NCBI GenBank assembly: GCA_030426475.1
Contig: JAUHYR010000017.1
Location: forward strand, 1-39,739
DNA length: 39,739 bases
Direction of reading: 5' to 3'
Origin: Bacteroidia bacterium
GTDB lineage: Bacteria; Bacteroidota; Bacteroidia; Flavobacteriales_E; Vicingaceae
In this document: positions 1 through 39,739 of the stretch, in pieces
Layout of the letters: each line of letters opens with the position of its first letter
Position numbering within the stretch: the stretch's first letter is position 1
Translations under genes and position numbers: made by a program
The notes under the pieces: generated by a model
Seen by the model: only the letters and a program-made list of their open reading frames with translations
What the model was told of the DNA's origin: nothing
Database searches by the model: none

Positions 1-169
1 GATATTCTGGGGTCCGATGTCATGGACAATTATTTTTGGGTTAACATTTACAACATTCTTGACTTTAGTAATTGTTCCGGTAATGTATTACCTATTTAAA
101 CGATTGAAAATATCGCTATCCAACTTCTTTTTAAGAACAAACGTGATTAAAGAGCCTTTAAATTATTAA
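1..169 (+). CDS. RND-family efflux transporter, C-terminal fragment
   Basis: This is the last 55 codons of a gene that begins before the window; the first complete codon is at base 2 and the stop is TAA at 167-169. The peptide opens with FWGPMSWTIIFGLTF and continues TLVIVPVMYYL. That matches the final transmembrane helix of AcrB/CusA-type RND pumps, which export drugs, metals or lipids across the envelope with periplasmic and outer-membrane partners. A short basic cytoplasmic tail follows the helix. Substrate and subfamily cannot be told from this fragment. The next gene starts 12 bases later on the same strand, but it is functionally unrelated. Confidence 0.8.
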   Translation, partial: IFWGPMSWTIIFGLTFTTFLTLVIVPVMYYLFKRLKISLSNFFLRTNVIKEPLNY

Positions 170-180
170 TAGTCGTATAA

Positions 181-978
181 ATGAAAATACCTCAGGAAAT
201 ACTTAATCGAAAAGGAGGAAGAGCCCGTGCAGATGTTCCGAAAGAGGTAAAAAGTCTTTTAGAAGCCGGAAAAATACAAACCATTAACTTGATGGAATGG
301 CTGGTAGTCGACCAACTTACATTAGTTAAGAATTTACTGAATGAGGCTGATAAATCAGCTATTTTTCCTAAGCTGAAAAACTATATTACCAAAGAAGAAA
401 CCACCAATTCAATTACTCAAAAAATAGGCAAATTTTTCTTAGAAGAGGGAGATGAAAATCTTTTCAATTATCTCTCTAATCATACTTCTGATTTTGCCAG
501 AGTTTATGCAACGTACTATGTTGGGTTTGATAAAAAACCTATTAAAAAGAAATTAGAATTGATTAAAAAATTTGCTGCAGACACTCATTTTGGAGTGAGG
601 GAAACAGCATGGATGGCAGTTAGAAACGGAGTGATTGATGAGCTAGATACTGCAATTAAAACATTAACACCTTGGGCAAAACATAAAAATGAAAACATTC
701 GGAGATTTGCAAGTGAAGTTACACGACCGAGAGGGGTATGGTGCAAACATATTAGCGAGTTGAGAGAAAACCCTGAGTTAGCGTTGTCTATTATCGAACC
801 GTTAAAAGGTGATGAGGCCAGGTATGTACAATTGAGTGTCGGAAATTGGCTGAACGATGCCTCTAAAACTCAGCCCAAGTGGGTTCAAAAAATAACCAAA
901 CAATGGCTAAAAGAATCTCCAACCATTGCTACGGAAAAGATTGTAAAAAGAGGTTTACGAACAATTAATAAAGCTTAG
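181..978 (+). CDS. DNA alkylation repair protein (AlkC/AlkD-like, HEAT-repeat fold)
   Basis: The 265-residue protein looks all-helical and soluble, with no signal peptide. The middle and C-terminal parts carry the HEAT-like pattern of the AlkC/AlkD superfamily: HFGVRETAWMAVRN, then RRFASEVTRPRGVWCKHI, then YVQLSVGNWLND and a closing IVKRGLRT. The family comprises glycosylases that remove N3- and N7-alkylated purines without base flipping. The SEVTRPRGVW segment is more like AlkC than AlkD. The exact lesion cannot be inferred. The stop codon overlaps the convergent thiL stop by three bases (975-978), with no room for a separate terminator. The start is the only plausible ATG at the head of the frame. 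Confidence 0.75.
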   Translation: MKIPQEILNRKGGRARADVPKEVKSLLEAGKIQTINLMEWLVVDQLTLVKNLLNEADKSAIFPKLKNYITKEETTNSITQKIGKFFLEEGDENLFNYLSNHTSDFARVYATYYVGFDKKPIKKKLELIKKFAADTHFGVRETAWMAVRNGVIDELDTAIKTLTPWAKHKNENIRRFASEVTRPRGVWCKHISELRENPELALSIIEPLKGDEARYVQLSVGNWLNDASKTQPKWVQKITKQWLKESPTIATEKIVKRGLRTINKA

Positions 979-1997
979 AAAGATTTCCAGCCTTGTGCAG
1001 TCAAGTCTATAAAGCTACCGCTATTGGTTAGCATTTCATATTTTTCTTTTACATCGGTAACAAAACCAATTTCTCTAAAAAGTTTGTTTCCTTTTATTTT
1101 TTCGAAATCATTAACAGGAATGGTGAAAAGAAGCTCATAGTCTTCTCCACCATTTAAAGCGCAAGTAGCAGGATGTATATTTAATTGCTCAGCCGTAGAA
1201 AAAGTTTGTTGGTCAATAGGTAGCTTATTCTCTACTATTCTCATTCCTACATCTGATTGCTTGCCAATATGAATTAGCTCGCTTGATAAGCCATCAGAAA
1301 GATCTATCATAGATGTTGGTTTAATACCTAGTTTTTTTAATTCATCAATTACATCTTTTCTAGGTTCGGGTTTTAATTGTCGTTCAACTATATACTCGTA
1401 GTTTTCTAAATCAGGCTGAATTTTCGGATTTTCTTTAAACAACTTCTTTTCTCTTTCTAAGATTTGTAGTCCGATATATGCACCTCCTAAATCACCACTT
1501 ACACAAATTAAGTCATTTACCTTCGCTCCGTTTCTATATACTATTTCTTCTTCATTTGCCTCACCGATTGCTGTGACACTTATCATTAAACCTGCCTGAG
1601 ACGAAGTAGTATCACCACCTATTAAATCTACATTGTATTTGTCGCATGCGGTATAAATTCCTTCGTACAACTCATTAAGTGCTTCCACAGAAATATGATT
1701 AGATAAAGCTAAAGAAACCGTTACTTGTTTTGGAGTTCCATTCATAGCATAAATGTCAGATAAATTAACTGCTATAGCTTTGTAGCCCAAATGCTTGTAT
1801 GGGCTATACATTAAGTCAAAATGAATGCCTTCTACCAATAAATCAGTAGTAATAAGTGTTTTTGTTTTCCCTTCGCCAATTACAGCAGCGTCATCGCCTA
1901 CACCTTTTATGCTACTTTTATGTTTTAAAGTGATGTTTTTAGTCAGATGTTCAATTAATCCAAACTCGCCTACGCTCGATAATTCTGTATAACTCAT
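975..1997 (-). CDS. thiL: Thiamine-monophosphate kinase ThiL
   Basis: ThiL phosphorylates thiamine monophosphate to thiamine diphosphate with ATP, the last step of cofactor biosynthesis, in the cytoplasm. Visible family motifs in order are FGLIEHL near the N-terminus, GVGDDAAVI, TTDLLVEGIHFDL, GGDTTSS, SGDLGGAYIGLQ, IDLSDGLSSEL and GGEDYELLFTIP. These are the metal- and ATP-binding acidic patches of the PurM/ThiL fold. I place the start at the ATG at 1995-1997 (MSYTELSSVGEFGLI, 340 residues) and not at the upstream in-frame ATG at 2036. The upstream 13 residues do not look like family sequence, and a TAnnTTTG box at 2015-2022 on this strand falls just before the shorter start. Confidence 0.95.
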   Translation of the reverse strand: MSYTELSSVGEFGLIEHLTKNITLKHKSSIKGVGDDAAVIGEGKTKTLITTDLLVEGIHFDLMYSPYKHLGYKAIAVNLSDIYAMNGTPKQVTVSLALSNHISVEALNELYEGIYTACDKYNVDLIGGDTTSSQAGLMISVTAIGEANEEEIVYRNGAKVNDLICVSGDLGGAYIGLQILEREKKLFKENPKIQPDLENYEYIVERQLKPEPRKDVIDELKKLGIKPTSMIDLSDGLSSELIHIGKQSDVGMRIVENKLPIDQQTFSTAEQLNIHPATCALNGGEDYELLFTIPVNDFEKIKGNKLFREIGFVTDVKEKYEMLTNSGSFIDLTAQGWKSF

Positions 1998-2014
1998 ATT
2001 TTTTAAATTGACTA

Positions 2015-2022
2015 CAAAACTA
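2015..2022 (-). promoter_or_regulatory. Candidate -7 box for thiL
   Basis: Read on the minus strand this is TAGTTTTG, a match to the Bacteroidota -7 consensus TAnnTTTG. It would start transcription about 11 bases before the chosen thiL ATG. No TTG -33 element sits at the normal distance, so this is a partial promoter call. It is divergent from the suf promoter in the same 128-base intergenic space. Confidence 0.4.
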
Positions 2023-2059
2023 AACATTGCCGACAAATGTTTAATATATCAGTCAGGAC

Positions 2060-2090
2060 TTGGATTAGAAGTTGATTTTAGATACTTTTG
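2060..2090 (+). promoter_or_regulatory. Promoter of the suf operon
   Basis: A -33 element TTG (2060-2062) is followed after 20 bases by TACTTTTG (2083-2090), a full match to TAnnTTTG. Both the elements and the spacing agree with promoters used by the Bacteroidota primary sigma factor. The predicted start is near 2097, leaving a leader of about 29 bases before sufA. The start falls at the edge of a perfect palindrome (2098-2116), which suggests repression at this site. Confidence 0.7.
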
Positions 2091-2097
2091 CACTATA

Positions 2098-2116
2098 ATT
2101 TAGATTTTGTCTAAAT
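2098..2116. promoter_or_regulatory. 19-bp palindromic putative operator at the suf transcription start
   Basis: Perfect 7-base arms ATTTAGA (2098-2104) and TCTAAAT (2110-2116) flank a 5-base spacer TTTTG. The palindrome begins where the promoter's +1 is predicted, so a bound dimer would block initiation. The 19-bp layout with TTTAG/CTAAA half-sites resembles operators of DtxR/MntR-type metal repressors, and iron or redox control of suf genes is common in bacteria. The identity of the regulator is inference. A short mRNA hairpin is the alternative reading. Confidence 0.55.
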
Positions 2117-2125
2117 AAAAATAAA

Positions 2126-2452
2126 ATGATTAAAGTTTCAGATAATGCTAAAGCACAGGCACAAAAACTCATTCAAGAAGAAGGAATGGGAGAAAGCGCT
2201 TTTATTAGAGTAGGAGTAAAAAGCGGTGGCTGCTCAGGATTAAGCTATGTATTAAAGTTTGATTCTGAAGTTACTGAGCAAGACACTATTTTAGAAGATA
2301 ATGGTGTAAAAGTAGTTTGTGATAAAAAGAGTATTCTTTACTTAGCGGGAACAACCTTGGATTATTCTGGTGGCTTAAATGGTAAAGGATTTGTTTTTAA
2401 TAATCCGAATGCAAATAGAACTTGTGGATGCGGAGAAAGTTTTGCGCTATAA
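2126..2452 (+). CDS. sufA: Iron-sulfur carrier protein SufA/IscA family
   Basis: This 108-residue A-type carrier holds and passes on Fe-S clusters made on the SufBCD scaffold. The three family cysteines are present: C36 in SGGCSGLSY and C100/C102 in the C-terminal TCGCGESF. Length and spacing are normal for HesB/IscA/SufA. It is the first gene after the suf promoter and lies 14 bases before sufB, so the suf context supports SufA over the housekeeping IscA or ErpA names, although the sequence alone cannot separate these paralogues. Confidence 0.93.
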   Translation: MIKVSDNAKAQAQKLIQEEGMGESAFIRVGVKSGGCSGLSYVLKFDSEVTEQDTILEDNGVKVVCDKKSILYLAGTTLDYSGGLNGKGFVFNNPNANRTCGCGESFAL

Positions 2453-2466
2453 TTTAGGAGATTACG

Positions 2467-3912
2467 ATGGGGTATACAGAGGAAGACTTAGCGAAAGATT
2501 TAAAATCGGAATATAAATACGGTTTCATTTCCAATGTGGAATCTGAGAAGATTCCAAAAGGGCTTAATGAAGATGTTGTTCGGTTAATTTCATTAAAGAA
2601 GAATGAGCCTGAATGGATGACCGATTGGCGAATAAAAGCTTTTCGTCAATGGCAAAAAATGACTGAGCCAACCTGGGCGCATATTCATTACCCAAAAATT
2701 GATTTTCAAGATATAATTTATTATTCAGCTCCTAAACCTAAAAAGCAATTAAATAGTATAGATGAGGTTGACCCTGAACTTTTAAAAACATTTGAGAAGT
2801 TGGGAATTTCTTTAGAAGAACAAAAGCGATTATCCGGAGTTGCGGTAGATGTGGTTTTTGATAGTGTTTCTGTTAAAACAACTTTTAGAGAAAAGCTTTC
2901 CGAACTTGGAATTATTTTTTGCTCTTTTAGTGAGGCAGTCAAAGAGTATCCTGATTTAGTAAAAAAATATCTGGGAACTGTAGTACCTACTACTGATAAT
3001 TACTATGCTGCTTTAAATTCAGCCGTATTTAGTGATGGTTCGTTTTGTTATATCCCCAAAGGAGTGAAATGTCCTATGGAACTTTCTACATACTTTAGAA
3101 TAAATGAAGCAAACACAGGTCAGTTTGAGAGGACTTTGGTAATAGCGGATGAGGATTCTTATGTAAGTTATTTAGAAGGTTGTACAGCTCCAATAAGAGA
3201 TGAAAATCAATTGCATGCAGCTGTTGTGGAATTGGTGGCTTTAGACAATGCTGAGATAAAATATTCTACTGTTCAAAATTGGTATCCGGGCGATGAAAAT
3301 GGCAAGGGCGGTATTTACAATTTTGTAACAAAAAGAGGAATTTGTACCGGAGTTAACTCAAAAATTTCTTGGACACAAGTAGAAACAGGTTCAGCCATTA
3401 CCTGGAAATATCCTTCAACTATTTTAAAGGGAGATAATTCTATTGGTGAATTTTATTCTGTTGCGGTTACTAATAATATGCAACAGGCAGATACGGGTAC
3501 CAAAATGACTCATCTTGGAAAAAATACAAAGAGTACAATTATTTCAAAAGGAATTTCTGCCGGAAAAAGTAATAACTCTTACAGAGGATTGGTAAAAGTT
3601 CACAAGAACGCAGATAATGCCAGAAACTTCACCCAGTGTGATTCTTTATTAATGGGCAACAACTGTGGCGCTCACACTTTCCCTTACATAGAAGTGGAAA
3701 ATAATTCTGCTAAAGTTGAACATGAAGCCACTACCTCTAAAATTGGAGAAGACCAAATTTTTTACTGTAATCAAAGGGGCTTGAGTACGGAGAAGGCAGT
3801 AAGCATGATTGTAAACGGATATTGTAAAGAAGTATTAAATAAATTACCAATGGAATTTGCGGTAGAAGCTCAAAAACTACTTGAAATTTCATTAGAAGGA
3901 AGTGTAGGATAG
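2467..3912 (+). CDS. sufB: Fe-S cluster assembly scaffold SufB
   Basis: SufB is the core scaffold of the SufBC2D complex and is where persulfide sulfur and iron are combined. The 481-residue length is typical. The conserved C-terminal block includes [15 protein letters not shown], with Cys400 matching the conserved essential cysteine, then [15 protein letters not shown] and FYCNQRGL. The N-terminal half has the usual [12 protein letters not shown] helix. A good ribosome-binding site (TTAGGAG at 2454-2460) precedes the ATG. In this genome sufB is separated from its partner sufC by a 1.45-kb membrane glycosyltransferase gene, which is unusual because the proteins act as one complex. Confidence 0.97.
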
Positions 3913-3940
3913 TTAAATCCCTCCAGTTTTTGATTTTAAA

Positions 3941-5392
3941 ATGAGTAATAAGCTTCATAATTTTCTTTGGTTTTTCTTGATTTTTATTTTGTCTTTTCCG
4001 ATACTATTTCTAAAAATTGAAAACTTTTCGTTTCGACTTTGGGATGAGTCAATGTTTGCAATTAATTCTATAGAAATGCTTAATCAGGGAAGTTGGCTGG
4101 TGCCAATTTATAATGGTATTGCTGATATGTGGAACTCTAAACCTCCCATGACAAATTGGTTGCAAATGATATTTATCAAAATACTTGGGTTTAATGAATT
4201 AGCTGTTCGATTACCTTCAGCTATTGCAAGTTTTTTTACCATTTTAGTCACCTTTTTTTTTGTTAAAAAACACTTTGATAGTCTTGTGGCATTAATTTCA
4301 TCATTAATACTAATTACTTCATTGGGTTTTGTTGGTTTTCATACATCAAGAACAGGTGATAGTGATGCAATAGTCACATTATTTTTAACTATTTCTAGTT
4401 TTATTTTTTTAGACATCCTTTTTAAAAAGGACTATACTAGCTATAAGTTAGCGTTGTTTTTCTTAGCTATTTCTTTTGCCTTTTTAAGTAAAAGCATAAT
4501 GGCATTTTTGTTTTTTCCTGCGTTTTTATCGATTCTACTATTAGAAGGAAAAGACGTTTTGAAAAAAGTATTTAAATCAAAGTACCTTTATTTTGGACTA
4601 GCAACTCTCTTAGGTGTTGTTTTATCCTTTCTTTTTGTCAGAGATAACCTTCAAAAGGGTTATTTATCTTATTTTGTAAATAATGACCTTCTTAGAACGG
4701 TAAATGAAATAGAAAATCACAAAGAACCTTTTTTATTCTACATAAAAAACCTTTTCTTATACCGTTATGAGTTTTGGTTTGTATTATCAATTATTGGTAT
4801 AGGACTTAGCTTATTTAGGTTTAAGGACGATATTAAAATGAAACTAGTCTTCTATATATCTTTAATACTATTGTTTTACCTAGTGATAATATCGGCATCA
4901 GTAACTAAACTGGAGTGGTATGATATGCCGATTTTCCCATTTTTATCAATTGTAGCTGCTGTGGTGATTGATGAATTGATGAATAAAATACCAAATTCTA
5001 AATTTAAGCTGGTCTTTGTTCTTGTCATATTTATCTTTCCTTATCGAATAGCGTTTGGGAAATCTCAGTCTAATTCGTTTAATAGCTATGAGCAGAAAAA
5101 TGAGGCTACAGAGATTTTTTTGTACCGCTCTTACTTAGAAAGTAAAAACTTAAATAATTATACCGTTTATCATTCCGGATATCCAAGAGCAATTGAGTGT
5201 TATATTCATAAGTTTAATGAGGTAAAACAAAATATAAACCTTACCTTTGTACCTGATTTTCAAATAGGAGAAAGGGTAATTATTAGTAGAGATTCGCTCA
5301 AACAAATTCTTCAGAATAAATATGCTTATGATATTGAATTTGATGAAAAGAATGTGACAATTTATAATATTAAAGGAAATGTTAGAGATTAA
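3941..5392 (+). CDS. ArnT/PMT-like GT-C membrane glycosyltransferase inserted between sufB and sufC
   Basis: The 483-residue polytopic membrane protein has a helix at residues 8-25, then an acidic WDE motif (D35/E36) at the start of the first outer loop. KPPMTNWLQ, ELAVRLPSA and TGDSDAIVT follow. These are hallmarks of ArnT/PMT-type GT-C enzymes, which transfer sugars from lipid-linked donors on the periplasmic side. Many hydrophobic helices follow, and a soluble tail of about 100 residues ends the protein. The acceptor and sugar are unknown. The gene starts 28 bases after sufB and its last 14 bases overlap the sufC start, so it sits inside the suf transcription unit. It is visibly more AT-rich than the flanking suf genes: one sampled 60-base line (4261-4320) has 15 G+C against 28 in a sufC line (5461-5520). 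Hydrophobic codons explain part of this. Confidence 0.8.
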   Translation: MSNKLHNFLWFFLIFILSFPILFLKIENFSFRLWDESMFAINSIEMLNQGSWLVPIYNGIADMWNSKPPMTNWLQMIFIKILGFNELAVRLPSAIASFFTILVTFFFVKKHFDSLVALISSLILITSLGFVGFHTSRTGDSDAIVTLFLTISSFIFLDILFKKDYTSYKLALFFLAISFAFLSKSIMAFLFFPAFLSILLLEGKDVLKKVFKSKYLYFGLATLLGVVLSFLFVRDNLQKGYLSYFVNNDLLRTVNEIENHKEPFLFYIKNLFLYRYEFWFVLSIIGIGLSLFRFKDDIKMKLVFYISLILLFYLVIISASVTKLEWYDMPIFPFLSIVAAVVIDELMNKIPNSKFKLVFVLVIFIFPYRIAFGKSQSNSFNSYEQKNEATEIFLYRSYLESKNLNNYTVYHSGYPRAIECYIHKFNEVKQNINLTFVPDFQIGERVIISRDSLKQILQNKYAYDIEFDEKNVTIYNIKGNVRD

Positions 5393-6131
5393 AGATTTAA
5401 AAGTTAGTGTAGAAGACAAAGATATTTTGAAAGGACTAAACCTTACCGTGAAGCCGGGAGAAGTGCATGCTATTATGGGACCTAACGGCTCAGGAAAGAG
5501 TACGCTCGCTTCAATACTTGCCGGAAAAGAAGGATATGAAATTAAGGGAGGCAGCGTAACTTATTTGGGAAAAAACTTGTTAGAACTTGCTCCCGAAGAA
5601 AGAGCAGGAGAGGGTGTGTTTCTTGCATTTCAATATCCTGTTGAAATTCCGGGAGTAAATAATATCAACTTTCTCAGAACTGCTTTAAATGAAATTAGGG
5701 AATACAGAAACGAAGAACCTATTTCTGCTAAAGACTTTTTAGCCTTAGTAAAAGAAAAATCAGCGATTGTTGAGTTAGATACTAAATTGGCTAACCGTTC
5801 TGTTAATGAAGGATTTTCAGGAGGAGAGAAAAAGAGGAATGAAATTTTTCAAATGGCTGTTCTCGAACCTAAACTTGCTATTTTAGATGAAACAGATTCT
5901 GGATTAGATATCGATGCATTGAGGGTAGTAGCTAATGGCGTTAACAAGCTTAAATCACCTGAAAATGCTACCATAGTCATTACCCATTACCAAAGACTTT
6001 TAGATTATATTGTTCCTGACTTTGTTCATGTTCTTTATGATGGAAAAATCGTTAAGTCGGGCACAAAAGAGTTGGCGCTGGAATTAGAAGAAAAAGGTTA
6101 TGAGTGGGTTAAAGAAAATGTTGTCGCTTAA
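5379..6131 (+). CDS. sufC: Fe-S assembly ATPase SufC
   Basis: SufC is the ABC-type ATPase that drives conformational change in SufBC2D. The 250-residue protein shows Walker A GPNGSGKST (about residues 34-42), the Q-loop region FLAFQYPVEIPG, the signature FSGGEKKR, Walker B LAILDETDSGLD and the switch VITHYQRLL. All are standard for SufC, including the DETDSGLD form typical of this family. Its ATG lies inside the last 14 bases of the upstream glycosyltransferase gene, in another frame, so translation may be coupled to that gene. It ends one base before the chosen sufD ATG. Confidence 0.97.
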   Translation: MLEIKDLKVSVEDKDILKGLNLTVKPGEVHAIMGPNGSGKSTLASILAGKEGYEIKGGSVTYLGKNLLELAPEERAGEGVFLAFQYPVEIPGVNNINFLRTALNEIREYRNEEPISAKDFLALVKEKSAIVELDTKLANRSVNEGFSGGEKKRNEIFQMAVLEPKLAILDETDSGLDIDALRVVANGVNKLKSPENATIVITHYQRLLDYIVPDFVHVLYDGKIVKSGTKELALELEEKGYEWVKENVVA

Positions 6132-6132
6132 T

Positions 6133-7398
6133 ATGGAAACTGCCTTGGAAATTTCAACCAAAGAAAAGTTTTTACTTAACTTCAAAAACTCTGAAGCAAG
6201 TAATAATGAGCTTGTCAATCAGCTCAAAAAAAATGCTGTTTCAAGTTTAGCGTTATTAGATTTTCCAACTACTAAAGACGAATATTGGAAATATACCAGA
6301 GTTGCAAAAATTATCAATCAGGAGTTTTCTTTAGAACCTAAGATTGAAGTCAAACTTCATTCTATTGACCATTATTCATCAGACAGTTATAAAGTTGTTT
6401 TAGTAAATGGAAAATTACAGTCAGAGAAAAGTGAATTACCATCAGGAATAAAATTTGTTTCTTTTTCAGACACAGAGAATTCAGAATTGTCTTTACTTGG
6501 GAGCATAGCAAATCATGATAAAGAAATATTTACAGCAATAAACACAGCTTATTTTTCGGATGGCTATTTAGTAAAGGTAGATGATAATATAGTTTTGGAT
6601 AAACCAGTTAACATTATTCATGTTGTAACTGAAAAAGCGGTTGTCCTCCCAAGATTATTAATTCACTGTGGTAAACATTCTGAGTTGCAAATTATTCAAG
6701 AATATGTGTCTCAAAATGTTTCAAGCGCACTGAATAATATAGTTACTGAAACTTTTTTAGAGGATGGAGCAGTTTTAGATGTTGTAAAAATTCAAAGCGA
6801 AAAAAATGCTTTTCACATTTCTAATGATTATGTTTCTTCTAAAGCAAATGCAACATTTAATCATACAGTAGTTACTGCCGATGCAAGTTGGGTAAGAAAT
6901 AACTCCAATTTGTACATCAACGGAAGTAATGCGGAAATGAATTTAATGGGCTTGTACATCGGAAAAGAAAAATCACATATTGATAACCATACTTTGATTG
7001 AACATCTTCAACCACATTCTAATTCCAATGAGTTATACAAAGGAATTTTAGATGATAACTCTACCGGAGTATTTAACGGAAGAGTTTTGGTAGATAAAGA
7101 AGCTCAACAAACAAATGCTTTTCAGGCGAACAATAATATTTTATTATCTAAAGAAGCTGCTGTTCGTTCAAAACCAGAACTAGAAATTTATGCGGATGAC
7201 GTAAAATGTTCTCATGGTTCTACCACAGGACAGATGGACGAAGAAGCTGTTTTCTATTTAAGAGCAAGAGGGATAAAAGAAGAAAATGCGGTTAAATTAA
7301 TGTTGAAAGCTTTTGTGGCAGATACACTTTCTAAAATTAAGGATGAAGAGTTGAAAGACTACATTCAAGACTGTATTTTAGAGCCAAGTTTATTTTAA
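6133..7398 (+). CDS. sufD: Fe-S assembly protein SufD
   Basis: SufD is the SufB paralogue that completes SufBC2D and helps with iron acquisition. The C-terminal half has the shared beta-helix motifs: VFNGRVLVDKEAQQTNAFQ, LLSKEAAVRSKPELEIYAD and VKCSHGSTTGQMDEEAVFY. I choose the ATG at 6133 (METALEIS, 421 residues). It begins right after the sufC stop (6129-6131), while the in-frame ATGs at 6100 and 6118 lie inside sufC and would add only a short non-conserved extension. The stop overlaps the sufS start by one base (TAATG), consistent with coupled translation. Confidence 0.95.
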   Translation: METALEISTKEKFLLNFKNSEASNNELVNQLKKNAVSSLALLDFPTTKDEYWKYTRVAKIINQEFSLEPKIEVKLHSIDHYSSDSYKVVLVNGKLQSEKSELPSGIKFVSFSDTENSELSLLGSIANHDKEIFTAINTAYFSDGYLVKVDDNIVLDKPVNIIHVVTEKAVVLPRLLIHCGKHSELQIIQEYVSQNVSSALNNIVTETFLEDGAVLDVVKIQSEKNAFHISNDYVSSKANATFNHTVVTADASWVRNNSNLYINGSNAEMNLMGLYIGKEKSHIDNHTLIEHLQPHSNSNELYKGILDDNSTGVFNGRVLVDKEAQQTNAFQANNNILLSKEAAVRSKPELEIYADDVKCSHGSTTGQMDEEAVFYLRARGIKEENAVKLMLKAFVADTLSKIKDEELKDYIQDCILEPSLF

Positions 7399-8639
7399 TG
7401 AATAAAGTTGCCGACAAATTGCCTATTGATATCACAGAAATTAGAAAACAATTCCCTATTCTTTCTCAAAAAGTAAATGGTAATCCATTAATTTATTTCG
7501 ACAATGGAGCCACTACCCAAAAGCCACTTTCTGTCATTAATGCTATCGACAATTATTACAAAACCTATAACAGCAATATTCATAGAGGTGTTCATCACTT
7601 GAGTGTTAAAGCTACTGAAGCTTACGAAGAAGCAAGAAGAACTATTCAGCAATTTATAGGCGCAGAGCATGAGGAAGAAATAATTTTTGCCAAAGGAACA
7701 ACTGACGCCATTAATTTAGTTGCTCATTCTTTTTCCAAAGCATTTATTCATGAAGGAGATGAAATTATCATTTCAGGAATGGAACATCACAGCAACATTG
7801 TTCCTTGGCAAATGGCTTGTGAAGAAAGAAAAGCCGTTTTAAAAGTTATTCCTGTTTTAGATAATGGAGAAATTAGTATTGATGATGTCCAAAAATTGAT
7901 TTCCGATAAAACCAAAATCATTGCCATTACTCATTCTTCAAACACTTTAGGAACAAACAATCCGATTGAAGAAATAATTTCCATAGCTAAATCAAAAGGT
8001 ATAAAAACATTAATTGACGGAGCTCAAGCCATACATCATCAGCCTGTTAATGTAAAAGAATTAGATTGTGATTTTTATGCTTTTTCCGGACATAAAATGT
8101 ATGGTCCAACGGGAGTTGGCATTCTTTATGGCAAACAGGAACTTTTCAAGAAAATGCCTCCTTATCAAGGTGGTGGAGACATGATAAAAACAGTAACTTT
8201 TGAAAAAACTATCTATAACGATTTACCACATAAATTTGAAGCGGGTACGCCAAACATAGTTGGAGGTATTGCAGTTGCGGAAGCAGCAAAATGGATTTCA
8301 AGCATTGGTTTTGATACTATTCAACAACACGACAATGAAATTCTAAATTATGCTACGGAAAAATTATCGGCAATTGAAGGGGTTAAAATTTACGGAACTT
8401 CAAAAAAGAAAGGGCCGGTTATTTCCTTTTTAATAGATAATATTCACCCTTTTGATTTAGGAACAATATTAGACCAACTTGGTATTGCGGTTAGAACAGG
8501 GCATCATTGCACAGAACCATTAATGGATAGATTTAAAATTCCTGGAACTGTGAGAGCTTCGTTTGCGATTTACAATACTTTAGAAGAAGTAGATGTGTTT
8601 ATTGACGGAGTGAAAAAGGCAAAAAAAATGCTTTCATAA
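7398..8639 (+). CDS. sufS: Cysteine desulfurase SufS
   Basis: SufS is a PLP enzyme that takes sulfur from L-cysteine as a persulfide, leaving alanine. The 413-residue length fits. The PLP lysine lies in SGHKMYGPTG (K233) and the persulfide cysteine in TGHHCTEPL (C371), the short-loop class II form that depends on a SufE or SufU partner. That partner follows directly, with the start codon overlapping the sufS stop (TAATG). Other family motifs are IYFDNGATTQKP near the N-terminus and GMEHHSNIVPW. Confidence 0.97.
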   Translation: MNKVADKLPIDITEIRKQFPILSQKVNGNPLIYFDNGATTQKPLSVINAIDNYYKTYNSNIHRGVHHLSVKATEAYEEARRTIQQFIGAEHEEEIIFAKGTTDAINLVAHSFSKAFIHEGDEIIISGMEHHSNIVPWQMACEERKAVLKVIPVLDNGEISIDDVQKLISDKTKIIAITHSSNTLGTNNPIEEIISIAKSKGIKTLIDGAQAIHHQPVNVKELDCDFYAFSGHKMYGPTGVGILYGKQELFKKMPPYQGGGDMIKTVTFEKTIYNDLPHKFEAGTPNIVGGIAVAEAAKWISSIGFDTIQQHDNEILNYATEKLSAIEGVKIYGTSKKKGPVISFLIDNIHPFDLGTILDQLGIAVRTGHHCTEPLMDRFKIPGTVRASFAIYNTLEEVDVFIDGVKKAKKMLS

Positions 8640-9058
8640 TGACGATTGAAGAGAAACAGAATCAAATCATTGATGAATTTTCCATGTTTTCAGATTGGAT
8701 GGAAAAGTACGAGTACATTATTGAACTTGGAAAAGACCTGCCGTTAATTGATGCTCAATACAAAACACCTGAAAATATTATTAAAGGCTGTCAATCTCAA
8801 GTTTGGTTGCATGCCGATTTAGTAGACGGAAAAATTGTTTTTACGGCCGATAGCGATGCGGTGATTACTAAAGGAATAATTTCTTTATTAATATCCGTTT
8901 TGTCAGGTCACTCACCAAAGGAAGTAGCGGAAGCAGAGTTATTTTTTATTGATAAGATTGGATTAAAAGAGCATTTATCACCTACTCGTTCAAATGGATT
9001 ACTTTCTATGGTGAAACAAATGAAAATGTATGGGATAGCTTTTCAGGCAAAAGTTTAA
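8639..9058 (+). CDS. sufE: Sulfur acceptor protein SufE
   Basis: SufE accepts the persulfide sulfur from SufS and hands it to SufB. The 139-residue protein keeps the family core: LPLIDAQYKTPENIIKGC, with the acceptor cysteine at C51, then QSQVWLHA, and later FFIDKIGLKEHLSPTRSNGL. One-base overlap with sufS supports paired production. A TAnnTTTG box straddles the end of the gene and could give the downstream genes some independent transcription. Confidence 0.96.
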   Translation: MTIEEKQNQIIDEFSMFSDWMEKYEYIIELGKDLPLIDAQYKTPENIIKGCQSQVWLHADLVDGKIVFTADSDAVITKGIISLLISVLSGHSPKEVAEAELFFIDKIGLKEHLSPTRSNGLLSMVKQMKMYGIAFQAKV

Positions 9059-9066
9059 TACCTTTG
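9059..9066 (+). promoter_or_regulatory. Candidate internal -7 box before the DUF59 gene
   Basis: TACCTTTG is a full match to TAnnTTTG. It overlaps the last base of sufE and lies 22 bases before the ATG of the DUF59 gene. No TTG element sits at the usual -33 distance, so it may be weak or coincidental in this AT-rich genome. Confidence 0.35.
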
Positions 9067-9088
9067 TAAAACAAACAAGATTTAGTTA

Positions 9089-9406
9089 ATGTCAGTAGAT
9101 AAAAGAGACATAGAAAATAAAGCAATAGAGGTTTTAAAGACCATTTACGACCCTGAAATTCCAGTGAATATTTACGAGATGGGATTAATTTATGAAGTAA
9201 AAGTAGATGATGAAGCCAATGTTGCTATTTTAATGACGCTTACATCACCTTCTTGCCCTGTTGCTGAAAGTTTACCACCTGAAGTAGAACAAAAAGTTGC
9301 GGGAGTGAAAGGAGTGAACTCAGCTAAAGTTACCTTAACCTGGGAGCCAACCTGGACCAAAGATATGATGAGTGAAGCAGCAATGCTTGAACTTGGACTA
9401 GTATAA
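9089..9406 (+). CDS. DUF59/MIP18-family Fe-S maturation protein (SufT-like)
   Basis: The 105-residue protein carries the MIP18/DUF59 core: TIYDPEIPVNIYEMGLIY, then a conserved cysteine in TSPSCPVAESLPPEV (C56), and TLTWEPTWTKDMMSEAA at the end. Relatives (SufT, PaaD, eukaryotic CIA2) help insert Fe-S clusters into client proteins. The place directly after sufE supports such a role here. I do not assign a firm symbol, because this short single-domain form is named differently across phyla. Confidence 0.88.
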   Translation: MSVDKRDIENKAIEVLKTIYDPEIPVNIYEMGLIYEVKVDDEANVAILMTLTSPSCPVAESLPPEVEQKVAGVKGVNSAKVTLTWEPTWTKDMMSEAAMLELGLV

Positions 9407-9411
9407 TTTTA

Positions 9412-9440
9412 CGTCATTGCGAGCGTTAGTGAAGCAATCT
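9412..9440. repeat. Dispersed palindromic repeat-like element
   Basis: The stretch begins CGTCATTGCGAG and ends GAAGCAATCT. This closely resembles a short palindromic element scattered through many bacterial genomes, in which ATTGC and GCAAT form the ends of the hairpin (here 9416-9420 and 9434-9438). It fills almost the whole 36-base gap between the DUF59 and DUF2480 genes and so occupies the ribosome-binding region of the latter. Only this copy is seen in the window. The family assignment comes from memory of the consensus. Confidence 0.55.
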
Positions 9441-9442
9441 AA

Positions 9443-9955
9443 ATGAACCCTGAAACCGAAATAGTAAATAGAGTAGAAAAAAGTGGGTTAATTACCATTG
9501 ACCTTCAAAAACTATTGCCTGTTGAAGAAAGGGTTGAAATAGACATTGCTCAGTGGTTGGATAACGGCTTTATTTTAAGAGAGAAAGAATATCGAGAAGC
9601 CATCAAAAATCACAATTGGGAAAATTACCAAAACAAATATGTGGCAGTAAATTGCTCTTCTGATGCTATTATTCCTTTTTGGGCATATATGTTGGTAGTT
9701 TCTGAACTGATCGGAATTGCAAAACTTTCCATTCAAGGTTCGTTAAGTGATTTAGAAAAAGAAATTATTCGTTTAACCATACAGCAGATTAAGGTAGAAG
9801 AGTATAAAGATGAACGAGTTATTATAAAAGGTTGTTCAGACATTCATCATCCTGAATATGCTTTTTCGTTAATGGTGAGTAGGTTGCAACCTCACGTAAA
9901 ATCTATCATGTATGGCGAACCTTGCTCTACCGTTCCGGTTTTTAAAAAGAAGTAA
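9443..9955 (+). CDS. DUF2480 family protein, suf-linked, function unknown
   Basis: This 170-residue protein is recognised as DUF2480, a Bacteroidota family often found at the end of suf operons. Visible blocks are EIVNRVEKSGLITIDL at the N-terminus, IDIAQWLDNGFILREKEYR, a conserved CSSDAIIPFWAYML (possible functional cysteine), and a C-terminal GCSD followed by PHVKSIMYGEPCSTVPVFK. There is no signal peptide or membrane helix, so it is probably cytoplasmic. The biochemical role is unknown; linkage suggests Fe-S assembly or sulfur handling. A repeat-like element lies directly before its ATG, and its stop overlaps the next start (TAATG). Confidence 0.85.
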   Translation: MNPETEIVNRVEKSGLITIDLQKLLPVEERVEIDIAQWLDNGFILREKEYREAIKNHNWENYQNKYVAVNCSSDAIIPFWAYMLVVSELIGIAKLSIQGSLSDLEKEIIRLTIQQIKVEEYKDERVIIKGCSDIHHPEYAFSLMVSRLQPHVKSIMYGEPCSTVPVFKKK

Positions 9956-10419
9956 TGAGTAAAGGAATAGCTTTAATATTAACTTTATTGGTGTTTAATA
10001 TTATAGTTAAGTCACAAGATACACTTATCATATATTCAATTTCTCCTTTCTCTGAGAGACGTGAATTAATTTCAACTAATCAAATTAAAGAAAATGCTTT
10101 TAAAAGAGGCAGTTTTTGTATTACAGATGATAAAATAGAAATAAATAAATTACTAAAGGAAATTAATTCTTATGATATGATATCCATTAATGATGATATC
10201 AATGACGATAAATGTATTTTCTTTTCTATATATCATGAAGGAAAATATATAGATTGTAATATATATTGTTATGAATGTAGACTTATTTTAGTAGACGGAA
10301 AATATTATAGGTTTAGAAAAAAGCTAATCAGAATTCTATCAAAAATTACTTCAAAAAACGTAGAAATAAACTCTACTATAAATTCGAAAAACTTCAAGTA
10401 TAATTGTAAGTCAGGATAA
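9955..10419 (+). CDS. Hypothetical secreted protein, AT-rich orphan
   Basis: I do not recognise this 154-residue protein. Residues 1-20 form a likely signal peptide (MSKGIALILTLLVFNIIVKS), followed by QDTLIIYS. The mature part is rich in Lys, Ile and Asn and has several cysteines, including CNIYCYEC near residues 102-109. Base composition is extreme: 30 G+C in the 120 bases 9961-10080. The start codon overlaps the DUF2480 stop by one base, so it is co-transcribed with the suf genes. It looks like a recent or fast-evolving accessory gene. No function is proposed. Confidence 0.6.
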   Translation: MSKGIALILTLLVFNIIVKSQDTLIIYSISPFSERRELISTNQIKENAFKRGSFCITDDKIEINKLLKEINSYDMISINDDINDDKCIFFSIYHEGKYIDCNIYCYECRLILVDGKYYRFRKKLIRILSKITSKNVEINSTINSKNFKYNCKSG

Positions 10420-10459
10420 TTTAAATTAATGAGCCTAAAATTAATCTATCCTTAATTCA

Positions 10460-11473
10460 ATGAGTCTAAGCTATAAGCCCTTCCAACTCCAATTTAAAAC
10501 ACCATTTAAAATTGCGCATGGCGTAAGAACATTTACGCCTATTGTTTTAGTGCAGTTAAATTATGAAGGCATGGTGGCTCACGGAGAGGCTTCTTTACCG
10601 CCTTATTTATCTGAAAATCAAGAATCGGTTATTTCTTTTTTACAACAAATAGATGTAGCACAATTGCTTCCTAACAAATCTCATGAAGAAGTTAATGAAT
10701 ATTTATCTTCTTTTAAAGAAAATAATGCCGCCAAAACAGCTTTAGATATTGCTTTTTATGATTTAAAAGCTAAGCTGGAAAACCAACCGCTTTATCACTA
10801 TTTAGGTTTAACAAAACCAAACCCAAATACATTTTTTACTCTTGGCATTGATACTGAAGATTCGCTAAAAGAAAAGCTTTCAGACGCCAACCAATTTAAA
10901 ACACTCAAGATTAAATTAAATGGTGAAAACGATAAAGCTTACATACAGTTAATCCGAAAGTATTCCAATCAACCTATTGCTATTGATGCCAATCAGGCAT
11001 GGAATAATGTTGAGGAAGCTATTGAATTGGTTAATTGGTTAGAAACCCAAAATGTAGTGTTGATTGAGCAGCCATTTCCAAAACATGAACTTGAAAAAAA
11101 TGGAGCATTAAAAAAACATACCTCTATTCCTATTGTTGCCGATGAGTCTTTTCAATCTATCAATGATTTAGAGGAAATAGTAACTTACTTTGACGGGATA
11201 AACATCAAACTAATGAAGTGCGGAGGAATTTATAATGCGCTAAAAATTATTGAAAAAGCAAAGCAGAATAATTTAAAAATTATGCAAGGTTGTATGACGG
11301 AAACATCGTGCGGAATTTCAGCAGCGGCAAGCATTTCATCACTAGCTAATTTTGTAGATTTAGACTCTCCGCTATTAACTAAAAACGATCCGTTTTCAGG
11401 GATAAATTATAAAAACGGAAAATTGGAAATCAGTGAAAGCGTTGGCTTAGGAATTACCCAAACTGAATTCTGA
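10460..11473 (+). CDS. Dipeptide epimerase (L-Ala-D/L-Glu epimerase type, enolase superfamily)
   Basis: The 337-residue protein belongs to the mandelate racemase/muconate lactonizing group. Motifs in order are KIAHGVRTFTPIVLVQL, the catalytic KxK in LKIKLNG, metal ligands in IDANQAW, IEQPF and ADESF, the second catalytic lysine in NIKLMKCGG, and MQGCMTETSCGISAA. The Met-x-Gly-Cys-Met block and DLDSPLL near the end are typical of Ala-Glu epimerases, which recycle murein peptides. The related o-succinylbenzoate synthase (MenC) is less likely. It is the last plus-strand gene of the suf-led cluster and meets the cyclophilin gene tail to tail. Confidence 0.85.
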   Translation: MSLSYKPFQLQFKTPFKIAHGVRTFTPIVLVQLNYEGMVAHGEASLPPYLSENQESVISFLQQIDVAQLLPNKSHEEVNEYLSSFKENNAAKTALDIAFYDLKAKLENQPLYHYLGLTKPNPNTFFTLGIDTEDSLKEKLSDANQFKTLKIKLNGENDKAYIQLIRKYSNQPIAIDANQAWNNVEEAIELVNWLETQNVVLIEQPFPKHELEKNGALKKHTSIPIVADESFQSINDLEEIVTYFDGINIKLMKCGGIYNALKIIEKAKQNNLKIMQGCMTETSCGISAAASISSLANFVDLDSPLLTKNDPFSGINYKNGKLEISESVGLGITQTEF

Positions 11474-11502
11474 AAACTCAAAACTGAATTCTCAATTCAG
11501 TT
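11461..11502. repeat. Triple repeat forming a convergent-gene hairpin
   Basis: AACTGAATT occurs at 11461-11469 and 11482-11490, and its reverse complement AATTCAGTT at 11494-11502. The last two make a perfect 9-bp stem with a 3-base loop that overlaps the cyclophilin stop codon. On the minus strand the sequence after the stem is moderately T-rich, so this may end transcription of the cyclophilin gene. The plus-side copies lie in the end of the epimerase gene and just after it. Confidence 0.5.
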
Positions 11503-12313
11503 CAATGCTAAATTTCACATCTTTAAACGGTCGGTCATTAGCATCAGAATTTACGGCAGCTATTTTGTCTACCACTTCAAGTCCAGAAACAATTTCGCCA
11601 AAAACGGTATAATTTCCGTCTAAATGAGGTGTTCCGCCAACAGTGGTATAGGTTTTTATTTCTTCTTCCGTAAATCTAAAATCAGCGTATTCACCAAACT
11701 CTTTTTTCAGCAACTCATCTAACTTAGCATTTAGTTCTGTTATCTTATCTCTATCGTCAGATTTTAAAGCATCGGCATATTCCTTTTCTAATGCCTTATT
11801 TTTCTTGTCAGAGAATATTGCATTGGTCATTTCTGCTTTCCATTTCATCCTCTTTTTTTCTTCTAATGCTTTTAGTTCTTCAACCGTAAACACTTTGCCT
11901 TGCACTAAATAAAACTGGCAAGCGGAAGAGGCTTTTTCTGGGTTAATGTCATCTCCCTCTCTGGCAGCGGCAATCACACCCTTTTTGTGATAAAGTTGTC
12001 TGTTAAATTCAGCAGGAACTAAATAATCTAAATCGCCATCACCAAGCAGCTGTCCGGGTTTAGCGGTTTTAGAGTCAGGGTCACCGCCCTGTATCATAAA
12101 ATGCTGAATTACTCTATGAAAAAGCAAGTCAGTATAATAACCTTCTTTGGTTAATTTTAAAAAATTATCTCGGTGTAATGGCGTTTCATTATAAAGCTTT
12201 ACGATAATATTTCCGTACTCTGTTTTTATGATTATTTGTGGCTCTTTTTTTACGGAAATCATAGAAAGTCCTAGTACAGAACTAATTAAAAAAATGAATA
12301 ATACTTGCCGCAT
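11492..12313 (-). CDS. Peptidyl-prolyl cis-trans isomerase, cyclophilin type, exported
   Basis: Cyclophilins speed up proline isomerisation during folding. With the ATG at 12311-12313 the protein has 273 residues and starts with a basic, hydrophobic signal or anchor (MRQVLFIFLISSVLGL). The longer frame upstream adds 16 unlikely residues. Cyclophilin motifs are LLFHRVIQHFMIQGGDP (active-site R67), SSACQFYLVQG and LDGNYTVFGEI. A charged, helical insert of about 80 residues (roughly 142-222, rich in Glu and Lys) interrupts the domain between SSACQFYLV and the last strands. I believe similar inserts occur in Bacteroidota homologues. The product is probably periplasmic. Confidence 0.92.
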   Translation of the reverse strand: MRQVLFIFLISSVLGLSMISVKKEPQIIIKTEYGNIIVKLYNETPLHRDNFLKLTKEGYYTDLLFHRVIQHFMIQGGDPDSKTAKPGQLLGDGDLDYLVPAEFNRQLYHKKGVIAAAREGDDINPEKASSACQFYLVQGKVFTVEELKALEEKKRMKWKAEMTNAIFSDKKNKALEKEYADALKSDDRDKITELNAKLDELLKKEFGEYADFRFTEEEIKTYTTVGGTPHLDGNYTVFGEIVSGLEVVDKIAAVNSDANDRPFKDVKFSIELN

Positions 12314-12333
12314 ATAAAATTTGTTTATATTTG
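12305..12333 (+). promoter_or_regulatory. Promoter of the small lipoprotein gene
   Basis: TTG (12305-12307), an 18-base spacer and TATATTTG (12326-12333) form a good Bacteroidota promoter. The predicted start is near 12340, giving a leader of about 24 bases. It overlaps the start of the divergent cyclophilin gene. Confidence 0.6.
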
Positions 12334-12363
12334 TAGTTACGCAATTTAGCAAATTATACAATT

Positions 12364-12780
12364 ATGAAAACATTTTCATACATTTTAAGTGTTGTAGGAG
12401 TATTTACGGTAGTAATGCTTTTTTCAACATCTTGTAAAAAAGAAATACCACCTACCTTAAGAATACATGTGGTGGATACCAATGGTGTAGCGTTACCAAA
12501 TGCACATGTTTATTGCTCTTATGGTCCTGACGCAACAAGCGGTACTCCAAACGAAGTTGCTTATAATGTTGAAGGAAATAGTGGTAGCTCTAACATTGTG
12601 GAATTTAACTTCCCTAACTCAGCCATTTTAGATGTTGAGGTAGTAGTACCAAAAGAATCTTTTATTCCGCCAAACACTTATGTAATGGATACACTTAGAG
12701 GTAAAAAAGTGGTGAAAATTGAATTAAAATTCCAAAGAAGTAAGGAAAATGTTTTTGACGAAACAGTTACTGTAGAATAA
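12364..12780 (+). CDS. Small lipoprotein with a predicted beta-sandwich domain
   Basis: The 138-residue protein has a signal peptide ending in a lipobox (FSTSCKKE, with the lipidated cysteine at C24), so it is probably membrane-anchored outside the cytoplasm. The rest, beginning RIHVVDTNGVALPNAHVYCS, looks like a small beta-sandwich of the carboxypeptidase-regulatory or Ig-like kind common in Bacteroidota surface proteins. No enzyme motif is seen. It stands alone as a transcription unit, with its own promoter upstream and a strong terminator downstream. Function unknown. Confidence 0.8.
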   Translation: MKTFSYILSVVGVFTVVMLFSTSCKKEIPPTLRIHVVDTNGVALPNAHVYCSYGPDATSGTPNEVAYNVEGNSGSSNIVEFNFPNSAILDVEVVVPKESFIPPNTYVMDTLRGKKVVKIELKFQRSKENVFDETVTVE

Positions 12781-12807
12781 AGAAGACACTCAAAAAATAA
12801 ATAACTT

Positions 12808-12833
12808 AAAGGCTAGATTTTCTAGCCTTTTTT
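12808..12833 (+). terminator. Intrinsic terminator after the lipoprotein gene
   Basis: A perfect 10-bp stem, AAAGGCTAGA (12808-12817) with TCTAGCCTTT (12821-12830), has a 3-base loop and runs into a T tract. It lies 28 bases after the lipoprotein stop and separates that gene from the delta-prime gene. Confidence 0.9.
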
Positions 12834-12860
12834 AATGCCTAATTTTTATCTTTACAGCTT

Positions 12861-14009
12861 ATGTTGTTTCAGCAGGTTATAGGACATCAAAATCTTAAAA
12901 AATGTTTAATTGAAAATGTAAAATCTGGTAAGGTTAGCCATTCTCAATTATTCTTGGGAGAACCCGGTGCAGGAAGTTTGGCTATCGCTCTGGCCTACAC
13001 GCAATATTTATTTTGTCAAAATAAGCAAGAAACAGATTCTTGTGGTGAATGTAATGCTTGTTTAAAAGTTCAAAAGTTAGTTCATCCCGACTTGCATTTT
13101 GTTTATCCTGTAAATACTACAAAAAAAGTCACGGATAAGCCTATCAGTAAAGATTTTATAACCGACTGGAGAGAGTTTTTGTTTGAATCACCTTATGCTA
13201 ATTTACAGGTATGGCTTGAAAAAATTGGCATTGAAAACAAACAAGGCATAATCGCTACCAGAGAAAGCTCTGAGATTATTGCTGAACTTAATAAAACTGC
13301 TTATGAGGCAGGCTACAAAGTAATGTTGATTTGGTGTCCTGAAAAATTGAATAATGAAGCGGCAAATAAATTGCTGAAAATAATTGAAGAGCCGCCTAAA
13401 AAAACCATTTTTTTATTGGTTAGTAATGATTTAGAAAAAATACTGGGAACGATTGTTTCCAGAACACAAATCATTAAAGTTCCCTTACTTTCTGATGATG
13501 ATATCGAAAAGTATTTAATTGAAAAGCATAATCTTACGGAAGAAAGTGCTCACAAAATCAGCCTTTTGTCAGAAGGAAGTGTTTTTGTTGCGAATCAATT
13601 AGCAAGCGGAAAAGAGGAAAGCGATTATAGTTTACACTTTCAGTCCTGGATGAGATATGCCTTTGTGGCTGATGTTCCTGAATTGATTAAATGGACGGAA
13701 GAAACCGCTTCTATGGGGAAAGAACAACAGAAAAATCTTTTAATCTTTGGGCTAAGTGTTTTTAGAGAAAGTTTAATGAACCAATATGCTTCAGAAGAAA
13801 TTCAGCGTTTTTCAGGCAAGGATAAGCAGTTTATTAATAAATTTTCCCCTTTTGTAAATGGAGCAAATGCGGCAGATTTAATGCAGTTATTTAACTATTC
13901 TATCTATCATTTGGAAAGAAATGTGAATTCTAAAATTTTGTTTCTGGATATCTCGTTTAAAATAGCTAAACTGCTAAGAGTTAAAAATGTAACTTTGCAA
14001 GAAAGTTAA
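12861..14009 (+). CDS. holB: DNA polymerase III delta-prime subunit (clamp loader)
   Basis: Delta-prime is the stator of the clamp loader that places the sliding clamp on DNA. The 382-residue protein begins FQQVIGHQNLKKCL and has the family zinc module with C52, C61, C64 and C67 (CGECNAC). The phosphate-binding loop is degenerate: GEPGAGSL has Ser in place of the catalytic Lys, as expected for a delta-prime that does not hydrolyse ATP. NNEAANKLLKIIEEPP and IVSRTQIIKVPLL are further AAA+ landmarks, the latter holding the SRC-like position as SRT. It lies just before ricT, an association also seen in Firmicutes. Confidence 0.9.
   Translation: MLFQQVIGHQNLKKCLIENVKSGKVSHSQLFLGEPGAGSLAIALAYTQYLFCQNKQETDSCGECNACLKVQKLVHPDLHFVYPVNTTKKVTDKPISKDFITDWREFLFESPYANLQVWLEKIGIENKQGIIATRESSEIIAELNKTAYEAGYKVMLIWCPEKLNNEAANKLLKIIEEPPKKTIFLLVSNDLEKILGTIVSRTQIIKVPLLSDDDIEKYLIEKHNLTEESAHKISLLSEGSVFVANQLASGKEESDYSLHFQSWMRYAFVADVPELIKWTEETASMGKEQQKNLLIFGLSVFRESLMNQYASEEIQRFSGKDKQFINKFSPFVNGANAADLMQLFNYSIYHLERNVNSKILFLDISFKIAKLLRVKNVTLQES
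13990..13997 (+). promoter_or_regulatory. Candidate -7 box for ricT-gldH-PBP1A
   Basis: TAACTTTG matches TAnnTTTG and lies in the last codons of the delta-prime gene. Its predicted start (about 14004) coincides with the first arm of a long inverted repeat. No TTG is present at the -33 distance. Confidence 0.4.
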
Positions 14010-14055
14010 AAGTTGTTAATCAGATACCCACAGTTACCGAATATCTTTTAACTTT
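14002..14055. repeat. 11-bp inverted repeat in the ricT leader
   Basis: AAAGTTAAAAG (14002-14012) is the exact reverse complement of CTTTTAACTTT (14045-14055), with 32 bases between. The left arm includes the delta-prime stop codon and the right arm ends 20 bases before the upstream ricT candidate ATG. It could form a leader hairpin or be two facing protein sites. Confidence 0.5.
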
Positions 14056-14075
14056 AAACCTTAAATTAAATGAAT

Positions 14076-15266
14076 ATGGGATGTGGAAATTGTTCTTCCG
14101 GAGGATGTAGTAGCGGTGTCCCGAATGGGTGTAACAACAATGGAGCCTGTGGAACGGGCGGATGCAATAAATTAAGTGTCTTTGATTGGTTGTCCGGTAT
14201 GGAATTACCTTCCGGTCAGCAGCCTTTTGAATATGTAGAGGTTCGTTTTAAAAACGGCAGAAAAGAATTTTTTAGCAGAAACGGACTTAATTTAAATGCA
14301 GGAGATGTTGTTGCTGTTGAAGCTTCACCGGGTCATGATATTGGCGTTGTTTCTTTATCTGGAGAATTGGTTAAAATCCAAATGCGTAAAAAACAGTCGT
14401 TTGTGGGGTCTCCCGAAACCAAAAAAATCTATCGATTAGCTCGTCAACCGGATATTGATTTATGGCACGAAGCTCGGTCTCTTGAGTTTGATACCATGAA
14501 AAAAGCTCGAGAAATGGCGATTGAACTAAAGCTTTCAATGAAGATTAGTGATGTAGAATACCAAGGAGATAAGACAAAAGCTATTTTTTACTATACCGCT
14601 GAAGAAAGAGTTGACTTTAGAGAACTTATTAAACGAATGGCCGATGAGTTTAAAGTTCGTATTGAAATGAAACAAATCGGAATGCGTCAAGAAGCAAGCA
14701 GACTTGGAGGAATTGGTTCATGTGGTAGAGAATTGTGTTGCTCAACTTGGTTAACCGATTTTCGTTCGGTTTCTACAACAGCCGCAAGATATCAGCAGTT
14801 GAGTATCAATCCAATGAAGTTAGCAGGGCAATGTGGTAAGCTTAAATGTTGTCTTAACTATGAACTAGATGTTTATACCGATGCGCTTAAAGAATTTCCT
14901 GACACAGAGAAAAAATTAAAAACTAAAAAGGGAACTGCTTTTTTCCAAAAGATGGATGTCTTTAAAAAATTACTTTGGTATAGCTATGACGAAGATCCAT
15001 TTCAATTTATCGAATTAAGTTTAGAAAGAGTAAATCAAATTGTGACCGAAAACAAAAAAGGAAATCTTCCGGAAGAATTAAAAGATTTTTCATCTGCCTT
15101 AGTAAAAGCTAAAAAGCCGGTATTCGAAAATGTGGTGGGACAAGATAGTTTGACCAGATTTGACAATAAGGGCGGTAAAAAGAAGAAAAGAAAAGGCGGC
15201 AATAAAAATTATCGAAAAGGAAAAAAGAAGAATTCAAAACCTTCAAACAATAGTCCAAAACAATAA
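14076..15266 (+). CDS. ricT: RicT-like PSP1-domain regulator with Cys-rich N-terminus
   Basis: RicT (YaaT) with RicA and RicF forms an Fe-S-containing complex that affects RNA processing and development in Bacillus. The conserved PSP1 core is clear: CGRELCCSTWLTDF, then PMKLAGQCGKLKCCLNYEL. Here the first 30 residues hold six cysteines (C3, C6, C11, C19, C25, C30 from the chosen start) in a Gly/Asn/Ser-rich stretch, and the C-terminus is a lysine-rich tail. An ATG two codons earlier (14070) is also possible; MGCGNC is preferred because I recall similar starts in relatives. The stop overlaps the gldH start (TAATG). Confidence 0.88.
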   Translation: MGCGNCSSGGCSSGVPNGCNNNGACGTGGCNKLSVFDWLSGMELPSGQQPFEYVEVRFKNGRKEFFSRNGLNLNAGDVVAVEASPGHDIGVVSLSGELVKIQMRKKQSFVGSPETKKIYRLARQPDIDLWHEARSLEFDTMKKAREMAIELKLSMKISDVEYQGDKTKAIFYYTAEERVDFRELIKRMADEFKVRIEMKQIGMRQEASRLGGIGSCGRELCCSTWLTDFRSVSTTAARYQQLSINPMKLAGQCGKLKCCLNYELDVYTDALKEFPDTEKKLKTKKGTAFFQKMDVFKKLLWYSYDEDPFQFIELSLERVNQIVTENKKGNLPEELKDFSSALVKAKKPVFENVVGQDSLTRFDNKGGKKKKRKGGNKNYRKGKKKNSKPSNNSPKQ

Positions 15267-15736
15267 TGAAAATTTGGTTAGTCATAGTTTTAGCAATTCC
15301 ATTATTGATTGGCTGTGATGGTTCAAAACACTTTGAACAAATAAATACACTTCCACCCGAAGGATGGGATGTAAATAATCGGCAAAGTTTTACGTTTGAT
15401 ATTTCAGATAATAAAACCCCTTACAATGTTTTTATTGATGTGAGAAATAAAAATGAATATGCTTACAAGAATTTATTTTTGTTTTTAGAATGGACCGGAC
15501 CGGACAGTGTATTTGTAAGAGATACTTTTGAATGTGTTTTAGCAGGAGTGGATGGTAGATGGTACGGAAACGGATTTGGTGATTTGTGGGATGCAAGAGT
15601 TCCTTACAAGATGAATTTACAATTTCCCAAAGAAGGAGAATATACCATTGAAATAGAGCAGGCAATGCGACATGAAAATTTAGAAGGCATTTCAGAAATT
15701 GGATTACGAATTGAAAAAACAAAAGCAAACAATTAA
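15266..15736 (+). CDS. gldH: Gliding motility lipoprotein GldH
   Basis: GldH is one of the lipoproteins needed for gliding in Flavobacterium johnsoniae and is widely conserved in Bacteroidota, including non-gliding members. The 156-residue protein has a lipobox (LLIGCDG, C17) and family blocks YNVFIDVRNKNEYAYKNLF, YGNGFGDLWDARVPY and IEIEQAMRHENLEGI. Its exact role is unsettled. One-base overlaps with ricT before and PBP1A after make a tight three-gene unit, an order that recurs in this phylum. Gliding cannot be inferred without the rest of the gld/spr genes. Confidence 0.9.
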   Translation: MKIWLVIVLAIPLLIGCDGSKHFEQINTLPPEGWDVNNRQSFTFDISDNKTPYNVFIDVRNKNEYAYKNLFLFLEWTGPDSVFVRDTFECVLAGVDGRWYGNGFGDLWDARVPYKMNLQFPKEGEYTIEIEQAMRHENLEGISEIGLRIEKTKANN

Positions 15737-18198
15737 TGGCAAAAAATAAACTTAAAAAGCCGTCATTTAAAAAGTGGATACTTCTACTTTGGGCAGTGTT
15801 TGTGCTACCTTTTGTTGGTCTGTTGGTGATTATGATGTTTGCTGCTTATGGTTGGCTAGGCATTTTTTCTCCTTTACCTTCATTGGAGGAATTAGAAAAT
15901 CCAAAAAGTAATTTAGCCTCTGAAATTATTACTGATGATGGAGTAGTTATTGGTAAGTATTTTAAAGAAAATAGAGTAAATGTAAACTACGAAGACCTTT
16001 CGCCTTATTTAGTCGATGCTTTGATTGCGACAGAAGATGAGCGATACAGAGAACACTCAGGAATAGACTTTAGAGGATTAATGAGGGCAGTATTAAATTT
16101 TGGTAGTGCAGGGGGAGCGAGTACTATTACTCAGCAATTGGCTAAAATGATGTTTAATGAGCCTGCTCAAAACAAAGTTCAAAGAGTTAAACAAAAACTT
16201 CAAGAGTGGATAATTGCAGCTCAGCTGGAAAGAAGATATACCAAAGATGAGATAATTACCATGTATCTCAATAAATTTGATTTTATTAATAATGCTGTAG
16301 GTATAAAAACGGCAGCAAATGTATATTTCAATACTGAGCCTTCTGACTTAAATATTCAACAATCTGCTATGCTGGTAGGAATGGCTAAAAATCCGGCATT
16401 GTTTAATCCTATTCGAAGAGAAGATACTGTAATTTACAGAAGAAATGTGGTGTTCTATCAAATGAAAAGAAATAACTTAATTTCTCAAGAACTTTACGAT
16501 TCTTTAAAAACTTTACCTCTTGAATTAGACTATAAAGTGGTTGACCACAAAGAGGGTATTGCGCCATATTTTAGAGAAATATTAAGAACAAAAGTTACCG
16601 AAATTTTTGAAGAAAAAGATGCAAACGGAAACTATAAATACACCAAAGCTGACGGCACACCTTACAATATATACAAAGACGGACTAAAGATTTATACCAC
16701 CATTAATTTTAAAATGCAGCAATATGCAGAATGGGCGGTATCTGAGCATTTAGGAACGGAATTGCAAAACGATTTATTTAGAGATTTTTCAAGGCGGTCA
16801 GAAAGAAATAAGGCTAAAATTCCGTTTGACTGGCGATTAAACGAAAAGCAGATTGAAGAAATTTACGATAGAGCCATTAAAGGCACAAGGCGTTATGACG
16901 TGTTAGTTGGTAAAGAATGTTTCAATTGTGGAAGGAGAGGAGAAATGATTAAAAAAGTAGGTGATAAATATGTTTGTCAGGCAGAAGATTGTGGGGAGTC
17001 TAGGCATGCTACACCAAAAGATTCTATTCCTATCATTTTTAATACACCGCAAAAGACAAGAGTATTTACCTGGAAAGGAGAAGTAGATACTTTGATGTCT
17101 CCATTAGATTCTATAAAGTATTACAAAAGCTTTTTACAAGCCGGTATGATGAGCATGGAGCCACACACAGGTTATATAAGAGCATGGGTGGGAGGTATAA
17201 ATTTTAAACACTTTGCTTACGACCATGTTTACCAATCCAAACGACAAGTTGGTTCAACTTTTAAACCATTTGTTTATGCATTAGCCATTCAAAACGGGAT
17301 GTCTCCGTGTATGGAAGTTCCTAACCAACAAATTACATTTAAGAAAGGAACTTTTGGCTTGTTAAAAGATTGGACACCCAAAAACTCAGATGGAAAATAT
17401 GGTTGCATGGTGAGTTTGAAATATGGTTTGGCAAACTCAATGAACACAGTTACCGCATGGGTGATGAAGCAGTATGGTCCACAAGCTGTGGTTGACCAAG
17501 CTAAGTTGATGGGAATAAAAAGTAATCTACCCGCAACGCCTTCCTTGTGCTTAGGAGTAGCTGATTTAAGTGTGTATGAAATGGTAGGCGCTAATGCTGT
17601 TTTTGCCAATAAAGGAGTTTATATTGAACCCACATTCATTACTAAAATAGAAGATAAAAACGGTAATTTAATTGTTGACATTCAGCCTGAAATTCATGAA
17701 GCGATGAGCGAAGAAACAGCTTATGTAATGCTTGATTTAATGAAAGGTGTGGTTGAAGGAGAATACAATAAATGTATTGGCGATATGAATGGTGGAAAAG
17801 GCTATACAGTTGGTACAGGGATGAGAATTAGAGGAGCAAAAACTGAAGCCAGACCTTATGCAGGTCATAAATATCCGATTGCGGGAAAAACAGGAACTAC
17901 TCAAAATAATTCGGATGGTTGGTTTATGGGAATAACTCCTGAGTTAGTAACCGGAGTTTGGGTAGGAGCAGAAGACAGAGGCGTTCGATTCGGTAGCACA
18001 TTTTATGGACAAGGGGCAAACACCGGTTTACCAATTTGGGGCTATTATATGCATAAAGTTCATGATGATTCTAAACTAAAATACTCTCAGGAAGATTTTG
18101 AAAAACCAGTAAATAAATTAAACATTGAATTGGATTGTAAGAAATACAAAGAAATGCAAAACCTTACCAATCCTAATTTTGATGAAGATTTTAATTGA
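15736..18198 (+). CDS. Penicillin-binding protein 1A (bifunctional GT51 transglycosylase/transpeptidase)
   Basis: The 820-residue class A PBP polymerises and cross-links peptidoglycan. A single N-terminal helix (about residues 15-40) anchors it. The GT51 domain has EDERYREHSG (catalytic E100) and STITQQLAKMMF. The transpeptidase has SxxK in GSTFKP (S507-K510), SxN at S568-N570 and KTG in GKTGTTQNNSDGW (K718-G720). Odd feature: between the two domains, near residues 395-419, four cysteines (C395, C398, C414, C419) are spaced like a zinc ribbon, CFNCGRRGEM then YVCQAEDCG. That is unexpected in a periplasmic enzyme. The start overlaps the gldH stop. Confidence 0.95.
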   Translation: MAKNKLKKPSFKKWILLLWAVFVLPFVGLLVIMMFAAYGWLGIFSPLPSLEELENPKSNLASEIITDDGVVIGKYFKENRVNVNYEDLSPYLVDALIATEDERYREHSGIDFRGLMRAVLNFGSAGGASTITQQLAKMMFNEPAQNKVQRVKQKLQEWIIAAQLERRYTKDEIITMYLNKFDFINNAVGIKTAANVYFNTEPSDLNIQQSAMLVGMAKNPALFNPIRREDTVIYRRNVVFYQMKRNNLISQELYDSLKTLPLELDYKVVDHKEGIAPYFREILRTKVTEIFEEKDANGNYKYTKADGTPYNIYKDGLKIYTTINFKMQQYAEWAVSEHLGTELQNDLFRDFSRRSERNKAKIPFDWRLNEKQIEEIYDRAIKGTRRYDVLVGKECFNCGRRGEMIKKVGDKYVCQAEDCGESRHATPKDSIPIIFNTPQKTRVFTWKGEVDTLMSPLDSIKYYKSFLQAGMMSMEPHTGYIRAWVGGINFKHFAYDHVYQSKRQVGSTFKPFVYALAIQNGMSPCMEVPNQQITFKKGTFGLLKDWTPKNSDGKYGCMVSLKYGLANSMNTVTAWVMKQYGPQAVVDQAKLMGIKSNLPATPSLCLGVADLSVYEMVGANAVFANKGVYIEPTFITKIEDKNGNLIVDIQPEIHEAMSEETAYVMLDLMKGVVEGEYNKCIGDMNGGKGYTVGTGMRIRGAKTEARPYAGHKYPIAGKTGTTQNNSDGWFMGITPELVTGVWVGAEDRGVRFGSTFYGQGANTGLPIWGYYMHKVHDDSKLKYSQEDFEKPVNKLNIELDCKKYKEMQNLTNPNFDEDFN

Positions 18199-18204
18199 TG
18201 AACC

Positions 18205-18903
18205 ATGAATAAAATTGTTGCCAACGCAGAAGAAGCCACTAAAGACATTAAAGATGGAATGACACTTATGTTAGGTGGTTTTGGTTTATGCGGAATACCT
18301 GAAAACTGTATTTCTCAATTAGTGAAAATGGGAGTTAAGGATTTAACTTGTATATCAAATAATGCCGGTGTGGATGATTTTGGATTAGGACTTTTACTTC
18401 AAAAAAAGCAAATCAAAAAAATGATTTCATCTTATGTTGGCGAAAATGATGAGTTTGAAAGACAAATGTTAAGTGGGGAGTTAGACGTTGAATTAATTCC
18501 ACAGGGAACATTAGCAGAAAGATGCCGTGCGGCAGGAGCCGGGATTCCTGCTTTTTTTACTCCTGCAGGCTACGGAACTGAAGTAGCTGAAGGTAAAGAA
18601 GTAAGAGAATTTAATGGAAAACCTCATATTCTGGAACATGCTTTTGAAGCTGACTTTGCTATTGTAAAAGCATGGAAGGGCGACAGAAACGGAAATTTAA
18701 TTTACAAAGGAACTGCTAGAAATTTTAATCCAATGATGGCAATGGCGGGAAAAATTACCATTGCTGAGGTGGAAGAATTGGTTGAGCCTGGAGAATTAGA
18801 CCCTAATTTTATTCACACTCCAGGAATTTTTGTACAACGTATTTTCCAAGGAGTGAATTACGAAAAACGTATTGAGCAACGAACAGTTCGTCAAAAAGAG
18901 TAA
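18205..18903 (+). CDS. scoA: 3-oxoacid CoA-transferase subunit A
   Basis: The A subunit of succinyl-CoA:3-ketoacid (or acetoacetate) CoA-transferase moves CoA between organic acids, linking ketone-body or fatty-acid breakdown to the TCA cycle. The 232-residue protein shows [29 protein letters not shown], a conserved [17 protein letters not shown] and [20 protein letters not shown]. It matches ScoA/AtoD along its whole length. The B subunit that holds the catalytic glutamate is not next to it as usual but 1.8 kb downstream, beyond a membrane-protein gene whose start overlaps the scoA stop by one base (TAATG). Confidence 0.95.
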
Positions 18904-20693
18904 TGACAAGATTTGAAAAATCTATTTACTTTTTTTTAGCTGCTTTAGTATGGGTATATGTTTTATTTAGAATAATATATATACCTGCATTAAATGATGA
19001 AATATTCACCTTTTTTCATTATTTGCTTCCTGGCGAGTTTATGCCCTTTCAATCAGTTCCGGATGCAAACAATCACTTTTTAAATACATTTCTTGGATAT
19101 GTAACTTACAAGCTTTTAGGGGTAAACATATACTACTTTAGAGCAATTAATATAATAGCCTTATTAGTTTATCTTTATTTTACCTATAAGTTAGCTTTGC
19201 TTGAAAACAATTTGTTTGGGCGATGGGCAATTATAGTATTTTGTTTGTTTACTCATACTATTATAGAATGGTTTGGTTATTACAGAGGATATGGTTTGAT
19301 GTTTTCATTTTTTCTTGCATCAATTTATTTTTTGGTATTGTATTTTAAGAAGAGAGAGTTTAATTATTACTGGAAACTTAACATTTTTCTTTTACTGGCA
19401 TTGCTATCTAATATGTCTGTAATAAGCTATGTGGGGATTTGCGTTGCATTAACAACCATATATACGGTTATTAATTTTCGTACAAGGAAAAACTTGATGG
19501 TTATGAGTTTCTTTCTAATACTATGGACAGCTGCTTTTGTTTTTTATGCAAAGTATTTTTTTTATTTAAGTAGTCATGGAAGTTTATATTTAGGAGAAAC
19601 TTCAGGGTTTTTCTCAGGTACTTTGGCAAACTTATCTCTGTGGATTTTTCCGGTTAGTGTTTATAAAATATTCTGGGCATTAATTTCCGGCTTAATCGGT
19701 TTATTATTTATCATATTATTTATTCATATAATTAAAAAGAGAACAATTTTCCTTCAAGAAAATGTAGTGGGTTTGGTAATGGTTTTAACTATTTTGAGCT
19801 ATTATGTTTTAAATAAGTTATTTGGCTCTTTATTTCCTGTTAATAGAACAGCCGAGCATGTATTGGTTTTACTTATTCTTAGCATTATTTATGAGGCAAG
19901 GTTTTGGAGTGGTATTTTTAAAAGAAAGTATATATATTATTTATCTGTAAGTACAGTATTTTTGATTCCTATTTTCTCATTAGCGAAGGTGATGCCTATT
20001 CAATATAGTTTAGATAATAAGTTTAGGATTAAAGAAAATTTTTATGAGATTATTGAAGAGAATTCTACAAGTCTTTCCACTATTAGTGGTCCGGATTATA
20101 CTAGGTTAAACTACGCTTGGTATAAATTTGTTAATAAAGGAAAATCAAATATTCCCCAGTCTTCTGATTACCCCTCAAAAGTTTGTGATTATATTATTTT
20201 AGATAATAGCGAATCTTTAAAAAATTATTTAGATGAATATAATATTAAAGATAGCTTCCCGAGGAATGATATGTATTTATTAGAGAGAGAACAGGTGTAC
20301 TCTAAAAGATTATATAAACCACTTTCAGTAAATCTGTTAGATGAGTTTATTGAAAATGAATATATCTCACTTGCAGATGACTGGCACATAAAGGATACAT
20401 TACCCAAAAATTTAATATTTAACTATGAGCTTAGTCTAAATTTACTTGATGGTGTAACAGGAAGCTGGATTGTAATTACCATGTATGATGAGATGGATAA
20501 TGTGCTAAAATATGAAGCATTACCATTAGATTATCTATTAAGGAAACAAGCTAAAAACTACTATTTAAATAATTCTATTTATATATCTGATATTTCTCCT
20601 GATACTAAAAAAGTAGTTACGTATATTTGGAATATCAAAAAAAGGAAAATAAGTATTACTGGAAGTGATATAGATATATATCAGCTTAATTAA
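18903..20693 (+). CDS. GT-C-like polytopic membrane protein inserted between scoA and scoB
   Basis: This 596-residue protein is mostly membrane helices up to about residue 365, then a soluble C-terminal region of about 230 residues. The first helix is followed by LNDEIFTFFHYLLPG (D32/E33) and ANNHFLNTFLGY. An acidic pair at the start of the first outer loop is typical of GT-C glycosyltransferases using lipid-linked sugars. RGYGLMFSFFLASIYFL follows. The exact family is not recognised, so the glycosyltransferase role is inference. It is very AT-rich: 11 G+C in the 60 bases 18961-19020, against 29 in the scoA line 18481-18540. It is packed between two subunits of one enzyme. Confidence 0.7.
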   Translation: MTRFEKSIYFFLAALVWVYVLFRIIYIPALNDEIFTFFHYLLPGEFMPFQSVPDANNHFLNTFLGYVTYKLLGVNIYYFRAINIIALLVYLYFTYKLALLENNLFGRWAIIVFCLFTHTIIEWFGYYRGYGLMFSFFLASIYFLVLYFKKREFNYYWKLNIFLLLALLSNMSVISYVGICVALTTIYTVINFRTRKNLMVMSFFLILWTAAFVFYAKYFFYLSSHGSLYLGETSGFFSGTLANLSLWIFPVSVYKIFWALISGLIGLLFIILFIHIIKKRTIFLQENVVGLVMVLTILSYYVLNKLFGSLFPVNRTAEHVLVLLILSIIYEARFWSGIFKRKYIYYLSVSTVFLIPIFSLAKVMPIQYSLDNKFRIKENFYEIIEENSTSLSTISGPDYTRLNYAWYKFVNKGKSNIPQSSDYPSKVCDYIILDNSESLKNYLDEYNIKDSFPRNDMYLLEREQVYSKRLYKPLSVNLLDEFIENEYISLADDWHIKDTLPKNLIFNYELSLNLLDGVTGSWIVITMYDEMDNVLKYEALPLDYLLRKQAKNYYLNNSIYISDISPDTKKVVTYIWNIKKRKISITGSDIDIYQLN

Positions 20694-20704
20694 AACCAAA
20701 AACT

Positions 20705-21367
20705 ATGGCACTAGATAAAAACGGAATAGCAAAGCGTATAGCACAAGAATTGCAAGATGGTTGGTATGTTAATTTAGGTATTGGAATACCTACCTTAGTT
20801 GCTAACTATATTCCAAATGATATTGAAGTAGAATTTCAATCTGAAAATGGTATTTTGGGTATGGGAGCTTTTCCTTATGAGGGAGAAGAGGATGCGGACT
20901 TAATTAATGCAGGTAAACAAACGGTAACTTTAGTTCCGGGAGCAGCATTGTTTGATTCTGCTACAAGTTTTGCAATGATTAGAGGTAGACATGTTCAGTT
21001 GACTGTGCTTGGAGCTATGGAAGTTGCAGATAATGGAGATATAGCTAACTGGAAAATTCCCGGAAGGATGGTGAAAGGTATGGGAGGTGCAATGGATTTA
21101 GTGGCTTCGGCAGAAAACATTATAGTTGCCATGCAGCATACCAATAAAAAGGGAGAATCAAAGCTTTTAAAAAAATGTACCTTACCATTAACCGGAGTAG
21201 GTTGTGTGAAGAAAATAGTTACTGATTTAGCTGTATTAGAAGTTACCCCTAATGATGGATTTAAACTATTAGAAAGAGCGCCTGGAGTATCGGTAGAAGA
21301 AATAGTTTCGAAAACTGAAGGAAGATTAATTGTTGATGGAGACGTTCCTGAAATGAAAATAGATTAG
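20705..21367 (+). CDS. scoB: 3-oxoacid CoA-transferase subunit B
   Basis: The B subunit carries the glutamate that forms the acyl-CoA-thioester intermediate, seen in FQSENGILGMG (E47). The N-terminal LGIGIPTLVANYIP and the later MIRGRHVQLTVLGAMEV and IPGRMVKGMGGAMDLV are standard for ScoB/AtoA. The 220-residue length is normal. It must pair with ScoA to be active, and its gene starts 11 bases after the intervening membrane-protein gene. It converges on the AsmA-like gene with only 7 bases between stops. Confidence 0.95.
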   Translation: MALDKNGIAKRIAQELQDGWYVNLGIGIPTLVANYIPNDIEVEFQSENGILGMGAFPYEGEEDADLINAGKQTVTLVPGAALFDSATSFAMIRGRHVQLTVLGAMEVADNGDIANWKIPGRMVKGMGGAMDLVASAENIIVAMQHTNKKGESKLLKKCTLPLTGVGCVKKIVTDLAVLEVTPNDGFKLLERAPGVSVEEIVSKTEGRLIVDGDVPEMKID

Positions 21368-21374
21368 TAGTTAA

Positions 21375-23999
21375 TTATTTCTCAAATTCTTCATCATTTT
21401 CTTCGGTTATTTTCTCAAAGAATTTACCGATTTTAGTTTTGGGTTCTTTTTTCTTTTTCTCTTCTGTAGTGGTAGATTTTTTTTCTTCATCATTACCTAA
21501 GTCCAACTGAACAGGTTTTTCTTTATTCTCATTAGATGGAGAAGTGACACTAGTATCATTTTTATAAAGATTAAATTCTTCCTTTAAAATACCCTTAAGC
21601 GTTTGCTTTTCTTTTTGCATATCATCTTGCCACTTTTCTCGTACTGCTTTTTTGTCGTAAGTGACCTTATAGTCATCAACGGTTCCATACATTCTTAAAA
21701 ATAATCTTGTGCCGCCTGTTGGTTCTTCCACTGCAAACTCTTCGTTTTCTTTTTTAGCCTTCTTTGCTTTTTTACCTAAAATGTCTCTCATTAATAAATT
21801 AAAGTGATAATCTATTTCATTATTAAATGAATGAATTCCGGATAAAGAAAGGTCAAGAGCGGATGATTGAATTTCCATGTCTGGAATATATACTTTTCTG
21901 TTTTTTACTTGAATGTTATTTGATAGCTTACTGAACTTAATATTCATCAAATCATCTAATTCAATGTATTTAGAAAGTGATGAAAGCGTTTGATAGTTAA
22001 TAAGCTGCCCATTTTCTATTAGCACATCTGCATTAACATAAAGTTTATTTAAGTTAATATTTAGGTGATGATCTAAAACACAAACTACTGTGGCATCAAC
22101 AAAGCCCTTACCTTTAATATTCTTGTCCAATATTTCAGTTTGAGAAAAATTATTAAACTCATAAAAAAGTTGCTGTACATCAATATTTGATAGCTTGCAA
22201 TTACTTGAAAGAAGTAATTCATCTTCTGTTTGTTCTATAACTATATCTCCTGATATTTCTCCCTTTTGACTTTTTAAATAAATGTTGTCAGCAGTAATTA
22301 CAGCATCTTTTAATTTAAGGTTTGCTTTAATATCCTGAGAGGAAAATTTTCCAAACTTCAATTCTTTAATATTAGCGTTTACAGATAAAATAAGACTGTC
22401 GGGAATATTAAATTTTAAGTCAGCAGAAGAGGAGCTGGTTTCTGATAAAAAGTTCTGTAAATCAAAATAGTTAGATGATAATGAAAGTTGAATATTGGGG
22501 ACTACATTATCAAATAACAAATATGAAAAGATGTACTGAGCATTACCGCTAACAGAGATGTCAGTTAAATCATACTTTGCCTTAAACTGCTTAATTTCTA
22601 AATTTCTGTTATTACTCATTACAGAAAATGCAATGCTATCAATTGAGTAAGGACTGGTAGCATATTTAATTCTTCCGTCAGTTACCGTTACTTCCCCACT
22701 TATAATAGAAGATTTAAATGTGCCGGCATTAATTTCACTAAAAGAAGGAAACTTGTTTTCAAAGTGTATATTAAACAGCGTGTTACCCTCAATGAAATCA
22801 ATACTATCAGGCTCTAACAATTGGTATATATAATTGAGGTTAAAGTTTCCCTTTAAATCTAGATTAAAGTCAGGTTTTTCAAAGTTTTTCAAAGTGCCCT
22901 TTCCTTCAAAAGTGCCGTCTTCAATTTTTAGGTTAAATTGATGGATAATGAGTTCAGATGTTTTTAATGTGTTTTTAGTGCCATTTGTATAATTACCATT
23001 GAAATAAAGATTGTTCAATACAACATTATTTCTTTCTACACTGCCATTTTTAATTTCAAAATTCACATCAATATTAGGAGAAGATGTATGTGAAAGATTT
23101 CCTTTTACCGTTCCGTTTATGGTTAACTCTCCGTCACTTTTTATGTCTTCATATTTTTCCATGACTTTTTCAGGAAACAGCTCCAAAAGTGAGTTTATGT
23201 TTAACTCATCTCCCGAAATTTGAACATCCAATTCAGTTTTTTCTTCACCACCAATAATGTTACCCGATAAATTAAGATTTAGTCCTGAAAGGTTTGCCTT
23301 TGCCTTATTTATTAGGTATTTGTTTTCTTCATTGTTTACTAATAAAACAGCTTCAATACTCAAATTTTGGTCAGCTATTAGTCGTTCTTCTTTGTTTTTA
23401 TATTCATGAATGTAAACGTTAAAAGTAGTTTCTAAATCATAGATTTTTTCTGAAAAATTACCGCTTAAGTTTAACTCTTCGATATCCGTAGCCAAATAAG
23501 ATTGATCAAAGTAATTGGTGTAATAAAGTGTAATGTTTGATACGCCTACTTTTTCTAAAGCAATTTTTACATTGGTTTCGCTAGAATCTGATGATTGTTT
23601 CCAGACATGGTAATTATCCTTTCCTTTTTTATCAATAGCAATGTTTAAAATGCCGGTTTCAATTTCAACTTCTTCAATGGTGTAATTACCGGTAATAATG
23701 TCAATTAAATTAAATTTAATGAAAATGTTTTCTGCTTTTAGGAGCGTATTTTTTTCTTGATTATCCGTTGCTTCGAGAACTTCAACACCTGTGAAGCTAA
23801 AGCTGGCATGAGGGAATTTTTTAATGAAGGAAAAGTTAGTTTTTTCTACATTAATTTGAGTTTCAATTTTTTCATTAATGGCATTCACTAAATATCTTTC
23901 TATGTCTTCTTCATAGAGATATGCCAGCAAACCTAAAATTGAAATAAACAATAAAATTATTCCGAAAGAGTAAGCAATTATTTTAAAAAATCTTTTCAT
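21375..23999 (-). CDS. AsmA-like envelope protein
   Basis: The 874-residue protein has one N-terminal membrane helix (KIIAYSFGIILLFISILGLL) and a very long, repetitive beta-rich body with many Asn, Ser and Lys residues, consistent with AsmA/TamB-like proteins. Related proteins span the periplasm as long grooves that move phospholipids toward the outer membrane. Segments such as IEEVEIETGILNIAIDKKG and the recurring pattern of short alternating strands support this. The C-terminus is highly charged (Lys/Glu runs) after about residue 760. Its gene follows the pseudouridine synthase gene by 33 bases. Substrate and partners are unknown. Confidence 0.82.
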   Translation of the reverse strand: MKRFFKIIAYSFGIILLFISILGLLAYLYEEDIERYLVNAINEKIETQINVEKTNFSFIKKFPHASFSFTGVEVLEATDNQEKNTLLKAENIFIKFNLIDIITGNYTIEEVEIETGILNIAIDKKGKDNYHVWKQSSDSSETNVKIALEKVGVSNITLYYTNYFDQSYLATDIEELNLSGNFSEKIYDLETTFNVYIHEYKNKEERLIADQNLSIEAVLLVNNEENKYLINKAKANLSGLNLNLSGNIIGGEEKTELDVQISGDELNINSLLELFPEKVMEKYEDIKSDGELTINGTVKGNLSHTSSPNIDVNFEIKNGSVERNNVVLNNLYFNGNYTNGTKNTLKTSELIIHQFNLKIEDGTFEGKGTLKNFEKPDFNLDLKGNFNLNYIYQLLEPDSIDFIEGNTLFNIHFENKFPSFSEINAGTFKSSIISGEVTVTDGRIKYATSPYSIDSIAFSVMSNNRNLEIKQFKAKYDLTDISVSGNAQYIFSYLLFDNVVPNIQLSLSSNYFDLQNFLSETSSSSADLKFNIPDSLILSVNANIKELKFGKFSSQDIKANLKLKDAVITADNIYLKSQKGEISGDIVIEQTEDELLLSSNCKLSNIDVQQLFYEFNNFSQTEILDKNIKGKGFVDATVVCVLDHHLNINLNKLYVNADVLIENGQLINYQTLSSLSKYIELDDLMNIKFSKLSNNIQVKNRKVYIPDMEIQSSALDLSLSGIHSFNNEIDYHFNLLMRDILGKKAKKAKKENEEFAVEEPTGGTRLFLRMYGTVDDYKVTYDKKAVREKWQDDMQKEKQTLKGILKEEFNLYKNDTSVTSPSNENKEKPVQLDLGNDEEKKSTTTEEKKKKEPKTKIGKFFEKITEENDEEFEK

Positions 24000-24032
24000 T
24001 AATTTTTCTCTTCGGATATATAAACGAAGAAA

Positions 24033-24998
24033 TTAGCTTAAAATTCTACCATACTTTTTTAATTCGGCAACTTCTTTAGGGTGTAAGAATCGCCATTTTC
24101 CTCTTGGTAAATCCTTTTTAGTTAATCCTGCAAATACAACTCTGTCAAGCTTAAGTACTTTATACCCTAATGTTTCAAATACGCCTTTTATTACGCTATT
24201 TCTTCCTACAAAAGTATTTATGCCTAATACCTTTTTACTTTCTCCGTCATTAGCATAAACGGCTTCTTCAAATTTTATAGTAGCTTCTTCAAATTTAACG
24301 CCCTTTAACAACTGATTTAAGTGCTCTTTAGTCACACTTTTATCAGTAGTTATTTTGTAAATTTTTTCTGTTTTTGAGTTAGGATTAGTTAGCTTTTTAG
24401 TTAAATCTCCGTCATTAGTCAACATTAATAAACCTGTGGCAGTTCTATCTAGTTTTCCAACCGGATAAACTCTTTCTTTACAAGCATTGGCAATTAAATG
24501 TAAAACCGTTTTTCTACCTTGCGGGTCTTCCACAGTAGATAAGTAATCTTTAGATTTATTTAGTAAAATATAAACCAACCGTTCTTGTCTTACGGCTTCT
24601 TCTCCAACCACAACTTTGTCCGTTGGGTGTATTCTTGTCCCCATTTCGGTAACGATTTTACCGTTAACTTTTACGGCTCCAATTTTAATTAATTCGTCAG
24701 CTTCTCTTCTCGAGCAAGTTCCTGCATTAGCAATAAACTTATTTAGACGAATTAAACCATCATCTTTCCCTACTTTATCTCCTGATGATTTTTTTCTGAA
24801 TTTTGGAAATGATTTTTTAAAGTTGTCCTTTTCTGAGGTCTTATCCTTTGAAAAACCAGTAGGTTTTTTGCCCTGACTTTCAGAGTCAAAATCTTTCTTT
24901 GGTCTGTTTTTTTTTGAACTAAATCTTTTGTTTTCTCCTCTTTTTTGGACGAAATTTTTTTTGCTAGTTCCTTTACTTTTGTTGTTTCTTTTTGCCAC
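24033..24998 (-). CDS. rRNA pseudouridine synthase (RsuA/RluB/RluE/RluF family)
   Basis: The enzyme isomerises a uridine in rRNA. After a Lys/Ser-rich basic extension of about 80 residues comes an S4 RNA-binding domain (LIRLNKFIANAGTCSRREAD) and then the catalytic domain with GKLDRTATGLLMLTNDG, whose Asp is the nucleophile. The total is 321 residues. The start must be GTG (24996-24998), because an in-frame TAA lies immediately upstream and no nearby ATG fits. A TAnnTTTG box 18 bases upstream on this strand supports that start. The basic tail probably strengthens ribosome binding. Which rRNA position is modified cannot be told. Confidence 0.92.
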   Translation of the reverse strand: MAKRNNKSKGTSKKNFVQKRGENKRFSSKKNRPKKDFDSESQGKKPTGFSKDKTSEKDNFKKSFPKFRKKSSGDKVGKDDGLIRLNKFIANAGTCSRREADELIKIGAVKVNGKIVTEMGTRIHPTDKVVVGEEAVRQERLVYILLNKSKDYLSTVEDPQGRKTVLHLIANACKERVYPVGKLDRTATGLLMLTNDGDLTKKLTNPNSKTEKIYKITTDKSVTKEHLNQLLKGVKFEEATIKFEEAVYANDGESKKVLGINTFVGRNSVIKGVFETLGYKVLKLDRVVFAGLTKKDLPRGKWRFLHPKEVAELKKYGRILS

Positions 24999-25015
24999 TT
25001 ATGTAAATTATTTGG

Positions 25016-25023
25016 CAAAGGTA
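25016..25023 (-). promoter_or_regulatory. Candidate -7 box for the pseudouridine synthase gene
   Basis: On the minus strand this reads TACCTTTG, a full TAnnTTTG match. It puts the start of transcription about 11 bases before the GTG codon. No -33 TTG is seen at the right distance. Confidence 0.4.
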
Positions 25024-25042
25024 GTTATTATAGTGTTAGTTG

Positions 25043-26017
25043 TTAAAACTTATAAGAAAAACCAACTCCTAACAATTGTTTTAACTGGGTTCTTGGACCT
25101 GACGCATCATCTATACCATCGTCATTAGTATCAATAGGAATAGCTATATCGTCATCATATAATACATGAACCAAAAAGGTGGCGGATATAAATTTATTTA
25201 CTTTCATATTTAGTATGTTTTCCCAGTTAACATCAATATTTTGCGGATTATGTAAGTAATTGGAAAACAACTCAAGCTTGGATTGAAAAGTTATGTTTTT
25301 GACAATTTCTTTATTAAACTCAGCTCTTAAATAACCACCTATTTCATGTCTTATTGTTTTACCTAAAGTGGCTCTTCTACCTAGACTATCGTAAGTAGCA
25401 GGTTCAACTCCAAAAGCTCCTTTATCTGCTAATTGTTGGTCTCGTACTATGGTTGTTTTGCCTGTGGCAGGAGAGATGAAAATGGTGAAGAATTTTGTTG
25501 GCTTGTAATCAATACCAATTGAGTATAATAAATATGCAGGAGCCAAAAAATCAGAAATTTTCACAGAATCTCCCGGTTGACTATAACCCGGAGCAAATTG
25601 AGATTTAAAATTGGCAAGTGCTGCATAACCCCATTTACTTTCTTCTTTAAACTTTCTTCCGTATTTGGTGTTAAAGTCAATTTTATCGTCTGTTTTTTGA
25701 GTAATGCCCGGAGATTGCTGCAAAATTCCATAACCTAAATCAAGGCTGTTATTCCAAAAGTCTAGTCCTTTTGTATAGTTGCAATGTATAGATAGTAGTG
25801 AGTTTAAAGAAATGGAATTGCTTCCACCCGCAGCCCAGTTGGTCAATGATACTTGGGTAAAATTAACGGAAGCTAGTCCGCCTATTTGCCAGTAGGTTGT
25901 ATCTTTTTCGTCAGCTTTTGCAGAAGGGACAAAACCATCAATATTTGGTTTAATATTATCTTGAGTAAATGCTTTCCCGGAAACAATAATAAATATGGCT
26001 AATAGAAGCTTTTTCAT
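25043..26017 (-). CDS. DUF3078 domain-containing outer-membrane-type protein
   Basis: With the ATG at 26015-26017 the protein has 324 residues and starts with a signal peptide (MKKLLLAIFIIVSGKAFTQ). The longer frame adds 11 unlikely residues. The mature part has YWQIGGLASVNFTQVSL and TNWAAGGSNSISLNSLL, the hallmark of DUF3078, a Bacteroidota family predicted to form an outer-membrane beta-barrel. Alternating strands run to the end, and the C-terminus is aromatic (GVGFSYKF), as in barrel proteins. Function is unknown. The gene has its own promoter, divergent from the response regulator gene. Confidence 0.85.
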   Translation of the reverse strand: MKKLLLAIFIIVSGKAFTQDNIKPNIDGFVPSAKADEKDTTYWQIGGLASVNFTQVSLTNWAAGGSNSISLNSLLSIHCNYTKGLDFWNNSLDLGYGILQQSPGITQKTDDKIDFNTKYGRKFKEESKWGYAALANFKSQFAPGYSQPGDSVKISDFLAPAYLLYSIGIDYKPTKFFTIFISPATGKTTIVRDQQLADKGAFGVEPATYDSLGRRATLGKTIRHEIGGYLRAEFNKEIVKNITFQSKLELFSNYLHNPQNIDVNWENILNMKVNKFISATFLVHVLYDDDIAIPIDTNDDGIDDASGPRTQLKQLLGVGFSYKF

Positions 26018-26035
26018 GGATTTCGTATTTTCGCA

Positions 26036-26064
26036 CAAAGATAAAAGCATAATTTAACTCCCAA
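26036..26064 (-). promoter_or_regulatory. Promoter of the DUF3078 gene
   Basis: Read on the minus strand: TTG (26062-26064), 18 bases, then TATCTTTG (26036-26043). Both elements match the Bacteroidota consensus. The predicted start is near 26029, with a leader of about 12 bases before the chosen ATG. This supports the shorter start. Confidence 0.65.
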
Positions 26065-26073
26065 ATTATAAAC

Positions 26074-26760
26074 ATGAGTAACTTGTCCAATAAAAAAATA
26101 TTGGTAGTAGATGATGAACCTGATATTTTAGAGTTTGTTTCATATAACTTATCTAAGGAAGGTTTTGAGGTGAAAACAGCTGATAATGGTGAAGAAGCGA
26201 TTAATGTTGCACAAAAATTAGTTCCTGATTTAATTTTATTGGATGTTATGATGCCCGGAATGGACGGAATAGAAACATGTGTTCAGCTTAGAAAAATAGA
26301 AGATTTATCTAATACAACTATTGTGTTTTTAAGTGCCAGAGCAGAAGATTATTCCCAAATAGCAGGATTGGATGCCGGTGCCGATGATTATATTACTAAA
26401 CCAATTCGCCCAAGGTTATTACTTGCAAAAATTAATGCTATCCTGAGAAGAACTGAAGACACAGATAGCGAAATTAAACCTACTGATGATTCTATTTCTG
26501 TGGATGTGGAAAGGTTTATTGTGAAAAAGGGAAATCAAGAATTTGTGCTGCCTAAAAAGGAATTTGAATTATTAGTCCTATTGATGTCTAAACCGGGAAT
26601 GGTTTATACAAGAGACACTATTTTAAATACTGTATGGGGAAATGATGTGATAGTAGGAGATAGAACAATAGATGTACACATAAGAAAATTGAGGCAGAAA
26701 CTAGGAGAAAAGTTTATTCAAACTATCAAAGGGGTGGGATATAAATTTATTGAAAATTGA
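26074..26760 (+). CDS. OmpR/PhoB-family response regulator
   Basis: The 228-residue DNA-binding regulator has a receiver domain with acidic pocket VVDDEPD, phospho-acceptor D57 in LILLDVMMPGMDG and the conserved lysine K109 in YITKPIRP. A winged-helix domain follows (FELLVLLMSKPGMVYTRD, then VWGNDVIVGDRTIDVHIRK). It resembles the PhoB/RprY type found in Bacteroidota. The kinase gene starts inside its stop codon (TTGA overlap), so the two form a pair. Target genes cannot be named. Confidence 0.95.
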   Translation: MSNLSNKKILVVDDEPDILEFVSYNLSKEGFEVKTADNGEEAINVAQKLVPDLILLDVMMPGMDGIETCVQLRKIEDLSNTTIVFLSARAEDYSQIAGLDAGADDYITKPIRPRLLLAKINAILRRTEDTDSEIKPTDDSISVDVERFIVKKGNQEFVLPKKEFELLVLLMSKPGMVYTRDTILNTVWGNDVIVGDRTIDVHIRKLRQKLGEKFIQTIKGVGYKFIEN

Positions 26761-27794
26761 GACTATCTCATACCAATATAGCTTCAATACTTGCCATTTG
26801 GTTTTTAATTGTTGGAGCATTTTTAAGTTTTTTGTTTTTTGAAATTCCTTCATCAGATTTTTGGTTTTCTCTTGGTATAACGGCCGTAGCTTCAATACTA
26901 ACCTTTTTTATTATTCAATGGCTAATAGGTAAATTTATTCAAGCAAGAATTAATGTTATATACAGAACCATATTGGACTTAAAGTTTAAGAAAAAGCAAA
27001 AAGTTGATATTGAATTTGGAGAAGATATTATTGATACGGTGAGTAGGGAAGTGCTTGATTGGGAAAAATCAAAGACGGAAGAGATATATAAGCTAAAAGA
27101 ACTGGAATCTTATAGAAAAGAGTTTATTGGAAATATTGCGCATGAGCTAAAAACCCCTGCTTTTACAATTCAAGGGTACATTTATACATTACTTGAAGGT
27201 GGTCTGGAAGATGAAAACATCAACAAAAAATATTTAGAACGTACAGCCAATTCAGTGGAGAGAATGTTAAAGCTTTTAGAAGATTTAGATACTATTTCAA
27301 AACTTGAATCGAATCGTTTAGACCTAAATATTACATCCTTTAATTTAAGTGAACTAATTAAAGACGTGTGTAGTTCTTTAGAACTAATTGCTGAAGAACG
27401 GAATGTCAAATTTATTATAAAAGAGAATCAACTTAAAAATACTAATGTGCTGGCTGATAAAGACAAAATAGGTCAGGTTATAATGAATTTGATTAACAAT
27501 GCAATTAATTACTCAAAGCCGGAGGGTGGCGAAATTGAAATTCGGTTATTTGATATGGAAAAAAATGTTTTGATAGAAATTGCAGATAACGGAATAGGAA
27601 TTTCTAAAGAACACTTTTCAAGATTGTTTGAACGATTTTATAGAGTAGATAAGAGTCGTTCTAGAAATAGTGGTGGAACAGGTTTAGGGTTAGCAATTGT
27701 AAAACATATTATTGAAACTCACCAGCAAACTATTAACGTAAGAAGTACGGTTGGTATTGGTTCAACATTTTCTTTTACACTTAAAAAGGCTTAA
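26757..27794 (+). CDS. Sensor histidine kinase, PhoR-like
   Basis: The protein has two N-terminal membrane helices (about residues 8-30 and 37-58) with only a very short loop between, so there is little extracytoplasmic sensor. HisKA has GNIAHELKTPAF with phospho-histidine H129. The ATP-binding domain has MNLINNAINYSKPEGG, DNGIGIS and GGTGLGLAIV. The start is TTG at 26757-26759, overlapping the regulator's TGA stop; no in-frame ATG exists before the membrane helices. The arrangement implies coupled translation. The signal sensed is unknown. Its stop abuts the convergent nadD stop with no gap. Confidence 0.93.
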   Translation: MRLSHTNIASILAIWFLIVGAFLSFLFFEIPSSDFWFSLGITAVASILTFFIIQWLIGKFIQARINVIYRTILDLKFKKKQKVDIEFGEDIIDTVSREVLDWEKSKTEEIYKLKELESYRKEFIGNIAHELKTPAFTIQGYIYTLLEGGLEDENINKKYLERTANSVERMLKLLEDLDTISKLESNRLDLNITSFNLSELIKDVCSSLELIAEERNVKFIIKENQLKNTNVLADKDKIGQVIMNLINNAINYSKPEGGEIEIRLFDMEKNVLIEIADNGIGISKEHFSRLFERFYRVDKSRSRNSGGTGLGLAIVKHIIETHQQTINVRSTVGIGSTFSFTLKKA

Positions 27795-28391
27795 TTACCT
27801 ATAAAAATTCATCTCATCAATGTACTGATAAACTTTTTCGGTAAGTAAGTATCTTACGTCTTTTTTGTTCTTGATGCCATCTCTAATAAAGCTTGCAGAT
27901 ATTTGCATAATAGGAACTTCATCTATTTTCTTAAGATTAGGATGATTTAAAATTTCGCTTGTGGTTAGCTCTTTTTCATGCTTTTCAATTACTCTAGGAT
28001 AAACATAAAGCTCGTGATGATTGATGATATATTCATAGTTTTTCCACTTGTTAAAGGTTCTTAAATTATCTTCACCCATTATTAAAACAAACTTTTTGTT
28101 GGGATATTTTTCAGATAAATGAGCTAAAGTATCACAGGTGAAAGATGGTTTTGGCAAATCAAATTCTATATTAGTTACTTTTAATTTGGAATTATCTTCA
28201 GTAGCAACTCTAACTAACATGAGTCTGTGAATATCATTAAGTAGGGATTGTTTTTCTTTAAAAGGATTTTGGGGCGTAACTACTAGCCAAACTTCATCTA
28301 AATCGGTATAGTCGGCCATATAATTTGCAATTACCAAATGCCCAACATGGATAGGATTAAAGGTGCCAAAAAATAATCCTACTTTTTTCAT
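27795..28391 (-). CDS. nadD: Nicotinate-nucleotide adenylyltransferase NadD
   Basis: NadD joins nicotinate mononucleotide and ATP to deamido-NAD in NAD biosynthesis. The 198-residue protein begins [19 protein letters not shown], with the nucleotidyl-transfer HxGH motif, and has [16 protein letters not shown] and [10 protein letters not shown] near the end (the ISSTxIR-like motif). Its start overlaps the gmk stop by four bases (ATGA), making a gmk-nadD operon with the YicC gene, an order I recall as common in Bacteroidota. Confidence 0.95.
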
Positions 28392-28969
28392 TTGCTAATA
28401 AATTTAGAGACTATACTTTCAGCTTCTTTAAAAGCTTTTTCTAACACATCGTTTAAAAGGACAACATCAAAACAATTTGCTTTTGATAATTCGGATGCAG
28501 CTTTATTTACTCTTTTTTGAAGTGATTCTTCAGATTCAGTATTTCTGGAACGTAATCTTTTTTCAAGTGCTTCAACTGATGGCGGTTGAACAAAAACAGA
28601 AAGCGCATTTTCTCCAAAGTATTTTTTTAAGTTTATTCCTCCTTCTACATCTACATCAAATATTACTACTTTTTCCTGTTTCCAAATACGTTCTATTTCA
28701 GATTTTAAAGTTCCGTAATAGTTACCATCATAAACTTCTTCCCATTCAATAAACTCATTATTTTCTATTCTTTTTTTAAACTCATCTGCTGACAAAAAGT
28801 AATAATCTTTTCCATTTACTTCATTTTCTCTTTTGCTTCTTGTACAGGCAGAAACTGAAAATTGGAGTTTTGGAAAATGATTAAGCAAATGTTTTACTAT
28901 AGTAGTTTTACCTGCTCCTGACGGAGCACAAAAAATAACACATTTGCCTTGGATGGAAGATGGGTTCAT
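28388..28969 (-). CDS. gmk: Guanylate kinase
   Basis: Gmk converts GMP to GDP with ATP. The P-loop [15 protein letters not shown] lies near the N-terminus, followed by the GMP-binding [19 protein letters not shown] and [30 protein letters not shown] and [17 protein letters not shown] complete the family signature. The 193-residue length is normal. The gene lies directly after the YicC gene (start and stop adjacent) and overlaps nadD by four bases. Confidence 0.96.
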
Positions 28970-29836
28970 TTATAAAACGTTGCCTATTTGTTCTTTAATT
29001 TTTTCAAGTTCATCCTTCATTTCCACCACTATTTTTTGAATTTCTGAGTGATTTGCTTTTGACCCCAACGTATTTATTTCTCTTCCCATTTCTTGAGTGA
29101 TAAACCCAAGTTTTTTACCTTGATTATTTTCATTATTCATTACTTCAATAAAGTATTTACAGTGAGCCGAAAGTCTGCTTTTTTCTTCCGAAAAATCTAT
29201 TTTCTCAAGGTAATAAATGATTTCTTGTTCAAATCTATTTTCATCAACTTCTAGTTTTAGTTTTTCAATTGATGAGCTGATTCTCTTTTTTACTTCTTCA
29301 ATTCGTTCTGTTTCATAAGGTTTAACTTTCTCAAGCAAATCAGCGATGTAATTTACTTTTTCTACAAACTCTTTTTCAATTGTTTTTCCTTCTTCTTTTC
29401 TGTGGTTTTGCAATTGTTTTACAGCAGCTATACAGCCTTCATAAATTTGTTGCCACTCTTCTTCATTTACTTCCTCCGAACTTTGGCTCATTACATCCGG
29501 AAATCGGGAAATGATGGAAATATAATCGGCATTTTTTGTGTCGGTAGCTTCAGCTATTTCTTTTAGTTGGTTGTAATAGTTGATAAACACTTCTTTATTA
29601 ATATTTTGTTTGGTAGCGCCTCCAATCTTTTCACAATAAAGAGAAAAATCTATTTTCCCTCTTTTTAATTCACTGGCAAGAAGGCTTCTTATTTCAGCTT
29701 CTTTTTCTCTAAACTGAGAAGATACTTTTATGTTAAGGTCAATACCCTTGCTATTAAGAGAACGAACTTCTATGGTGTATTTAGTGTTTGTGGTTTGTAC
29801 TACATACTTACCAAAACCTGTCATGGAGTTTATCAT
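28970..29836 (-). CDS. YicC/YloC family endoribonuclease
   Basis: The 288-residue protein starts MINSMTGFGKY and continues TIEVRSLNSKGIDLNIK, both diagnostic of YicC. The C-terminus carries the DUF1732 part with LGFITQEMGREINTLGSKA and EIQKIVVEMKDELEKI. Family members are single-strand endoribonucleases linked to small-RNA turnover and stationary-phase survival. A start at the internal MTGFGKY is also possible. The link with gmk downstream is conserved widely across bacteria. Confidence 0.93.
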   Translation of the reverse strand: MINSMTGFGKYVVQTTNTKYTIEVRSLNSKGIDLNIKVSSQFREKEAEIRSLLASELKRGKIDFSLYCEKIGGATKQNINKEVFINYYNQLKEIAEATDTKNADYISIISRFPDVMSQSSEEVNEEEWQQIYEGCIAAVKQLQNHRKEEGKTIEKEFVEKVNYIADLLEKVKPYETERIEEVKKRISSSIEKLKLEVDENRFEQEIIYYLEKIDFSEEKSRLSAHCKYFIEVMNNENNQGKKLGFITQEMGREINTLGSKANHSEIQKIVVEMKDELEKIKEQIGNVL

Positions 29837-29854
29837 AGACCAAAAATAAAAAAA

Positions 29855-30760
29855 TTATGCTGTTACTTTTTTAGGTCGTTGGCTTACTAAATATACCCCT
29901 ACAAATATTAATAGAGTGGCAACAACTTTTATCCAGGTTAAATTGTCTTTTTCTGCCAATAAAGCAATTAATGATGCAATTACGGGCTGCAAATAGATAT
30001 ATGAACTTACAACTGAAGGTGAAACATTTTTAAGCGCATATATGTTAAATAAATAGGCAAAACAAGTGGTTGCTATTACTACAAAGCCAAAACATATCCA
30101 TATTTTTAGTGTAAAACTACTCCAATGAATTTGTTGTACTTCTTCCCACCCAAACGGAATAACAAACATTAACCCGAAAAGAAAAACCCATTTAACAACT
30201 GTCACAGGGTGATACTTTTTCATTAATGGTTTAACTATTACTAAATATACTCCGTAAGAACTTGCGTTAATTAAAATAAATAAATCACCTTTTATGGTGT
30301 CAGACCCAAACTCTAGCTGTTGAATGGTATTTCCTTTAAATAATAACAAAGAAAGAGCACCAACTAAACCTGTAATAATTCCTATGGTTTTTGTCCAAGT
30401 AATTCTTTCTTTAATTAACAAAGAGGAAGCGATTAATACTAAAATGGGGGTAGCGGTCATTATTATTGAGGCATTAATAGGTGTAGTTATATTCAGCCCT
30501 TTAAAAAAGGAAAGTTGATTTAATGCAACTCCAAAAAATCCACAAACAAAAAGAAGAACAAAGTCTCTTTTCTCTACTTTTTCATTAGATATAGCAGAAT
30601 GAATTAACCAAAAAAATAAAGTGGCTCCAATAACTCTACATAGAATAAAACCAAAGGGCATAATAAAATCGGGCATTACTTCTTTAGCAGCAGTATAGTT
30701 TATACCGTAAATTAAATTGGCTCCAAAAAGAGCAAGATGTGCCTTAAATGTATTGCTCAA
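29855..30760 (-). CDS. EamA/DMT-family membrane transporter
   Basis: The 301-residue protein has about ten hydrophobic helices in two related halves, the form of drug/metabolite transporters of the EamA type. Recognisable are LALFGANLIYGINYTAAK at the start and KNVSPSVVSSYIYLQPVIA in the second half, the usual EamA helix-9 motif. Substrates of this family range from amino acids to purines, so none can be named. The gene lies directly after the ArsC-like gene (its ATG abuts that stop) and is 18 bases before the YicC gene. Confidence 0.9.
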   Translation of the reverse strand: MSNTFKAHLALFGANLIYGINYTAAKEVMPDFIMPFGFILCRVIGATLFFWLIHSAISNEKVEKRDFVLLFVCGFFGVALNQLSFFKGLNITTPINASIIMTATPILVLIASSLLIKERITWTKTIGIITGLVGALSLLLFKGNTIQQLEFGSDTIKGDLFILINASSYGVYLVIVKPLMKKYHPVTVVKWVFLFGLMFVIPFGWEEVQQIHWSSFTLKIWICFGFVVIATTCFAYLFNIYALKNVSPSVVSSYIYLQPVIASLIALLAEKDNLTWIKVVATLLIFVGVYLVSQRPKKVTA

Positions 30761-31111
30761 TTAGATATGCTTTTTAGCTTCTTCTATTACAGACTTTGAA
30801 TTACCAATAAATACTTTTTTACCAATAATAATTACAGGACGTTTTAAAAAAGTATATTCTTCAAGAATTAGCTTTTTATAATCGTTTTCAGAAAGCTTTT
30901 TTTCACTTAATCCCATTGCTCTATATTTCATAGCTTTTCTGCTAAACAAAGATTCATAGCTTCCTGCCAACTCTTTCATCTCTTCAATTTGAGCTTCGGT
31001 TATTTTATCAACTTTAATATCTTGTTTTACAAAATCCTCTGGAAGTTGTAATTCTTTTATTATTCTAATGCATGTAGAACATGTTCCTAAATAGTATATT
31101 TTTTTAGTCAT
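30761..31111 (-). CDS. ArsC/Spx-family thioredoxin-fold protein
   Basis: Using the ATG at 31109-31111 the protein has 116 residues; an in-frame ATG at 31135 would add eight. It starts KIYYLGTCSTCIRIIKEL, with a CxxC active-site motif, and ends in RPVIIIGKKVFIGNSK, which has the cis-proline of the fold. Relatives are glutaredoxin-like arsenate reductases and the redox regulator Spx. The lack of arsenic genes nearby makes a general redox role as likely as arsenate reduction. A TAnnTTTG box lies upstream. Confidence 0.85.
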   Translation of the reverse strand: MTKKIYYLGTCSTCIRIIKELQLPEDFVKQDIKVDKITEAQIEEMKELAGSYESLFSRKAMKYRAMGLSEKKLSENDYKKLILEEYTFLKRPVIIIGKKVFIGNSKSVIEEAKKHI

Positions 31112-31115
31112 TCTA

Positions 31116-31157
31116 TTGTCCTTAAAATTATTCATTGATATTTGTAGTTCAAAAATA
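31116..31157. promoter_or_regulatory. Divergent promoter region between the ArsC-like and flippase-like genes
   Basis: On the minus strand TATTTTTG (31150-31157) is a full TAnnTTTG match for the ArsC-like gene but has no -33 TTG. On the plus strand TTG (31116-31118), 18 bases and GATATTTG (31137-31144, one mismatch) could serve the flippase-like gene. Both are tentative. Confidence 0.35.
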
Positions 31158-31167
31158 ACAATCTACA

Positions 31168-32370
31168 TTGAACCTCACCGAAAAAGAAATAACCAATCAA
31201 TTTAGTTTTAGGAAAGTAATTATTCCTGTTCTGATTGGCTTATTGGTGGCAGGTTATATGTTGTACAATAACCTAACAGAAGTTACTTATCAAAAAGTAG
31301 AAGAGGGAAAAGGACAATATGAATGGGTTGACGGAAATCAAAATGAAGTAATAGACATTAATTCAAACGAAGACTTTCGTCTTTCTGAAAATGGGAATTA
31401 TGAATTAATTACATACAGTGATGCTCTTAAAAAAATAGATTTTTCTTTTTTCTTTTTTGTGTGGATTTCAGTGGCTTTATTAATGGTCGTCTTAAGAATA
31501 TTCGCTTATATTCTTCGCTTAAAAGTGCTTACGAGCGGCTCTTTATCATGGAGGCAGTGTTTTCGGGTAATTATGTTATGGGAGTTTTCATCCGCAATTA
31601 CACCATCGGTTGTTGGAGGTGCTGCCCCTGCAATTTATTTTATATCTCGTGAAAAAATTCCTGTAGGTAAAGCATCTGCTATAGTAATGATAACAGCACT
31701 ACTGGATGAACTGTTTTATGTTATTATGGTACCACTTATTATTTTATTTATCGGTACAAAAAATCTTTTTCCTGTTTCTTTAGAGAAAGAAATTTTTGGA
31801 GTAGTATTAGGTACAAAAGGAATTTTTATGGTTGGGTATTCCTTTATTTTAATATTGATATCTATCATTATTTATGCAATTTTTATCAACCCAAAAACTT
31901 TTAGAAGAATACTTGCAGGGATATTTAAAATTAAGTTTTTAAAGAGATGGAGAAGGGGAGCAATTCAAGCCGGAGATGATATTATAATAACTTCAAGAGA
32001 AATGAAGGATAAGCCATTTTCTTATTGGGTTAAAGCATTTGGTGCCACATTTTTAAGCTGGACAGCAAGGTTTTGGGTGGTTAATTTTTTAATCTTATCG
32101 ATTAACCCTGACTTGGTTCAACATTTATTGGTTTACGGAAGACAGCTGGTAATGTGGGTAATATTATTAATTAGCCCTACTCCCGGAAGTAGTGGGGTAG
32201 CAGAATTTGCTTTCTCAGGATTTTTGTCAGATTTTATTCCACCATTATTGGTGGGAAGTTTGGCAATAATATGGAGGTTACTGAGCTTTTACATTTATAT
32301 TTTCGCAGGGGCAATTATCTTACCAAGGTGGTTAAGAGTAACATCTAAAAAAAGAAATACTACCCAATAA
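31168..32370 (+). CDS. YbhN/UPF0104-type flippase-like membrane protein
   Basis: The 400-residue membrane protein belongs to the lysylphosphatidylglycerol synthase transmembrane (YbhN) superfamily, proposed to flip lipids. Family motifs include WEFSSAITPSVVGGAAPA, ALLDELFYVIMVPL and ISPTPGSSGVAEFAFSGF. A soluble stretch of about 65 residues (roughly 36-98, GKGQYEWVDGNQNEVID) lies between the first and second helices, longer than I expect for the family. The start is TTG at 31168, because an in-frame stop lies four codons upstream and the next ATG is inside the first helix. No aminoacyl-transferase domain is attached. Confidence 0.85.
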   Translation: MNLTEKEITNQFSFRKVIIPVLIGLLVAGYMLYNNLTEVTYQKVEEGKGQYEWVDGNQNEVIDINSNEDFRLSENGNYELITYSDALKKIDFSFFFFVWISVALLMVVLRIFAYILRLKVLTSGSLSWRQCFRVIMLWEFSSAITPSVVGGAAPAIYFISREKIPVGKASAIVMITALLDELFYVIMVPLIILFIGTKNLFPVSLEKEIFGVVLGTKGIFMVGYSFILILISIIIYAIFINPKTFRRILAGIFKIKFLKRWRRGAIQAGDDIIITSREMKDKPFSYWVKAFGATFLSWTARFWVVNFLILSINPDLVQHLLVYGRQLVMWVILLISPTPGSSGVAEFAFSGFLSDFIPPLLVGSLAIIWRLLSFYIYIFAGAIILPRWLRVTSKKRNTTQ

Positions 32371-32378
32371 ATTGTTTT

Positions 32379-32408
32379 TTGGAAAGCAGTTTTGTCCTGT
32401 TAACTTTG
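32379..32408 (+). promoter_or_regulatory. Promoter of the Cys/Met PLP enzyme gene
   Basis: TTG (32379-32381), a 19-base spacer and TAACTTTG (32401-32408) match the Bacteroidota consensus exactly. The leader of about 25 bases is too short for a riboswitch, although SAM riboswitches precede many methionine genes. Confidence 0.7.
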
Positions 32409-32438
32409 AACCAGATTTAATACATCAAAAACTTTAAT

Positions 32439-33596
32439 ATGGCAGATTTTAAAAACATGAAATTTGGAACGAAAGCAATTCATGCAGGAGTAGAACCGGA
32501 TCCTTCAACAGGAGCTATTATGACTCCAATTTTTCAAACTTCAACATACGTACAAGAAGGAGTGGGTAATCATAAAGGATATGAATATTCAAGAACACTT
32601 AATCCAACTCGTCATGCTTTAGAAAAAAATTTAGCTGCCATAGAAAATGGAAAATACGGAGCATGTTTTGGAAGTGGTCTAGCTGCAATAGACTGTGTTA
32701 TTAAAATGCTTAATCCCGGAGATGAAGTAGTTTCTACTAATGATTTATATGGTGGTACTTACAGGTTGTTTGTTACCATTTTCGAAAAATATGGTATCAA
32801 GTTCCACTTTACGGGCATGCAAGATGTAGCTTCAGTAGAAAAATATATGAATGAAAATACTAAATTAGTTTGGGTAGAAACTCCTACTAACCCTATGATG
32901 AATATTATAGACATTGAAGGGATGAGTCAGTTGGCTAAAAAATATAACGCGCTATTAGCGGTTGATAATACTTTTGCTTCACCTTATTTGCAAAACCCAT
33001 TAGATTTAGGCGCAGATATTATTATGCATTCTGTAACCAAATATTTAGGAGGACATTCAGATGTAGTAATGGGAGCTTTGGTGGTAAATGATGAAAAATT
33101 AGCAAACGAGATATATCGAATACAAAACAGCAGCGGTGCAGTTTGTGGTCCACAAGATTCATTTTTAGTATTGAGAGGAATAAAAACATTACACTTAAGA
33201 ATGCAGCGTCACTGTGAAAACGGAGAAAAAGTGGCAAATTTTCTAAAATCTCATCCTAAGGTTGATAAAGTTTATTGGCCGGGATTTTCTGACCACCCAA
33301 ACCATAATATTGCTAAAAAACAGATGAGAGGTTTTGGCGGAATGATTTCTTTTACCTTAAAGGGGAATAAGATAGATGACGCTTTAGCAATTGTAAAAAA
33401 TGCAAAGGTATTTGCTTTGGCTGAATCTTTAGGCGGAGTAGAATCTTTAATGGGCCACCCTGCAACTATGACACATGCTTCTATTCCGAAAGAAGAAAGA
33501 GAAAAGTCAGGCATAGTTGATTCATTAATTAGACTAAGTGTTGGAATAGAAGATGCAGATGACTTATTAGCGGACTTAAAACAAGCATTGGGTTAA
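32439..33596 (+). CDS. Cystathionine gamma-synthase/lyase-family PLP enzyme
   Basis: The 385-residue enzyme of the Cys/Met metabolism PLP family handles gamma-elimination or gamma-replacement on homoserine esters or cystathionine. It has KFGTKAIHAGVEPDP at the start, YEYSRTLNPTRHALE, the PLP-phosphate site FGSGLAAID, TPTNPMMNI and the lysine in SVTKYLGGHSDVVMG (K201). The late motifs ESLGGVESLMGHPATMTHA are shared by MetB and cystathionine gamma-lyase, so the sequence does not decide between synthesis and breakdown. The downstream SDR gene starts in its stop codon (TAATG). Confidence 0.93.
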   Translation: MADFKNMKFGTKAIHAGVEPDPSTGAIMTPIFQTSTYVQEGVGNHKGYEYSRTLNPTRHALEKNLAAIENGKYGACFGSGLAAIDCVIKMLNPGDEVVSTNDLYGGTYRLFVTIFEKYGIKFHFTGMQDVASVEKYMNENTKLVWVETPTNPMMNIIDIEGMSQLAKKYNALLAVDNTFASPYLQNPLDLGADIIMHSVTKYLGGHSDVVMGALVVNDEKLANEIYRIQNSSGAVCGPQDSFLVLRGIKTLHLRMQRHCENGEKVANFLKSHPKVDKVYWPGFSDHPNHNIAKKQMRGFGGMISFTLKGNKIDDALAIVKNAKVFALAESLGGVESLMGHPATMTHASIPKEEREKSGIVDSLIRLSVGIEDADDLLADLKQALG

Positions 33597-34315
33597 TGAA
33601 TTATATTTTCATAACCGGAAGTAGTAAGGGACTTGGTAAATCACTTGTAGAAAAGTATCTTGATGACTCTAATAACTTTGTTTTTGGTTTTGCCCGAACC
33701 TGCTCAAATGAAAGTGATAGATACAAACACTTTTCGGTAGATTTTTCTGATAAATCAACTTATGAAAACTTTGAGTTTCCTCAGCTTGAAAACCCTGAAA
33801 AAATAGTTTTAATAAATAATGCGGGTTGGGTTGGAGATGTTAAGTATGTGGGAAGCCAAAGTATAAAATCGATAGAAGACATCTTTAATGTAAATGTGGT
33901 TTCATTAATTTTTTTGTGCAATCAATTCATAGCAAAATACGCTGACTTAAATCTTCCTACTACTATTTTAAATATAAGTTCAGGAGCTGCTAATTATCCT
34001 ATAGACGGCTGGAGTAACTATTGCTCGACAAAAGCTGCAGTGAATATGTTTTCTCAAGTTTTTCAAAAAGAACTTCAAATAAGGGATCAGCATAATATTA
34101 AAGTTTTTGCTATGGCTCCCGGCATTATAGATACTGGCATGCAGCAAGATATTAGAAGTGCTAGTAAAGAACATTTTTCAGATATAGATAGATTTTTGGA
34201 GTACAAGAATAATGGTGATTTATCATCACCGGAAGAAGTTGCGGAAAAAATTAAAATATTTATATCAAAATCAACTGATTATAATGAAGTTTTAGTAGAT
34301 GTGAGGAACATTTAG
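33596..34315 (+). CDS. Short-chain dehydrogenase/reductase
   Basis: The 239-residue Rossmann enzyme has the nucleotide-binding TGSSKGLGKSL, NNAGW and the catalytic Y142 and K146 in YCSTKAAVNMFSQ, with the serine upstream in LNISSGAAN. Overall it resembles sepiapterin/benzil-reductase-like SDRs (YueD type), but substrate is not predictable. Its start overlaps the stop of the PLP enzyme gene, so the two share a transcript. A hairpin with a T tract follows its stop directly. Confidence 0.9.
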   Translation: MNYIFITGSSKGLGKSLVEKYLDDSNNFVFGFARTCSNESDRYKHFSVDFSDKSTYENFEFPQLENPEKIVLINNAGWVGDVKYVGSQSIKSIEDIFNVNVVSLIFLCNQFIAKYADLNLPTTILNISSGAANYPIDGWSNYCSTKAAVNMFSQVFQKELQIRDQHNIKVFAMAPGIIDTGMQQDIRSASKEHFSDIDRFLEYKNNGDLSSPEEVAEKIKIFISKSTDYNEVLVDVRNI

Positions 34316-34338
34316 AATGTTTTAAAAAACATTTTTTT
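34316..34338 (+). terminator. Intrinsic terminator after the SDR gene
   Basis: AATGTTTT (34316-34323) and AAAACATT (34326-34333) are perfect complements, and seven T residues run from 34332 to 34338. The stem is AT-rich but begins right after the stop codon. The remaining 100 bases before the protease gene hold a weak TAACTTTA (34405-34412) and nothing else recognised. Confidence 0.7.
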
Positions 34339-34439
34339 ACCCATAGAAATTCAAGAGTATATTCATCAGAGCAAATTTTTAATCTAATAAACGTTAAAAA
34401 TGCTTAACTTTATTCGCTTATTAAATAAACGGTTATTAT

Positions 34440-36542
34440 ATGATTAAAAAAGTATTTACCCTTTCAGTTGCAATTGTATTATTTTTTGCAGCTAATTCTC
34501 AACAAAATTTAAAGATAAATAATCCTCACTGGTGTGCTACAGATGATTATCTCCAAAATTATTTTGAACAAAATCCTTCTGCTCAGGCTGAATTTCAAAA
34601 TTTTTTAGAAACAAGAAACAAAGCAATAGGAAACAATGGACAAAAAGCAACTATTGTTGTGCCTGTTGTTGTTCACGTTTTACATGATAATTTTAATGGC
34701 TTTATTAGCAAGGCTCAGGTTCGTGATGGTATTAGAGTTTTAAATGAAGATTATAAAAGACTTAATGCAGATACAACAGCTACCAGAGCAATTTTTAAGC
34801 CACAAGCCGGTACTCCGGATATAGAATTTAGATTAGCAACAAAAGACCCCAATGGTAATTGTACTGATGGTATTGTTTATGTGAATACTCCACTAACAAA
34901 TGATGCAAATGATGCTGCCAAAAGCGCAAGTTATTGGTCTAGTAGTAAGTATTTTAATATTTGGTTAGTAAATACTATAGCTGCTATGGGGCCAGGAGTT
35001 ATTTTAGGGTATGCTCAATTTCCTGGGCAGGGTTCATGGAGTACCTATGGTTTTATATGCAGACATGACCAGTTTGGTACAATTGGAACGTCTAATGCAG
35101 ATGGCAGAACGGCAACTCATGAAGTAGGTCATTGTTTAGGATTGTTACATACATTTCAAGGTGGATGTGGAAGCAATTGTAGTTCTTCAGGAGACTATAT
35201 ATGTGATACTCCTCCTACCTCAGCCGCAACTTATGGTTGTTCTCAAACTCAAAACACTTGTTCAAACGATGCAAATGGACCAGATCCTTACGGAGCTAAT
35301 GTAGTGGATCAAATTGAAAACTATATGAGTTATGATGCATGTCAAAACATGTTTTCTAAAGACCAAGCCAGTGTTATGCAAGGAATTTTTAGTCAATTTT
35401 CAACATTAACAAGTTTAGTTTCATCTTCCAATTTAACCGCAACCGGAACTCAAAATGGAGCCCCTGTTCCAAATTGTGCCCCTGTAGCAGAATTTGGATA
35501 CAACTATGATATGATTTGTACAGGTCAGTCAGTTAACTTTACTAATTACTCATGGAATGGTCAACCTACTAGCTGGAACTGGACATTTACAGCAGGAACT
35601 CCTTCTACTTCTAATGATTCAAACCCTACTATTACTTATAACACTCCCGGTAAGCATGCTGTTATTTTAAATGTATCTAATAGTTTTGGAAATAATACAA
35701 AGACAAAACCCGGAGCAATTTTAGTTAGTTCTTCAACTGCTCAGTATGGAGCTGGACCTTTTTATGAAGGTTTTGAAAACGCAACAACTTTCAACAATGA
35801 TTGGATTATTATAGATAACGGTGGCAGAAAGTGGGAAGTATCTAATTCAGCTGCATCAACAGGAACGTATTCTGCTAAAATATTAAATTATATTGGCACA
35901 TCTGGTGATGTAGATGAATTAATAAGCCCTTCATATGACTTAACTAGTATAAGTTCAGTTGAAATGAAGTTTAAGTTAGCATTTAAACAAAAAGGAACTT
36001 CAAATACGGACTTGTTAAGAGTTTATGTTTCTACTGATTGTGGAAGAACATGGCAGTTAAGATACTCTAAACAAGGAACGGGATTAAGTACAGTTACCGG
36101 AACATCAGGAGCTAGCTTTATTCCCGGATCTTCTGATTGGAGAGAAGAGACGGTAAATTTATCTCCTGTTGCAAATTCTTCTAATGTGAGATTTAAATTT
36201 CAGTTTACTAATGGTGGTGGAAATAATGTTTATATTGATGATATCAATATTACTTGGGCAACTTCAATTGAAGAGTCTAATTTAGTCAACAATACCATGA
36301 ATATTTATCCCAACCCTTCAAATGGAAATAGCACTGTTAATTTTGAATTAAGTGAAAATTCGGAAGTTTCTATGAAGGTTACTGATATTCTTGGTAAAAC
36401 CGTTCTAATTCCATTCCAGAATACTAATCTTCAAGCAGGAGTTCATAATTTAAATCTTCAAACTAATTTGTCTAAAGGAACTTACATTGTTACTCTTGAT
36501 GTAAACGGCAAACAAGTTTCTAAAAGATTAGTGATACAATAA
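34440..36542 (+). CDS. Secreted M43-family zinc metalloprotease with PKD domain and T9SS sorting signal
   Basis: The 700-residue protein has a signal peptide (KVFTLSVAIVLFFAANSQQ) and a pregnancy-associated-plasma-protein-A-like (M43) catalytic domain. The zinc motif HEVGHCLGLLH (H227, E228, H231, H237) and the Met-turn NYMSYDACQNMF are intact. A PKD domain follows (about residues 340-435, with SWNWTFTAGTPSTS), then a jelly-roll-like domain starting FYEGFENATTFNNDW. The end (about 620-700, MNIYPNPSNGNSTVNF to GTYIVTLDVNGKQVSKRL) is a type A T9SS sorting domain, so the enzyme is exported and attached to or released from the cell surface. Confidence 0.95.
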   Translation: MIKKVFTLSVAIVLFFAANSQQNLKINNPHWCATDDYLQNYFEQNPSAQAEFQNFLETRNKAIGNNGQKATIVVPVVVHVLHDNFNGFISKAQVRDGIRVLNEDYKRLNADTTATRAIFKPQAGTPDIEFRLATKDPNGNCTDGIVYVNTPLTNDANDAAKSASYWSSSKYFNIWLVNTIAAMGPGVILGYAQFPGQGSWSTYGFICRHDQFGTIGTSNADGRTATHEVGHCLGLLHTFQGGCGSNCSSSGDYICDTPPTSAATYGCSQTQNTCSNDANGPDPYGANVVDQIENYMSYDACQNMFSKDQASVMQGIFSQFSTLTSLVSSSNLTATGTQNGAPVPNCAPVAEFGYNYDMICTGQSVNFTNYSWNGQPTSWNWTFTAGTPSTSNDSNPTITYNTPGKHAVILNVSNSFGNNTKTKPGAILVSSSTAQYGAGPFYEGFENATTFNNDWIIIDNGGRKWEVSNSAASTGTYSAKILNYIGTSGDVDELISPSYDLTSISSVEMKFKLAFKQKGTSNTDLLRVYVSTDCGRTWQLRYSKQGTGLSTVTGTSGASFIPGSSDWREETVNLSPVANSSNVRFKFQFTNGGGNNVYIDDINITWATSIEESNLVNNTMNIYPNPSNGNSTVNFELSENSEVSMKVTDILGKTVLIPFQNTNLQAGVHNLNLQTNLSKGTYIVTLDVNGKQVSKRLVIQ

Positions 36543-36545
36543 TCC

Positions 36546-36560
36546 GCTTTCTTAGAAAGC
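36546..36560 (+). other. Short perfect hairpin after the protease stop
   Basis: GCTTTC (36546-36551), loop TTA and GAAAGC (36555-36560) lie right after the stop. There is no T tract here, but the true terminator follows 5 bases later. This hairpin may protect the mRNA end or act as part of a tandem termination signal. Confidence 0.5.
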
Positions 36561-36565
36561 TACTT

Positions 36566-36597
36566 AAAAAGCCATTCAATTACGGATGGCTTTTTTT
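36566..36597 (+). terminator. Intrinsic terminator of the M43 protease gene
   Basis: AAAAAGCCAT (36566-36575) pairs with ATGGCTTTTT (36586-36595) across a 10-base loop and ends in a run of T. This is a classical rho-independent signal. Confidence 0.9.
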
Positions 36598-36613
36598 ATT
36601 AGTTTGAATGCTA

Positions 36614-36621
36614 TACATTTG
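36614..36621 (+). promoter_or_regulatory. Candidate -7 box for gatC
   Basis: TACATTTG matches TAnnTTTG and lies 17 bases before the gatC ATG, just after the upstream terminator. A -33 TTG is not at the expected distance. Confidence 0.45.
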
Positions 36622-36638
36622 CCTTAAGATTTAAAATC

Positions 36639-36938
36639 ATGTCAAAAGTTACTGAAGAAACGATTAATAAATTAGCAGAATTGGCGAAGCTTGAATTTGA
36701 TGAGAATTCTAAGACACAAATTCAAAATGATTTAAATAAAATGCTATCTTTTGTAGACAAACTAAATGAGTTAGATACAGATGGGTTAGAACCATTGATT
36801 TACATGAACAATGAGCAAACAATCCTAAGAGATGATGAAGTTGCATCTGATATCACTCAAGATGAAGCATTAAGCAATGCTCCACAAAAGGACTCTGATT
36901 ACATAAAAGTTCCTAAAGTCCTTGATAAGGAAAAATAA
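36639..36938 (+). CDS. gatC: Asp-tRNA(Asn)/Glu-tRNA(Gln) amidotransferase subunit C
   Basis: GatC is the small subunit that holds GatA and GatB together in the enzyme that makes Gln-tRNA or Asn-tRNA by amidation. The 99-residue protein has TEETINKLAELAKLEFDEN and LNKMLSFVDKLNELDTDGL, then LRDDEVASDITQDEAL, all typical of GatC. It is alone here; gatA and gatB are not in the window, which is common outside Firmicutes. It converges on the lipoprotein gene with 12 bases between. Confidence 0.93.
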   Translation: MSKVTEETINKLAELAKLEFDENSKTQIQNDLNKMLSFVDKLNELDTDGLEPLIYMNNEQTILRDDEVASDITQDEALSNAPQKDSDYIKVPKVLDKEK

Positions 36939-36950
36939 ACGATAGAGGAC

Positions 36951-37391
36951 TTATTTTTTAGATAAGCAAGCTTTTATTTTCTTTTCTCTTGCTTCAACTT
37001 GGTCTTGTGTACTAAGCGTATTTTGAAACAGGAATGAACAATCTCCTTTTCTTAAATCGTCCATTTCTTTCATCGTTTTCATTAGTAGCTCATCATCTTC
37101 AGTTTCTTCCATAATTTTTGAAAGCTCATCTTGCTTTTTTACACAGTCACAAAACGTCATGCCTGAAGCTGAAACCATTTTTTCTACTTTATTCTCAGGA
37201 ATGGCTTCCGTCATTTCAGGTTCAACAACTGTTTCTTCAGCAGCAGTATCTTCAGCCATAATATTTTCTAATTCGCTGGTAACATCCGTAACTAAAGAGT
37301 CTGTCGATTCAATATTTTCTTCAGTAGCAGCATCATTTCCGCATGAAGACAAAAGTCCAACCACAGCAATTGTAAAAAACAGTTTTTTCAT
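36951..37391 (-). CDS. Acidic lipoprotein, function unknown
   Basis: The 146-residue protein has a lipobox (GLLSSCGND, C17) and a very acidic, low-complexity linker rich in Glu, Thr and Asp up to about residue 70. A small helical C-terminal part follows, with cysteines in MTFCDCVKKQDEL, KGDCSFLF and KACLSKK that could form two disulfides. No known family is recognised. It is likely anchored in the outer or inner membrane facing the periplasm. It is divergent from the next gene. Confidence 0.75.
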   Translation of the reverse strand: MKKLFFTIAVVGLLSSCGNDAATEENIESTDSLVTDVTSELENIMAEDTAAEETVVEPEMTEAIPENKVEKMVSASGMTFCDCVKKQDELSKIMEETEDDELLMKTMKEMDDLRKGDCSFLFQNTLSTQDQVEAREKKIKACLSKK

Positions 37392-37403
37392 AACTTTTAA
37401 GTT

Positions 37404-37411
37404 TATCTTTG
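37404..37411 (+). promoter_or_regulatory. Candidate -7 box for the 328-residue protein gene
   Basis: TATCTTTG matches TAnnTTTG, but it lies 45 bases before the ATG and no TTG is found at -33. It would give a leader of about 39 bases. Tentative. Confidence 0.3.
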
Positions 37412-37456
37412 AAGTTACTAATCTAAGAAATATAGTTTACACCACAAATTAGCTTT

Positions 37457-38443
37457 ATGAATAAGAAGTTTCTTTTATCACTTTTACTTTCGTTACTATT
37501 TGTAATATCCACTTTCGGGCAGTTTTTAGATATTGTTACTCTTTTTAAGCCTAGAATGAATGTCTATGGAGAGTATGTCATGTCTCAAAAAAATGACATA
37601 AGCGGGAGAGATATTTATGGAGCGGGTTTTGGCGTTTTCGTTCCTATAAAAAGTAAATTAGATGTTAAGATAAGTTGGCAAGACGCATTAAAAATAAAAC
37701 AGGCAAAAGATGTAAAAAATGCTTTAAATGTTAATGCTTATCAAGTGTTTAGCAACTTTGGTGGAGGATATTCAAATTTTTCAATCTTAAATAATAATGA
37801 TGATTTATACTCTGTTTATGGAGGCATAACAGCTTATCACCTCAAATTTAAAAAGAAGTTCAGACTAAATGTTTATTCTTTTAAAGTAGATGTAAAAGAG
37901 GATGTCGAAGGTAAAACTATTATCCCTAATTATCAGGTTTTATTAGGTAGAGTAAAATTTTTCAACGTAAATACTCAGGGTTTTATTGGAGCATACGCAA
38001 GCTACTCTAACAATTCTAGCTTTGTTCCCGTTCCTGTTTTTGCTATTAACACTAAACTTAATAGCACTTATTCTTTTTTATTTATGTTTCCTGTTCAAGC
38101 TAGAATTACCGCTAAAGTTTCTTCAGGGTTTAAGCAAGATTTAGTATTGGGCTTAAATACAAGAAATTCAGGAATAGCTGATGATAATTTAGGTATTATA
38201 AAGCGTTATTATTATTCAGAGTATGGCCTAAAATTTTCTACTCAATCAAGGATGAAGTTGGCGGATAAAGCTTTTTTATTTGCAGAATTAGGCTGGCAAG
38301 ATTTTACTACAATTAATTATTATGACGGAGGCTCAAAAACAGCTACTACTCACCCTAATGGGAATTTTTTTGCAAAAGCTTCATTATATATCACTTTTGG
38401 CAAAGGGATACTTGGCTCAGGTTCGCTTGATTTAGAGTTGTAG
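37457..38443 (+). CDS. Exported probable outer-membrane beta-barrel protein, family unknown
   Basis: The 328-residue protein has a signal peptide (about residues 1-22, LLSLLLSLLFVISTFGQ). The mature part alternates polar and aromatic residues in short strands separated by glycine-rich turns, for example MNVYGEYVMSQKND and NVYSFKVDVKED. It ends SLYITFGKGILGSGSLDLEL. That suggests a small barrel of 8 to 14 strands. I do not recognise a named family, and no enzyme motif is visible. It stands between the acidic lipoprotein gene (divergent) and the carboxylase gene (same strand, 45 bases on). Confidence 0.7.
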   Translation: MNKKFLLSLLLSLLFVISTFGQFLDIVTLFKPRMNVYGEYVMSQKNDISGRDIYGAGFGVFVPIKSKLDVKISWQDALKIKQAKDVKNALNVNAYQVFSNFGGGYSNFSILNNNDDLYSVYGGITAYHLKFKKKFRLNVYSFKVDVKEDVEGKTIIPNYQVLLGRVKFFNVNTQGFIGAYASYSNNSSFVPVPVFAINTKLNSTYSFLFMFPVQARITAKVSSGFKQDLVLGLNTRNSGIADDNLGIIKRYYYSEYGLKFSTQSRMKLADKAFLFAELGWQDFTTINYYDGGSKTATTHPNGNFFAKASLYITFGKGILGSGSLDLEL

Positions 38444-38468
38444 TTTCACTTGCTTTGTTCTACATTTA
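38438..38468 (+). promoter_or_regulatory. Promoter of the acyl-CoA carboxylase gene
   Basis: TTG (38438-38440), a 20-base spacer and TACATTTA (38461-38468, one mismatch to TAnnTTTG) lie just before the gene. The -33 element overlaps the upstream stop codon. The leader would be about 14 bases. Confidence 0.45.
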
Positions 38469-38488
38469 CCCACCCAAAACAAATTGTA

Positions 38489-39739
38489 ATGGATAATAAA
38501 ATTGAACATTTAGAAAAGAAGATAGAGGAAGCCAAATTAGGAGGTGGCGAAAAGCGTATAGAATCTCAGCACAAAAAAGGAAAGCTTACCGCCAGAGAGC
38601 GAATACATTTTCTATTGGATGAAGGCTCTTTTGAAGAAATCGGCATGTTAGTTACCCACAGAAGCAACAATTTTGGATTAGGAGAACAAGTTTTTTTAGG
38701 CGATGGAGTGATAACCGGCTATGGAACTATTGATGGAAGATTGGTCTATGTATTTGCGCAAGATTTTACCGTTTTCGGTGGCTCATTAGCAGAAGCCCAT
38801 GCAGAAAAAATATGTAAAGTAATGGACTTAGCCATGAAAAATGGAGCTCCGGTTATTGGACTGAATGATTCCGGAGGTGCGAGAATTCAAGAAGGTGTAG
38901 TTTCATTAGGAGGGTATGCAGACATTTTTTATAGAAATACACTTTCTAGTGGAGTAATTCCTCAATTTTCTGCCATTATGGGGCCATGTGCCGGAGGAGC
39001 TGTTTATTCGCCTGCTTTAACAGATTTTATAATGATGGTGGAAAACACCTCTTACATGTTTGTAACAGGTCCAAATGTGGTAAAAACCGTTACTCATGAA
39101 GAAGTTACTTCAGAGGAATTAGGAGGTGCTTCAACACATTCTACTAAATCGGGTGTTACGCATTTTACTTTTTCAAATGACGTAGCTTGCCTAAACGGGA
39201 TAAAGAAATTATTGAGTTATGTTCCCCAAAATTGTGAAGAAACTGCTCCTGCATTAGACTATGAAGTAGGTGATGAAACCAAACCGAAATTGAACACTAT
39301 TGTCCCTGAAAATCCAAATCAACCTTATGATATTAAAGAGGTAATAGAAGAAACGGTAGATGCTGATTCCTTCTTTGAAGTTCATAAAGACTATGCAGAA
39401 AATATTGTGGTTGGATTTGCAAGATTAGCCGGAAAATCAATTGGAATAGTGGCTAATCAGCCGGCATTTTTAGCCGGAGTCTTAGATATTAAATCATCAC
39501 AAAAAGGAGCTCGTTTTGTTAGATTTTGTGATTGTTTTAACATCCCACTTTTGGTTTTTGAGGACGTACCCGGATTTTTACCAGGAACCGACCAAGAATG
39601 GAATGCCATTATTTCTAACGGAGCAAAACTATTATATGCATTTTCTGAAGCTACAGTTCCCAGAATTACTGTAATTACAAGAAAAGCTTATGGTGGTGCT
39701 TATGATGTAATGAACTCTAAGCACATTGGCGCAGATATG
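38489..39739 (+). CDS. Acyl-CoA carboxylase beta subunit (carboxyltransferase), 3' end outside the window
   Basis: An open frame of 417 codons runs from the ATG at 38489 to the window edge with no stop, so the gene is cut by the window. It starts [20 protein letters not shown] and has [57 protein letters not shown] and the oxyanion-type [38 protein letters not shown] and [15 protein letters not shown] follow. This is the biotin-dependent carboxyltransferase of the propionyl-CoA carboxylase beta / methylmalonyl-CoA type, which transfers CO2 from carboxybiotin to an acyl-CoA. About 100 residues should be missing from the end. Confidence 0.95.

Follow-up and report, generated by a model that had tools for sequence, protein, structure and literature searches.

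The window (the whole stretch of DNA analyzed here, 39,739 nucleotides) harbors a suf operon on its forward strand. The first gene of the operon, at 2126–2452, is sufA-like and matches TIGR00049 above that model's cut-off. Family searches identified sufB (2467–3912), sufC (5379–6131), sufD (6100–7398), sufS (7398–8639), and a sufE-like gene (8639–9058) that scored below the curated cut-offs; these are followed by a gene for a SUF-associated protein (9089–9406; TIGR02945, 143.5 bits against a cut-off of 143.4). Positions 3941–5392, between sufB and sufC, encode a 483-residue membrane protein that appears glycosyltransferase-like by eye. On the reverse strand, a divergent AIR-synthase-family gene (975–2036, assigned by family search), which we take to be thiL-like, has a common intergenic region with suf.

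The sequence TTGGATTAGAAGTTGATTTTAGATACTTTTG (2060–2090) in this intergenic region occurs once on the forward strand of the window. It comprises a TTG (2060–2062; the −33 element), 20 bases, and TACTTTTG (2083–2090), a TAnnTTTG sequence that we assign as the −7 element of the suf promoter from its letters and from the published consensus. In Flavobacterium psychrophilum promoters, TAnnTTTG occupies −12 to −5 (PMC9723704); by this convention, the suf transcription start is predicted at about position 2095. After a gap of 7 bases from the −7 box lies ATTTAGATTTTGTCTAAAT (2098–2116), also found once on the forward strand of the window: an ATTTAGA-N5-TCTAAAT dyad that would span approximately +4 to +22 and ends 9 bases before the sufA ATG (2126). 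The initial annotation of this DNA had described a full Bacteroidota promoter and a perfect palindrome at +1 to +20, placed for repression. Both elements are present, and the predicted position of the dyad on the start is close to the one that had been claimed.

Is the palindrome meaningful in itself? Perfect 7-bp inverted repeats with 3- to 8-base loops number 40 in the window, and nine of these have a 5-base loop. Allowing up to two mismatches, TTTAGA-N5-TCTAAA occurs eight times in the window, compared to a mean of 10.9 in shuffled sequence. In the whole genome, the exact pattern is found twice (at suf and at a gene for a LuxR-type regulator) vs. once for the reversed control. Given these counts, a bare palindrome is common and proves nothing by itself. 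What goes beyond chance is the conservation of the dyad, not the palindrome as such.

This conservation is apparent in the suf leaders of relatives, a comparison that the initial annotation had proposed. The loci were fetched from named genomes by means of SufB, blind to the motif; the best 80 of 590 relatives were retained, and up to 560 bases 5' of SufB were scanned (two loci were shorter). We scored sites against the 14 arm letters of the window's dyad, which are identical to the arms of a published box discussed below, and used 100 dinucleotide shuffles as controls. The dyad is kept: at least 12 of the 14 letters are present in 36 of the 80 loci (shuffles: mean 0.92, maximum 3). Raising the threshold to 13 letters leaves 23 loci, and all 14 letters are found in nine; the respective shuffle maxima are 1 and 0. 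At 11 letters or more, the count is 56 of 80, against a shuffle mean of 9.8 and a maximum of 17. Among these 56, the dyad begins 5–7 nt past a TAnnTT(T/C)G in 30 and at another distance in three, while 23 have no TAnnTT(T/C)G in the 32 bases 5' of the dyad. For the 36 loci with at least 12 letters, the 5–7 nt placement past the −7 box is seen in 20. In the remaining 24 of the 80 loci, no site reaches 11 letters; among them are Flavihumibacter, Niastella, Chryseobacterium, Pedobacter, Larkinella, Mesonia, and Capnocytophaga. A Chryseobacterium suf locus (L057), from a genus of the same family as Riemerella, has no good box (10/14). Cultivated relatives with the dyad at suf include an Aquimarina and a Winogradskyella.

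We also sought a stricter pattern, ATTTAGANTNANTCTAAAT, in 149 genomes including the window's own, 46 of which belong to the window's family. In these 46 genomes, it has 158 forward sites (rows summed) vs. two for the reversed control, and 44 of them have at least one site. The window's own suf site has one central mismatch to ATTTAGANTNANTCTAAAT and hence is not among the 158. To describe the surroundings, we used 64 unique family sites among the matches listed and three sites of the own genome (suf, nqrA, and the cytochrome gene), for a total of 67; neighboring genes were assigned by running family searches for one or two representatives and by reading the others by eye. Among the sites listed, the box stands beside suf in 15 genomes, counting the window's own, and beside feoA-feoB in 12 relatives. 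It also occurs in the family beside genes for HmuY with a type IX sorting domain, imelysin, a TonB receptor, DUF4856, the LuxR-type response regulator, and an Mrp/NUBPL-type protein, beside nqrA, and beside a gene for a multihaem cytochrome c. The latter is followed by a gene for a TAT-variant molybdopterin protein (this second gene was read in the own genome only). We take this cytochrome operon to encode an alternative complex III; its nearest NCBIfam models are QrcA and QrcB, both below cut-off, and TIGR04519, above cut-off. A RIC-like protein that scores weakly (37.5 bits against a cut-off of 204.7) is a further neighbor, as are a U32 peptidase, a SpoIIE-type phosphatase, and a protein that looks porin-like by eye and has no family match. 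In one genome of another family, a heme oxygenase gene has the box. The supposed link to iron is supported in relatives by the feoAB, HmuY, imelysin, and multihaem-cytochrome genes, and the box probably belongs to an iron regulon common to the window's family.

In the window's own genome (97.66% complete), a longer form of the dyad, with up to two mismatches, has eight sites vs. 13 for the control, so counting sites is uninformative there. Four sites lie at promoters that are boxed in relatives (suf, the LuxR-type gene, nqrA, and the cytochrome operon); the last two are degenerate, with one and two mismatches, respectively, where relatives have exact matches. The genome search for TTTAGA-N5-TCTAAA that had been suggested is a weak test here: exact sites exist only at suf and the LuxR-type regulator, and the own feoAB promoter has no box, whereas those of 12 relatives do among the sites listed. 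The own regulon appears reduced. The Fur protein encoded in this genome is the most divergent of 31 orthologues, with a mean identity of 56%, while the others average 72% pairwise. The own fur gene sits between rhodanese-like and lgt-like genes; in relatives (L162–L180), the next gene is mostly purA-like or a short one that looks STAS-like by eye. A CxxC pair is missing from the Fur orthologues of several family genera (g4, g5, g7, and g14; L181–L184, L187, L188, and L250–L254) and is kept in the other 20 compared. Three genomes of genus g4 have an extra FUR paralogue of about 140 residues (L185, L189, and L190).

Which protein would recognize the dyad? By family search, the own genome has one FUR gene, one DtxR gene, and no Rrf2 gene. 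The FUR gene matches PF01475 (E = 9.8e-28). Its product's best matches among solved structures are Fur and PerR proteins, and its highest score is 91.5 bits against the Fur of Bacillus, short of the cut-off of 220, followed by 73.8 bits against PerR. FUR is found in 45 of the 46 family genomes; the exception (G043, 72% complete) has two dyads, and in two other genomes (G014 and G018) FUR is present but exact dyads are absent. The regions upstream of the 35 FUR loci examined contain at most 10 of the 14 arm letters.

The Fur box of Riemerella anatipestifer was predicted as ATTTAGAATTATTCTAAAT, and purified Fur shifted the four promoters that were tried, according to the results section and table of PMC5609570; we took the box from there and not from the abstract, where, as in PMC7976709, the E. 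coli consensus is printed as the box. In Table 5 of PMC5609570, the shifted promoters of hmuR and RAYM_01847 have close boxes, that of RAYM_09824 a partial one, and that of sprT none. In addition, rhuB, which has ATTTAGAATTATCCTAAAT, is described in PMC10986502 as repressed by iron and Fur and as bound by Fur. The window's dyad agrees with ATTTAGAATTATTCTAAAT in 14 of 14 arm letters and in two of five central letters, and on these arms we annotate it as a predicted Fur box. The initial annotation had judged the half-site to be unlike classic Fur boxes; this holds for the E. coli box only, as the Riemerella Fur box has the same arms.

The sequences themselves show the dyad and how it is conserved, its location behind the −7 box, the adjoining iron-related genes, and the single Fur. 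A Fur operator is the most likely identity of the dyad; binding by this Fur, the metal that loads the protein, and the direction of control are inferred. In the mechanism that we propose, the single Fur, loaded with iron, would bind ATTTAGA-N5-TCTAAAT over the suf transcription start and block RNA polymerase at the promoter. The Fe-S assembly genes would be kept low under ample iron and relieved of repression under iron shortage. Repression of suf by iron-loaded Fur is suggested by the position of the dyad and by the logic of the Riemerella uptake receptors. In Riemerella itself, Table 3 of PMC5609570 lists suf as rising under iron limitation in the wild type and the fur mutant alike, and feoA and feoB as reduced when fur is mutated; suf and feo are thus not simply repressed by Fur in that organism. 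In the available portions of open-licence papers, neither a Fur box at suf nor a DtxR box was seen for Bacteroidota.

The initial annotation had instead compared the half-site to those of DtxR/MntR-type metal regulators, and the dyad could be the operator of this genome's own DtxR/MntR-type repressor. That protein is MntR-like with an FeoA domain, and its gene is followed by a ZIP-family gene (contig C38; L083 1024–1698 and 210–1022). The resemblance of the half-sites is genuine. We inspected 31 dtxR genes, the own and 30 fetched by family search, all from the window's family. Scanning spacers (k) of 0–10 bases, we found TTTAG[AG]-Nk-[TC]CTAAA within 300 bases upstream of 25 of the 31, always with k = 4, and at none of these spacers in the other six; the exact TTTAGA-N4-TCTAAA precedes 19. 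At the own dtxR, TTTAGGCTTACCTAAA abuts the −7 box. DtxR would presumably bind this putative 4-spaced site, as its place before dtxR suggests. The spacers, however, differ by a single base: a spacer of 5 occurs at no dtxR locus (0 of 31), and an exact site with a spacer of 4 at no suf locus (0 of 80). Before sufB, TTTAGA-Nk-TCTAAA over the same range of k is exact with k = 5 in 11 of the 80 loci and with no other k. With up to one mismatch, k = 5 accounts for 28 of 80 vs. no more than two for each other spacer; with up to two, the figures are 45 of 80 and 4–24. The dtxR and suf sets come from different organisms; within the family, the suf sites among those listed are 5-spaced, but they were found by means of a 5-spaced pattern. 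Over the family, the 4-spaced pattern has 74 summed sites vs. 25 for the control. The form at the own dtxR promoter, TTTAGG-N4-CCTAAA, was also tried as a family pattern and rejected, as it is not enriched (15 of 46 genomes, 24 forward vs. 38 reversed sites).

The distribution of the regulators also counts against DtxR. It is above cut-off in 42 of the 46 family genomes, at least one of which is marginal (G034, 26.1 bits in a 93-residue frame). Two genomes without a DtxR gene in their assemblies, G023 and G004, keep six and five exact 5-spaced dyads and have zero and one 4-spaced sites, respectively. G023 (96% complete) has one FUR and no Rrf2 gene, and its sole weak DtxR hit is a MarR protein. 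In G004 (100% complete), the DtxR hits are only ArsR-type and Lrp-type proteins; it has two FUR and two Rrf2 matches and is therefore evidence against DtxR only. Further, a box of the 5-spaced type is bound by Fur in Riemerella (PMC5609570 and PMC10986502). The observation of a shared half-site thus stands, while the assignment to DtxR/MntR is improbable.

At least as improbable is that the LuxR-type response regulator is the binder and regulates itself through a dyad in its own promoter. The dyad does immediately precede this gene, both in the own genome (L084 1501–1519) and in many relatives (L104, L123, L133, L140, and others). But many of the other targets of the box are iron genes, and a like box is bound by Fur in Riemerella (PMC5609570 and PMC10986502). 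Moreover, three genomes of genus g11 have seven exact sites at suf, feo, cytochrome, and Mrp-type genes and none at a LuxR-type gene, as judged from site positions only. The own LuxR-type gene is divergent from a gene for a DUF7948 protein.

A 5'-terminal RNA hairpin in the suf message, acting on stability or attenuation, is a very unlikely explanation of the dyad. The leader does fold (−4.7 kcal/mol over 44 nt), but with a z-score of only −1.07: 29 of 200 shuffles match or exceed its stability. Across 31 suf leaders, selected for their promoter spacing and for similarity in the arms, none of the seven arm pairs has changed on both sides, and 47 of 217 cells are broken; the promoter-proximal arm is nearly fixed, while the distal arm drifts. 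Boxes upstream of promoters would also fall outside the message. An Rfam search of 1950–2200 returned one chance hit, to mir-651, whose 17.1 bits fall far short of the gathering score of 106. Equally remote is control of suf through the dyad by an Rrf2-type (IscR/SufR-like) regulator: such proteins control suf or isc in other bacteria and are matched in 30 of the 46 family genomes, but they are absent from the own genome and from G023 with its six dyads.

Relative to promoters, the box stands in two geometries in the 67 sites. In the first, TAnnTTTG starts 16 to 10 nt before the dyad (41 of 67 sites); the genes concerned include suf, feoA, the LuxR-type gene, HmuY, imelysin, and others. In the second, it starts 63–76 nt after the start of the dyad (12 of 67); nine of these sites belong to the cytochrome gene and two to nqrA, and one (L157) has no gene in reach. 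As a control, the −7 box occurs at a rate of 0.07 per position over all sites. The two kinds differ in their −33 elements: of the 38 first-kind promoters with boxes at −17 to −12, 30 have a TTG 18–22 nt before the −7 box, vs. one of 12 of the second kind (Fisher p = 2e-5, with related genomes that are not independent). The distance in the second kind is 63 and 65 in the own genome and 74–76 in relatives, except for L157 (64), a difference of about one helical turn. Three more rows have the −7 box at 54, belonging to the gene divergent from the cytochrome gene; 20 rows have one at 100–128 (13 before the divergent thiL-like gene), with five elsewhere. For twelve sites, the three main ranges contain no −7 box. 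Activator-dependent promoters show poor −33 elements and helical phasing. An upstream box 63–76 bp before the −7 box, with 11 of 12 promoters devoid of the TTG, thus predicts activation.

These strands can be joined in a tentative reading, to which we give somewhat less than an even chance. The half-site TTTAGA would be common to two metal sensors, with a spacer of 4 for the DtxR/MntR type and of 5 for Fur. The 5-spaced box would repress at the starts of suf, feo, and haem-uptake genes, and from upstream it would activate the alternative-complex-III-like and Na+-NQR operons with iron-loaded Fur. If this is true, one box would shift a cell away from iron uptake and repair and toward iron-rich respiration. 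Two predictions ensue: Fur and DtxR would be told apart by a spacer code of one base pair, and iron-rich respiratory operons would be activated through a box lying upstream. The box also supplies a list of candidate Fur targets, suf included. Iron control in Bacteroidetes is described as largely unknown in PMC9478572, and a fur deletion was not obtainable in F. psychrophilum, according to PMC9331221.

How does the proposed suf operator compare to known systems? Its counterpart within the family, the putative DtxR/MntR operator, has the same half-site but a spacer of 4 instead of 5, and lies before dtxR instead of suf. In Escherichia coli, Fur controls the suf operon through iron-dependent repression, with an operator of the GATAATGATAATCATTATC type and further inputs; the logic of repression proposed here is the same, whereas the operator sequence and the promoter type are different. 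The Irr box, or iron control element, of alphaproteobacteria (TTTAGAA-N3-TTCTAAA) is bound by a protein of the Fur superfamily and is nearly the same dyad, yet the own Fur reaches only 36–37 bits against Irr models, compared to 91.5 against the Fur of Bacillus. The Riemerella Fur box shares the 14 arm letters, the 5-base spacing, a site near the start codon, and iron- and haem-uptake targets. In that organism, suf is absent from the Fur-box table of PMC5609570 and its iron response persists in the fur mutant; here, the box lies on suf itself.
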